Of a DNA stretch of 36,172 nucleotides, positions 1 through 36,172 are shown in pieces; positions within the stretch are counted from its first letter, which is position 1; every line of letters begins with the position of its first letter. Location of the stretch: positions 1 through 36,172 of the forward strand of contig JAFXJP010000009.1 in the NCBI GenBank assembly GCA_017532155.1, read 5' to 3'. The notes under the pieces were generated by a model that worked only from the letters and a program-made list of their open reading frames with translations, was not told where the DNA came from and made no database searches. This DNA comes from Clostridia bacterium (GTDB taxonomy: Bacteria; Bacillota; Clostridia; Christensenellales; Aristaeellaceae). A program made the translations under genes and the position numbers.

Positions 1-137
1 CCTTTGGCAGATAAAGGTGGATGTAGTTCCAATGAGGCACAGAGCGCAGAAGGTTTTAGCCTTCTGCGCGACAATGCCGAATTGTGGACAGCTCGAGGGG
101 CGCTTTTACCTTAAAAGCGTCCCCTCGAACGTCTCCC
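1..137. repeat. Composite hairpin repeat, right end (truncated by the window)
   Basis: Positions 1-90 are the B-module from inside its first hairpin onward and 91-132 the C hairpin; the terminus (reverse GGGGAGACGTTCG) abuts the stop codon of the FAD oxidoreductase. The first 106 bases are identical to 16912-17017. By analogy the rest of a composite repeat, and a convergent gene, should lie to the left of the window. Confidence 0.75.
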
Positions 138-138
138 C

Positions 139-2007
139 TTAATACGCACGCACCTCATACACGCGCACATCCGCATAGCCATGCGTCGCATGCACGCGCA
201 CTTCGATCTCATCACAGACCGTCTTGTCAAAGTCCAGAATATTGTGGCGCTGATAATTGCCGCGCACCTGCTTTTCAGCCACCACTTCGCCGCCCTTCTT
301 GAGCAGCACATCATAATCCTGTACCAGCTCAGGCGCAACGCCCGTGCCCTGCTCCGCCATGCGGTGAGAGGACATGGTCAGCTTAATGCAGTGGTTGAGA
401 TTGGGGTCAAAGGTCAGCCGCACCTGAGAAACCTCCTGCGCCGCATCCCACTTGATGGTCAGTGCCTCGCCGCCCTGCGCAATGCCGTTGGACTGCCAGC
501 AATTCTGGTTGTCGCCCACGCCGCGAGCCACGCCGTTGATGACATTTTCCGCAGGCAGCTTTTCGCTGCTGGCCGTCACAGTCGCCTTCAGCGCCAGATC
601 GGCCGCATCCTCATTCTTGTAGCCGGGAATGTAGCAGTCATCCTTGAGCAGGGTCTGCTGCAGCTCCGTCATATGCTCCATCACGCCACGGGGATCGCAG
701 CCATACTTCTTGCACATGGCAGCGGCAGTACCCACCGCCTGGCCGCCCACAGCGCAGGTACCCATCACGCGGCTGGACGCCATCGCCAGGCGCGACGCGC
801 TCAGGCTGCGGCCGCTGATAAAGAGGTTCTCCATATCCTTGGCCACATAGCTGCGGTAAGGAATGGTGTACAGACCGTCAAAGTCATAGATTTCGCTGGG
901 CATTTTGTCAAAGTCAAACAGACCGCGCGCCACGTGCTTATCCGCCGCCCAGCCGCCGTACGCAACGGCATCGGGGAAAACCTCGTTGTTGATCAGGTCA
1001 TTTTCATTGAGCATGTAATCGCCCACCAGTCGGCGGCTCTCGCGCATACCGGGCAGCATGCCCACCCATTCCAGATCATAGTTCGCCGCGCCGTGGTTGC
1101 CATCGTTCTTGATGTGATCCCAGATGCCGTATACGCACTTGATCAGCTCGTCGCGGATATCCTCGTATTCCTCGATGATGTCGGCCTTTTCGCCCGTCAG
1201 TTCAATCCACCAGTAGCCGTAGTCCACGCAGTAGGAGTCGGTCACCAGGCTCTTGGTAGCGTCATCCATGTTGTCCAGCAGCTCGTCAGCTTCTTCCGCC
1301 AGCTTTTTGCCGGCATCGTCAATCAGGTCGGCATGCTTGCGGTAGCGCAGCTGCTTTTCGGTAAATTTGTAGCTGCCCTTGGGCGCAACAAATTTCACAG
1401 GCTTGCCGCGGTTGACGGCCTTGAACAGAAGCGTATTGCCCATGCGCTCGTTATCGGGCTCATCGGGCGCGTGGGGCTCGTTGAATTCCGCCTTGCACTC
1501 CGTGCCCGTGCGGTAGGGAGCGCCCGCCATGTAGCCCAGCGTGCCGTTGCCCGTGCAATCACAGAAGATGGGCGCGGACAGCGTCCATTCGATCTCCGTG
1601 GTCAGCTGGTAGCACTTGATGGACTTTACGCGCTTGCCTTCCGTATCACAGTCAAACATGGTGGTGTTGAGGAACATGGAAAGATTCTCCTGTTCCTTCA
1701 CAGCGGTATGCAGGATGCGATCCCATACAGACCAGTTGTAGTAGTCGTTATTGCGGCGGTTTTCCAGCAGCAGCTCGCGCAGGATGCCCGTTTCTTCAGC
1801 ATCCCTCTTGCGCATGTTGTTGGACGCGCCGCAGATGTGCATGCGCACCTCGCTGCTGCCGTTGCCGCCAAACACCGGGCGATCCTGTACCAGCGCAGTC
1901 TTAGCGCCATGACGCGCGCTGGCGATCGCCGCGCACAGACCGGTCATGCCGCCGCCCACGACGATCACATCAAACTGAGCCTGCTTTTGCTTTTTACGAA
2001 TTGCCAT
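139..2007 (-). CDS. FAD-dependent oxidoreductase with C-terminal discoidin-like domain
   Basis: 622-residue protein of the FAD_oxidored family. Seen: an N-terminal dinucleotide-binding fold at about residues 13-55 (VVGGGMTGLCAA, then FGGNGSSEVRM) and a second FAD-contact segment CDCTGNGTLGYMAG near residue 150. The last ~130 residues look like an F5/8-type C (discoidin, sugar-binding) sandwich (TVTASSE, ENVINGVARG, then alternating hydrophobic strands). There is no signal peptide, so it should be cytoplasmic. The ATG start has a GGGGG-type ribosome site a few bases upstream. It is transcribed divergently from the metallophosphoesterase gene, from a promoter that contains the GntR operator. 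Inference: it oxidises or isomerises a sugar-derived compound imported by the ABC system to its right; the substrate is unknown. Family is fairly sure, exact reaction is not. Confidence 0.82.
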   Translation of the reverse strand: MAIRKKQKQAQFDVIVVGGGMTGLCAAIASARHGAKTALVQDRPVFGGNGSSEVRMHICGASNNMRKRDAEETGILRELLLENRRNNDYYNWSVWDRILHTAVKEQENLSMFLNTTMFDCDTEGKRVKSIKCYQLTTEIEWTLSAPIFCDCTGNGTLGYMAGAPYRTGTECKAEFNEPHAPDEPDNERMGNTLLFKAVNRGKPVKFVAPKGSYKFTEKQLRYRKHADLIDDAGKKLAEEADELLDNMDDATKSLVTDSYCVDYGYWWIELTGEKADIIEEYEDIRDELIKCVYGIWDHIKNDGNHGAANYDLEWVGMLPGMRESRRLVGDYMLNENDLINNEVFPDAVAYGGWAADKHVARGLFDFDKMPSEIYDFDGLYTIPYRSYVAKDMENLFISGRSLSASRLAMASSRVMGTCAVGGQAVGTAAAMCKKYGCDPRGVMEHMTELQQTLLKDDCYIPGYKNEDAADLALKATVTASSEKLPAENVINGVARGVGDNQNCWQSNGIAQGGEALTIKWDAAQEVSQVRLTFDPNLNHCIKLTMSSHRMAEQGTGVAPELVQDYDVLLKKGGEVVAEKQVRGNYQRHNILDFDKTVCDEIEVRVHATHGYADVRVYEVRAY

Positions 2008-2175
2008 GATTGTATCCCCCCGTAATGTATGTGTACAAATTATTTCCTATTTATAAAACCGGACGAAGACGGAAATGGACAAGCATCCGCCTGTTTACCC
2101 CATTGCACCAGGCCGTCAATTGTAAATAAACATAATGTCCGGTTGCATCCCAGCCCTTTCGAGTACGTTTTTTTC

Positions 2176-2204
2176 ATTGTATCACTTATGAAATCGAAAT
2201 ACAA
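2176..2204 (-). promoter_or_regulatory. Second promoter toward the FAD oxidoreductase
   Basis: Minus-strand TTGTAT (2204-2199), 17-base spacer, TACAAT (2181-2176). It is downstream of the operator-containing promoter and would give a leader of about 160 bases. A degenerate operator-like half site (ATGTCC at 2135-2140) lies just past its expected start point. Confidence 0.5.
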
Positions 2205-2236
2205 GCATAAAACATATGAAAATTTTATATACTCGC

Positions 2237-2248
2237 ATGTCCGAACAT
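2237..2248. promoter_or_regulatory. GntR operator, copy 1
   Basis: The imperfect palindrome ATGTCCGAACAT reads ATGTTCGGACAT on the minus strand. It is identical to the site at 5019-5030, and the identity extends by GC on the same side. Both copies sit between the -35 and -10 boxes of a promoter, the usual place for a steric repressor. The GntR gene at 4233 lies between the two operators. Confidence 0.72.
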
Positions 2249-2252
2249 ACAA
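2247..2252 (-). promoter_or_regulatory. -35 box of operator-controlled promoter for the FAD oxidoreductase
   Basis: On the minus strand TTGTAT (2252-2247), a 17-base spacer and TATAAA (2229-2224) form a sigma-A type promoter. The GntR operator overlaps the last two bases of the -35 box and most of the spacer. Transcription would run toward the oxidoreductase with a long leader. Confidence 0.55.
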
Positions 2253-2356
2253 CCGTATTAATGGCCGAATACTCACAAACTGCTCCGCATATTTTGTCCT
2301 GCGTAAAAAACCCGGTTTTCATCAGAAAAAAACAAACATCATGTATCACAAATGTC

Positions 2357-2385
2357 TTGCAAGATGCCCCTATTGCTGATAAAAT
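2357..2385 (+). promoter_or_regulatory. Promoter of the metallophosphoesterase gene
   Basis: TTGCAA (2357-2362), 17-base spacer, TAAAAT (2380-2385), about 54 bases before the ATG at 2439. The -35 lies in a small palindrome, TCTTGCAAGA. No copy of the GntR operator overlaps it. The rest of 2253-2356 holds nothing I recognise. Confidence 0.5.
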
Positions 2386-2438
2386 AAATACATTCTTAGT
2401 CATATAAACAAAACAAACTATCATGCGGAGGTTTAAAA

Positions 2439-4208
2439 ATGTCTAATTGTAAAATTTCCAAATTCTCAAATTTCCATTTTTTGCGTACAGGCTGTGCAGA
2501 TCTCACTTCTCCGCTGGGCGGCGAAGCCCTGCAGTTTCATAATTCCAACAAAGATTTCGCGATGGATTATCTCAAAAGCGATACGCTGCTGCCTGACGGC
2601 GATTTTTCCGTTCAATTCTATATGCGCACCTATGCCGGCGGCTGCAACGGCATTCCGCTGCCCGAAGGCACGCTGCCCAAGGGTGACGATCCCATCGATC
2701 CCGCCAAGCGCTCGCTTCTGCAAAGCCTTTACGGCGGCACGGTGATGGCCAACTGCCCCGGCCGCGTGTTCTCCACGGGCTTCAGCATTCAGTGCAATCA
2801 GCCGCAGTCCTTTTTCACCGTCAATTTCCAGACCGATCAAATGGACGCGCCCGTTTCCCTTCGCGGCATGCGCGAGATTTGCGACGATATTTGGCATTTG
2901 ATCACCGTCAACGTCCAGCGCGACGGTCTTTTGAGCGTATATTGCGACGATCAGCTGCTCAGATCCGCCGATATTTCCGCCCATGCCGGCGAATCGCTGG
3001 GCAATCAGCCTGTTTTCATCGGCTGCGATACAATGAAGCTGTACGGCCTTGGCAAGGTGGATCTGGCGCATTTTGCGCTGCGTAACGGCGTTATTGACGA
3101 AAAAGAAATCGCCTCTGTTTATCAGTATCAGGCGGTGCTGGCGCTTGCGCAGCAGATCCGCGATCGCCGCCTGGAAGCCTGCCCCATTTTCGATCAGGCC
3201 GCCGTCGCCGCACTGCTTGAAAAAACCGCCAAAACCCTTGAAAATCTCGATATTTCCAGCGATTGCAAGGCTGCTTACGAAAGCCTGCAAACCGCCTATG
3301 AAGAAACGCTGCTTTGCACGGTCAAGCCCGATCTGAAGCTCCTGGTCGTTGCCGACACACACTGTGACGAAGCGGAGAATCACCGCACCGTCGCCTTCCG
3401 CAACGCGCTTAAGTGGTCGCAGGAGCTGGGTATCGACGCCATGCTTCATGCCGGCGACTACTCGCAGTACGGCCGCGAGGGCGATTTCAAGGGCTTCTGG
3501 GATTCCATGCGCCTGCATTTCAACGATAAGCCCTTCTTCCTGACCATCGGCAACCACGAAACGCTGCACAACGACGCAAAAACGCTGTGCAAGCGTCAGT
3601 GCGACTGGCTGCGCGAATTCCACATGGTCGACGAAAATCACGATAAAATGTACTATGAGGGCGAGGTCAACGGCCACCATGTGCTGGTTCTCTGCCAGTA
3701 TTACGACTACGAAGTCACCGGCTACAAGCGCATGTGGCAGTTCGCCGGCAAGATCGACCGTGAGCAGATGGACTGGATCCGCGAAAAGGTAAATGCCTAC
3801 TGCGGCCAGGGCAAGCCCGTATTCCTGGTCATTCACAATGCGCACGGCCCGCTGCTGAAGGAGCAGTCCAAGAACAACTGCACGCACGACTCAATCATCC
3901 TGCGCGGCGATGAACTGTACGATATCCTGCGCGATCACAAGGATATCATCTTCTGCACAGGCCATGTACATCACGGTCTCGGCGCCATTTCCGGTCTTTT
4001 CCCCTCCGAAGGATATCATGTACTGGATATCACTGGCTTCAAAAATGGCGCATACGGCCGCGGTTATGATGAAAACAGCGAAACCGCAGCCGTTCGCCAT
4101 CCGGGCTATTTCCTTTATGTTTTCGGCCGTACGCTGCTGCTGCGCGCGGTTGACTTTGCTACCCGTGAATGGCTGCCCGTCTACGATCAGATTGTAACTC
4201 TGCCCTGA
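2439..4208 (+). CDS. Metallophosphoesterase with N-terminal LamG-like domain
   Basis: 589 residues, no signal peptide. The first ~220 residues resemble a concanavalin/LamG-like sandwich (FSVQFYMRTY, then WHLITVNVQRDG and LLSVYCDDQLL, the usual laminin-G strand pattern). After a helical linker, residues ~300-589 form a calcineurin-like phosphoesterase: VVADTHCD (metal site 1), HAGDYSQ, GNHE, VIHNAHG and GHVHHG are all present, so the binuclear metal centre is intact. Ribosome site GGAGG lies ahead of the ATG. It is followed 24 bases later by the GntR gene, so the two are probably cotranscribed. Inference: a cytoplasmic phosphodiesterase or phosphatase acting on a sugar-linked phosphate, with LamG helping to bind the glycan. 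Enzyme class is sure; substrate is open. Confidence 0.85.
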   Translation: MSNCKISKFSNFHFLRTGCADLTSPLGGEALQFHNSNKDFAMDYLKSDTLLPDGDFSVQFYMRTYAGGCNGIPLPEGTLPKGDDPIDPAKRSLLQSLYGGTVMANCPGRVFSTGFSIQCNQPQSFFTVNFQTDQMDAPVSLRGMREICDDIWHLITVNVQRDGLLSVYCDDQLLRSADISAHAGESLGNQPVFIGCDTMKLYGLGKVDLAHFALRNGVIDEKEIASVYQYQAVLALAQQIRDRRLEACPIFDQAAVAALLEKTAKTLENLDISSDCKAAYESLQTAYEETLLCTVKPDLKLLVVADTHCDEAENHRTVAFRNALKWSQELGIDAMLHAGDYSQYGREGDFKGFWDSMRLHFNDKPFFLTIGNHETLHNDAKTLCKRQCDWLREFHMVDENHDKMYYEGEVNGHHVLVLCQYYDYEVTGYKRMWQFAGKIDREQMDWIREKVNAYCGQGKPVFLVIHNAHGPLLKEQSKNNCTHDSIILRGDELYDILRDHKDIIFCTGHVHHGLGAISGLFPSEGYHVLDITGFKNGAYGRGYDENSETAAVRHPGYFLYVFGRTLLLRAVDFATREWLPVYDQIVTLP

Positions 4209-4232
4209 TCCGGCAGAAAAGGAGAATGCACC

Positions 4233-4949
4233 ATGCCGCTTTATGACAAGGTTCTCAAATCCATGCAGGAAAAAATCCGCTCGGGCGAATGGGCTGCGGG
4301 CGAAATGATTCCGCGCGAAATCGATCTGTGCGCCATGTACGACGTATCGCGCTCTACCATCCGCATGGCCATGTCGCGTCTGGTGGACGCCGGCGCGCTC
4401 ACGCGCATCAAGGGCATGGGCACATATGTGACGGGCAAGCAAAAGCTGGAAAGCTCCTCGCTGTTCATCACCAGCTTTGCGCAGGAATTGGAAGGCCGCG
4501 GCCTGACGCCCTGCACGGAGCTGCTTACCTTCTGCACAGTGCCGGCCGTGCCCGAAATCAACGCGGCGCTGCAGCTTTCCCCCTCCGAAAGGCTGCTGAA
4601 AATCACGCGTTTGCGCTATGTAAAGGATAATTTTGAGCACGGCCCGATGGTGCTTACCACCTCGCACTTTGCCGCCCGCTTCTTTGATCTGATGCAGGAT
4701 GCAGACCTTGAAAAATCCCCCCTGTATTCAATCCTGCTGGAGCGCGGCTACACCCGCCGCACCTTTGAAAAGAACCTGACTGCCCGGGTGCTTACCGACC
4801 GTGAAAGCCATATGATGGGCGTTGCCACCGGTGCGCTGGCCATTCTGATCACCTCCGTTTCCTGGGATCAGAACAAAAAGCCGCTTGAGTATTCCTCCAG
4901 CCTCTATCCCATCGATAAAAATGAGTTTGCGCTGCGCATCACCATCTAA
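4233..4949 (+). CDS. GntR/HutC-family transcriptional regulator with UTRA effector domain
   Basis: 238 residues. The N-terminal winged helix-turn-helix (about 1-70) shows the GntR pattern IRSGEWAAGEMIPRE, then YDVSRSTIRMAMSRLVDAG and IKGMGTYV. The rest (about 80-235) matches the UTRA ligand-binding domain layout, including a late ...PLEYSSSLYP segment typical of HutC-type proteins. The ATG is preceded by AAGGAGAATG. It is probably the repressor that binds the two identical ATGTTCGGACAT operators, one 16-20 bases from its own locus boundary and one ahead of the transporter. A terminator at 4961-4988 ends this transcript. The effector is likely the imported sugar or a product of it (inference). 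Confidence 0.88.
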   Translation: MPLYDKVLKSMQEKIRSGEWAAGEMIPREIDLCAMYDVSRSTIRMAMSRLVDAGALTRIKGMGTYVTGKQKLESSSLFITSFAQELEGRGLTPCTELLTFCTVPAVPEINAALQLSPSERLLKITRLRYVKDNFEHGPMVLTTSHFAARFFDLMQDADLEKSPLYSILLERGYTRRTFEKNLTARVLTDRESHMMGVATGALAILITSVSWDQNKKPLEYSSSLYPIDKNEFALRITI

Positions 4950-4960
4950 TCCACACCTGT

Positions 4961-4988
4961 CCCCATCAAATAAGATGGGGATATTTTA
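4961..4988 (+). terminator. Terminator after the GntR gene
   Basis: Stem CCCCATC / GATGGGG with a 6-base loop, followed by ATATTTTAT. It separates the MPE-gntR unit from the transporter promoter. Confidence 0.75.
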
Positions 4989-5010
4989 TCCAAAAAGCAC
5001 AAATTCCCTC

Positions 5011-5039
5011 TTGACATCATGTTCGGACATGCTTATACT
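5011..5039 (+). promoter_or_regulatory. Promoter of the ABC transporter operon
   Basis: TTGACA (5011-5016), 17-base spacer, TATACT (5034-5039). The spacer contains the whole ATGTTCGGACAT operator, so repressor binding would block RNA polymerase directly. Confidence 0.8.
5019..5030. promoter_or_regulatory. GntR operator, copy 2
   Basis: ATGTTCGGACAT, followed by GC; the 14-base string is the same as that on the minus strand at 2248-2235. It lies between the -35 and -10 boxes of the transporter promoter. Confidence 0.75.
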
Positions 5040-5097
5040 ATGTACATAGACGAATCATTATTTATCTATCGGCAGCCGTACATTTCCACGATATCAG

Positions 5098-5138
5098 CCC
5101 GCTTGACTGCACTGTGACCCTTCTTCGTCAACAGCGGG
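5098..5138 (+). promoter_or_regulatory. Possible stem-loop in the transporter leader
   Basis: CCCGCT ... AGCGGG with an inner TGAC/GTCA pair in the ~130-base leader between the promoter and the first permease. No U-run follows. It may only be a leader stem; function unknown. Confidence 0.3.
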
Positions 5139-5177
5139 TTCTTGTCATTTACAGCTGCCAGAACCGAGGAGGAACGC

Positions 5178-6128
5178 ATGAGCACCACACGTAATTTGGT
5201 CCACAGCCAGCTGCCGCTGGGCGAGCGCATTAAGCGCACGCTTATGCGCTGGTGGCCGCTGTACCTGATGCTGATTCCCGGCATCGTATACTTCGCGGTA
5301 TACAAGTACGCCCCCATGGGCGGCCTGGTACTGGCCTTTAAGAACTTCAAAATCAAGAAAGGTATCTGGGCCAGCCCCTGGGCCGATCCCTGGTACAAGT
5401 ATTTTGTTCAGTTCTTTAAGAGCCCGGCCAACCGCAATATCATTTCCAACACCATCTCCATCAGTCTGTGGAAGCTGTTTGTCGGCATGTTCCCCTCTCT
5501 GATCTTCGCGCTGGCCGTCTCCGAGTGCCGCCACCGCAATTTTGCCCGCGTGGTGCAGACCGTCTCTTACCTGCCCCACTTCCTTTCCTGGGTAGTAGTT
5601 TACGGTATCGCCACCGCCATGCTGTCTGTTAACCGCGGTATTGTTAACGACGTCATCAAGAAGCTGGGCGGCGAGGCCATCCCCTTCCTCAACTCCAACA
5701 AGTACTTCCAGGGCGTTATCATCGGTACCGACCTGTGGAAGGGCCTGGGCTGGGGCGCCATTACCTACCTGGCAGCCATCATGGGCATTGATACCTCGCT
5801 GTACGAGGCCGCCACGGTGGACGGCTGCGGCCGCTTCCGCCAGATCTGGCACATCACCCTGCCCGGCATCCGCAAGATCTTCGTTGTTCTGCTGATCCTC
5901 AAGGTCGGCACGATCCTGGACGCCGGCTTCAACCACGTATACGTCTTCCTGACGGACGAAGTCCGCTCCTCCGGTGAAATTATCGACACCTGGGTGTACA
6001 CACAGGGTATCGGCAAGAGTAACTACGCGCTGGCCACCGCCGTAGGTCTTATGAAATCCGTGCTCAGCACCGTTCTGGTCCTTGGTACCAACGCGCTGTC
6101 CAGAAAGTGGGAGGCTTCTATATGGTAA
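5178..6128 (+). CDS. ABC sugar transporter permease, LplB type
   Basis: 316 residues, six predicted membrane spans, first at about 20-45 (LYLMLIPGIVYFAVYKYAP). The EAA loop that docks the ATPase is clear (YEAATVDGCGRFRQIWHITLPG). The N-terminal pattern and the segment SYLPHFLSWVVVYG match the LplB/YteP branch of the CUT1 carbohydrate family. The ATG at 5178 is chosen because GAGGAGG lies six bases upstream; an in-frame TTG further upstream has no such site. Its 3' end overlaps the second permease by seven bases, so the two are translationally coupled. No ATPase gene is in the window, as usual for this branch, which commonly shares an MsmK-like ATPase encoded elsewhere. Confidence 0.92.
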   Translation: MSTTRNLVHSQLPLGERIKRTLMRWWPLYLMLIPGIVYFAVYKYAPMGGLVLAFKNFKIKKGIWASPWADPWYKYFVQFFKSPANRNIISNTISISLWKLFVGMFPSLIFALAVSECRHRNFARVVQTVSYLPHFLSWVVVYGIATAMLSVNRGIVNDVIKKLGGEAIPFLNSNKYFQGVIIGTDLWKGLGWGAITYLAAIMGIDTSLYEAATVDGCGRFRQIWHITLPGIRKIFVVLLILKVGTILDAGFNHVYVFLTDEVRSSGEIIDTWVYTQGIGKSNYALATAVGLMKSVLSTVLVLGTNALSRKWEASIW

Positions 6129-6982
6129 GGTCTAAGAACGATAAAGCGTTTGACGTGCTGGTATACGGCATTCTGCTGTTTGTCCTGCTGATCACGCTCA
6201 TTCCCGTCATGTTCGTTGTTTCCATGTCCTTCACGCCCTATGCGGAATTGATCAAGCGCGGCGGTTTCGTGCTGATTCCCACCAAGGTTACCCTGGGCGC
6301 TTACCGTGAAATGCTGGGTGACGGTCTGCTGCTGGGCGGCATGTGGATTACCGTTCAGGTTACGGTCATTGGTACCACGCTCAACCTGATCGCCACCACT
6401 CTCACCGCCTATCCCCTCAGCCGCCGTCAGATGCCCGGCAGCAAGCTGGTGACCAAGCTGATCATCTTCACCATGCTCTTCTCCGCCGGCACCATCCCCA
6501 CCTACCTTATTGTTAAGGCCACGGGCGTGATGAACACCATCTGGGCCATGATCATCCCCAGCCTGATCACGGTATATAACCTGATCGTTATGAAGGCCTT
6601 CTTCGAAGGTCTGCCGGAAGAGCTGTTTGAAGCCGCGCGCATTGACGGCGCCAGCGAATTTGGCGTGCTGATCAAGATCGTCATGCCTATGAGTCTTCCC
6701 ATTATGATGACCATCGGCATGTACTACGCAGTTTCTCACTGGAACGCGTACATGGTCGCGGTTCTGTACATCTCTGACGCTGAGCTGCGCCCCATGCAGG
6801 TTATCCTGCGCCGTATGCTCAAGCAGGCCAACATGGATACCAACTCGGTAGAAGACGTTGTGCCCGCCGAAACGCTGCGCATGGCGGCTGTATGCTTCGC
6901 CACCGCGCCCATCGTTATCATTTACCCCTTCATCCAGAAGTACTTCGTCAAGGGTACGCTGGCCGGCGCGGTTAAGGGCTAA
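6122..6982 (+). CDS. ABC sugar transporter permease, LplC/YtcP type
   Basis: 286 residues, six membrane spans, EAA loop FEAARIDGASEFGVLIKIVMP. The C-terminus (YPFIQKYFVKGTLAGAVKG) is the signature ending of LplC/YtcP permeases. The ATG at 6122 follows GGGAGG with an 8-base gap; an in-frame GTG 15 bases earlier lacks a site. It pairs with the LplB-type permease and the downstream binding protein. About 330 bases, including a MITE-like insertion, separate it from the binding protein gene. Confidence 0.92.
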   Translation: MVRSKNDKAFDVLVYGILLFVLLITLIPVMFVVSMSFTPYAELIKRGGFVLIPTKVTLGAYREMLGDGLLLGGMWITVQVTVIGTTLNLIATTLTAYPLSRRQMPGSKLVTKLIIFTMLFSAGTIPTYLIVKATGVMNTIWAMIIPSLITVYNLIVMKAFFEGLPEELFEAARIDGASEFGVLIKIVMPMSLPIMMTIGMYYAVSHWNAYMVAVLYISDAELRPMQVILRRMLKQANMDTNSVEDVVPAETLRMAAVCFATAPIVIIYPFIQKYFVKGTLAGAVKG

Positions 6983-7003
6983 AAGGTTAACGCTGCTGTG
7001 GCA

Positions 7004-7233
7004 GCTACACCTCATCCGCCGCACTTTGTTCGGCACCTTCCCCTCAAGGGGAAGGCTCTAAGCACCGCATCACAAAGGCTTCCCCTCGAGGGGGAACGGA
7101 ATTCGCCGCTGCCCTTGGGCAGATACAGGCGAATGAAGTTCCAATGAGGCACAGAATGAAGTGAACTCTCGTTCACTTCATGACAATGCCGAATTGTGTC
7201 CGCTGTCACCGCAGGGGACTGATGAGGTGTAGC
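7004..7233. mobile_element. MITE-like element, TIR GCTACACCTCATC, carrying a B-module
   Basis: Starts with GCTACACCTCATC (7004-7016) and ends with its exact reverse complement (7221-7233), so it has 13-base perfect terminal inverted repeats. The left half (to about 7096) matches the element at 16533-16661, including CCCTCAAGGGGAAGG and GGCTTCCCCTCGAGGGG. The right half is replaced by a copy of the structured B-module (7098-7201). No coding capacity. It lies between the second permease and the binding protein of one transporter operon and may affect their relative expression. Confidence 0.75.
7098..7201 (+). repeat. B-module, copy 2 (structured repeat)
   Basis: Same fold as the copies at 1, 9319 and 16897: stem TTCGCC/GGCGAA around CTGCCC...GGGCAG, then invariant CAATGAGGCACAGA, a variable hairpin (ATGAAGTGAAC/GTTCACTTCAT) and invariant GACAATGCCGAATTG. 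Both variable stems differ from the other copies but still pair. Confidence 0.75.
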
Positions 7234-7264
7234 CGTCCGCAGACGGCGTTATCTTCCCGTTCAT

Positions 7265-7285
7265 AATATGCCCAGAGTGCATATT
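7265..7285 (+). promoter_or_regulatory. Stem-loop ahead of the binding-protein gene
   Basis: AATATGC and GCATATT flank a 7-base loop, 28 bases before the ATG at 7313 and just before an A/T-rich ribosome-site region. It may stabilise the 5' end of the binding-protein mRNA after processing; no separate promoter is evident. Confidence 0.4.
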
Positions 7286-7312
7286 AGAAAATATTTTAAG
7301 GAGGACCCCAAC

Positions 7313-8794
7313 ATGAAACGCATCGTTACCCTTATGCTGGCTGTAATGATGGTGCTGAGCATGGCGACTTTCGCCCAGGCTGAAGAGCCCGTCCGCATCG
7401 TCTGCTACACCAACACCAGCGCTGGCGGTTTCCCCGCTGATCTGGAAAGCAACTATGTGTACCAGCAGATCCTGGATCGCACTGGCGTTGCCTTCGAGAT
7501 GATTTACCTGGATGAGTATGAAGTGTCCCTGAACGCCCGCATCTTCGGCGGCGACACCTGGCACATGGCTTCCATGAAGACCGCTGCTGACCTGGTGACC
7601 TACGCTGATCAGGAAGTGCTGCTCGACCTGACCCCCTATGCTGAAGAGCTGAAGGTCATCTACGAGAAGTACGGCTATGACACCGACATCCCCTCCCTGT
7701 ATCACAATGGCGTGCAGTACGGCATCCCCGCTGCCAAGGCCATCTCTGACTACTACTACCTGATCCTCGTCCGTGACGATATCAACAAGAAGTACAACCT
7801 GACCACCCCCACCACCGTGCCCGAACTGTATGACTACTGCGTGGCTCTGAAGGCCATCGACGTCAACGAAGACGGCGCTGACAACACCATCCCCTTCACC
7901 GGCTGGACTGGCAATCATGGCTTTGGCGCCATCACCACTCCCTTCGGCGTGTTCCTTGGCAACAAGGTCATCCTGGATGCGGAAGGCAAGGCTTCCAACA
8001 CCCTGCTGGCTCCCCGCATGAAGGAAGCGCTGGAATGGGTGAAGAAGTTCTGGGATGCCGGCCTGGTTGACGCGGAAGTGTTCACTACCAACACCAACGT
8101 AAAGGCCAACGTTGTGGCCTGCAACGTCGGCGTTGCCGCGATGCCCTGGTCCAACATTCTCAAGGCCAAGTACGTCGCCGACTACAAGGCTGTTAAGCCC
8201 GATGCCGAGTACACCTGGATTGGCGCTCTGTCCGACGGTCAGGGCGGCGACCCCGTCTACGCCATCGCTGAAAACGAAAAGTTCACCGGTGAAAAGTTCG
8301 CCATCAACGTAGACTGCACCGAAGAAGAAATCGAAGCCATCTGGAAGGTTCTGCATTACTTCTGCACCGACGAGGGCATGATGCTCGCGTATCAGGGCCA
8401 GGAGAACGTGCACTGGGTATACGATGAGAACGGCGACGTGAAGCCCACCGACAAGTCTGCCGAAGCCAACTTCGTGCATGCTTATCAGATCCTGGGCCGC
8501 TATGACGCCTTCTATCTCAAGGCCAAGTTCCCCGAGGCTCAGGAAGCTGTTGCCTTCGGTCTGGCCACTCCCAAGCTGATCGTTTACAACGGCAACGTTG
8601 TATGCCCCGAAGACTACAACCTGGCTGACCTGGATTCCTACGTTAAGGAACAGCTGATCATGTTCATCAAGGGCGAGCGCGCTCTGGAAGAATATGATGC
8701 CTTCATTCAGGAACTGTATGATGCTTATGACTTCCAGACCTGGCTGGACATCTGCGAAGAGCAGCTGGTTGCCCAGGGCATTGCCAAGGAATAA
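7313..8794 (+). CDS. Extracellular solute-binding protein of the ABC sugar transporter
   Basis: 493 residues. The signal peptide MKRIVTLMLAVMMVLSMA..AQA is followed by EEPVRIVCYTNTS. There is no lipobox cysteine, which is unusual for a Gram-positive binding protein that normally needs a lipid anchor; a noncovalent or other mode of retention, or a larger S-layer-like mesh, would be needed. Length and the EWVKKFWDAGLVDAE segment fit the LplA-like large CUT1 binding proteins for oligosaccharides. The ATG at 7313 is preceded by AAGGAGG; an in-frame upstream start at 7268 lacks a site and would spoil the signal peptide. It follows the two permeases and ends with a strong terminator. Confidence 0.9.
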   Translation: MKRIVTLMLAVMMVLSMATFAQAEEPVRIVCYTNTSAGGFPADLESNYVYQQILDRTGVAFEMIYLDEYEVSLNARIFGGDTWHMASMKTAADLVTYADQEVLLDLTPYAEELKVIYEKYGYDTDIPSLYHNGVQYGIPAAKAISDYYYLILVRDDINKKYNLTTPTTVPELYDYCVALKAIDVNEDGADNTIPFTGWTGNHGFGAITTPFGVFLGNKVILDAEGKASNTLLAPRMKEALEWVKKFWDAGLVDAEVFTTNTNVKANVVACNVGVAAMPWSNILKAKYVADYKAVKPDAEYTWIGALSDGQGGDPVYAIAENEKFTGEKFAINVDCTEEEIEAIWKVLHYFCTDEGMMLAYQGQENVHWVYDENGDVKPTDKSAEANFVHAYQILGRYDAFYLKAKFPEAQEAVAFGLATPKLIVYNGNVVCPEDYNLADLDSYVKEQLIMFIKGERALEEYDAFIQELYDAYDFQTWLDICEEQLVAQGIAKE

Positions 8795-8816
8795 TCAATC
8801 TGATTGATTAACTCCG

Positions 8817-8844
8817 GCCCCTTCCGCAAGGAAGGGGCTTTTTT
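8817..8844 (+). terminator. Terminator of the transporter operon
   Basis: Stem GCCCCTTCC / GGAAGGGGC with a GCAA tetraloop followed by six T. A smaller inverted repeat (TAATCAAT/ATTGATTA) overlaps the stop codon. Confidence 0.92.
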
Positions 8845-8856
8845 GTTGGGAAAGGA

Positions 8857-8900
8857 ACATTCGAGAGGGCGGCTTTGGAGCCCAAAGCCCCCTCTCGAGC
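8857..8900 (-). repeat. C hairpin, inverted copy
   Basis: Reads on the minus strand as GAGCTCGAGAGGG, GGCTTTGG, a short loop, CCAAAGCC and CCCTCTCGAATGT, the same architecture as the C hairpins at 91, 17002 and 26050 but with different paired bases. It lies just past the binding-protein terminator. Confidence 0.65.
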
Positions 8901-8947
8901 TCACCCCGAAAAGCAGTCTTGGGTTGGCTTGTTTCGGCAGGCTATAC

Positions 8948-9011
8948 GAAAAATAGGCCAGGAATCTGGATTGCAAGCAAGCTTGCCATCCAGATTCCCG
9001 GCTTATTTTTC
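8948..9011. repeat. E hairpin, copy 1 (E2 position)
   Basis: 64-base near-perfect inverted repeat beginning GAAAAATA and ending TATTTTTC, with apex GCAAGC-AA-GCTTGC. A-tract on one side and T-tract on the other would make it a terminator in both directions. Confidence 0.7.
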
Positions 9012-9183
9012 TGCGCGCTTTGCGCGCCTGGACGGCAAAGCCGTCCGAGCCTGCCGCACTTGTTGTATAGCAGCGTCCGCGGAGGACCAGCGTTTCGCTG
9101 CAGCGAAACAAGCGCAGCCTTTCGCACAAGACACCAAAGCGGCAGTCCGCGGAGCTGCGCTCCGCGAGTTTGCGAAGCAAACT

Positions 9184-9245
9184 GAAAAAGGGGCTTGGAA
9201 GCCGAGCGTGAGCTTGCTCACAGATCGGATTCCAAACCCTTTTTC
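9184..9245. repeat. E hairpin, copy 2 (E1 position)
   Basis: Begins GAAAAAGGG and ends CCCTTTTTC, apex GTGAGC-TT-GCTCAC. The arms include TTGGAA / TTCCAA and CCGA / TCGG. Stem bases differ from the other five copies but pair. Confidence 0.7.
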
Positions 9246-9318
9246 ATAAAACTGCCGCGTCAACCACGCAGCCACCTTACAATGCCAACGCTGGCTTTCG
9301 GGTGGGGCTTGGGGAAGC

Positions 9319-9422
9319 GGAATCCGCCGCTGCCCTTTGGCAGATAAAGGCGGATGCAGCTTCAATGAGGCACAGAGTAAAGTGAACTCTCGTTCACTTT
9401 ACGACAATGCCGAATTGCGGAC
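9319..9422 (+). repeat. B-module, copy 3 (structured repeat)
   Basis: Stem TCCGCC/GGCGGA, invariant CAATGAGGCACAGA, variable hairpin TAAAGTGAAC-TCTC-GTTCACTTTA, invariant GACAATGCCGAATTG. Compare copy 4, where TCCACC pairs with GGTGGA. Confidence 0.75.
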
Positions 9423-9423
9423 A

Positions 9424-9457
9424 GGCTTTGGCCTTCCAAAGCAGCCTCCCCAACGTA
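9424..9457 (+). repeat. C hairpin, degenerate copy
   Basis: GCTTTGG-CCTT-CCAAAGC followed by AGCCTCCCCAACGT, ending eight bases before the stop codon of the aldo/keto reductase. The outer GAGG/CCTC arm is largely lost. Confidence 0.45.
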
Positions 9458-9464
9458 TCCCCGT

Positions 9465-10490
9465 TTAAATCTTCGCCTCTCCGCTGATAATCCGGCGGTA
9501 ATCCTCCAGATTTTTCTTCAGCAGCTCCGGCACATTCAAATGATACGGACAGTGCTGCATGCACTTGCCGCAATGCAGGCAGCCCGCAATGCGCTCCATT
9601 TTCTCCTGCCATTGCTCGCTGAGGAAGTTTTCAGAGGGCGAACGGCGAATCAGCTGCGCCATGCGCGCGCTGTTGTTGATCTCAATGCCCGCCGGGCACG
9701 GCATGCAGTAGCCGCAGCCGCGACAGAAATCGCCCAGCAGCTCCGCGCGGTCTTTTTCAATCAGCGCGGTAATTTCCTCCGTCATCGTGGGCGGATTCTT
9801 GATGTAGGAAAGGAACTCATTAAGCTCGCTCTCGCGCTGAATGCCCCAGATCGGCAGGGGATTCACAAACTGCGCAATGTACGCGTACGCCGCCGCGCTA
9901 TTGGTCAAAAGGCCGCCGGACAGCGCCTTCATAGCAATAAAGCCAATGTCCTTTTCCTTGCAGCGGTTCACCAGTGCAATGTCGCGTTCCGTCGCCAGAT
10001 AGCAGAAGGGGAACTGCAGCGTGTCGTACAATCCGCTCTCCACAATCTCCTCCGCGATGCCGATTTTGTGCGCGGTGATGGAAATATTGCGGATCTTTCC
10101 CTGCTTTTTCGCCTCTTCCATGCATTCGTACATGCCCGTGCCGTCGCCGGGACGATAGCACTGATCCACGCAGTGGAACTGATAAATATCCAGATAATCC
10201 GTCTTGAGATTGCGCAAAGAGGTCTCCAGATCCTTCCAGAAGCCCTCAGGCGTCTTGGCCATGGTCTTGCTCGCCAAATAATACTCCTTGCGGCGATGCG
10301 CAATGGACTGGCCGATCTTCTCCTCGCTGTCGGTATACGCGCGGGCGGTGTCAATAAACGTCATGCCGCCGTCCAGCGCGCGGTTCAGCAGCTTTCCCGC
10401 TGCCTCAAAGCTGATGCGCTGAATGGGCAGCGCGCCAAAGGCGTTCTGCTCGGTCACAATGCCCGTGCGGCCCAATTTTACTTTTGCCAT
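9465..10490 (-). CDS. Aldo/keto reductase with C-terminal 4Fe-4S ferredoxin domain
   Basis: 341 residues. Residues 1-250 form the aldo/keto reductase barrel with the catalytic tetrad visible: D47 in DTARAY, Y52, K75 in LASK and H106 in YQFHC. The C-terminus has two cysteine clusters, CRGCGYCMPCP and CLHCGKCMQHCP, each able to hold a 4Fe-4S cluster, so electrons may come from ferredoxin-like carriers instead of NADPH alone. This architecture is common in anaerobic Clostridia. The ATG at 10490 is chosen because GCGGAGG lies ten bases upstream; six more in-frame codons upstream lack a site. Its own promoter lies at 10523-10551. Physiological substrate unknown. Confidence 0.92.
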   Translation of the reverse strand: MAKVKLGRTGIVTEQNAFGALPIQRISFEAAGKLLNRALDGGMTFIDTARAYTDSEEKIGQSIAHRRKEYYLASKTMAKTPEGFWKDLETSLRNLKTDYLDIYQFHCVDQCYRPGDGTGMYECMEEAKKQGKIRNISITAHKIGIAEEIVESGLYDTLQFPFCYLATERDIALVNRCKEKDIGFIAMKALSGGLLTNSAAAYAYIAQFVNPLPIWGIQRESELNEFLSYIKNPPTMTEEITALIEKDRAELLGDFCRGCGYCMPCPAGIEINNSARMAQLIRRSPSENFLSEQWQEKMERIAGCLHCGKCMQHCPYHLNVPELLKKNLEDYRRIISGEAKI

Positions 10491-10522
10491 GCTGAATATC
10501 CTCCGCAAAGTTTCTTTCTTTG

Positions 10523-10551
10523 GTTATACGGCAAATATCGCGTTTCGTCAA
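10523..10551 (-). promoter_or_regulatory. Promoter of the aldo/keto reductase gene
   Basis: Minus-strand TTGACG (10551-10546), 17-base spacer, TATAAC (10528-10523), directly after the stop codon of the small gene upstream. Confidence 0.65.
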
Positions 10552-10555
10552 GCCT

Positions 10556-10744
10556 TTACAGCTTTTTCTCGCGCTTTGTGCGCCTCATCTGCGGATGCAC
10601 GTTCATCATGTGGCATACCGTAGTATCCTCGCCTTCCTCGCTCTTAGCCGGCAGCATGCCCGTGCACTCGCTTGCAGAGACGATGGGATCGGTTTCATCA
10701 ATCCCTTTTCGTCCATCTACTTTTTCATTCCATTCTTTTTTCAT
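10556..10744 (-). CDS. Small conserved protein with SASECTG motif
   Basis: 62-residue hydrophilic protein starting MKKEWNEKVDGRKG. The ATG is preceded by GGGAGGTG with good spacing, one of the strongest ribosome sites in the window, which makes it a real gene. The central DPIVSASECTGMLPA segment resembles, from memory, a family of tiny clostridial proteins of unknown function with a (I/V)SASECTG(L/M)xP core; this needs a search. There are two cysteines (one in ECTG, one in TVCH), and the tail is basic (RRTKREKK). It sits upstream of the aldo/keto reductase and divergent from a GlsB-like gene. Function unknown. Confidence 0.65.
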   Translation of the reverse strand: MKKEWNEKVDGRKGIDETDPIVSASECTGMLPAKSEEGEDTTVCHMMNVHPQMRRTKREKKL

Positions 10745-10818
10745 TATTTCACCTCCCGACATAGTATGCACGCGCAATCAGCCGGCGCATACGCTGAAAG
10801 AGAAGGGAGGTCATCAAC

Positions 10819-11076
10819 ATGATCAATTGGATTTTATGGCTGATTCTGGGCGCAATTGCCGGTTATCTTGCGCGCATCATCCTGGGCCGCGGCGCGGCTG
10901 CCTGGTGGCAGGATGTGCTGTTTGGCGCGCTGGGCGCAGTGCTTGGCGGCTATATCGCCGTATCGCTGGGTCTGGGCGCAATCACAGGCTTTAATCTCTA
11001 CAGCCTGCTGGTAGCGGTATTTGGCGCTATTGTGCTGCTATTGCTGCTTGATCTGGTGCGAAGAAGCCTGAAGTAA
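10819..11076 (+). CDS. GlsB/YeaQ/YmgE-family small membrane protein
   Basis: 85 residues, almost entirely hydrophobic, with three membrane spans and the glycine-rich pattern of the transglycosylase-associated family (IAGYLARIILGRGAAAWWQ, then GALGAVLGGYIA). The ribosome site GGGAGG lies ahead of the ATG. Proteins of this family are linked to envelope stress in several bacteria, but the mechanism is unclear. A paralogue lies at 14823. The next gene has its own promoter starting two bases after this stop codon. Confidence 0.82.
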   Translation: MINWILWLILGAIAGYLARIILGRGAAAWWQDVLFGALGAVLGGYIAVSLGLGAITGFNLYSLLVAVFGAIVLLLLLDLVRRSLK

Positions 11077-11077
11077 C

Positions 11078-11106
11078 TTGAATTTCGAGCGGCGGCGTGG
11101 TACACT
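11078..11106 (+). promoter_or_regulatory. Promoter of the nitroreductase-rarA operon
   Basis: TTGAAT (11078-11083), 17-base spacer, TACACT (11101-11106). The start point would lie near 11113, about 18 bases before the ATG. Confidence 0.65.
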
Positions 11107-11130
11107 ATCTGCAAAGGGAGTTGAATCTGC

Positions 11131-11889
11131 ATGCCCGCTTGTCCGCTCAATGCTTTCTTTTCGACCGCGCAGCGCGCGCGTTACCTTGGCGCCATCCCGC
11201 ACCGGTATAGCTGCCGCAGCTTTGCAGAGCCGCTGGATATTTCGCATATCAGCGCGCTCAGCTATGCCGCGCAGCGCGTATGCCTGCCGGGCGTGCGCAT
11301 CGTCATTGCCGAGTGCCGTGACGATCTCTTTTTCGGCCTGCCGATCGTGGGCCGCATCAAGGGCATGACGCGCTGCGCCTACATCATCGCCAATATGGAA
11401 GAAAAGCATGCCGCGCTGCATGCCGGCATCAGCGGCGAAGCCTTTATCCTGGAGGCGGCTGCCATGAACGTGGGCACCTGCTGGGTATCGGGCAGTTATC
11501 GCAGAAGCGCAGCGGATGTGGAGCTGCATGAGAATGAGAAAATCCTCGCCGTAACGCCCCTGGGGCTGCCCAGGGAGGACGCGCTGCCGCCGCAGCGCAG
11601 CCGCAAGCAGCTTAAGCAGATTTGTCTTGAGGATCCCACCGCCTGGCCGCTGTGGGCCTATCATGCCGCCGAGTCTGTGCGTGCAGCGCCCTCGGCCGTT
11701 AATATGCAGCCCTGGCGGCTCCATTATGCCGGTCATGCGCTGCAGCTGCTCACAAATGGAAAAACCAACACGCTCGATCTTGGCATCGCCATGCTGCACA
11801 TGGAAGCGGCCATGGAAGGCCGCAAGCACCTGTGGGAGTGGGGCGAGGGCAAGACCGTGGCGCATTTGATCGTAGAGGAAAACGAATGA
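11131..11889 (+). CDS. Nitroreductase-family protein (TM1586 type)
   Basis: 252 residues, with two half-domains like the Thermotoga TM1586-type nitroreductases: RYSCRSFAEPLD near residue 28 (FMN phosphate contact), GISGEAFILEAAAMNVGTCWV near 110, then a second half with APSAVNMQPWRLHY and LDLGIAMLHMEAA. An FMN-dependent oxidoreductase is likely; substrate unknown. The ATG follows GGGAG with a 10-base gap. Its stop overlaps the start of rarA (ATGA), so the two genes are translationally coupled, an arrangement that gives no obvious functional link. Confidence 0.8.
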   Translation: MPACPLNAFFSTAQRARYLGAIPHRYSCRSFAEPLDISHISALSYAAQRVCLPGVRIVIAECRDDLFFGLPIVGRIKGMTRCAYIIANMEEKHAALHAGISGEAFILEAAAMNVGTCWVSGSYRRSAADVELHENEKILAVTPLGLPREDALPPQRSRKQLKQICLEDPTAWPLWAYHAAESVRAAPSAVNMQPWRLHYAGHALQLLTNGKTNTLDLGIAMLHMEAAMEGRKHLWEWGEGKTVAHLIVEENE

Positions 11890-13181
11890 CATTATTTGAT
11901 CAACTGGAAGCAGAAAACACCCGGAAAAACGCGCCGCTGGCTGAGCGCATGCGCGCGCGCAATCTGGACGAGTTTTTCGGTCAGGAGCATATTTTAGGGC
12001 CTGGTCGGCTGCTGCGCCGCGCCATTGAAGCGGATCGGCTCACCAGCTGTATTTTCTGGGGCCCGCCCGGCTGCGGCAAAACCACGCTGGCACATGTGAT
12101 CGCCGCGCATACGCAGTCGGCCTTTGTGCGCATGAACGCCGTAACAAGCGGCGTGTCGGATGTGCGCGAAGTATTGCAAAAGGCAGCCGAACGCCGGCGG
12201 ATGTTCGGGCAGAGCACCTATCTCCTCCTTGACGAATGCCATCGCTGGAATAAGGCGCAGTCCGATTCCATTCTGCCCGCCATCGAAGAAGGCCTCATCC
12301 GGTTCATCGGCTCGACAACGGAGAATCCCATGATCTCCATGACGCCTGCTATCGTCAGCCGCTGCCGCGTATTCGCCTTCAAGCCGCTGACGCAAAAGAA
12401 TGTGCGCAGCCTCCTGCTTGCCGCTGCCAGCGATTCTGAGCGCGGTCTGGGCCATATGAATGTGCACATCGACGATGACGCGCTCGATCATATCGTGACC
12501 GTCGCCAACGGCGATGTGCGCTCGGCGCTCAATGCGCTGGAGCTGGCTGCGCTGACGACGCCGGTAAGCAAAGACGGCATTCACATTACTTTGGCCGTGG
12601 CGGAGGAAAGCATTCAGAAGCCCGTCATCCGCTGCGACGACACGCTTTATTATGATATGCTGTCCGCTTTCTGCAAGAGCATGCGCGGCTCCGACAGCGA
12701 TGCAGCGCTGTTCTGGTTCAGCCGTCTTTTGTATGCAGGCGCTGATCCCAAGCTCCTAGTGCGCCGCGTAATTGCCCACGCCAGCGAGGACGTGGGCCTG
12801 GCCAATCCCATCGCCATGCTGCAGGCCGTTGCTGCGGGACAGGCGCTGGAGCAGATTGGTCTGCCCGAAGCGCGCCTCTCCATCGCGCAGGCGATCATCG
12901 CTGTATGCGAAAGCCCCAAGAGCAACAGCGTGGTAATGGCGATTGACGGCGCTATGGCGGACGCCGAAAAAGCACGCGGCGACGTGCCGCCGCATCTGCG
13001 CGACACGCACTATGCCGGTCACGAGCGCCTGGGCGCGGGCGGCGGATACAAGTATCCCCACGATTTCCCAGGCCATTATGTAGAGCAGCAGTATCTGCCG
13101 GATGAATTCAAGAAGGCCGTTTATTACGAGCCTTCCGATCAGGGCCACGAAGCCAAAATAAAAAAACGCAAGGAACTGTAA
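11886..13181 (+). CDS. rarA: Replication-associated recombination protein A (AAA+ ATPase)
   Basis: 431 residues, full length for the RarA/MgsA/WRNIP1 family. Walker A GPPGCGKTT (59-67), Walker B LLLDECHRWNK (114-124, where most relatives have DEIHRFNK), sensor 1 IGSTTENP, and the C-terminal clamp-loader-like domain with the conserved VYYEPSDQG ending (here AVYYEPSDQG) and HFPGHYVEQQYLP-type segment. RarA acts at stalled forks and gaps in the replisome. The start overlaps the nitroreductase stop by four bases. The last 74 bases overlap the 3' end of the opposing thiT reading frame, and the final codons lie in a terminator stem. Confidence 0.95.
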   Translation: MTLFDQLEAENTRKNAPLAERMRARNLDEFFGQEHILGPGRLLRRAIEADRLTSCIFWGPPGCGKTTLAHVIAAHTQSAFVRMNAVTSGVSDVREVLQKAAERRRMFGQSTYLLLDECHRWNKAQSDSILPAIEEGLIRFIGSTTENPMISMTPAIVSRCRVFAFKPLTQKNVRSLLLAAASDSERGLGHMNVHIDDDALDHIVTVANGDVRSALNALELAALTTPVSKDGIHITLAVAEESIQKPVIRCDDTLYYDMLSAFCKSMRGSDSDAALFWFSRLLYAGADPKLLVRRVIAHASEDVGLANPIAMLQAVAAGQALEQIGLPEARLSIAQAIIAVCESPKSNSVVMAIDGAMADAEKARGDVPPHLRDTHYAGHERLGAGGGYKYPHDFPGHYVEQQYLPDEFKKAVYYEPSDQGHEAKIKKRKEL

Positions 13182-13884
13182 GTCCCTCGCGTTTCCTGCC
13201 GGATTTACCGGCCCTTACCATCATGGAAACAAGGCGCTTGCCCAGAATCACGCCCAGAATCAGGCAGATGACCATCTCGGGCAGCATGTAGCTGACATTG
13301 TAGGTGATGCTGCCCCACAGCGGCGTGCCCCAAACGATCGTGCCGGAAAGCACGCTGCACACCAGGCGGCCAATCAGCGCAATCACCATCGCCGCGTAAA
13401 GGCCCCAGGATTTGGGCAGCTTCTTGGCAAGGCCCGCAAGGCCCAGCGCCGAGAAGGCCAGAATGTAGTCAAGCAGAAGTCCCATAAAGCCCGCAGCTTC
13501 CGCCCCCTGCAGGATCTGCAGCAGGCTGTAGGCAAAGCCTACCAGCAGGCCCGGCACCAGGCCGTAGCTTGCGCCAAAGAGCATCACCGGCAGCATGGAG
13601 CCGGGCGTAACCGAGCCGCCGCCACTCATGCGGAAGAGGCGAATATAGCTGAGCACAAAGCTCAGCGCCAGGCACATAGCGGCGTGCGCCATCATTTTCG
13701 TCGTCCACTTCACCTGCTTGCGCGAGAGCGTGAGCATCAGAATGCCAAAGGCCAGCAGCGCTGCAAAGGCAAGCCACTCCCAAACGGAAGCTTCCGCCAG
13801 CTTTTCAAGCGGCTTTTGAATCCACTCAAAGGCGGGATCTGCCTCTTCGGCATGCGCAACAGGGATCAACCAGTTCCAATTCAT
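13108..13884 (-). CDS. thiT: ThiT-like thiamine ECF transporter substrate-binding protein
   Basis: 258 residues. The core (about 65-222) shows the six-span S-component pattern of ThiT/YuaJ: ALSFVLSYIRLFRM, GSVTPGSMLPVMLFGASYG, LLDYILAFSALGLAG and ITYNVSYMLPE, the last being the thiamine-site helix. A TPP riboswitch upstream confirms the role. Relative to typical ThiT (~180-200 residues) there is an extra N-terminal span (about 36-55) after an AHAEEADP segment, and an odd basic C-tail of about 30 residues encoded by the terminator region. The ATG at 13884 follows GGAGGA; longer upstream starts would run into the regulatory terminator. It should act with a shared ECF energising module encoded elsewhere. 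Confidence 0.88.
   Translation of the reverse strand: MNWNWLIPVAHAEEADPAFEWIQKPLEKLAEASVWEWLAFAALLAFGILMLTLSRKQVKWTTKMMAHAAMCLALSFVLSYIRLFRMSGGGSVTPGSMLPVMLFGASYGLVPGLLVGFAYSLLQILQGAEAAGFMGLLLDYILAFSALGLAGLAKKLPKSWGLYAAMVIALIGRLVCSVLSGTIVWGTPLWGSITYNVSYMLPEMVICLILGVILGKRLVSMMVRAGKSGRKREGLTVPCVFLFWLRGPDRKARNKRPS
13155..13194 (-). terminator. Terminator at the rarA/thiT junction
   Basis: Stem of 13 pairs, some of them G-U (AAACGCAAGGAAC with GTCCCTCGCGTTT), loop at 13177-13181. On the minus strand it is followed by seven T, A and four T. It lies inside both reading frames: rarA ends in its loop and thiT reads straight through it. Confidence 0.8.
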
Positions 13885-13908
13885 ACGTACTTCCTCCTTT
13901 TCCGCATT

Positions 13909-13938
13909 ATAAAACCCGCGAGCCAAACGGCACGCGGG
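13909..13938 (-). terminator. Riboswitch-controlled terminator of thiT
   Basis: Minus strand: CCCGCGTGCC-GTTT-GGCTCGCGGG followed by TTTTATAA, between the TPP aptamer and the ribosome site. TPP binding should favour this terminator and reduce thiT transcription. Confidence 0.85.
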
Positions 13939-13975
13939 AAGCAATTGCGTACAGAGGAAAATCCCTTCTGCAACG

Positions 13976-14066
13976 CGCCGCTTCCCTACGGTAGGATGAT
14001 CTACACAGGTTCAAGGGGACCGGCGAAACACGCCATCTCAGCCACTTTTGTGACGCCCCCAGCGGG
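13976..14066 (-). promoter_or_regulatory. TPP riboswitch (THI element)
   Basis: Read on the minus strand it has the hallmark blocks in order: CTGGGGGCGTC, then GGCTGAGATGG (pyrimidine-sensor helix), CCCCTTGAACCTG, a short arm with GATCATCC, and TACCGTAGGGAAGCG closing the P1/P4-P5 side. It lies between a consensus promoter and a terminator ahead of thiT, so it should act at transcription level: high TPP turns thiT off. Confidence 0.95.
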
Positions 14067-14079
14067 TATGTACAACCAA

Positions 14080-14108
14080 ATTATAATCACAACGACACAC
14101 ACTGTCAA
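14080..14108 (-). promoter_or_regulatory. Promoter of thiT
   Basis: Perfect consensus on the minus strand: TTGACA (14108-14103), 17-base spacer, TATAAT (14085-14080). The start point would lie about 10 bases before the TPP aptamer. Confidence 0.9.
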
Positions 14109-14120
14109 GGAGAGTTTTTT

Positions 14121-14705
14121 ATGGCACACCATTTTTTTGCTTACATGAATCGCATGAAATACATCCGCCGTTGGGGCCTGATGCGCAACACCCAGGTGGA
14201 AAATGACATGGAGCACTCGCTGCAAACCGCCATGATCGCCCATGGCATTGCGCTGATTGGTAACAAGCGCTTTGACCGCGAATATGACGCCGAGCATATC
14301 ATGGCGCTGGCTGTCTATCACGATGCCAGCGAGGTGATCACCGGCGATCTGCCCACGCCCATCAAACACAACAATCCCGTCATCAAGGATGAGTACCACC
14401 GCTTGGAGAGCATCGCCAATCAGCGCCTGCTTGCCATGCTGCCGGAGGATCTGCGCGAGGAGTATATCCCGCTGATCGACGCGGATGAAAACACGCCGGA
14501 GTGGAAGATCGTCAAAGCTGCCGACCGCATCAGCGCCTATATCAAGTGCGTGGAAGAGCGCAAGGCCGGCAACCGGGAATTTATCGAAGCGGAGATGAGC
14601 ACGCTGGCCGCCATCCGCGCCGACGCGCTGCCCGAGGTGCAGGTATTCATGGAGCAGTTCGCGCCAGGCTTTGCGCTGTCGCTGGATGAAATCTCGCGCG
14701 GTTAA
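14121..14705 (+). CDS. HD-domain 5'-deoxynucleotidase, YfbR-like
   Basis: 194 residues. Metal-binding HD residues are in place: H32 in MEHSLQ, H67-D68 in YHDASE and D135 in KAADRISAY, with the family's R-W-x-L-M-R and TGDLPTP segments. YfbR-type enzymes dephosphorylate deoxynucleoside 5'-monophosphates in the cytoplasm. The ATG follows AAGGAGA. It is divergent from thiT; the thiT -35 box lies only a dozen bases before this ATG, so the two promoters may interfere. The plus-strand TATAAT at 14082-14087 is a candidate -10, but no good -35 goes with it. Confidence 0.88.
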   Translation: MAHHFFAYMNRMKYIRRWGLMRNTQVENDMEHSLQTAMIAHGIALIGNKRFDREYDAEHIMALAVYHDASEVITGDLPTPIKHNNPVIKDEYHRLESIANQRLLAMLPEDLREEYIPLIDADENTPEWKIVKAADRISAYIKCVEERKAGNREFIEAEMSTLAAIRADALPEVQVFMEQFAPGFALSLDEISRG

Positions 14706-14760
14706 TCGCTTTATTTCGCCAAAATATTACAAAATTCTATCATTTTTGTGAACAGTCGAA

Positions 14761-14789
14761 TTGCTTTTTCTGCATCAGCCTGTTATAAT
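14761..14789 (+). promoter_or_regulatory. Promoter of the second GlsB-like gene
   Basis: TTGCTT (14761-14766), 17-base spacer, TATAAT (14784-14789), 34 bases before the ATG. Confidence 0.75.
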
Positions 14790-14822
14790 GATTTGAACAC
14801 GCTTTTTCGGAGGGAAATTGAT

Positions 14823-15077
14823 ATGATTTTCTGGTGGATTGTCAAAATTGCGCTGTGGGCGCTGGCTGGCTTTATTGCCTCCAACATTATGCGCAGCAGC
14901 CTTTCTGTTGTCTGGAATGTCGTGCTGGGCCTGATCGGCGGCGTGATTGGCTCCTTCCTGGCGGGCTTGGTCGGCATCAGCTCTACCAATACGCTGGGCT
15001 CCATCATCATCTCCGTCCTCGGCTCGTGCCTGGTTATCTATCTGGCGCGCATTATTCTGCCCCGCATCAAGCACTGA
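14823..15077 (+). CDS. GlsB/YeaQ/YmgE-family small membrane protein (second copy)
   Basis: 84 residues, three hydrophobic spans: IVKIALWALAGFIASNIM, VLGLIGGVIGSFLAGLVG and IIISVLGSCLVIYLARIIL. Glycine patterns match the transglycosylase-associated family, and the protein is a paralogue of the one at 10819, though the sequences have diverged. The ATG at 14823 follows GGAGGG; in-frame upstream codons precede the promoter and are not used. It is followed by a strong terminator, so it is a single-gene unit. Confidence 0.82.
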   Translation: MIFWWIVKIALWALAGFIASNIMRSSLSVVWNVVLGLIGGVIGSFLAGLVGISSTNTLGSIIISVLGSCLVIYLARIILPRIKH

Positions 15078-15095
15078 TTGCATCGGTGGTCATTT

Positions 15096-15120
15096 CGTCC
15101 GCCCTGCGCGGACGTTTTTT
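15096..15120 (+). terminator. Terminator after the second GlsB-like gene
   Basis: Stem CGTCCGC / GCGGACG, 5-base loop, six T. Confidence 0.9.
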
Positions 15121-15159
15121 CGCTGTCCATTTTTGTCACGAAAGAAGGCCAATATAACT

Positions 15160-16212
15160 ATGACGTTCAAAAATCAACTGCGCACACAGGCCGCCCTGCA
15201 TCCCACTATGCAGCCGCAGGACGTGCTCAAAATGTGCTATCAGGCCGCCTTTGGCGCGGAGCATCTGCTGGTCAGCGAGCAGGCTGCCCGTGATTTTTTG
15301 ACGCATGAATGGGAAAATACCCCTGGCGACAGCGATGAAGCGCTTTATGAGCGCATCAGCAATGAGGTTTGCCGCCTGAACATCCGCGCCTGGAAAGGCC
15401 AGAATCTGCCCATGGAGTGGATGCTGCAGCTGTTCCTGCTTTCCTGCAAGCCCCTGCACAACGCGCAGAACCGTTTTTTTGCCTTCCTGGGCTCGGTGGA
15501 CGCGCTGTGTGCGGCCGACGGTCTGCCCTTTGGCACGGAGGAATGGAAAGCGGCCAAGGAGAATTATCTGCGTGAAGGCGTACGGCCTGTGCATCACTCT
15601 GACAGCTATCGCACGGCTGAAAAGCCTGCCTATCGCGTGATGGACACCTCCTTCCTGCGGCTTTTGCCGCTGCTGCTGGCAGCGCACACCGCCAAGGCCA
15701 AGGGTGGCGCCAAGGTAATTGCCATTGACGGCCGCGCAGCAGGCGGCAAATCCACGCTGGCACGGCAGTTTCAGCAGGTTACGGGTGCGGGCGTCATCCA
15801 TATGGATGATTTCTTCCTGCCGGCCGATATGCGCACGGAAGAGCGTCTTGCCACGCCCGGCGGCAATGTGCATTATGAACGGTTTGCGCAGGAAGTGCTG
15901 CCGCATCTCTCTGCGGTCGACGCCTTCTCCTACACGCGCTTTGACTGCTCCGTAATGGCAATGGGCAGCAAGGTGCAGGTTCCTGCAGGCGATCTGCGCC
16001 TGGTGGAGGGCTCCTACTGCTGCCATCCTGCGCTGGGCGATTACATGGATTTGCGCGTGTTCAGCGACGTGACGCCGCGCGAGCAGCTGCGCCGCGTACA
16101 GGCACGGGATAACGCATGGCTGTCGCAGATGTATGTGGAAAAGTGGATTCCGCTGGAAGAAAAGTATTTTAAGGCGTATGCTATCCGCGATCGCGCGGAT
16201 TTGACGGTGTAG
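15160..16212 (+). CDS. Two-domain protein: unknown N-terminal domain fused to uridine-kinase-like P-loop kinase
   Basis: 350 residues. The C-terminal half is a P-loop kinase of the uridine kinase type: Walker A GRAAGGKST (191-199), the base/metal motif IHMDDFF (213-219), then LVEGSYCCHP, which corresponds to the family's conserved E-G strand. It lacks the usual long lid but has RRVQARD. The N-terminal ~165 residues (HPTMQPQDVLKMCYQAAFG, then EVCRLNIRAW) form a helical domain I do not recognise by function; I recall similar stand-alone clostridial proteins. The ATG at 15160 is chosen from a weak AAGAAGG site. No promoter was found after the terminator at 15096. It is followed directly by the composite repeat. 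Confidence 0.78.
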   Translation: MTFKNQLRTQAALHPTMQPQDVLKMCYQAAFGAEHLLVSEQAARDFLTHEWENTPGDSDEALYERISNEVCRLNIRAWKGQNLPMEWMLQLFLLSCKPLHNAQNRFFAFLGSVDALCAADGLPFGTEEWKAAKENYLREGVRPVHHSDSYRTAEKPAYRVMDTSFLRLLPLLLAAHTAKAKGGAKVIAIDGRAAGGKSTLARQFQQVTGAGVIHMDDFFLPADMRTEERLATPGGNVHYERFAQEVLPHLSAVDAFSYTRFDCSVMAMGSKVQVPAGDLRLVEGSYCCHPALGDYMDLRVFSDVTPREQLRRVQARDNAWLSQMYVEKWIPLEEKYFKAYAIRDRADLTV

Positions 16213-16244
16213 GAAGGGGAACGAGGGGAGGACGAAGGGAGAAC

Positions 16245-16271
16245 GGTACTTTCTTGAGTCAAGAAAGTACC
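16245..16271. repeat. D palindrome, copy 1
   Basis: Perfect 27-base palindrome: GGTACTTTCTTGA, a central G, and the exact reverse complement. The copy at 25547 has GTTCC in place of GGTAC on one arm and the matching change on the other. Confidence 0.85.
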
Positions 16272-16326
16272 AAAGAACCAGTCGTTTATGTTTGTTGGCT
16301 GCGTTATTGTCGCGGCAGTCTATATC

Positions 16327-16390
16327 GAAAAAGAACCGGAGAAAACGGATGCAAGCAAGCTTGCCCCGATTTTTCTCCGGTTTCTTTTTC
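16327..16390. repeat. E hairpin, copy 3 (E1 position)
   Basis: Begins GAAAAAGAACCGGAGAAAA and ends TTTTTCTCCGGTTTCTTTTTC (one-base bulge), apex GCAAGC-AA-GCTTGC. Confidence 0.72.
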
Positions 16391-16532
16391 GGCGTGCTTC
16401 GCACGCTCGCGGAGCTACGCTCCGCAGACTGCCACTTTGGTGTCTTGTGCGTTGGTGACGCCGTTTTTTCTGCGGAAAAAACGAGCGGGTTTCGCGCTGC
16501 GGCGCGGGATGGGATAACGCCAGCTGCGGCTG

Positions 16533-16661
16533 GCTACACCTCATCCGAGGCGCTTCGCGCCCCACCTTTCCCTCAAGGGGAAGGTTTTTCTGTTGTCGTC
16601 TCCCAAAAGGCTTCCCCTCGAGGGGAAGCTGTCGCCTGAAAGGCGACTGATGAGGTGTAGC
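16533..16661. mobile_element. Small MITE-like element, 129 bp, nested in composite repeat
   Basis: Perfect 13-base terminal inverted repeats GCTACACCTCATC (16533-16545) and GATGAGGTGTAGC (16649-16661). Inside are CCCTCAAGGGG and CCCCTCGAGGGG palindromes and a GTCGCC/GGCGAC hairpin. It shares its left half with the element at 7004 and is absent from the matching place in the copy at 25538, which shows it as an insertion. Confidence 0.8.
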
Positions 16662-16786
16662 GCTCCGCAGAGCGCGTTCCCCAGCCCGCTCGTTTCGCCG
16701 AAGCGTTGCGGCGGTCCCCCGCGGACGCTACCACACAACAAATGCGGCAGGCCGATGGCGCAGCCATCGCATCCGCGAAGCGGATA

Positions 16787-16847
16787 GAAAAAGGGCCTGG
16801 AAGATGGAAGGCAAGCTCGCTTGCAATCCAGATTCCAGACCTTTTTC
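16787..16847. repeat. E hairpin, copy 4 (E2 position)
   Basis: Begins GAAAAAGGGCCTGGAA and ends TTCCAGACCTTTTTC, apex GGCAAGC-TC-GCTTGC. Confidence 0.7.
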
Positions 16848-16896
16848 GTACAGCCTGCCGAAACAAGCCAACCAAAAGATCGGTTTTCGGGGGACC

Positions 16897-17001
16897 GAAA
16901 TCCACCGCTGCCCTTTGGCAGATAAAGGTGGATGTAGTTCCAATGAGGCACAGAGCGCAGAAGGTTTTAGCCTTCTGCGCGACAATGCCGAATTGTGGAC
17001 A
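16897..17001 (+). repeat. B-module, copy 4 (structured repeat)
   Basis: Stem TCCACC/GGTGGA, invariant CAATGAGGCACAGA, variable hairpin GCGCAGAAGG-TTTTAG-CCTTCTGCGC, invariant GACAATGCCGAATTG, then GTGGAC. Its part from 16912 is identical to window positions 1-106 (into the C hairpin), so these two copies are recent relatives. Confidence 0.8.
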
Positions 17002-17043
17002 GCTCGAGGGGCGCTTTCACCTTAAAAGCGGCCCCTCGAACGT
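17002..17043 (+). repeat. C hairpin, copy 3
   Basis: GCTCGAGGGG, CGCTTT.. loop ..AAAGCG, CCCCTCGAACGT, ending eleven bases before the stop codon of the caspase-like gene. Confidence 0.75.
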
Positions 17044-17053
17044 CTCTCCCCCG

Positions 17054-18505
17054 TCACTCAATCGTTATTATCTGACTATTCTCAATATACGTAAGGCCGC
17101 CCATCTTGCAGGAAACCTCGGCGTAATACTCGCCGTCCGGCACCCGCTCGCCGGACGCATCGCAGCCATCCCAGTAGAAAATACTGCCTTCCACTTCCAT
17201 GCCCAACGGCCGCGAAGGCACGCGATAGCCAAGCCTGCGAATCATTTCGCCTGCTTTATTGCGCACAACCACCGTCAGGCTGCAGGGAAATGCATGCGCC
17301 ACGCGAATGGCCACTTCTTCGCCCTCAGCGGGCGAAAACATCGCAAAGCATTCCACCCGCAGGCGCGGATCCTCATACTCCGGCTGTACCGAAATCACGC
17401 GGCTGCCAGCCAGCGTGGCATGACGGCCTTCCATCGCCACGATCTGCAAAAGTACATAGCCGGTCGGCGCGTCATCCTCGCTGACAATCGTAATGGAGCG
17501 CTGATAGCGTCCGGGCAGCAGAATGCCGTTGCCCGTCTCCGTATCCGGCACCACCTGCGGCGATTCAAAGCGCCATCGGCCATCCTTGAAATACACCAGC
17601 TGATACTGCACGCGCACGGTACGATGCACTGTAAAGCTGAAATACAGCGTATCCTCGCCCGCCTTGAGCACATTGGTATCCAGTTCTATTTCGCCCACAG
17701 GCCTCTCGCCCGTACTTTCCGCCAGCGGATCATACACAAACAGCGGGAAATCACTCTCCTGCGGATATACATGCGCCGTAGACGCGCCGTGCGTCTCCAG
17801 AATGCCCTGATACGCCTCCTTCAGCGTGATCGTGCTGTCGCCGTCCAGATCAAACGCGCGCGTGCGCAAGCCCTCGCTGAGACCATCGGCAAAGTAGCTG
17901 CCGCCGTTGCTGGCGCCCGCCGTCCATGAAAAGCTGTTCTCGCTGGCGCCTGCGCTGGTCAAAACCACATAATCCCCGCCCTGAAACCAGTTTTTCATGC
18001 GGTTATCCCATTCGCCCTTGCCAATGAACGCGCCGCTGTTGCAGGCGTCCAAAATGACAATTTTCTGTCCCGGCACCTGATCCAGCGCTGCACGCAGCAC
18101 TGAAGCAGAAAGCGTCTCCTCGTGTTGGCCGTCAGACAATACAAGTCCCGGCTCGAAACTGATGCGGTCGTTCAGGCCGTGCGTACATATATAAAGCAAT
18201 GAAACGTCGCCGTCATCTGCCTGCGCAAAAGCGCCCGCAATGGCGGACAGCAAAAACTCTACGCTGGATATGCCCGTTTCATAGGCATAAATGCCCTCAT
18301 AGCCGCGGCTGTCTGTGCGCAGGATTTCCTGCATGCGCCGCACATTCATGCGCGCAGAAGGCGTTGTATCGGCATGCGTGAGAAAGTCATCGCAGCCCAC
18401 CAGCAGCGCGCGGCGTTCTGTATCGCCGATAATCTCCGCGTGCGCAAAAAGTGCAGGCAGCGTCAGCACGCATGCTATTATCAAAGCCAGCAAGCGCTTT
18501 CTCAC
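17054..18505 (-). CDS. Secreted caspase-like (C14) protein with EF-hand loop and FlgD/Ig-like C-terminus
   Basis: 483 residues. Signal peptide to about residue 23 (ALFAHA, then E). Residues 31-255 form a caspase-hemoglobinase fold: catalytic H109 in LYICTHG and C155 in ILDACNSG, with both flanking strands typical of clan CD. A canonical 12-residue EF-hand loop, DLDGDSTITLKE (219-230), lies in the caspase domain, as seen in calcium-regulated metacaspases. Residues ~385-483 resemble a FlgD-type Ig domain (FYWDGCDASGERVPDGEYYAEV region). The start is GTG, chosen from AAGGGG seven bases upstream and the signal peptide. Promoter at 18553-18582. Likely an extracellular calcium-activated cysteine peptidase; target unknown. 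Confidence 0.87.
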   Translation of the reverse strand: MRKRLLALIIACVLTLPALFAHAEIIGDTERRALLVGCDDFLTHADTTPSARMNVRRMQEILRTDSRGYEGIYAYETGISSVEFLLSAIAGAFAQADDGDVSLLYICTHGLNDRISFEPGLVLSDGQHEETLSASVLRAALDQVPGQKIVILDACNSGAFIGKGEWDNRMKNWFQGGDYVVLTSAGASENSFSWTAGASNGGSYFADGLSEGLRTRAFDLDGDSTITLKEAYQGILETHGASTAHVYPQESDFPLFVYDPLAESTGERPVGEIELDTNVLKAGEDTLYFSFTVHRTVRVQYQLVYFKDGRWRFESPQVVPDTETGNGILLPGRYQRSITIVSEDDAPTGYVLLQIVAMEGRHATLAGSRVISVQPEYEDPRLRVECFAMFSPAEGEEVAIRVAHAFPCSLTVVVRNKAGEMIRRLGYRVPSRPLGMEVEGSIFYWDGCDASGERVPDGEYYAEVSCKMGGLTYIENSQIITIE

Positions 18506-18552
18506 TTTTTACGCCCCCTTCCGCACACGGGCAAAGATTTCGGATGATACTC

Positions 18553-18582
18553 ACTATATCACTTTGCCGCCGGGCTTGTCAA
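18553..18582 (-). promoter_or_regulatory. Promoter of the caspase-like gene
   Basis: Minus-strand TTGACA (18582-18577), 18-base spacer, TATAGT (18558-18553). The -35 starts right after the stop codon of the alkyltransferase gene, so the caspase-like gene has its own control. Confidence 0.75.
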
Positions 18583-18583
18583 T

Positions 18584-19063
18584 TTAACGCGTCCTTCCGG
18601 CAGCATCTTCCAGCCGCAGCAGGTATTCCTTTACCGGCAAACCCGCGCCAAAGCCCGTCAACTGTCCATTTGCGCCAATCACGCGATGGCAGGGCACGAT
18701 GATCAGCAGCCGATTGGCGTGGTTCGCCATGCCCACCGCCCGGCCGGCGCGCGGATGACCGATCCTGCACGCAATATCGCCGTATGTGCGCGTTTCGCCA
18801 TAGGGAATCTCGCGCAGCGCCTGCCATACTGCTTGCTGAAAGGGCGTGCCATGCAACCGCACCGGCAGATCAAACGTCTGGCGCTCCATAGCAAAATACT
18901 CCCGCAGCTGCTCCTCCGCACGCAAAAGCAGGGGCGTATCGCGCATTTCCCCCAGCCAGACAGAAGGGCTTTTTTCCGTCAAAGAACACAGCACCAGCGC
19001 GCCGTCCTCTTCCGAAAGGGCCATCTGCCCCACGCTTGTCATCACAAACTTTGTAAAAATCAT
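18584..19063 (-). CDS. ogt: Methylated-DNA--[protein]-cysteine S-methyltransferase
   Basis: 159 residues. The active-site motif PCHRVIG contains acceptor C125; the DNA-binding helix region GTPFQQAVWQALREIPYGET and the asparagine hinge (MANHANRLL, close to the family ANNxN pattern) are present. It transfers alkyl groups from O6-alkylguanine to its own cysteine and is used once. Length is that of Ogt-type proteins without an Ada-like regulatory domain. The ATG follows GAGGAAA. It is divergent from rpmB. Confidence 0.93.
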   Translation of the reverse strand: MIFTKFVMTSVGQMALSEEDGALVLCSLTEKSPSVWLGEMRDTPLLLRAEEQLREYFAMERQTFDLPVRLHGTPFQQAVWQALREIPYGETRTYGDIACRIGHPRAGRAVGMANHANRLLIIVPCHRVIGANGQLTGFGAGLPVKEYLLRLEDAAGRTR

Positions 19064-19103
19064 GATATTTCCTCACTTCTTTGCAAAAATTTCGCTTTAG
19101 CTC

Positions 19104-19132
19104 TTGCATTTCAGTCCCCGGTATGCTAAAAT
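19104..19132 (+). promoter_or_regulatory. Promoter of rpmB
   Basis: TTGCAT (19104-19109), 17-base spacer, TAAAAT (19127-19132). The ~75-base leader holds a CGCGGC-GAT-GCCGCG hairpin. Confidence 0.7.
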
Positions 19133-19212
19133 AGTCAAGCTGTCATATAGAGGCTTTCCCGCGGCGATGCCGCGTGACGTAAGGCAATCTCCGACAGGGA
19201 GGTGTAACGAAA

Positions 19213-19431
19213 ATGGGTAAGTATTGTGAAGTGTGCAACAAGGGTCTGATGAACGGCAATCGCGTAAGCCATGCCGAAAACAAGACCGGCCGTATGTATG
19301 CTCCCAACGTCCAGCGCGTTCGCGTGCTGGTTGATGGTCGTCCTACGCACCTGAACGTGTGCACCCGCTGCCTGCGCAGCGGCAAGGTCGTCCGCGCGCT
19401 GCCTACCGTCAGCGCGAATGCCGAGGCCTAA
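19213..19431 (+). CDS. rpmB: 50S ribosomal protein bL28
   Basis: 72 residues. The family start GKYCEVCNKG and core NRVSHAENKTGR are clear. Cys pairs CEVC and CTRC make a zinc ribbon (the C+ form of L28). The ATG follows GGGAGGTG. Single-gene unit with its own promoter and terminator. Confidence 0.97.
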   Translation: MGKYCEVCNKGLMNGNRVSHAENKTGRMYAPNVQRVRVLVDGRPTHLNVCTRCLRSGKVVRALPTVSANAEA

Positions 19432-19446
19432 TTAATATAGTGCCCG

Positions 19447-19490
19447 ATGAAAAAGCCAACGTGTTTTGCACGGTTGGCTTTTTCATTTTA
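19447..19490 (+). terminator. Terminator of rpmB
   Basis: GAAAAAGCCAACGTG stem pairs with CACGGTTGGCTTTTTC (one bulge), loop TTTTG, then ATTTTA. A-tract and T-tract make it usable in both directions. Confidence 0.85.
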
Positions 19491-19565
19491 ACAAAAACGG
19501 CGAAAGAGAGAATCTCTCCTCGCCATGCATTTCGTCTAATATCTCACAGTAAATCAGCCGGGAGT

Positions 19566-19593
19566 AAAGAGGGGCGCCAGCGCCCTCTTTTTT
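19566..19593 (+). terminator. Second terminator in the rpmB/mbl junction
   Basis: AAAGAGGG(G)CGC / GCGCCCTCTTT with a CA loop, followed by a run of T. It lies 130 bases past rpmB. Confidence 0.6.
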
Positions 19594-19601
19594 AATCCGC
19601 A

Positions 19602-19750
19602 GCGGCGGCATGTACGCCGCGAGGAGCAGTTGGAATACTGCTTCCTATATCATTTTCCGGCCGTGAGGCGCAGACTCACAGGAAAATGATGTGCGGTGAA
19701 AAACTGCTTTAGCTGATTTTTCACCGAGCGTGTCGATTATTCGACACGCT
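19602..19750. repeat. Array of five back-to-back hairpins between rpmB and mbl
   Basis: In order: GCGGCG/CGCCGC (19602-19620), GCAGT/ACTGC (19627-19640), ATCATTTTCC..GTGAG/CTCAC..GGAAAATGAT (19649-19690), CGGTGAAAAA/TTTTTCACCG with inner GCT/AGC (19694-19726), and AGCGTGTCGA-TTAT-TCGACACGCT (19727-19750). The last ends at the stop codon of mbl. Almost every base is in a stem; no coding frame is credible. It may end both transcripts, or be another structured repeat. Confidence 0.65.
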
Positions 19751-20766
19751 TAATTATGCTTTCTTCCGTCGTTGAGATAGCGGCCGAACTCCGACATATT
19801 TTCAAGCGTCAGACCGCAGCCCACCGCCACGCATGTTTGCGGATGATCCGCCACGCGGCAATTTACATTCAACGCCGTCGAGATCGCCTCGCTCAGGCCA
19901 GGCAGCTGCGCGCCGCCGCCCGAGAGCACAATGCCCGAGTCAAATACGTCGGCCGCCAGCTCCGCCGGGGTTTCCTCCAGCGCACCGTGAATGGCCTCAA
20001 TCAGCGCCGTGAGCGGCTCGTCAATGGCCTCATGGATCTCATCAGAAGTAATGCGCATGAGCTTGGGCAGGCCGCTGATCAGGTTTCTGCCCGTCACTTC
20101 GGTGTACAATTGCTCGCTGCGCGGCATCGCGCTGCCGATGTTGATCTTCAGCTCCTCCGCCGTTCTTTCGCCGATGAGCAGATTATGCTTGCGGCGCAGA
20201 TAGCGGATGATCGCCTCGTCAAAATGGTCGCCGCCCAGCTTATGCGCGCGGCTGACCGCCATGCGGCCAAGCGAAAGCACGGCCACGTCCGTCATGCCCG
20301 CGCCGATATCCACGATCATGGAGCCGTAGGCGTCGTTAATATTCAGCCCCGCGCCGATGGCCGCCGCTACCGGGCGATCCAGCAGCTGCGTGCGGCGCAC
20401 GCCCGCCTCAAACATAATGGCCGTGATGCTGCGCTTTTCCATCTCATTGATGCCCGAAGGCAGGGAAAGCACCGCGCGCGGACGCGAAAACATATGCTTG
20501 CCGATGGTCTGCACGACAAAATAATGCAGCATGCTGCTGGTCAGTTCAAAATCCGCCACCATGCCGTCGCGCAAAGGACGCATCGCCACAATATTCGCCG
20601 GCGTTCTGCCAATCATTTTATAGGCTTCTTCACCAATGGCACGGATCGAGCGCGATTCCCTCTCCAGCGCGACCACAGCGGGCTCATTGCAGGTAACGCC
20701 CTTGCCGCGCTCGTAGATCAGCACATTGGATGTGCCCAGATCAATGCCAATATCCTCAGCTGCCAT
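19750..20766 (-). CDS. mbl: MreB-family rod-shape protein, Mbl type
   Basis: 338 residues, full length. Actin-fold phosphate loops DLGTSNVLIY (phosphate 1), IVDIGAGMTDVAVLSLG (phosphate 2) and the adenosine motif SGIVLSGGGAQLPG are in place. Membrane-associated filaments of this family guide cell-wall synthesis. Assigned Mbl instead of MreB because it follows spoIIID, the gene order known from Bacillus (spoIIID-mbl); the downstream mreC-mreD partners of mreB are absent. The ATG follows GGAG. No clear promoter of its own, so it is probably cotranscribed with spoIIID, 91 bases upstream. Confidence 0.9.
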   Translation of the reverse strand: MAAEDIGIDLGTSNVLIYERGKGVTCNEPAVVALERESRSIRAIGEEAYKMIGRTPANIVAMRPLRDGMVADFELTSSMLHYFVVQTIGKHMFSRPRAVLSLPSGINEMEKRSITAIMFEAGVRRTQLLDRPVAAAIGAGLNINDAYGSMIVDIGAGMTDVAVLSLGRMAVSRAHKLGGDHFDEAIIRYLRRKHNLLIGERTAEELKINIGSAMPRSEQLYTEVTGRNLISGLPKLMRITSDEIHEAIDEPLTALIEAIHGALEETPAELAADVFDSGIVLSGGGAQLPGLSEAISTALNVNCRVADHPQTCVAVGCGLTLENMSEFGRYLNDGRKHN

Positions 20767-20857
20767 AGACTCAAGGTCTCCTTCGTCAATTTGTAATCGG
20801 TTTGTAATATTCTACACACAAACGAAATTTCCTCTTTATTTTTGGACAAATTTAGGA

Positions 20858-21169
20858 TTAATTTCCCACTTTTTTCGAAAAATTTCGTTTTTTAGGACTT
20901 TCATTCTCCACTTTTTCCATTTTTTCGGCAGCAAATTTGCGTTTGGTCGCCTCGCCGCCGCGCAAATGGCGCACCGCTTTATGATACAAAAGCTGCTTGC
21001 GCACCTGGGCGTAAAGCGTTCCATCCAGATATTTGAGCCGAATGGTTAATTCCCGATGCGCGAGGCTTTTGCTCACGCCAACCTCCCTGGCCGCCTGCCG
21101 CACAGTGGCTCCTTTTTCCGCCACGCAGCGCGCCAGCGCAATACACCTGTCATTTATATCCGTGTGCAC
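20858..21169 (-). CDS. spoIIID: Sporulation transcriptional regulator SpoIIID
   Basis: 103 residues. The helix-turn-helix (about 22-44, ATVRQAAREVGVSKSLAHRE) and the C-terminal basic DNA-contact block AVRHLRGGEATKRK (65-78) are characteristic. SpoIIID works in the mother cell between sigma-E and sigma-K. The GTG start at 21169 is chosen over an in-frame ATG at 21202: GGGGAGG lies eight bases before it and the N-terminus MHTDINDRC then lines up with the family (M-H-D-Y-I-x-E-R). A C-terminal tail of about 25 charged residues extends past the usual end. The ribosome site lies in a hairpin (21178-21215). Confidence 0.93.
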   Translation of the reverse strand: MHTDINDRCIALARCVAEKGATVRQAAREVGVSKSLAHRELTIRLKYLDGTLYAQVRKQLLYHKAVRHLRGGEATKRKFAAEKMEKVENESPKKRNFSKKVGN

Positions 21170-21177
21170 ATTTATAT

Positions 21178-21215
21178 CCTCCCCGCGCTTGGTTATTGCC
21201 AAGCTATGCGGGAGG
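21178..21215 (-). promoter_or_regulatory. Hairpin that pairs with the spoIIID ribosome binding site
   Basis: On the minus strand CCTCCCGC pairs with GCGGGGAGG (one bulged G), and the inner stem GCTTGG pairs with CCAAGC around CAATAA. The right arm contains the Shine-Dalgarno GGGGAGG of the GTG start. No U-run follows, so it is not a terminator for the methyltransferase gene. Confidence 0.65.
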
Positions 21216-21223
21216 AAATGTGC

Positions 21224-22486
21224 TTATGCCTGCTGCGGCACCCACACGCTGCGGTTGCCCAGCACATCCACCACCATGATGGCGACGGTGCCGCGCAGCA
21301 GCGGCAGCTCCAGCGTGGTAGGCAGTTTGGGCGTTTGCTTACGACGTGCGGCCGAGGTATACGCCTTGAATACGCCGTCGCGCAGGAAGCCGACCGACCA
21401 CTGATCGACCGCATCCAGGCCGACCACATGCAGCCCCTTGGGCTGCGTTTTGATATTTTCAAAGGGTGCGCTGCCCAGCGCATAGGTATTGAGCGTAATT
21501 TCGTAATAGCCAATGCCCGGCAAAACGTCGGCGTCCAGCACTGCCTCTACGCGCTCGGTTTTCGTGCGCAGTTCAAGCTCCGTATCCAGCAGGCGCTTGC
21601 GCGTAACCGACACCGCATGGCTGCACTGATCTACGCCCAGGTAGCGGCATTCGTTCTCTGCCGCCGCCACCAGCGTAGTACCGCTGCCGCAGAAAAGATC
21701 GCAAACGATATCGCCCCGGCGCGTGCAGCAGCGCACAATGCGGTTGAGCAGCGCCTGCGGCTTTTGCGTGTCATAGCCTGTGCGCTGGGGATCCTTCTGC
21801 TGCAGATGGCTCACATCCGCCCATACGTCATCCGGGAAGACGGGCTCGTCATCATAATAGGTATACACCTTGCCGCCCGCCTTGATGGTGCGGCAGGGAC
21901 GGCCATTCTCATCCACCGTGCGGCGCATATGATTGGAGCGGTTATCCTTGCGCGGCACGCCTACGCGCGTAATATCAAAGTACAGCGCGCGGGACTTGGC
22001 ATAAAAAAGAATCACATCATGCTTGCGGCTGAAATGCTTCTTGGCGCGGCCGCCCGACTGATACGCCCAGATAATTTCGTTGATAAAGTTGTTTTCACCA
22101 AAGATCTTGTCGCACTCAAGCCTCGCATAGGCGTTCATGCGGCTGTCCAGATGCAAAAACAGCGCGCCGGTCTCGCTGAGCAATTCATGCGCAATCGCCA
22201 GCGCCTCGCGCAGAAGGCGGAGATACGCCTCCTTGCCGCCCACGCGGGAATCAGAATAGGCCGGCAATTCCAATACCTGATTGCCTTCCGCCCAGCCCTT
22301 TTCGCCAATACGCATGCGGAAGGTAAATTCATCCCCCGTAAAGAAGGGCGGATCAAGATACACGCACTGCACCTTGCCTTTAAATTCGTCAAGGTCCGCG
22401 CGCCGCAGATCGCTATGGATCAGCACGCCGCCCGTGCGGTCGCCGCAGATGATCTCCTTATAGCATTCAGCCTGCTGCCAGATCAT
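21224..22486 (-). CDS. DNA methyltransferase (beta-class N6-adenine/N4-cytosine type), solo
   Basis: 420 residues. Catalytic motif IV is DPPF (45-48, in VYLDPPFFTGDEF) and the AdoMet site FCGSGTT (265-271, in CDLFCGSGTTLVAAAE) comes after it, the order of beta-class/type III Mod-like enzymes. TGYDTQKPQALLNRIV (about 237-252) is motif X-like. The target-recognition part would be at about 60-225. About 120 residues follow the catalytic part, a C-terminal domain I do not recognise. No restriction gene is near, so it is an orphan methyltransferase. The ATG follows AAGGGGG. It lies 54 bases upstream of spoIIID and 21 bases after the Cys-rich gene on the same strand, so an epigenetic or housekeeping role is possible. 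Confidence 0.88.
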   Translation of the reverse strand: MIWQQAECYKEIICGDRTGGVLIHSDLRRADLDEFKGKVQCVYLDPPFFTGDEFTFRMRIGEKGWAEGNQVLELPAYSDSRVGGKEAYLRLLREALAIAHELLSETGALFLHLDSRMNAYARLECDKIFGENNFINEIIWAYQSGGRAKKHFSRKHDVILFYAKSRALYFDITRVGVPRKDNRSNHMRRTVDENGRPCRTIKAGGKVYTYYDDEPVFPDDVWADVSHLQQKDPQRTGYDTQKPQALLNRIVRCCTRRGDIVCDLFCGSGTTLVAAAENECRYLGVDQCSHAVSVTRKRLLDTELELRTKTERVEAVLDADVLPGIGYYEITLNTYALGSAPFENIKTQPKGLHVVGLDAVDQWSVGFLRDGVFKAYTSAARRKQTPKLPTTLELPLLRGTVAIMVVDVLGNRSVWVPQQA

Positions 22487-22507
22487 GGGTTTATCCCCCT
22501 TCTTTTA

Positions 22508-23014
22508 TTACCAGTTGCGCAGACGCTCAAAATAAACGCCCAGCGCTTGCAGATACGCTCTGATTTCGGTATTTTGGCAAAGGATTCTGCCGCTTTCGCG
22601 CACAGCCTCCACAAATGCCTTATCCATCCCGCGCACGCCGCCCTCACACAAAGGGCACACTGCATATGCCCGCGGATCTACCATTACCTTCAGGCCCGCT
22701 TTGCCGTCCTTTTCAACGACCACGGGCGTGAGCGGAAACAGCATGCAGGACAGCGGCCGCAGATGACGGTCGCACGCACCGTCGCAGGTGAGCAGTTGAA
22801 GCCCGGGCAAAATATCGTCATAGGGCGTCAGCTGCATGCCCTCAGGCAATTGACAATAGAGCGCTTCCTCGCCGGGGAACAGCACCATGCCGCCCTGGCC
22901 ATCCTCATCGCTTTGGCAGCAAGCCGCGCCGCAGCACTTGCCGCAGTCTGTCTTCAGCGGCGTGATATTTTCCATCATTTCCCGCGCGCGCAGCACGCAT
23001 TCCAGCTTGTCCAT
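22508..23014 (-). CDS. Cysteine-rich metal-cluster-like protein (YkgJ/PF03692-type)
   Basis: 168 residues. The N-terminal cluster CGKCCGAACC (about 24-33) and later CDGACDRHLRPLSC, VCPLCEGG and a late Cys give the CxxCxxxxCC pattern of the putative zinc- or iron-chelating family. Function is unknown in most members; some act as flagellin lysine methylases, but nothing here points to flagella. The ATG at 23014 follows GGGAG, and its promoter at 23046-23074 lies between this start and longer in-frame starts. First gene of a probable operon with the methyltransferase, spoIIID and mbl. Confidence 0.75.
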   Translation of the reverse strand: MDKLECVLRAREMMENITPLKTDCGKCCGAACCQSDEDGQGGMVLFPGEEALYCQLPEGMQLTPYDDILPGLQLLTCDGACDRHLRPLSCMLFPLTPVVVEKDGKAGLKVMVDPRAYAVCPLCEGGVRGMDKAFVEAVRESGRILCQNTEIRAYLQALGVYFERLRNW

Positions 23015-23045
23015 CCTGTCACTCCCGCATTTCTTTCCATTCTCA

Positions 23046-23074
23046 AGTATACCATAAACTGCCTGTAATTGCAA
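23046..23074 (-). promoter_or_regulatory. Promoter of the Cys-rich gene cluster
   Basis: Minus-strand TTGCAA (23074-23069), 17-base spacer, TATACT (23051-23046), 32 bases before the ATG. Confidence 0.72.
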
Positions 23075-23103
23075 CGAATGGCGCCTTTCGCGCGCAAAAC
23101 GCC

Positions 23104-23132
23104 TTGCATATACGGCGTTTTTTCTATATAAT
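23104..23132 (+). promoter_or_regulatory. Promoter of the secreted repeat protein
   Basis: TTGCAT (23104-23109), 17-base spacer, TATAAT (23127-23132), 34 bases before the ATG. It is back to back with the promoter of the Cys-rich cluster. Confidence 0.78.
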
Positions 23133-23165
23133 GAGGTAAAATTCCCTTTTGTGAGGCGACATTTT

Positions 23166-24380
23166 ATGAAAAAGCTGCTTGTTCTTTTGCTTTGTCTGTG
23201 CATTGCGCTTCCCTGCGCGCTTGCCGAAGATACCATCACCTATGAAAACGGCAATATGGTGCAGTATATCACCCGCGATGACGGCGGCGTTACCAAAATC
23301 ATCTACTACGCCAATCCCAACGCGGAAGGCCTGTACGTCATCGAGGAAATCGTCAATAACGGCGAGCATCGCTCTGTTGCCTATGAAAACGACACGGGCA
23401 CCGTGCGCGTAGAATACTACGAAAACGGTACGCTCTACATGGAGCGCTACCAGACCGAAGACGGTAACACGCGCATTGATTATTTCGATAAAACCGGCGC
23501 GCTGCTGGATTATGAAATCAGCTATGCGCTGCTCAATGCCGAAGGCTATCGCGTAAGTAAGCGCTTCCTGCCCAACGGCACACAGGATCACGAGTGGTGG
23601 TGGGCGGCGGAGCATCAGCTGTACCACGAAATCTGGTTTGAGGATGGCAAGGTTGCCGGCTATACCTACCGGTACTACAATACAGACGAAGCATACGAAG
23701 TGTACGAAGAATACGACGCCGACGGTACGCTCGAAAAGCGCTTCCTTTACAACGAAAATGGCGAGCGCATAGAAAAAGAGGAAGACTACGAAGAAAAGAC
23801 CTATGTAGACGAAGACGGCAATTTCGTGCAGATATACTACAATAGCGACTGCGAAGCCTGGTGCAGCTACATCCGCTATAAGCAGCCTAACGAAGAGGGA
23901 CAGGTGGTTGTGACCGTCAACAAGATGGACGGTACGCCTGTCACCGAAATCTGGTATTCCGATTACATGAACAACGTCGAGTCGCGCGTGCATCTTTACG
24001 ATGAAAACGGCGTGCTTACCGAAATTCGCTATTACAACGAAGATGGCTCGTGCAAATTTGATACTTTTGACGAAAGCGGCACGCTCCTGTATACGGATGT
24101 GGATTACGCCGAGCCCAATGCCGAGGGCTATGAGGTAAGTAAGCGCTTCCTGCCCGACGGCACCATCGATCATGAGTGGTGGTGGGGCCCGGACGATCTT
24201 TATCACGAAATCTGGTATGCGGACGGCCAGGTGGAATCTTACACCTACTGGTGGTACAATGTGGACGGGCACGACGTCCGTTACGAAGAACACCACAAGG
24301 AATACAGCAAGTATCGCTACTACGATTACGACGCCAGCGGCGAAATGGTTATGTCCGAAAGCGAGACCGTGCATCATTGA
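23166..24380 (+). CDS. Secreted Tyr/Trp-rich repeat protein
   Basis: 404 residues. Signal peptide (LLVLLLCLCIALPCALA, then EDT). The mature protein is a run of short YxxDGxLxxxxxYY beta-hairpin units like MORN or YD-type repeats. A unit keyed by P/L-N-(A/E)-E-G recurs at 51, 123, 241 and 317. The units at about 116-175 and 308-367 are near copies, sharing SKRFLP(N/D)GT, DHEWWW, YHEIW and GYTYRYYN/SYTYWWYN. Very acidic, no anchor seen. I do not know its function; an extracellular binding or adhesive role is a guess. The ATG follows GTGAGG. The CCA-adding-type gene follows 15 bases later and probably shares the transcript. Confidence 0.75.
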   Translation: MKKLLVLLLCLCIALPCALAEDTITYENGNMVQYITRDDGGVTKIIYYANPNAEGLYVIEEIVNNGEHRSVAYENDTGTVRVEYYENGTLYMERYQTEDGNTRIDYFDKTGALLDYEISYALLNAEGYRVSKRFLPNGTQDHEWWWAAEHQLYHEIWFEDGKVAGYTYRYYNTDEAYEVYEEYDADGTLEKRFLYNENGERIEKEEDYEEKTYVDEDGNFVQIYYNSDCEAWCSYIRYKQPNEEGQVVVTVNKMDGTPVTEIWYSDYMNNVESRVHLYDENGVLTEIRYYNEDGSCKFDTFDESGTLLYTDVDYAEPNAEGYEVSKRFLPDGTIDHEWWWGPDDLYHEIWYADGQVESYTYWWYNVDGHDVRYEEHHKEYSKYRYYDYDASGEMVMSESETVHH

Positions 24381-24395
24381 TGAAAGGATAAGCCC

Positions 24396-25559
24396 ATGCA
24401 ATTTCCTCTGCCCGCAGAAGTGCTCAAAGCGCTTGATATGATCACCGCCCGGGGCTATGAAGCCTATGTGGTGGGCGGCTGCGTGCGCGATTTGCTGATG
24501 GGCATTCCCCCGCACGATTACGACATCTGCACCAGCGCCCTGCCGGAGGAAACAAAGGCCTGCTTTTGCGGCGAGCGCGTGATCGAAACGGGCATTCAGC
24601 ACGGCACGGTCACGGTGCTGATGAACGGCGAGATGCTTGAAATCACCACCTTCCGCACAGAGGGTGATTATCTGGACGGGCGCCATCCTTCCTCCGTTTC
24701 CTTTACGCGCAGCATTGAAAACGACCTGATGCGCCGCGATTTTACGGTCAACGCCATGGCATATCACCCTGAAAAAGGGCTGGTGGATCTGTACGGCGGT
24801 CGGGAGGATCTGCAGGATAAACGCCTGCGCTGCGTGGGCGATGCGCCTGAGCGCCTGACGGAGGACGCGCTGCGGATCCTGCGCGCCATGCGTTTTTCCG
24901 CGCAGCTGAGCTTTGCGGTGGAGGAAAGCACCGCGCAGGCGATGCATAATCTCAAAGACCGGCTTTCGCTCATCAGCCGTGAGCGCATCGCGCAGGAGCT
25001 TTTGCGCATGATTGCCTTCCCGGCGGCTGCAAATGTTTTGCAGCAGTTTGAAGATATATTTTTTGCCGCGCTGCCGCAGTGCAAATGCATCGATATTACA
25101 GCGCTTTCTGCGCTGCGTGACGGCGATGAAATCACGCGAATGGCGGCGCTTTTGCATTGCAATGACACGCAATCCGCCGACGCTGCGCTGCAGTCGCTCA
25201 AGCTGCCCACCATTTTTCAGCGCAACTGCCTGCAGCTGATTGAGCACTACGCCGCGCCGCTTGAGGCCGCTACGGTGCCGCTGTGGCTGGCGCGCCTGGG
25301 CGAAGAGCAATTCCGCCGGCTGCTGCTTTTGCAGCACAACACGGCGCTTTTGCCCGAAATCGAACGCGCGTTGGCGGAGAATCTGCCGCTGCAAGTGCGT
25401 GATCTGGCAATCAACGGCCGTGATCTGATAGCGGCGGGCGTGCCGGCCGGGCCAATGGTAGGCGAGGTGCTGGCGCGGCTGCATGAGATGGTTTTGCGGC
25501 GGGAAGTGGAAAATGACAGGGGCAGGTTATTGGAAGCAGGGAGGACGTTCCTTTCTTGA
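24396..25559 (+). CDS. cca: tRNA nucleotidyltransferase / poly(A) polymerase family (CCA-adding type)
   Basis: 387 residues. The GG motif VVGGCVRDLLMG (25-36) and catalytic D41-Y-D43 (PHDYDICT) are typical of class II nucleotidyltransferases; RRDFTVNAM, the flexible RMxRA-like RAMRFSAQ segment and ERIAQELLRM follow in order. It would repair or add the CCA end of tRNA. The ATG follows AAAGGAT. The last codons (GRTFLS and stop) lie in the end of the composite repeat: the left terminus GGGAGGACGTTC and the D palindrome supply them, so the native C-terminus may have been replaced. Whether it adds CC, A or CCA cannot be told. Confidence 0.92.
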   Translation: MQFPLPAEVLKALDMITARGYEAYVVGGCVRDLLMGIPPHDYDICTSALPEETKACFCGERVIETGIQHGTVTVLMNGEMLEITTFRTEGDYLDGRHPSSVSFTRSIENDLMRRDFTVNAMAYHPEKGLVDLYGGREDLQDKRLRCVGDAPERLTEDALRILRAMRFSAQLSFAVEESTAQAMHNLKDRLSLISRERIAQELLRMIAFPAAANVLQQFEDIFFAALPQCKCIDITALSALRDGDEITRMAALLHCNDTQSADAALQSLKLPTIFQRNCLQLIEHYAAPLEAATVPLWLARLGEEQFRRLLLLQHNTALLPEIERALAENLPLQVRDLAINGRDLIAAGVPAGPMVGEVLARLHEMVLRREVENDRGRLLEAGRTFLS

Positions 25560-25573
25560 GTCAAGAAAGGAAC
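25547..25573. repeat. D palindrome, copy 2
   Basis: Perfect 27-base palindrome: GTTCCTTTCTTGA, a central G, and the exact reverse complement. It contains the stop codon of cca at 25557-25559. Confidence 0.85.
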
Positions 25574-25630
25574 AAAGAACCTGCGGTGGCATTGGAAGCT
25601 GGCTGTGTAATTGACGCGGCAGTCTGTATT

Positions 25631-25695
25631 GAAAAAGAAACCGGAGAAAACGGATGCAAGCAAGCTTGCCCCGATTTTTCTCCGGTTTCTTTTTC
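25631..25695. repeat. E hairpin, copy 5 (E1 position)
   Basis: Begins GAAAAAGAAACCGGAGAAAA and ends in its near-complement TCTCCGGTTTCTTTTTC, apex GCAAGC-AA-GCTTGC. Nearly identical to the copy at 16327. Confidence 0.75.
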
Positions 25696-25939
25696 GGCGG
25701 GCTTCGCACGCTCGCGGAGCTGCGCTCCGCGGACTGCCGCTTTGGTACAGGGTGCGTTTGGGTAGCGCCGTTTTTTCTGCGGAAAAAACGAGCGGGAGGG
25801 TACGCCGCTGCGACAGCGTGATAGCGTGTAAAGCCCGTTCGTTTCGCCGCAGCGAAACGGCGGCCCTCCGCGAGCAATAGCAGTCTACATCAGTGGCAGG
25901 CCCGGACGGCTGCGCCGTCCGGCGCGCACATCGCGCGCA

Positions 25940-26003
25940 GAAAAAGAGAGCGGATGCCATCGGGGCGAGCTTGCTCGCATCCGTGGAATCCACTCTCTTT
26001 TTC
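25940..26003. repeat. E hairpin, copy 6 (E2 position)
   Basis: Begins GAAAAAGAGAG and ends CTCTCTTTTTC, apex GGCGAGC-TT-GCTCGC, with an inner GGAT/ATCC stem. Paired bases differ from the E2 copies at 8948 and 16787. Confidence 0.7.
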
Positions 26004-26049
26004 TATTATCCTGCCAAACCCAACCAACCAAAAACTGGTTTTCGAAGGA

Positions 26050-26091
26050 GCTCGAGGGAGGCTTTTACCTTAAAAGCCGTCCCTCGAACGT
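26050..26091 (+). repeat. C hairpin, copy 4
   Basis: GCTCGAGGGA, GGCTTTTA-CCT-TAAAAGCC, then GTCCCTCGAACGT, ending 13 bases before the stop codon of the penicillin-binding protein gene. Confidence 0.75.
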
Positions 26092-26103
26092 CCTCCCCTG
26101 CTA

Positions 26104-28845
26104 TCATCGCGCAGCTGCCATGGCCTGCGTCAGATAACTCATCGCGCCGGTCAGCTCCGCCGCGCTGGGGTTGCCCACCATCACCGCCGCCAGAGACGAA
26201 ATGGCGCTCTGCAGCAGCGCATAGCCGCCATGCGAAGGCGACAAGCCCGCCAATTGCGCCTGTGCGCTGGCCAGCAGACGCTCTGCATCGGGCAGGAGCT
26301 GATTTTTAACAATCGGATCGCTGACCGCGCCGCCAGAGGGCGCATCATGTGCCGTGCAGGTGCGCTGCGCCAGAAGCGCGTTATTGCGGTTGGCGTCGTT
26401 CGTCAGCCGCAGCGTAGCAAACGCACCCAGGTACTCCTCCAGCACATCCTCATACTGCGTACCGAGGAACCGGTACAGCGGATGCCCCTGCGGAATGGTC
26501 ACAACGCCTGCCTGCGCACCGGGGCAATTTGCCGTCGCCAGCTTCCCGGTCACAGTGCACAATGTTGTCTCAGTATGCATCTGGCAGTAGGTTGTCGGCG
26601 CACCGGACTGCGGCCAGTAATCGGTATACACCTTATAGCCTGCCGCATCATTTTTACATGCCTCGGTTGCCAGCTGTCCGCTTACGCCGCAGGTGGTCAC
26701 ACGCACCAGGCCGTAATCGCTGTGAACGCCCTCCATAATCGCACGGCTCATCAGGTTTTTCTCCTCATGAATGCGGCTCATGAATGTACGCCAAAGCTTG
26801 GCCGCACTGTTTCCGCCCGTTGTTTTAGAGGAAAGCGACTTATAATTATCATGACCGATCCACACCGAGCTCGCGTACCAGCCCGTAAGGCCTGAGAAGA
26901 ACACGCCCTTCTGATCGGAGTTTGTGCCCGTCTTGCCGGCTACCGTCTGTCCGGGAATCTTGGCCGATGTGCCCGTGCCGGAGGTTACGGCGTCCTTCAT
27001 CATATCCACCGTCAGATAGGCCGTGGATGGGCTGAACACCTGATAGCGCGTCTGATTGGCATGCGCATCATAAATAACGTTGCCGTTGCTGTCTGCAATG
27101 CCCAGGAAAGAAATGGGCTGCTGATACACGCCTGTATTGCCCAGCACGCCGAAGGCCACCGTCATTTCAAGCGGCGTTAAGCCGCTGGAGCCCAGCGCCA
27201 CGCCAAAGGGCGTCGCGTTGATGTGCTTATCGGAAGCGCCCATCAGCTGCAGGAACTTGACGGCGTTTTCTACCCCCACATAGTTCATCAGCGCATAGGC
27301 CGCCGCCGTATTATCGCTCTTCACCAGCGCCTGACGCAGCGTCTCCGGGCCGCGATAGCTGGAGCCGCCGTAATTCTTGGGCCAGGTCTCGTTGAGATGA
27401 TTATCCAGATACCCCGTGATAGGCAGCGGCATATTATACACAATCCCGCTGCCGCCCAGGCCGCTGAGCTCAATGGCCGGCGCGTACACCGTGAGCGGCT
27501 TGATGGACGAGCCGACAGGCATGTTCATATCCACCGCGCGGTTGAGCGTCTTGCGGCGCGTAGGCTCTGTGCGGCTGCCGACAATCGCCTTGATTTCGCC
27601 TGTACGGTAATCCAGCACCACCGCAGCCGCCTGCGGCTGAACAATCTCATCATAGGTGCCGTCAGCGTTGCGCGCGCGGTAAATCTTGTCGTCCGGATCG
27701 CGCAAAGAGGGATACGAGGCGTAATTGTAAAGCGTTTCCTCTACAATCTGCTGAATTTCGGTATCCAGGCAGAGGAACACATGATAGCCGCCCGTGCGCA
27801 GTTCATTTTCCATGCGGTTGCGGTTGGCGGATGTGTTTTCCAGGTTATTGAGCTTGAGCAGCGTCTGCACCACATCGCTGATGGCATATTCCACATAATG
27901 CACATAATCGTAGAGCTTGCCGCTGTCGGGCTCCTTTTCTAGCACATTTGCCGTCGCCGGGTCAAGCGCTGCGATATATTCATCGTGCGTGATGAACTGG
28001 TTTTCGTACATCATGCGCAGCGCATAGTCCGTGCGGTTGTTGGTGATGGCCGCATAATCCGTCGTTTCCGACGAGCGCAGATAATAGTTGCGGCGGGGAT
28101 TGTAGTAATAGGGATTGGTGCAAAGCCCCGCCAGCATGGCGCATTCGCGCAAAGAAAGCTCCATCGGCTTTTTGCCAAAGTAGCCCTGCGCGGCGGTATA
28201 TACGCCGTAGTAGTTTTCGCCCAGATAGATGGTATTCAGGTAGCTCTCCAGGATCTGATCCTTGTTATACTGCGTTTCCAGCTGCATGGCAAGGTAGGCT
28301 TCCTGAATCTTGCGCTTGTAAGACTGCTCGCTGGAGAGGATGGTATTTTTGATCAGCTGCTGGGTGATGGTGCTGCCGCCCTGCTGCGAGCCGGAAAGAA
28401 AATTGGTGACAAACGCGCCAATAATGCGCTTGACGTCAATGCCGCTGTGGTTATAAAAGCGCGCATCCTCTACCGCCACAAAGGCGTACTGCAGTCTTTT
28501 GGGCATTTCGCTGATGGAGATCATCACGCGATCCTCTGTGCCCTTGTAATCGGTAATCAGATTGCCGTTTGCATCATAGATAAAAGAGGTTTGCGCCTGA
28601 TCATCAATGAGCGTGAGATCCAGCTGCGGCGCTGTATTGACATATGCGCGCGCAATGCCCACAACCGCGCCAACGCCGCTGAGGCCCAGCATCAGTATCA
28701 GCAGCACCAGCATGCGGATGGAATTGACCAGCACAGAGCAAACAAAGCTCGGGCGACGAAGCCTGGGCTTAAAGATGCTGCGCGGCGGCAAGGTATCAAA
28801 GCCGTCGTACAGCTCATAGTCTGTACGGCGAGAACGATTGCTCAT
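26104..28845 (-). CDS. Class A penicillin-binding protein (bifunctional)
   Basis: 913 residues. One membrane span at about 36-66. Glycosyltransferase (GT51) motifs: EDARFYNHSGID, GGSTITQQLIKN and KIQEAYLAMQLE. Transpeptidase motifs: SSIK in MPVGSSIKP, SDN and KTGT. The C-terminal ~180 residues after the transpeptidase are Cys-containing (CGVSGQLATEACKND, CTVTGKLATANCPG) and end in an Ala-rich helix; the short repeat G-x-L-A-T-x-x-C may be a disulfide-linked surface module. The ATG at 28845 is chosen because the promoter's -10 box covers the upstream in-frame ATGs; GAAGGAGG lies twelve bases before it. It builds and crosslinks peptidoglycan, probably PBP1A/PonA-like. Confidence 0.93.
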   Translation of the reverse strand: MSNRSRRTDYELYDGFDTLPPRSIFKPRLRRPSFVCSVLVNSIRMLVLLILMLGLSGVGAVVGIARAYVNTAPQLDLTLIDDQAQTSFIYDANGNLITDYKGTEDRVMISISEMPKRLQYAFVAVEDARFYNHSGIDVKRIIGAFVTNFLSGSQQGGSTITQQLIKNTILSSEQSYKRKIQEAYLAMQLETQYNKDQILESYLNTIYLGENYYGVYTAAQGYFGKKPMELSLRECAMLAGLCTNPYYYNPRRNYYLRSSETTDYAAITNNRTDYALRMMYENQFITHDEYIAALDPATANVLEKEPDSGKLYDYVHYVEYAISDVVQTLLKLNNLENTSANRNRMENELRTGGYHVFLCLDTEIQQIVEETLYNYASYPSLRDPDDKIYRARNADGTYDEIVQPQAAAVVLDYRTGEIKAIVGSRTEPTRRKTLNRAVDMNMPVGSSIKPLTVYAPAIELSGLGGSGIVYNMPLPITGYLDNHLNETWPKNYGGSSYRGPETLRQALVKSDNTAAAYALMNYVGVENAVKFLQLMGASDKHINATPFGVALGSSGLTPLEMTVAFGVLGNTGVYQQPISFLGIADSNGNVIYDAHANQTRYQVFSPSTAYLTVDMMKDAVTSGTGTSAKIPGQTVAGKTGTNSDQKGVFFSGLTGWYASSVWIGHDNYKSLSSKTTGGNSAAKLWRTFMSRIHEEKNLMSRAIMEGVHSDYGLVRVTTCGVSGQLATEACKNDAAGYKVYTDYWPQSGAPTTYCQMHTETTLCTVTGKLATANCPGAQAGVVTIPQGHPLYRFLGTQYEDVLEEYLGAFATLRLTNDANRNNALLAQRTCTAHDAPSGGAVSDPIVKNQLLPDAERLLASAQAQLAGLSPSHGGYALLQSAISSLAAVMVGNPSAAELTGAMSYLTQAMAAAR

Positions 28846-28886
28846 AAAGGATTTGCTGCCTCCTTCAAAGTTTGGCGGACGCATCA

Positions 28887-28915
28887 ATTATAGCATAATT
28901 CATGCCGTCAGGCAA
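28887..28915 (-). promoter_or_regulatory. Promoter of the penicillin-binding protein gene
   Basis: Minus-strand TTGCCT (28915-28910), 17-base spacer, TATAAT (28892-28887). It leaves a leader of about 35 bases and rules out the in-frame start at 28887. Confidence 0.75.
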
Positions 28916-28941
28916 TGACAGAGGCTGGAAGGAGCGGGAAT

Positions 28942-29619
28942 ATGAAGGGAATACGGCGCTTTTTTACATTTCTGAAGCCACGCAGGCTGCTGCGGATCAT
29001 CGTCATCCTGTCGCTGCTGCTTGCCGCTGCATATCTGTTTCTGGAGCGCAATCTGACGCAGGTCATCCTCGATACCGCCTACACCCGCGCATATGCCCTG
29101 GCCGTCGAAACGATGAATGAAGCCGTGCAAAGTACCCTGAACCCAGGCGTTGCCTATGAGGAGCTCATCAGTGTGCGCACAGACAGCGAAGGCCGTGTCA
29201 CCATGCTGCAGGCCAACACCGTGCGCATGAATGAATTGGCCGTGCACATTGCCCTGGCCGCGCAGGAAGCGCTGTCCATGCGCGATGAAAGCACCATCGC
29301 CGTGCCCATAGGCGCAGCGCTCAAAGCGCCCTTCTTTTCCGCCATGGGGCCGCGCATACAGGTGCGCCTTTTCCCCGTCGGCGCAGTCAAAGCCTCTTTC
29401 GCCACAGAATTTGAATCTGCCGGCATCAACCAGACGCGCCATAAAATCTGGCTGGAAATGCACGCCACCGTGCGGCTGGTATTGCCCACTGGCGCCAAGG
29501 CTGTGAATGTCGATACGCAGATTCTCATCGCAGAAAGCATCATCATCGGCGAAGTTCCCTCCTCCTATATCCATGTGCCCGAAACCGAAGACAGCCTGAA
29601 TTTTGCTGTACCGGACTGA
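28942..29619 (+). CDS. yunB: Sporulation protein YunB homologue
   Basis: 225 residues. One N-terminal membrane span (about 17-36), then an extracytoplasmic domain with the YunB pattern: ILDTAYTRAYALAVETMNEAV, LQANTVRMNELA, VPIGAALKAPFFSAMGPRI and a final IAESIIIGEVPSSYI. YunB is a sigma-E-regulated sporulation protein of unclear mechanism in Bacillus. The ATG follows GGAAGGAG. It is divergent from the penicillin-binding protein gene with only ~96 bases between starts. No sigma-E promoter is obvious. Homology is fairly sure; the function is by family only. Confidence 0.88.
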   Translation: MKGIRRFFTFLKPRRLLRIIVILSLLLAAAYLFLERNLTQVILDTAYTRAYALAVETMNEAVQSTLNPGVAYEELISVRTDSEGRVTMLQANTVRMNELAVHIALAAQEALSMRDESTIAVPIGAALKAPFFSAMGPRIQVRLFPVGAVKASFATEFESAGINQTRHKIWLEMHATVRLVLPTGAKAVNVDTQILIAESIIIGEVPSSYIHVPETEDSLNFAVPD

Positions 29620-29677
29620 AAAAGTACAAAAAGATGTAAATTCTTCATTAGAAATGCGCCGAAAAAGTACTGTTTGC

Positions 29678-29706
29678 TTGACATTGATGACTGAATAAAA
29701 TATAAT
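29678..29706 (+). promoter_or_regulatory. Promoter of the Ig-repeat membrane protein
   Basis: Perfect consensus TTGACA (29678-29683), 17-base spacer, TATAAT (29701-29706). Likely one of the strongest promoters in the window. Confidence 0.9.
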
Positions 29707-29764
29707 AAAATGTGCAATGATATACCGTTCTGCGCGTTCGTCGCGTAAGGAGGGGAGGTAGGGT

Positions 29765-31678
29765 ATGTATACCCAGAAAACAATGAAGAAAACTTGCATC
29801 GTGCTGGCGCTCCTTGTGATGCTGCTTGGCATGTTTGCAATGAGCGCCTCTGCGGCGGAAAACGTTAATTTTACTATTTCTGTCGAGCCCGCCAGCCTCA
29901 CCGAGCCCGGTGCAGTAACCGTTTCCGTCCGCGTGGTCAATGCCGGCGAAACGGATATGACCGAGCCTGTTGTTTTGTATGATCCCGATGGCAACATCGT
30001 GACGGGCTTTGGCGACGGCGGCCAGGCGCTGATCAAAAAGGGCGAATATGTCTCCACCCAGCACACATATCAGGTGACCCAGGCGCAGCTGGACGAAGGC
30101 AAGATCACCTACTCCATCAGCTATAATGAAGTAGGCGCGGATGGCGCTGTCACCGTCAAGACGCAGACAGCCAGCGCGCAGATTGCCTTCACCGGCACCA
30201 AGGCCGAATTGACCGTTAACCGCACCATCGATCCTGAAGTTGTGCGCAACGGCAATCTGGTCACGGTCACGTATGAACTGTATAACGCCGGCAATGTGGA
30301 AATTACCAGCATCCGCGTGCGCGAGGATTCCTCTGTTTCCCGCACCGCGCAGACGCTCACTTCCCTTGCGCCCGGCGAACGCAAGACCATGCAGTTCACC
30401 GCCACCATGAACTCTGCCGATCTCAAGAGCGCCGGCGTTGTCACCTATAAGGCGGGCGATCAGTCCCTGAAGGAAGAATTGCCCGAGGTGACCATCCCCC
30501 GCGCCAAGCCCGGCCTGCAGCTGGATAACATCCTGACTGCGGATCACACCTCCATCGGCAATGGCGAAACGGTAACGCTCACGCTCACCATCGTCAACAA
30601 CGGCAACATCACCTATTCCAACATCACCGTCACCGATCCCACCTACGGCGAGATCTTTACCAACCTGTCCCTCGCCCCCGGCGAAACGCTGGTGAAGGAA
30701 AAGCAGTTCACGCTCGCCGAGACCACTACCTTTAAGTATTCCATCACCCTGCCGGACAACACGGGCGTAACCAATACGGTGTCCAGCAACGAGCTGAAGG
30801 TCAGCGTGTATGATCCCTCTCAGGTGATGCATATTTCCGTCACCGCCGAGGCTGATTGCGCCACCATTGCGCGCGTGCCCGCGGATGTTAAGTTTGCCGT
30901 GACCGTCACCAATAATTCTTCTCAGGAAGCCAAGAATATTTCCATCTACCACGGCGAAACCTTCGTTTACACCATCAACAGCATCGCTCCTTCCAAGAGC
31001 GTCACCGTCGAGCGTGATTTCACGGTCTCCCAGGCGGGCAAATTCCGCTTCACCGCCCGCGTCAAGGATGCGCTGGATAACACCGTCTCCTTCGATTCCA
31101 ACGAAATCACCCTCACCTATGCCGCGCCCACACAGGCGCCCACGCCCGACCCCATCGTCACCCCCGCGCCCCTTGTCACCGTGACGGTCGCGCCCATCGA
31201 AGTGCTTGATCCCGTCACCGCCAAGACCAACGAAGTGCTCAAATATGCCGCGCTGGTTATGGGCAGCGCGTTCGCGCTGGTGTTCGTGCTCTTTGTTGTC
31301 GCCACCATCGCCCGCAGCAAGCGCCGCGCCGCCTCCAAGAATGCTTACGATCACATGGAGCTGGGCGCTAAGCGCGACTATCGCGAGCCTGCCCGCCGTG
31401 AGCGCAGCAAGGATCTGAATGATTCCGCCGAGGAAACATTCGATGCGAAAAAGGCCGTTGAAAGCAGCCGTCCTTCCGACGAAGTGCTCAAGGAAGAGCT
31501 GGAAGCCGAAAAAGCGCAGAGCGACGCCGAGCCCGTAGCACAGCAGGCCAATGAAAACGGCGGCTATCGCCTCACCCGCGAAGCGCCAGCAGCGCCCGCC
31601 GAAGCTAAGGCAGAAGAGCCCGCTCCCCGCAAGCGCAACCGCCGCTCCGACCGCAAAAAGGCAAACGAAGACGAATAA
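29765..31678 (+). CDS. Membrane-anchored surface protein with CARDB/DUF11-like Ig repeats
   Basis: 637 residues. Signal peptide (MLLGMFAMSASA, then AENV). Four ~105-residue Ig-like units follow, each with V-x-N-x-G/N...APGE patterns (VRVVNAGETDM, YELYNAGNVEI, LTIVNNGNITYSN, VTVTNNSSQEAKN). A Pro/Thr-rich linker (TQAPTPDPIVTPAP) leads to a membrane span (about 493-517, YAALVMGSAFALVFVLFVV), then a long charged cytoplasmic tail of ~120 residues rich in Lys/Glu/Arg/Ala. The tail is unusual for this type, which generally ends soon after the span, and may bind a cytoplasmic partner. The ATG follows AAGGAGGGGAGG. Single-gene unit. Role unknown; abundant envelope protein is a guess from the consensus promoter. 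Confidence 0.82.
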   Translation: MYTQKTMKKTCIVLALLVMLLGMFAMSASAAENVNFTISVEPASLTEPGAVTVSVRVVNAGETDMTEPVVLYDPDGNIVTGFGDGGQALIKKGEYVSTQHTYQVTQAQLDEGKITYSISYNEVGADGAVTVKTQTASAQIAFTGTKAELTVNRTIDPEVVRNGNLVTVTYELYNAGNVEITSIRVREDSSVSRTAQTLTSLAPGERKTMQFTATMNSADLKSAGVVTYKAGDQSLKEELPEVTIPRAKPGLQLDNILTADHTSIGNGETVTLTLTIVNNGNITYSNITVTDPTYGEIFTNLSLAPGETLVKEKQFTLAETTTFKYSITLPDNTGVTNTVSSNELKVSVYDPSQVMHISVTAEADCATIARVPADVKFAVTVTNNSSQEAKNISIYHGETFVYTINSIAPSKSVTVERDFTVSQAGKFRFTARVKDALDNTVSFDSNEITLTYAAPTQAPTPDPIVTPAPLVTVTVAPIEVLDPVTAKTNEVLKYAALVMGSAFALVFVLFVVATIARSKRRAASKNAYDHMELGAKRDYREPARRERSKDLNDSAEETFDAKKAVESSRPSDEVLKEELEAEKAQSDAEPVAQQANENGGYRLTREAPAAPAEAKAEEPAPRKRNRRSDRKKANEDE

Positions 31679-31682
31679 CAAT

Positions 31683-31722
31683 TAAAAAGCACCCGCTGTC
31701 CAAATGGACAGCGGGTATTTTT
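31683..31722. terminator. Bidirectional terminator, Ig-repeat gene / Nudix gene
   Basis: ACCCGCTGTCC-AAAT-GGACAGCGGGT flanked by A-rich and T-rich runs on both sides. It serves both convergent genes; its T-run ends on the Nudix stop codon. Confidence 0.93.
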
Positions 31723-32186
31723 TATGCGTATGTCACAAAGTGTTCGGGATACTCCCGCAGCGCGCCGATGCGCTCTTTCAAAAATTCCGGATAGATCGTC
31801 AGCCCTGCCAGTGCTTCCAAGGACACAAAACCGTATTCCACCTGCCCATTATCCCGGTGCGGCTGAAATTCTCCTGTGTCTGAGAGATCGCCCTCAATCA
31901 GATAATAAAAGCACAGGCTATGGACCATTTTGCCTTGCCAACGCCAAAAGCACTCTTCCGTCCACAGCAACCTCTTGATCGCAATCTTCACGCCCATTTC
32001 CTCGCAAAATTCGCGTTTTAAGGCGTTTTGCGTTTCCTCGCCCACTTGCACATGTCCGCCGGGAAGCGCGTATTCTGCGCCGTTTTTGTCGCGTTGCAGA
32101 AGGATTTTTCCGTCCTTCAGCAGCACGCCCGCTGCGCGCAGATCGCAGCGGTAATCCTCGCCGCGAAACAGCCAGTCGTTGGTCAT
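31722..32186 (-). CDS. Nudix hydrolase
   Basis: 154 residues. The full Nudix box is in GGHVQVGEETQNALKREF and CEEMGV (G-x5-E-x7-RE-x-x-EE-x-G-x), with catalytic glutamates intact. It would cleave a nucleoside diphosphate linked to another moiety; the substrate cannot be told. The start overlaps the stop of the preceding Nudix gene by four bases (ATGA), so they are coupled. Last gene of a GNAT-Nudix-Nudix operon. Confidence 0.9.
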   Translation of the reverse strand: MTNDWLFRGEDYRCDLRAAGVLLKDGKILLQRDKNGAEYALPGGHVQVGEETQNALKREFCEEMGVKIAIKRLLWTEECFWRWQGKMVHSLCFYYLIEGDLSDTGEFQPHRDNGQVEYGFVSLEALAGLTIYPEFLKERIGALREYPEHFVTYA

Positions 32187-32704
32187 ATCCTTTCCTTTCC
32201 ACGCAGCAGCGCACAGTAAGCGTCCAATGCTGCAACGTCACGGGCCTGCAGATATTTCTGTTGTATGCGCTCGAACACCTGCGTTTTAATCAGCCGTATC
32301 GCCTCGTCCAGCGGATGCCACTGCACCTCGGTACGGTTGGCCTTTTCGGCTGCTGTCAGATGGTTTTCCTGCGCAGCGTGACTGGTCTTCACAATAAAAT
32401 AATGATTGATCTGCGTATAATCAAGGCTTGCGCGATTTTCGGTAACAATGCCCAGTTCTTCAATGCAGTCGCAAACGCAGCCCGTTTCCTCATAAATTTC
32501 CCGCTGCACCGCTGCCAATGCATCTTCATCGCCTTCTATGCCGCCGCCCGGCAGGCTGTACAGATGAAATTTCGCCGAATACATGACCGCATAGAGTTTA
32601 TCCTGGGTCCTCACAATCGCACGCGCAGTTTTCCGCGGTGCCTTGTCTGACAGCCCATCAGTGCCCAAAACAATACTGTCGTTCAATTCACAAATAATTT
32701 TCAC
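32183..32704 (-). CDS. Nudix hydrolase (second, upstream)
   Basis: 173 residues. The Nudix box GGGIEGDEDALAAVQREI and YEETGC is complete. The N-terminal segment (VRTQDKLYAVMYSAKFHLYSLPGG) is like the clostridial Nudix proteins often annotated as MutT-like. It is not a close copy of its neighbour, so this is not a recent tandem duplication. The ATG follows GGGGAGGA. It lies 17 bases after the GNAT gene. Confidence 0.9.
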   Translation of the reverse strand: MKIICELNDSIVLGTDGLSDKAPRKTARAIVRTQDKLYAVMYSAKFHLYSLPGGGIEGDEDALAAVQREIYEETGCVCDCIEELGIVTENRASLDYTQINHYFIVKTSHAAQENHLTAAEKANRTEVQWHPLDEAIRLIKTQVFERIQQKYLQARDVAALDAYCALLRGKERI

Positions 32705-32721
32705 AGATTCCTCCCCAGAAC

Positions 32722-33492
32722 TCAGGCCTTATTCATTTCCTGCACATATTCGGCGCTTTTTGCCGTCATTTCTACCCACGCCGGACGGAAACCGCTGCGA
32801 ATGGCATTGCGCACAGACTTAATATTGCACCACGCCGCGCAGTAAAACGGCACCTTACCACGACTGATAATCTCCAGCGCCAGCTTGCTCGTCAAAGCAG
32901 AAGCAATGCCTTGGCGACGGTACTCCGGCAGCACATCAATGCCAATCTGCCACATGTCCTCACAATCCGCAGAGCATCCGGCCAACCCAATCAGCCTGCC
33001 ATTGTCATACGCGCCCACGCCCAGAACATCCAGATGCCTGCGTTTTTCGCACAGGGCGTTAGCCCACTCAGGCTTGTACAAATCGACAAAGTCGGCCTGC
33101 GTCAACACGCGCGTTTCATAGGCGCAGGGAAGCTCTCTGAGCAATTCCAGCTCGGGCAGAAAATACTCCGCCATGAAGCACACCTTGAGTCCGTGCGGCT
33201 GCAAAATCTCATCCAGCGCGTGCAAATTCGGCGTCTCAAAGCAATGCTCCGCCGGATATTTACGCAGATATGCCATCACCGGTTCCCGCAGCGCTGCATT
33301 CGTCGCTGTCACCACATTGCTGCCGTACGAGCACAGCGAACAATCAAAGGGCAGCTTCAGATAGCGCCGCGCATCGAGATGCTCGCCCGACAACACTACC
33401 ACGGGCTCTATCTTATCAAAGTCCTCCGGCAAACAATTGTAATCAATGGCCGATTGCTGCTTGGCAATGCGCCAGATATCGTTCTGTTTCAT
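32722..33492 (-). CDS. GNAT-family N-acetyltransferase
   Basis: 256 residues. The C-terminal GNAT fold carries the acetyl-CoA loop VLPEYRRQGIASALTSKL (Q/R-x-x-G-x-A motif) and a W-C-N-x-x-S beta-5/alpha-4 segment. The N-terminal ~115 residues form a separate domain (with DARRYLKLPFDCSLCSYGS), as in GNAT proteins of the PF12746 kind. Substrate unknown. Heads the operon with two Nudix genes; its promoter is at 33523-33551. Confidence 0.85.
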   Translation of the reverse strand: MKQNDIWRIAKQQSAIDYNCLPEDFDKIEPVVVLSGEHLDARRYLKLPFDCSLCSYGSNVVTATNAALREPVMAYLRKYPAEHCFETPNLHALDEILQPHGLKVCFMAEYFLPELELLRELPCAYETRVLTQADFVDLYKPEWANALCEKRRHLDVLGVGAYDNGRLIGLAGCSADCEDMWQIGIDVLPEYRRQGIASALTSKLALEIISRGKVPFYCAAWCNIKSVRNAIRSGFRPAWVEMTAKSAEYVQEMNKA

Positions 33493-33522
33493 ACCACACC
33501 TGTCATTTACAGATTTTCGTTT

Positions 33523-33551
33523 AGTTTACCATACACGATCCACCACGTCAA
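33523..33551 (-). promoter_or_regulatory. Promoter of the GNAT-Nudix-Nudix operon
   Basis: Minus-strand TTGACG (33551-33546), 17-base spacer, TAAACT (33528-33523), right after the rplA terminator. Confidence 0.7.
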
Positions 33552-33557
33552 CGCCGC

Positions 33558-33595
33558 CAAAATGAAAAAGCGCACCGTGATTTCTCACGGTGCGC
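33558..33595 (-). terminator. Terminator of the rplK-rplA transcript
   Basis: GCGCACCGTGA / TCACGGTGCGC with a 4-base loop; on the minus strand followed by TTTTTCATTTT. It ends the ribosomal block directly after rplA. Confidence 0.93.
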
Positions 33596-33609
33596 TTGCG
33601 TATCCGCTA

Positions 33610-34299
33610 TTAGAACTTGGTGGTGTTCAGACGGATGGAGGGGCCCATGGTGGTGCTGATGTACAGCGACTTCACATAGGTACCCTTGGCGCTGGCGGGC
33701 TTGGCCTTGATGATGGCGTCCATCAGAGCGCTCAGGTTCTCGTTCAGCTTGTCAGCTTCGAAAGAAACCTTGCCGATGGGGCAGTGCGCGATGGCGGTCT
33801 TATCAACGCGATACTCAACCTTACCGGCCTTGATATCGTTGATGGCTTTGGTCACGTCCATGGTGACGGTGCCAGACTTGGGGTTGGGCATCAGGCCCTT
33901 GGGGCCCAGGATGCGGCCGATGCGGCCGACAACACCCATCATGTCAGGCGTGGCCACGCAGACGTCGAAGCCAAACCAGTTTTCCTGCTGAATCTTCTGC
34001 ACCAGATCCATATCGCCTACGAAGTCCGCGCCGGCAGCCTTGGCTTCTTCAGCCTTGGGGCCCTTGGCGAACACCAGCACGCGAACGGTCTTGCCCGTGC
34101 CGTGAGGCAGGACAACCGCGCCGCGAACCTGCTGGTCAGCATGGCGGGGATCGACGCCCAGACGGATGCTCAGTTCAACGGTCTCGTCGAACTTGGCCTT
34201 GCCGGTCTGCTTAACAAGCTCGATGGCTTCCATGGGATCATAGATCTTGAGGGGATCGATCAGCTTCTTGCTGTCAATATACTTCTTGCCGTGCTTCAT
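33610..34299 (-). CDS. rplA: 50S ribosomal protein uL1
   Basis: 229 residues, full length. Family signatures: [15 protein letters not shown] start, [14 protein letters not shown], and the [15 protein letters not shown] block. Binds 23S rRNA at the L1 stalk and is often an autoregulator of its operon. The ATG follows GGGAGGA. Fourteen bases separate it from rplK. Usually rplJ-rplL come next, but a terminator and an unrelated operon follow here. Confidence 0.98.
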
Positions 34300-34313
34300 T
34301 TACGTATCCTCCC

Positions 34314-34739
34314 TCATTCTTCCACGGTAATACCCATAGAACGGGCAGTACCGGCGACCATGCTCATAGCAGCCTCAATGCTGGCAGCGTTCAGGTCAGG
34401 CATCTTCTTCTCAGCGATTTCACGAACCTGATCCTTGGTCAGCTTGGCAACCTTGTCCTTGTTGGGCTTGGCAGAACCACTCTCGATGCCCAGGGTCTTC
34501 TTGATGAGAACCGGGACGGGAGGAGTCTTGGTGATGAAGGTGAAGGAGCGGTCAGAATACACAGTGATGACAACAGGAATGATGTAGCCTTCCTGCTTCG
34601 CGGTGCGGGCATTGAACTCCTTGCAGAAGCCGGGGATGTTCACGCCGTGCTGACCCAGCGCCGGACCAATGGGGGGCGCGGGAGTAGCCTTGGCCGCGTT
34701 AACCTGGAGCTTGATGATTGCGGTTACTTTCTTTGCCAT
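34314..34739 (-). CDS. rplK: 50S ribosomal protein uL11
   Basis: 141 residues, full length. Start [23 protein letters not shown] and the [20 protein letters not shown] block are conserved. Part of the GTPase-associated centre. The ATG at 34739 follows TAGGAGG; four extra in-frame codons upstream have no site. A CCCACT/AGTGGG hairpin lies in the 91-base gap after nusG. Confidence 0.98.
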
Positions 34740-34830
34740 TGTGAATGGCACCTCCTAAACTATTGTGGTAATGGCGGCACGATCTTTCACGTACCTCCCA
34801 CTTAGGGAACACAGAGGACAGTGGGCCGGA

Positions 34831-35373
34831 TTATTCCGCCTTCTCTACCTGGTTGAAGTCGAGCTCCACCTGCATCTCGCGGCCGAGGAACATCTTCACC
34901 TTCACGCGCATTTTGGCGCGCAGGGCGTCGATCTCCTCCACCGTGCCGGTGAAGTTTTCGAGAGGACCAGAGAGAATGCGAACGTCTTCGCCCACGGCGA
35001 TGCTGTATTTGGCTTCCAGGGACTGGCTGCTCAGCATCGACTCGACCTCTTCGGGAGAGAGCGCTACAGGCTTGGATTCGGGGCCGACAAAGCCCGTCAC
35101 ACCGCGCGTGTTGCGCACCACATACCAGCTTTCGCTGGTGATGATCATGTTTACAAGAACATAGCCCGGGAACGTCTTGCGGGTGGTAACCACGCGCTTG
35201 CCGTTGCGGAACTCGGCTACCTCTTCGGTAGGAACAACAACATCAAAGATGACATCCTGCATGCCGTTGTTTTCAACCGTCTTTTCGAGGTTGTCCTTTA
35301 CTTTGTTCTCATAACCCGAATAGGTATGTACAACATACCATTGGGGGGTTGCTTTTTCCGAAGGCTCGGCCAT
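34831..35373 (-). CDS. nusG: Transcription termination/antitermination factor NusG
   Basis: 180 residues. NGN domain: PQWYVVHTYSGYENKVK, FPGYVLVNM and NTRGVTGFVG; KOW motif: GEDVRILSGPLENFTGTVEEID. Couples RNA polymerase to Rho or the ribosome. The ATG at 35373 (MAEPSEK) follows AAGGAG with a 7-base gap; an in-frame TTG two codons earlier is closer than usual to the site. It lies 11 bases after secE. Confidence 0.98.
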   Translation of the reverse strand: MAEPSEKATPQWYVVHTYSGYENKVKDNLEKTVENNGMQDVIFDVVVPTEEVAEFRNGKRVVTTRKTFPGYVLVNMIITSESWYVVRNTRGVTGFVGPESKPVALSPEEVESMLSSQSLEAKYSIAVGEDVRILSGPLENFTGTVEEIDALRAKMRVKVKMFLGREMQVELDFNQVEKAE

Positions 35374-35384
35374 ATCCAATCTCC

Positions 35385-35798
35385 TTAATTACCGGCAGCA
35401 GGGGCCTCAGTGGGCTCCGCAGCGGTATCGTCCTGAACAGTTTCGCCTTCCGCAGGTTCTTCAACCTGGGTCTCTTCCTCAGCATGATCATGATCATGTT
35501 CTTCGGTGGCGGCGTTGTTCGGATTAAGAGAACTCAGAGCAGATACGAGCTTGGAAGCGCCCATGTCGAGCAGACCAATCACAACGCCCATGAAGACCAT
35601 GAAAATCAGCACGATCGCAAGATACTTCAGGTAGTTGGCCTTGGTGGGCCAGGTTACCTTCTTGAGCTCATGCCACATGTTCTTGAAGGGAGTCGCGATC
35701 TTGCCGGGCAGCTTTTTGAAGAAGGCAACAAACTTGTTTTCCTTCTTCTCAGCTTTGACCTCGGTCGTCTCCTTAACGGTCTTTTTCTCGTCTGCCAT
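35385..35798 (-). CDS. secE: Preprotein translocase subunit SecE with long acidic/His C-tail
   Basis: 137 residues, about twice the usual one-span SecE. The core (about 25-80) is standard: FFKKLPGKIATPFKNMWHELKKVTWPTK, then one membrane span (YLAIVLIFMVFMGVVIGLL). After the span comes a tail of ~55 residues with EEHDHDHAEEE and many Glu/Asp/Thr/Pro, which should face the outside of the cell. An N-terminal charged segment of ~22 residues precedes the core. The ATG at 35798 follows ACGAGG, in the end of rpmG four bases upstream. Confidence 0.93.
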   Translation of the reverse strand: MADEKKTVKETTEVKAEKKENKFVAFFKKLPGKIATPFKNMWHELKKVTWPTKANYLKYLAIVLIFMVFMGVVIGLLDMGASKLVSALSSLNPNNAATEEHDHDHAEEETQVEEPAEGETVQDDTAAEPTEAPAAGN

Positions 35799-35802
35799 GA
35801 TA

Positions 35803-35967
35803 TTACCTCGTTTCGCGGTGAGCAGTATGTTTCCTGCAGAAACGGCAGTACTTAGACAGCTCAATACGGTCGGGGGTGTTCTTCTTATTCTTCTTGGTGT
35901 TGTAATTGCGCTGCTTGCACTCAGTGCAGGCCAGCACGATGTTTGCTCTGGCTTCCTTGGCTGCCAT
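35803..35967 (-). CDS. rpmG: 50S ribosomal protein bL33
   Basis: 54 residues: [20 protein letters not shown], then [20 protein letters not shown] and [14 protein letters not shown]. Two CxxC pairs make a zinc ribbon, the C+ form. The ATG follows AGAGGTG. Between tuf and secE, the usual place in Clostridia. The stop is four bases from the secE start. Confidence 0.96.
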
Positions 35968-35997
35968 GATGGAACACCTCTTTCGGTCGAATCCGTC

Positions 35998-36020
35998 CCG
36001 GGCGAGTTATCCTCGCCCGG
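35998..36020 (-). terminator. Stem-loop between tuf and rpmG
   Basis: CCGGGCGAG / CTCGCCCGG with a 5-base loop, no T-run. It may cause partial termination or RNA processing that sets the tuf-to-rpmG expression ratio. Confidence 0.5.
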
Positions 36021-36036
36021 AGCGGGCTATTATTGA

Positions 36037-36172
36037 TTATTCGATAACGCTGACGACAGCGCCGGAACCAACGGTACGGCCGCCTTCACGGATAGCGAAG
36101 CGCAGACCAGCCTCGATGGCGATGGGGGTGATCAGGTTCACTTCCATCTCGATGTTGTCGCCGGGCATTACC
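36037..36172 (-). CDS. tuf: Elongation factor Tu, C-terminal end (cut by the window)
   Basis: The last 45 codons are present: [20 protein letters not shown], then [20 protein letters not shown] and SVIE, the highly conserved end of domain III. The 5' part lies right of the window. Confidence 0.97.

Follow-up and report, generated by a model that had tools for sequence, protein, structure and literature searches.

A dispersed inverted-dimer repeat behind gene ends of a Clostridia bacterium and its relatives, with a predicted role in two-way termination

The stretch of DNA analysed here (the window; 36,172 nucleotides) is contig C48 of the source genome, a MAG of 2.02 Mb in 62 contigs that is 82.5% complete. 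Three full copies of a repeat and a partial one at the contig edge were originally predicted in it, and sequence searches confirmed all four as real and mutually related (Table 1). Gene calling, with a codon model that took five Pfam-confirmed genes as seeds, likewise confirmed that the three full copies all lie between convergent genes. At the rightmost copy, the stop codon of the upstream ORF (24396-25559; TGA at 25557-25559) lies inside the alpha terminal hairpin, and the alpha unit is ordered as purine-rich end, terminal hairpin, spacer and four-way junction; at the other end, the beta terminal hairpin is 16 bases from the stop of a minus-strand gene (26104-28887). The beta end had been noted to stop within about 15 bases of minus-strand stop codons, and does so at 5, 9 and 11 bp from the stops at 139, 17054 and 26104, with a weaker beta-end match (9412-9458, below the parsing cut-off) 7 bp from the stop at 9465. 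The gene to the left of the second copy retains its own terminator at about 8817-8845. Other features of the window include a TPP riboswitch on the minus strand (13966-14070; Rfam RF00059) and, adjoining the third copy, a minus-strand gene (17054-18505) with caspase/CHAT-like and FlgD Ig-like Pfam matches.

Table 1. Repeat copies and their parts in the window
Feature	Position	Strand	Basis or composition
Alpha unit (left half)	25538..25797	+	nhmmer LH 1-256 at 25539-25797; structure-model match 25617-25738 (+)
Alpha terminal hairpin, 12-bp stem	25547..25573	+	Fold, ORF, sequence
E1, long A-tract...T-tract hairpin, proposed bidirectional terminator	25631..25695		20-nt arms fully complementary
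Dimer centre	25798..25833		Gap separating the unit matches of both halves
Beta unit (right half, inverted)	25834..26098	-	nhmmer RH 1-259 at 25834-26093; structure-model match 25895-26016 (-)
E2, second long A-tract...T-tract hairpin	25939..26004		32-nt arms, 81% complementary
Beta terminal hairpin	26051..26087	-	Sequence, fold
Second copy	8848..9463		Beta unit 8855-9114, alpha-type junction 9091-9303, H 9312-9421, weak beta-type terminus
Third copy	16225..17052		Alpha unit 16237-16489, nested other repeat, beta junction 16685-16894, H, beta terminus 16994-17045
Partial copy, contig edge	1..137	-	H 1-89 and beta terminus 83-134
H copies	7091-7199, 9312-9421, 16890-16999, 1-89		

The two halves of the repeat are homologous, which makes it an inverted dimer of a single ~255-bp unit: in iterated nhmmer searches of the source-genome loci, each half recovered the same places in opposite orientation. 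A unit consists of a terminal hairpin followed by a four-way junction, the latter composed of a closing stem, a long A-tract/T-tract hairpin and two small hairpins. There are two unit types, alpha and beta, which differ in their terminal hairpin. The fixed module order read from the window's copies proved wrong: among 64 places parsed, alpha+beta is the commonest arrangement, and beta+beta, alpha+alpha, single units, contig-end fragments, chimeras (L050 and L059, where a beta end is joined to an alpha-type junction) and optional inserts such as the 110-bp H also occur. Elements usually end in a purine-rich GRGGNNACG-like stretch followed by the hairpin. The termini are inverted repeats as predicted, but GGGGAGGACGTTC did not hold up as their general exact end: the pattern GGRGAGGACGTTC has 14 matches in the genome at up to one mismatch (5 of them exact, and some of the 14 outside elements) against 5 for the reversed control, and alpha and beta ends in the source genome have only their first bases in common.

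Smaller features recur within and around the units. By eye, the stretch that separates the stop codon from the alpha hairpin (e.g. window 16213-16247) often contains one to three tandem GRGGRACG-like repeats, and the long and small hairpins in the alignments belong to a limited set of types found in varied combinations, some of them common to the source genome and that of a sister species (G007), as if swapped like cassettes. H is a conserved module that was matched 18 times in the source-genome loci fetched, mostly inside beta ends; its copy at 7091-7199 is nested in a different repeat, making a repeat within repeats. Another palindromic repeat (CTACACCTCATC...GATGAGGTGTAG) lies at about 6996-7244 of the window behind a gene end, at 16510-16680 nested in the third copy, and in the centre of element L109 of G007.

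Copies elsewhere in the source genome are abundant. Searches with the window's three copies matched more than 60 places, mostly just behind stop codons, taking the best 40 of 81-94 candidates per search, and a covariance model of the junction found 116 junctions; about 3 kb on each side was fetched per cluster of matches. Many contigs begin in or near elements (C5, C9, C17, C28, C30, C43, C51-C54 and the window's left edge), which suggests that the repeat interrupts the assembly and makes all these copy counts lower bounds. After 16 of the 64 places without a gene on one side were left out, 32 of the remaining 48 elements were found between convergent genes, 15 between tandem and one between divergent genes, which supports the original picture of a BIME-like repeat filling convergent junctions. 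Unit-free junctions of the same loci are convergent in 11 of 217 cases. In 14 of the 15 tandem elements one end is no more than 26 bp from a stop; in the remaining one the distance is 59 bp. Contigs C11 and C47, taken whole (225 kb), contain 195 junctions, of which 31 are convergent, 3 with a unit and 28 without; compared with these the window is locally dense in elements, and the unit is therefore not the general terminator of this genome.

Adjacency to stop codons is tight. Among 106 source-genome units with a complete terminus, 75 have it 2-25 bp behind a stop, where chance would place 1.1% of all points and 6.4% of intergenic ones; 86 lie between -60 and 70 bp from the stop of the gene reading in (median 9). 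The corresponding figure for G007 is 31 of 47 terminus-complete units at 2-25 bp. Seven source-genome units and three in G007 include the stop codon itself (negative distance).

The fold is better conserved than the letters. In alignments of 42 of 57 listed alpha and 39 of 54 listed beta sequences, 27 of 48 and 22 of 40 predicted pairs, respectively, have changes on both sides, and RNAfold returned the terminal hairpin and the junction (closing stem, long hairpin, two small hairpins) in examples from the source genome, G007, RUG13305 and S32M_St_metabat_16. With a strand-neutral stem set, no excess of G-U over A-C was seen on the gene-sense strand (27 vs 36 unique-arm cases); selection on the gene-sense RNA strand alone is therefore not supported, which leaves two options, that both strands matter or that the palindromes are maintained at the DNA level. 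RNAalifold pair tables contain more G-U, and were set aside as a sign of RNA-strand bias since their pairs were chosen with G-U allowed. The closing-stem letters GGCAG...CTGCC are retained in nearly all aligned junctions. Termination does not explain the closing stem, as it is complete only downstream of the proposed stop point. A match to a known Rfam family would have offered another explanation, and none was found above gathering score: the window gave only the TPP riboswitch, eight element-bearing loci gave only an FMN riboswitch, and the element at E<=1 had two matches, both far below gathering.

The even G-U and A-C counts, the retained closing-stem letters and the preference for convergent junctions would all suit a structure acting in DNA, such as a cruciform or a topoisomerase or nucleoid-protein site placed between convergent genes, where positive supercoils accumulate. 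We hold this to be quite improbable, given that 15 of 48 elements lie between tandem genes, 14 with an end no further than 26 bp from a stop, and that conserved A/T tracts, together with the ordinary terminators that orthologues have in the corresponding position (see below), point to transcription.

Relatives were searched with the covariance model, built from 40 source-genome and G007 sequences, in which RNAalifold omitted the second small hairpin. Seven of 11 genus genomes matched, that is, the source genome (116 junctions) and six of the ten others (G003, 61; G007, 46; G004, 25; G006, 17; G002, 13; G008, 13), and G001, G005, G009 and G010 gave no match. The family-wide and order-wide searches used stricter filters and the best 30 and 14 candidates per genome, respectively, so absences in them are soft: 8 of 120 family genomes matched (the source genome, three others from its genus, three from a second one, g46, with 5-22 junctions each, and G074 of a third genus with a single one), as did 4 of 248 order genomes (the source genome, two of g46, and a single one outside the family, G299). 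A DNA similarity search had found nothing in G002, G006 and G008, all of which the covariance model later matched. We inspected 43 of 82 matches in G002, G004, G006, G055, G093 and G137, mostly ones with flanks: 24 are convergent, 13 tandem and 6 at ends, and none of the 37 with both flanks is divergent (three G055 junctions are counted twice, as both dimer halves matched). By eye, the folds of seven loci in relatives have the same arrangement, and one locus of G004 (L172) has near-perfect inverted-repeat ends. A search for the alpha-hairpin motif over 84,980 species genomes, the source possibly left out, returned 27 stretches in four MAGs, namely RUG13305, RGIG7448, S32M_St_metabat_16 and HGW-Firmicutes-9; the one stretch in the last was set aside as a relative's element because its surroundings differ. 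Plasmid and phage collections gave no match, viral contigs did not match the alpha motif, and no description of the element was found in the open-licence PubMed Central literature. We conclude that this is a real structured 3'-end repeat, so far of two genera of one family.

As to function, a hairpin with a T-tract follows the stop within 260 nt in 60 of the 82 unit-adjacent genes with enough downstream sequence. In 41 of those 60 it lies at 140-165 nt, the position of the long A/T-tract hairpin, and in 3 of the 82 (counted within the 60) between stop and unit; in the other 22 the detector found none. The detector is not sensitive, as it reported a hairpin and T-tract within 120 nt at 20 of 56 unit-free convergent ends. 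A generic terminator scan of the window's element gave 5 sites per kilobase vs 1.7 in shuffles, flagging E1 on both strands and E2 on neither.

Orthologues in G007 allow the unit to be compared with an ordinary terminator gene by gene, which makes the choice between a selfish repeat and an adopted terminator testable. Fourteen of the 16 orthologue pairs tabulated with a unit in one species only were read by eye, and in 6 the other species has an ordinary terminator. Eleven of the 14 were tabulated with the unit in the source genome. Here G007 has an ordinary terminator in four (L126, L117, L123 and L074; in L126 it stands behind the stop of the orthologue of the window's PolyA_pol-type nucleotidyltransferase gene), an alpha or beta end, either proper or degenerate, in four (L119, L118, L111 and L116), and reads on into the next gene in two (L114 and L074), L125 being the remaining pair. 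Two of the three pairs tabulated with the unit only in G007 have an ordinary terminator in the source genome (L026 and L029). In the third, the orthologues in L031 and L125, both species have a native terminator and then an alpha end, so unit and terminator can coexist. Position, the A-tract/T-tract hairpins and the ordinary terminators of some orthologues thus argue for the two-way terminator first suggested for the repeat; it is the best-supported role, and termination itself is something we infer. We also infer that the module replaced the ordinary terminator rather than the reverse.

Many unit positions look old. Among 95 reciprocal best hits between the source genome and G007, both gene sets coming from loci chosen around elements, the unit is present in both species in 19, only in the source genome in 12, only in G007 in 4 and in neither in 60 (odds ratio 24, Fisher p 1.4e-8), so that 19 of 31 comparable unit-bearing genes have a unit in the sister species too. 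Of the typed pairs, 14 of 18 have the same unit type, alpha or beta, in both species (p 0.03), or 15 of 19 with one further pair typed by eye (p 0.02). One of the four disagreeing pairs is the window's PBP gene, whose unit is beta in the source genome and alpha in G007, which argues against strict inheritance of the unit.

Sequence has not been retained in the same way. Orthologous units are not closer in sequence (0.63-0.86 identity in 7 comparable pairs; the mean over all source-G007 unit pairs is 0.67 for alpha and 0.70 for beta), and fourfold sites of the two species are 0.625 identical, with saturation at 0.35. That the 7 pairs come near the fourfold-site value, and that Watson-Crick pairing is high and free of strand bias, could be read as palindromes perfected by mutational template switching with no selection involved; we find this very hard to believe, as it leaves unexplained the stop-codon adjacency, the ordinary terminators at the same place, the retained A/T tracts and the hairpin order in relatives.

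Rearrangement breakpoints coincide with elements. Compared with contig C30 of G007, source contig C16 is inverted from its element at 20.7 kb to that at 33.4 kb, and both genomes have elements at both junctions. Two further comparisons (C46, 34-49 kb, vs C41 of G007, and C20 vs C6) are compatible with inversion between elements, a single G007 junction being visible in each. The window's PBP gene and genes of L069 have different partners in L080 and L075. Seven of 8 unit-bearing genes in rearranged places retain their unit type, the PBP gene being the exception. Such breakpoints might suggest a site-specific inversion system with the elements as its recombination sites, to which we assign next to no probability, since homologous recombination between dispersed inverted repeats accounts for them.

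A non-autonomous transposon targeting 3' ends had also been proposed for the repeat. Inverted ends and dispersed copies agree with this part of the original prediction; the search for a mobiliser of the Y1 family gave it no support. The Y1 transposase family PF01797 had no match in the source genome, G002, G003, G004, G006 and G007 (E. coli control positive), and a RAYT/Y1 transposase was therefore rejected as mobiliser for the source and these five junction-bearing relatives, with the proviso that a repeat-flanked transposase gene could be missing from a MAG of this completeness. Two of the 11 genus genomes have a match: a full one in G008, which carries junctions and whose protein looks, from its ORF, like plain IS200 TnpA, and a fragment in G009, which has no junction match. 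No target-site duplication was evident in one element compared by eye. A native terminator past the far end of tandem elements was hit in 1 of 15, inside another repeat, and promoter-like sequence of the next gene often starts near that end (by eye). In locus L127 of G007 (932-3084), a beta unit and, about 1.8 kb away, an inverted and incomplete alpha unit bracket a 475-aa ORF that has imperfect ~40-bp direct repeats on its flanks; this longest ORF was rejected as a transposase carried by the element, as its repeats look BspA-like by eye.

A selfish MITE- or TIR-like element, mobilised in trans and tolerated just behind stops with terminator function as a by-product, is in our estimation unlikely, though by some way the strongest of the competing explanations. 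It would account for a dispersed, multi-copy repeat with inverted GRGG..ACG-type ends and nested inserts, for the near-perfect terminal inverted repeats of L172, for near-identical copies within the genome (identity up to 0.99 between alpha units), for genes that take their stop codon from the element, and for a motif resembling GGGGWSAS, which some tyrosine-transposase TIRs carry (PMC3733652), at 26 of 152 termini vs a mean of 5 in mononucleotide shuffles. It sits poorly with the lack of Y1 matches in the six genomes named above, with the seemingly plain TnpA of G008 and the fragment in G009, which has no junction match, with the failure to find native terminators displaced beyond tandem elements, and with positions that are often common to both species, 19 of 31 genes sharing the unit.

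It is known that bacterial genomes contain dispersed palindromes, and whether these are parasites or parts of genes is often unclear. We somewhat favour the reading in which the present unit is a dispersed 3'-end module, predicted from sequence to be a two-way terminator and spread or homogenised by one route or another. Each unit would be a module of a gene's 3' end, beginning a few bases past the stop codon, with the long hairpin usually about 140-165 nt past the stop; flanked by an A-tract and a T-tract, this hairpin could serve as an intrinsic terminator whichever way it is transcribed. The inverted pair of units between convergent genes would then make a double two-way terminator for both, and at a set of gene ends of this lineage the module stands in the place that ordinary terminators have in relatives. 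Copies are dispersed and partly homogenised, and may have spread either by transposition in trans or by recombination and gene conversion; recombination between dimers may yield inversions after which a gene usually retains its unit type and gains a new partner. More tentatively, and with the balance tilting against it, these could be lineage-wide modules, one fold having taken over termination at gene ends in two genera, being inherited with the gene while sequence and hairpin cassettes turn over, and directing partner-swapping inversions without breaking gene ends. What makes the repeat of interest is that position and fold are common to species while sequence turns over, in a structural family without an Rfam model match that is also a source of inversions leaving genes intact.

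Several known systems resemble this 3'-end module in part. Bidirectional intrinsic terminators consist of an A-tract, a stem and a T-tract; the unit has the same parts, but within a larger conserved four-way junction repeated genome-wide. MITEs are dispersed, have inverted ends and lack an internal gene. The repeat is likewise dispersed with inverted ends, and the window's copies have no gene inside, but is not known to have a transposase with matching ends here, and no target duplication was evident in the one element compared. DNA uptake sequences, according to PMC1852404, are highly conserved, about 9-11 nt long, and form terminators as inverted pairs; they too are dispersed repeats whose inverted pairs make terminator hairpins behind genes, whereas in the present repeat the fold is maintained and most of the sequence is not. 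Some TIRs of TIRYT transposases are self-complementary, some carry GGGGWSAS and many occur as dimers or clusters, as described in PMC3733652. The unit is similarly self-complementary and dimeric, with a GGGGWSAS-like motif at some termini, but neither the source genome nor G007 gave a Y1 gene and only 26 of 152 ends fit the motif, in part. The same paper describes REP/BIME palindromes as dispersed, often in pairs of opposite orientation, downstream of coding regions and predominantly between unidirectional and convergent genes; REPs are 20-40 bp long and include kinds with an unpaired GTAG or CGTC tag, those of the GTAG type accompany RAYT transposases, and G-T pairing in their stems is taken as support for an RNA function (PMC3733652). 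The unit shares the inverted pairs and the intergenic position downstream of genes, and differs from GTAG REPs in that no RAYT was detected in the source genome and unit stems have no G-U bias. Where a REP is a single 20-40 bp palindrome, the unit is ~255 bp long and joins a terminal hairpin to a four-way junction. Its layout is BIME-like, yet it is larger and maintained by its fold.
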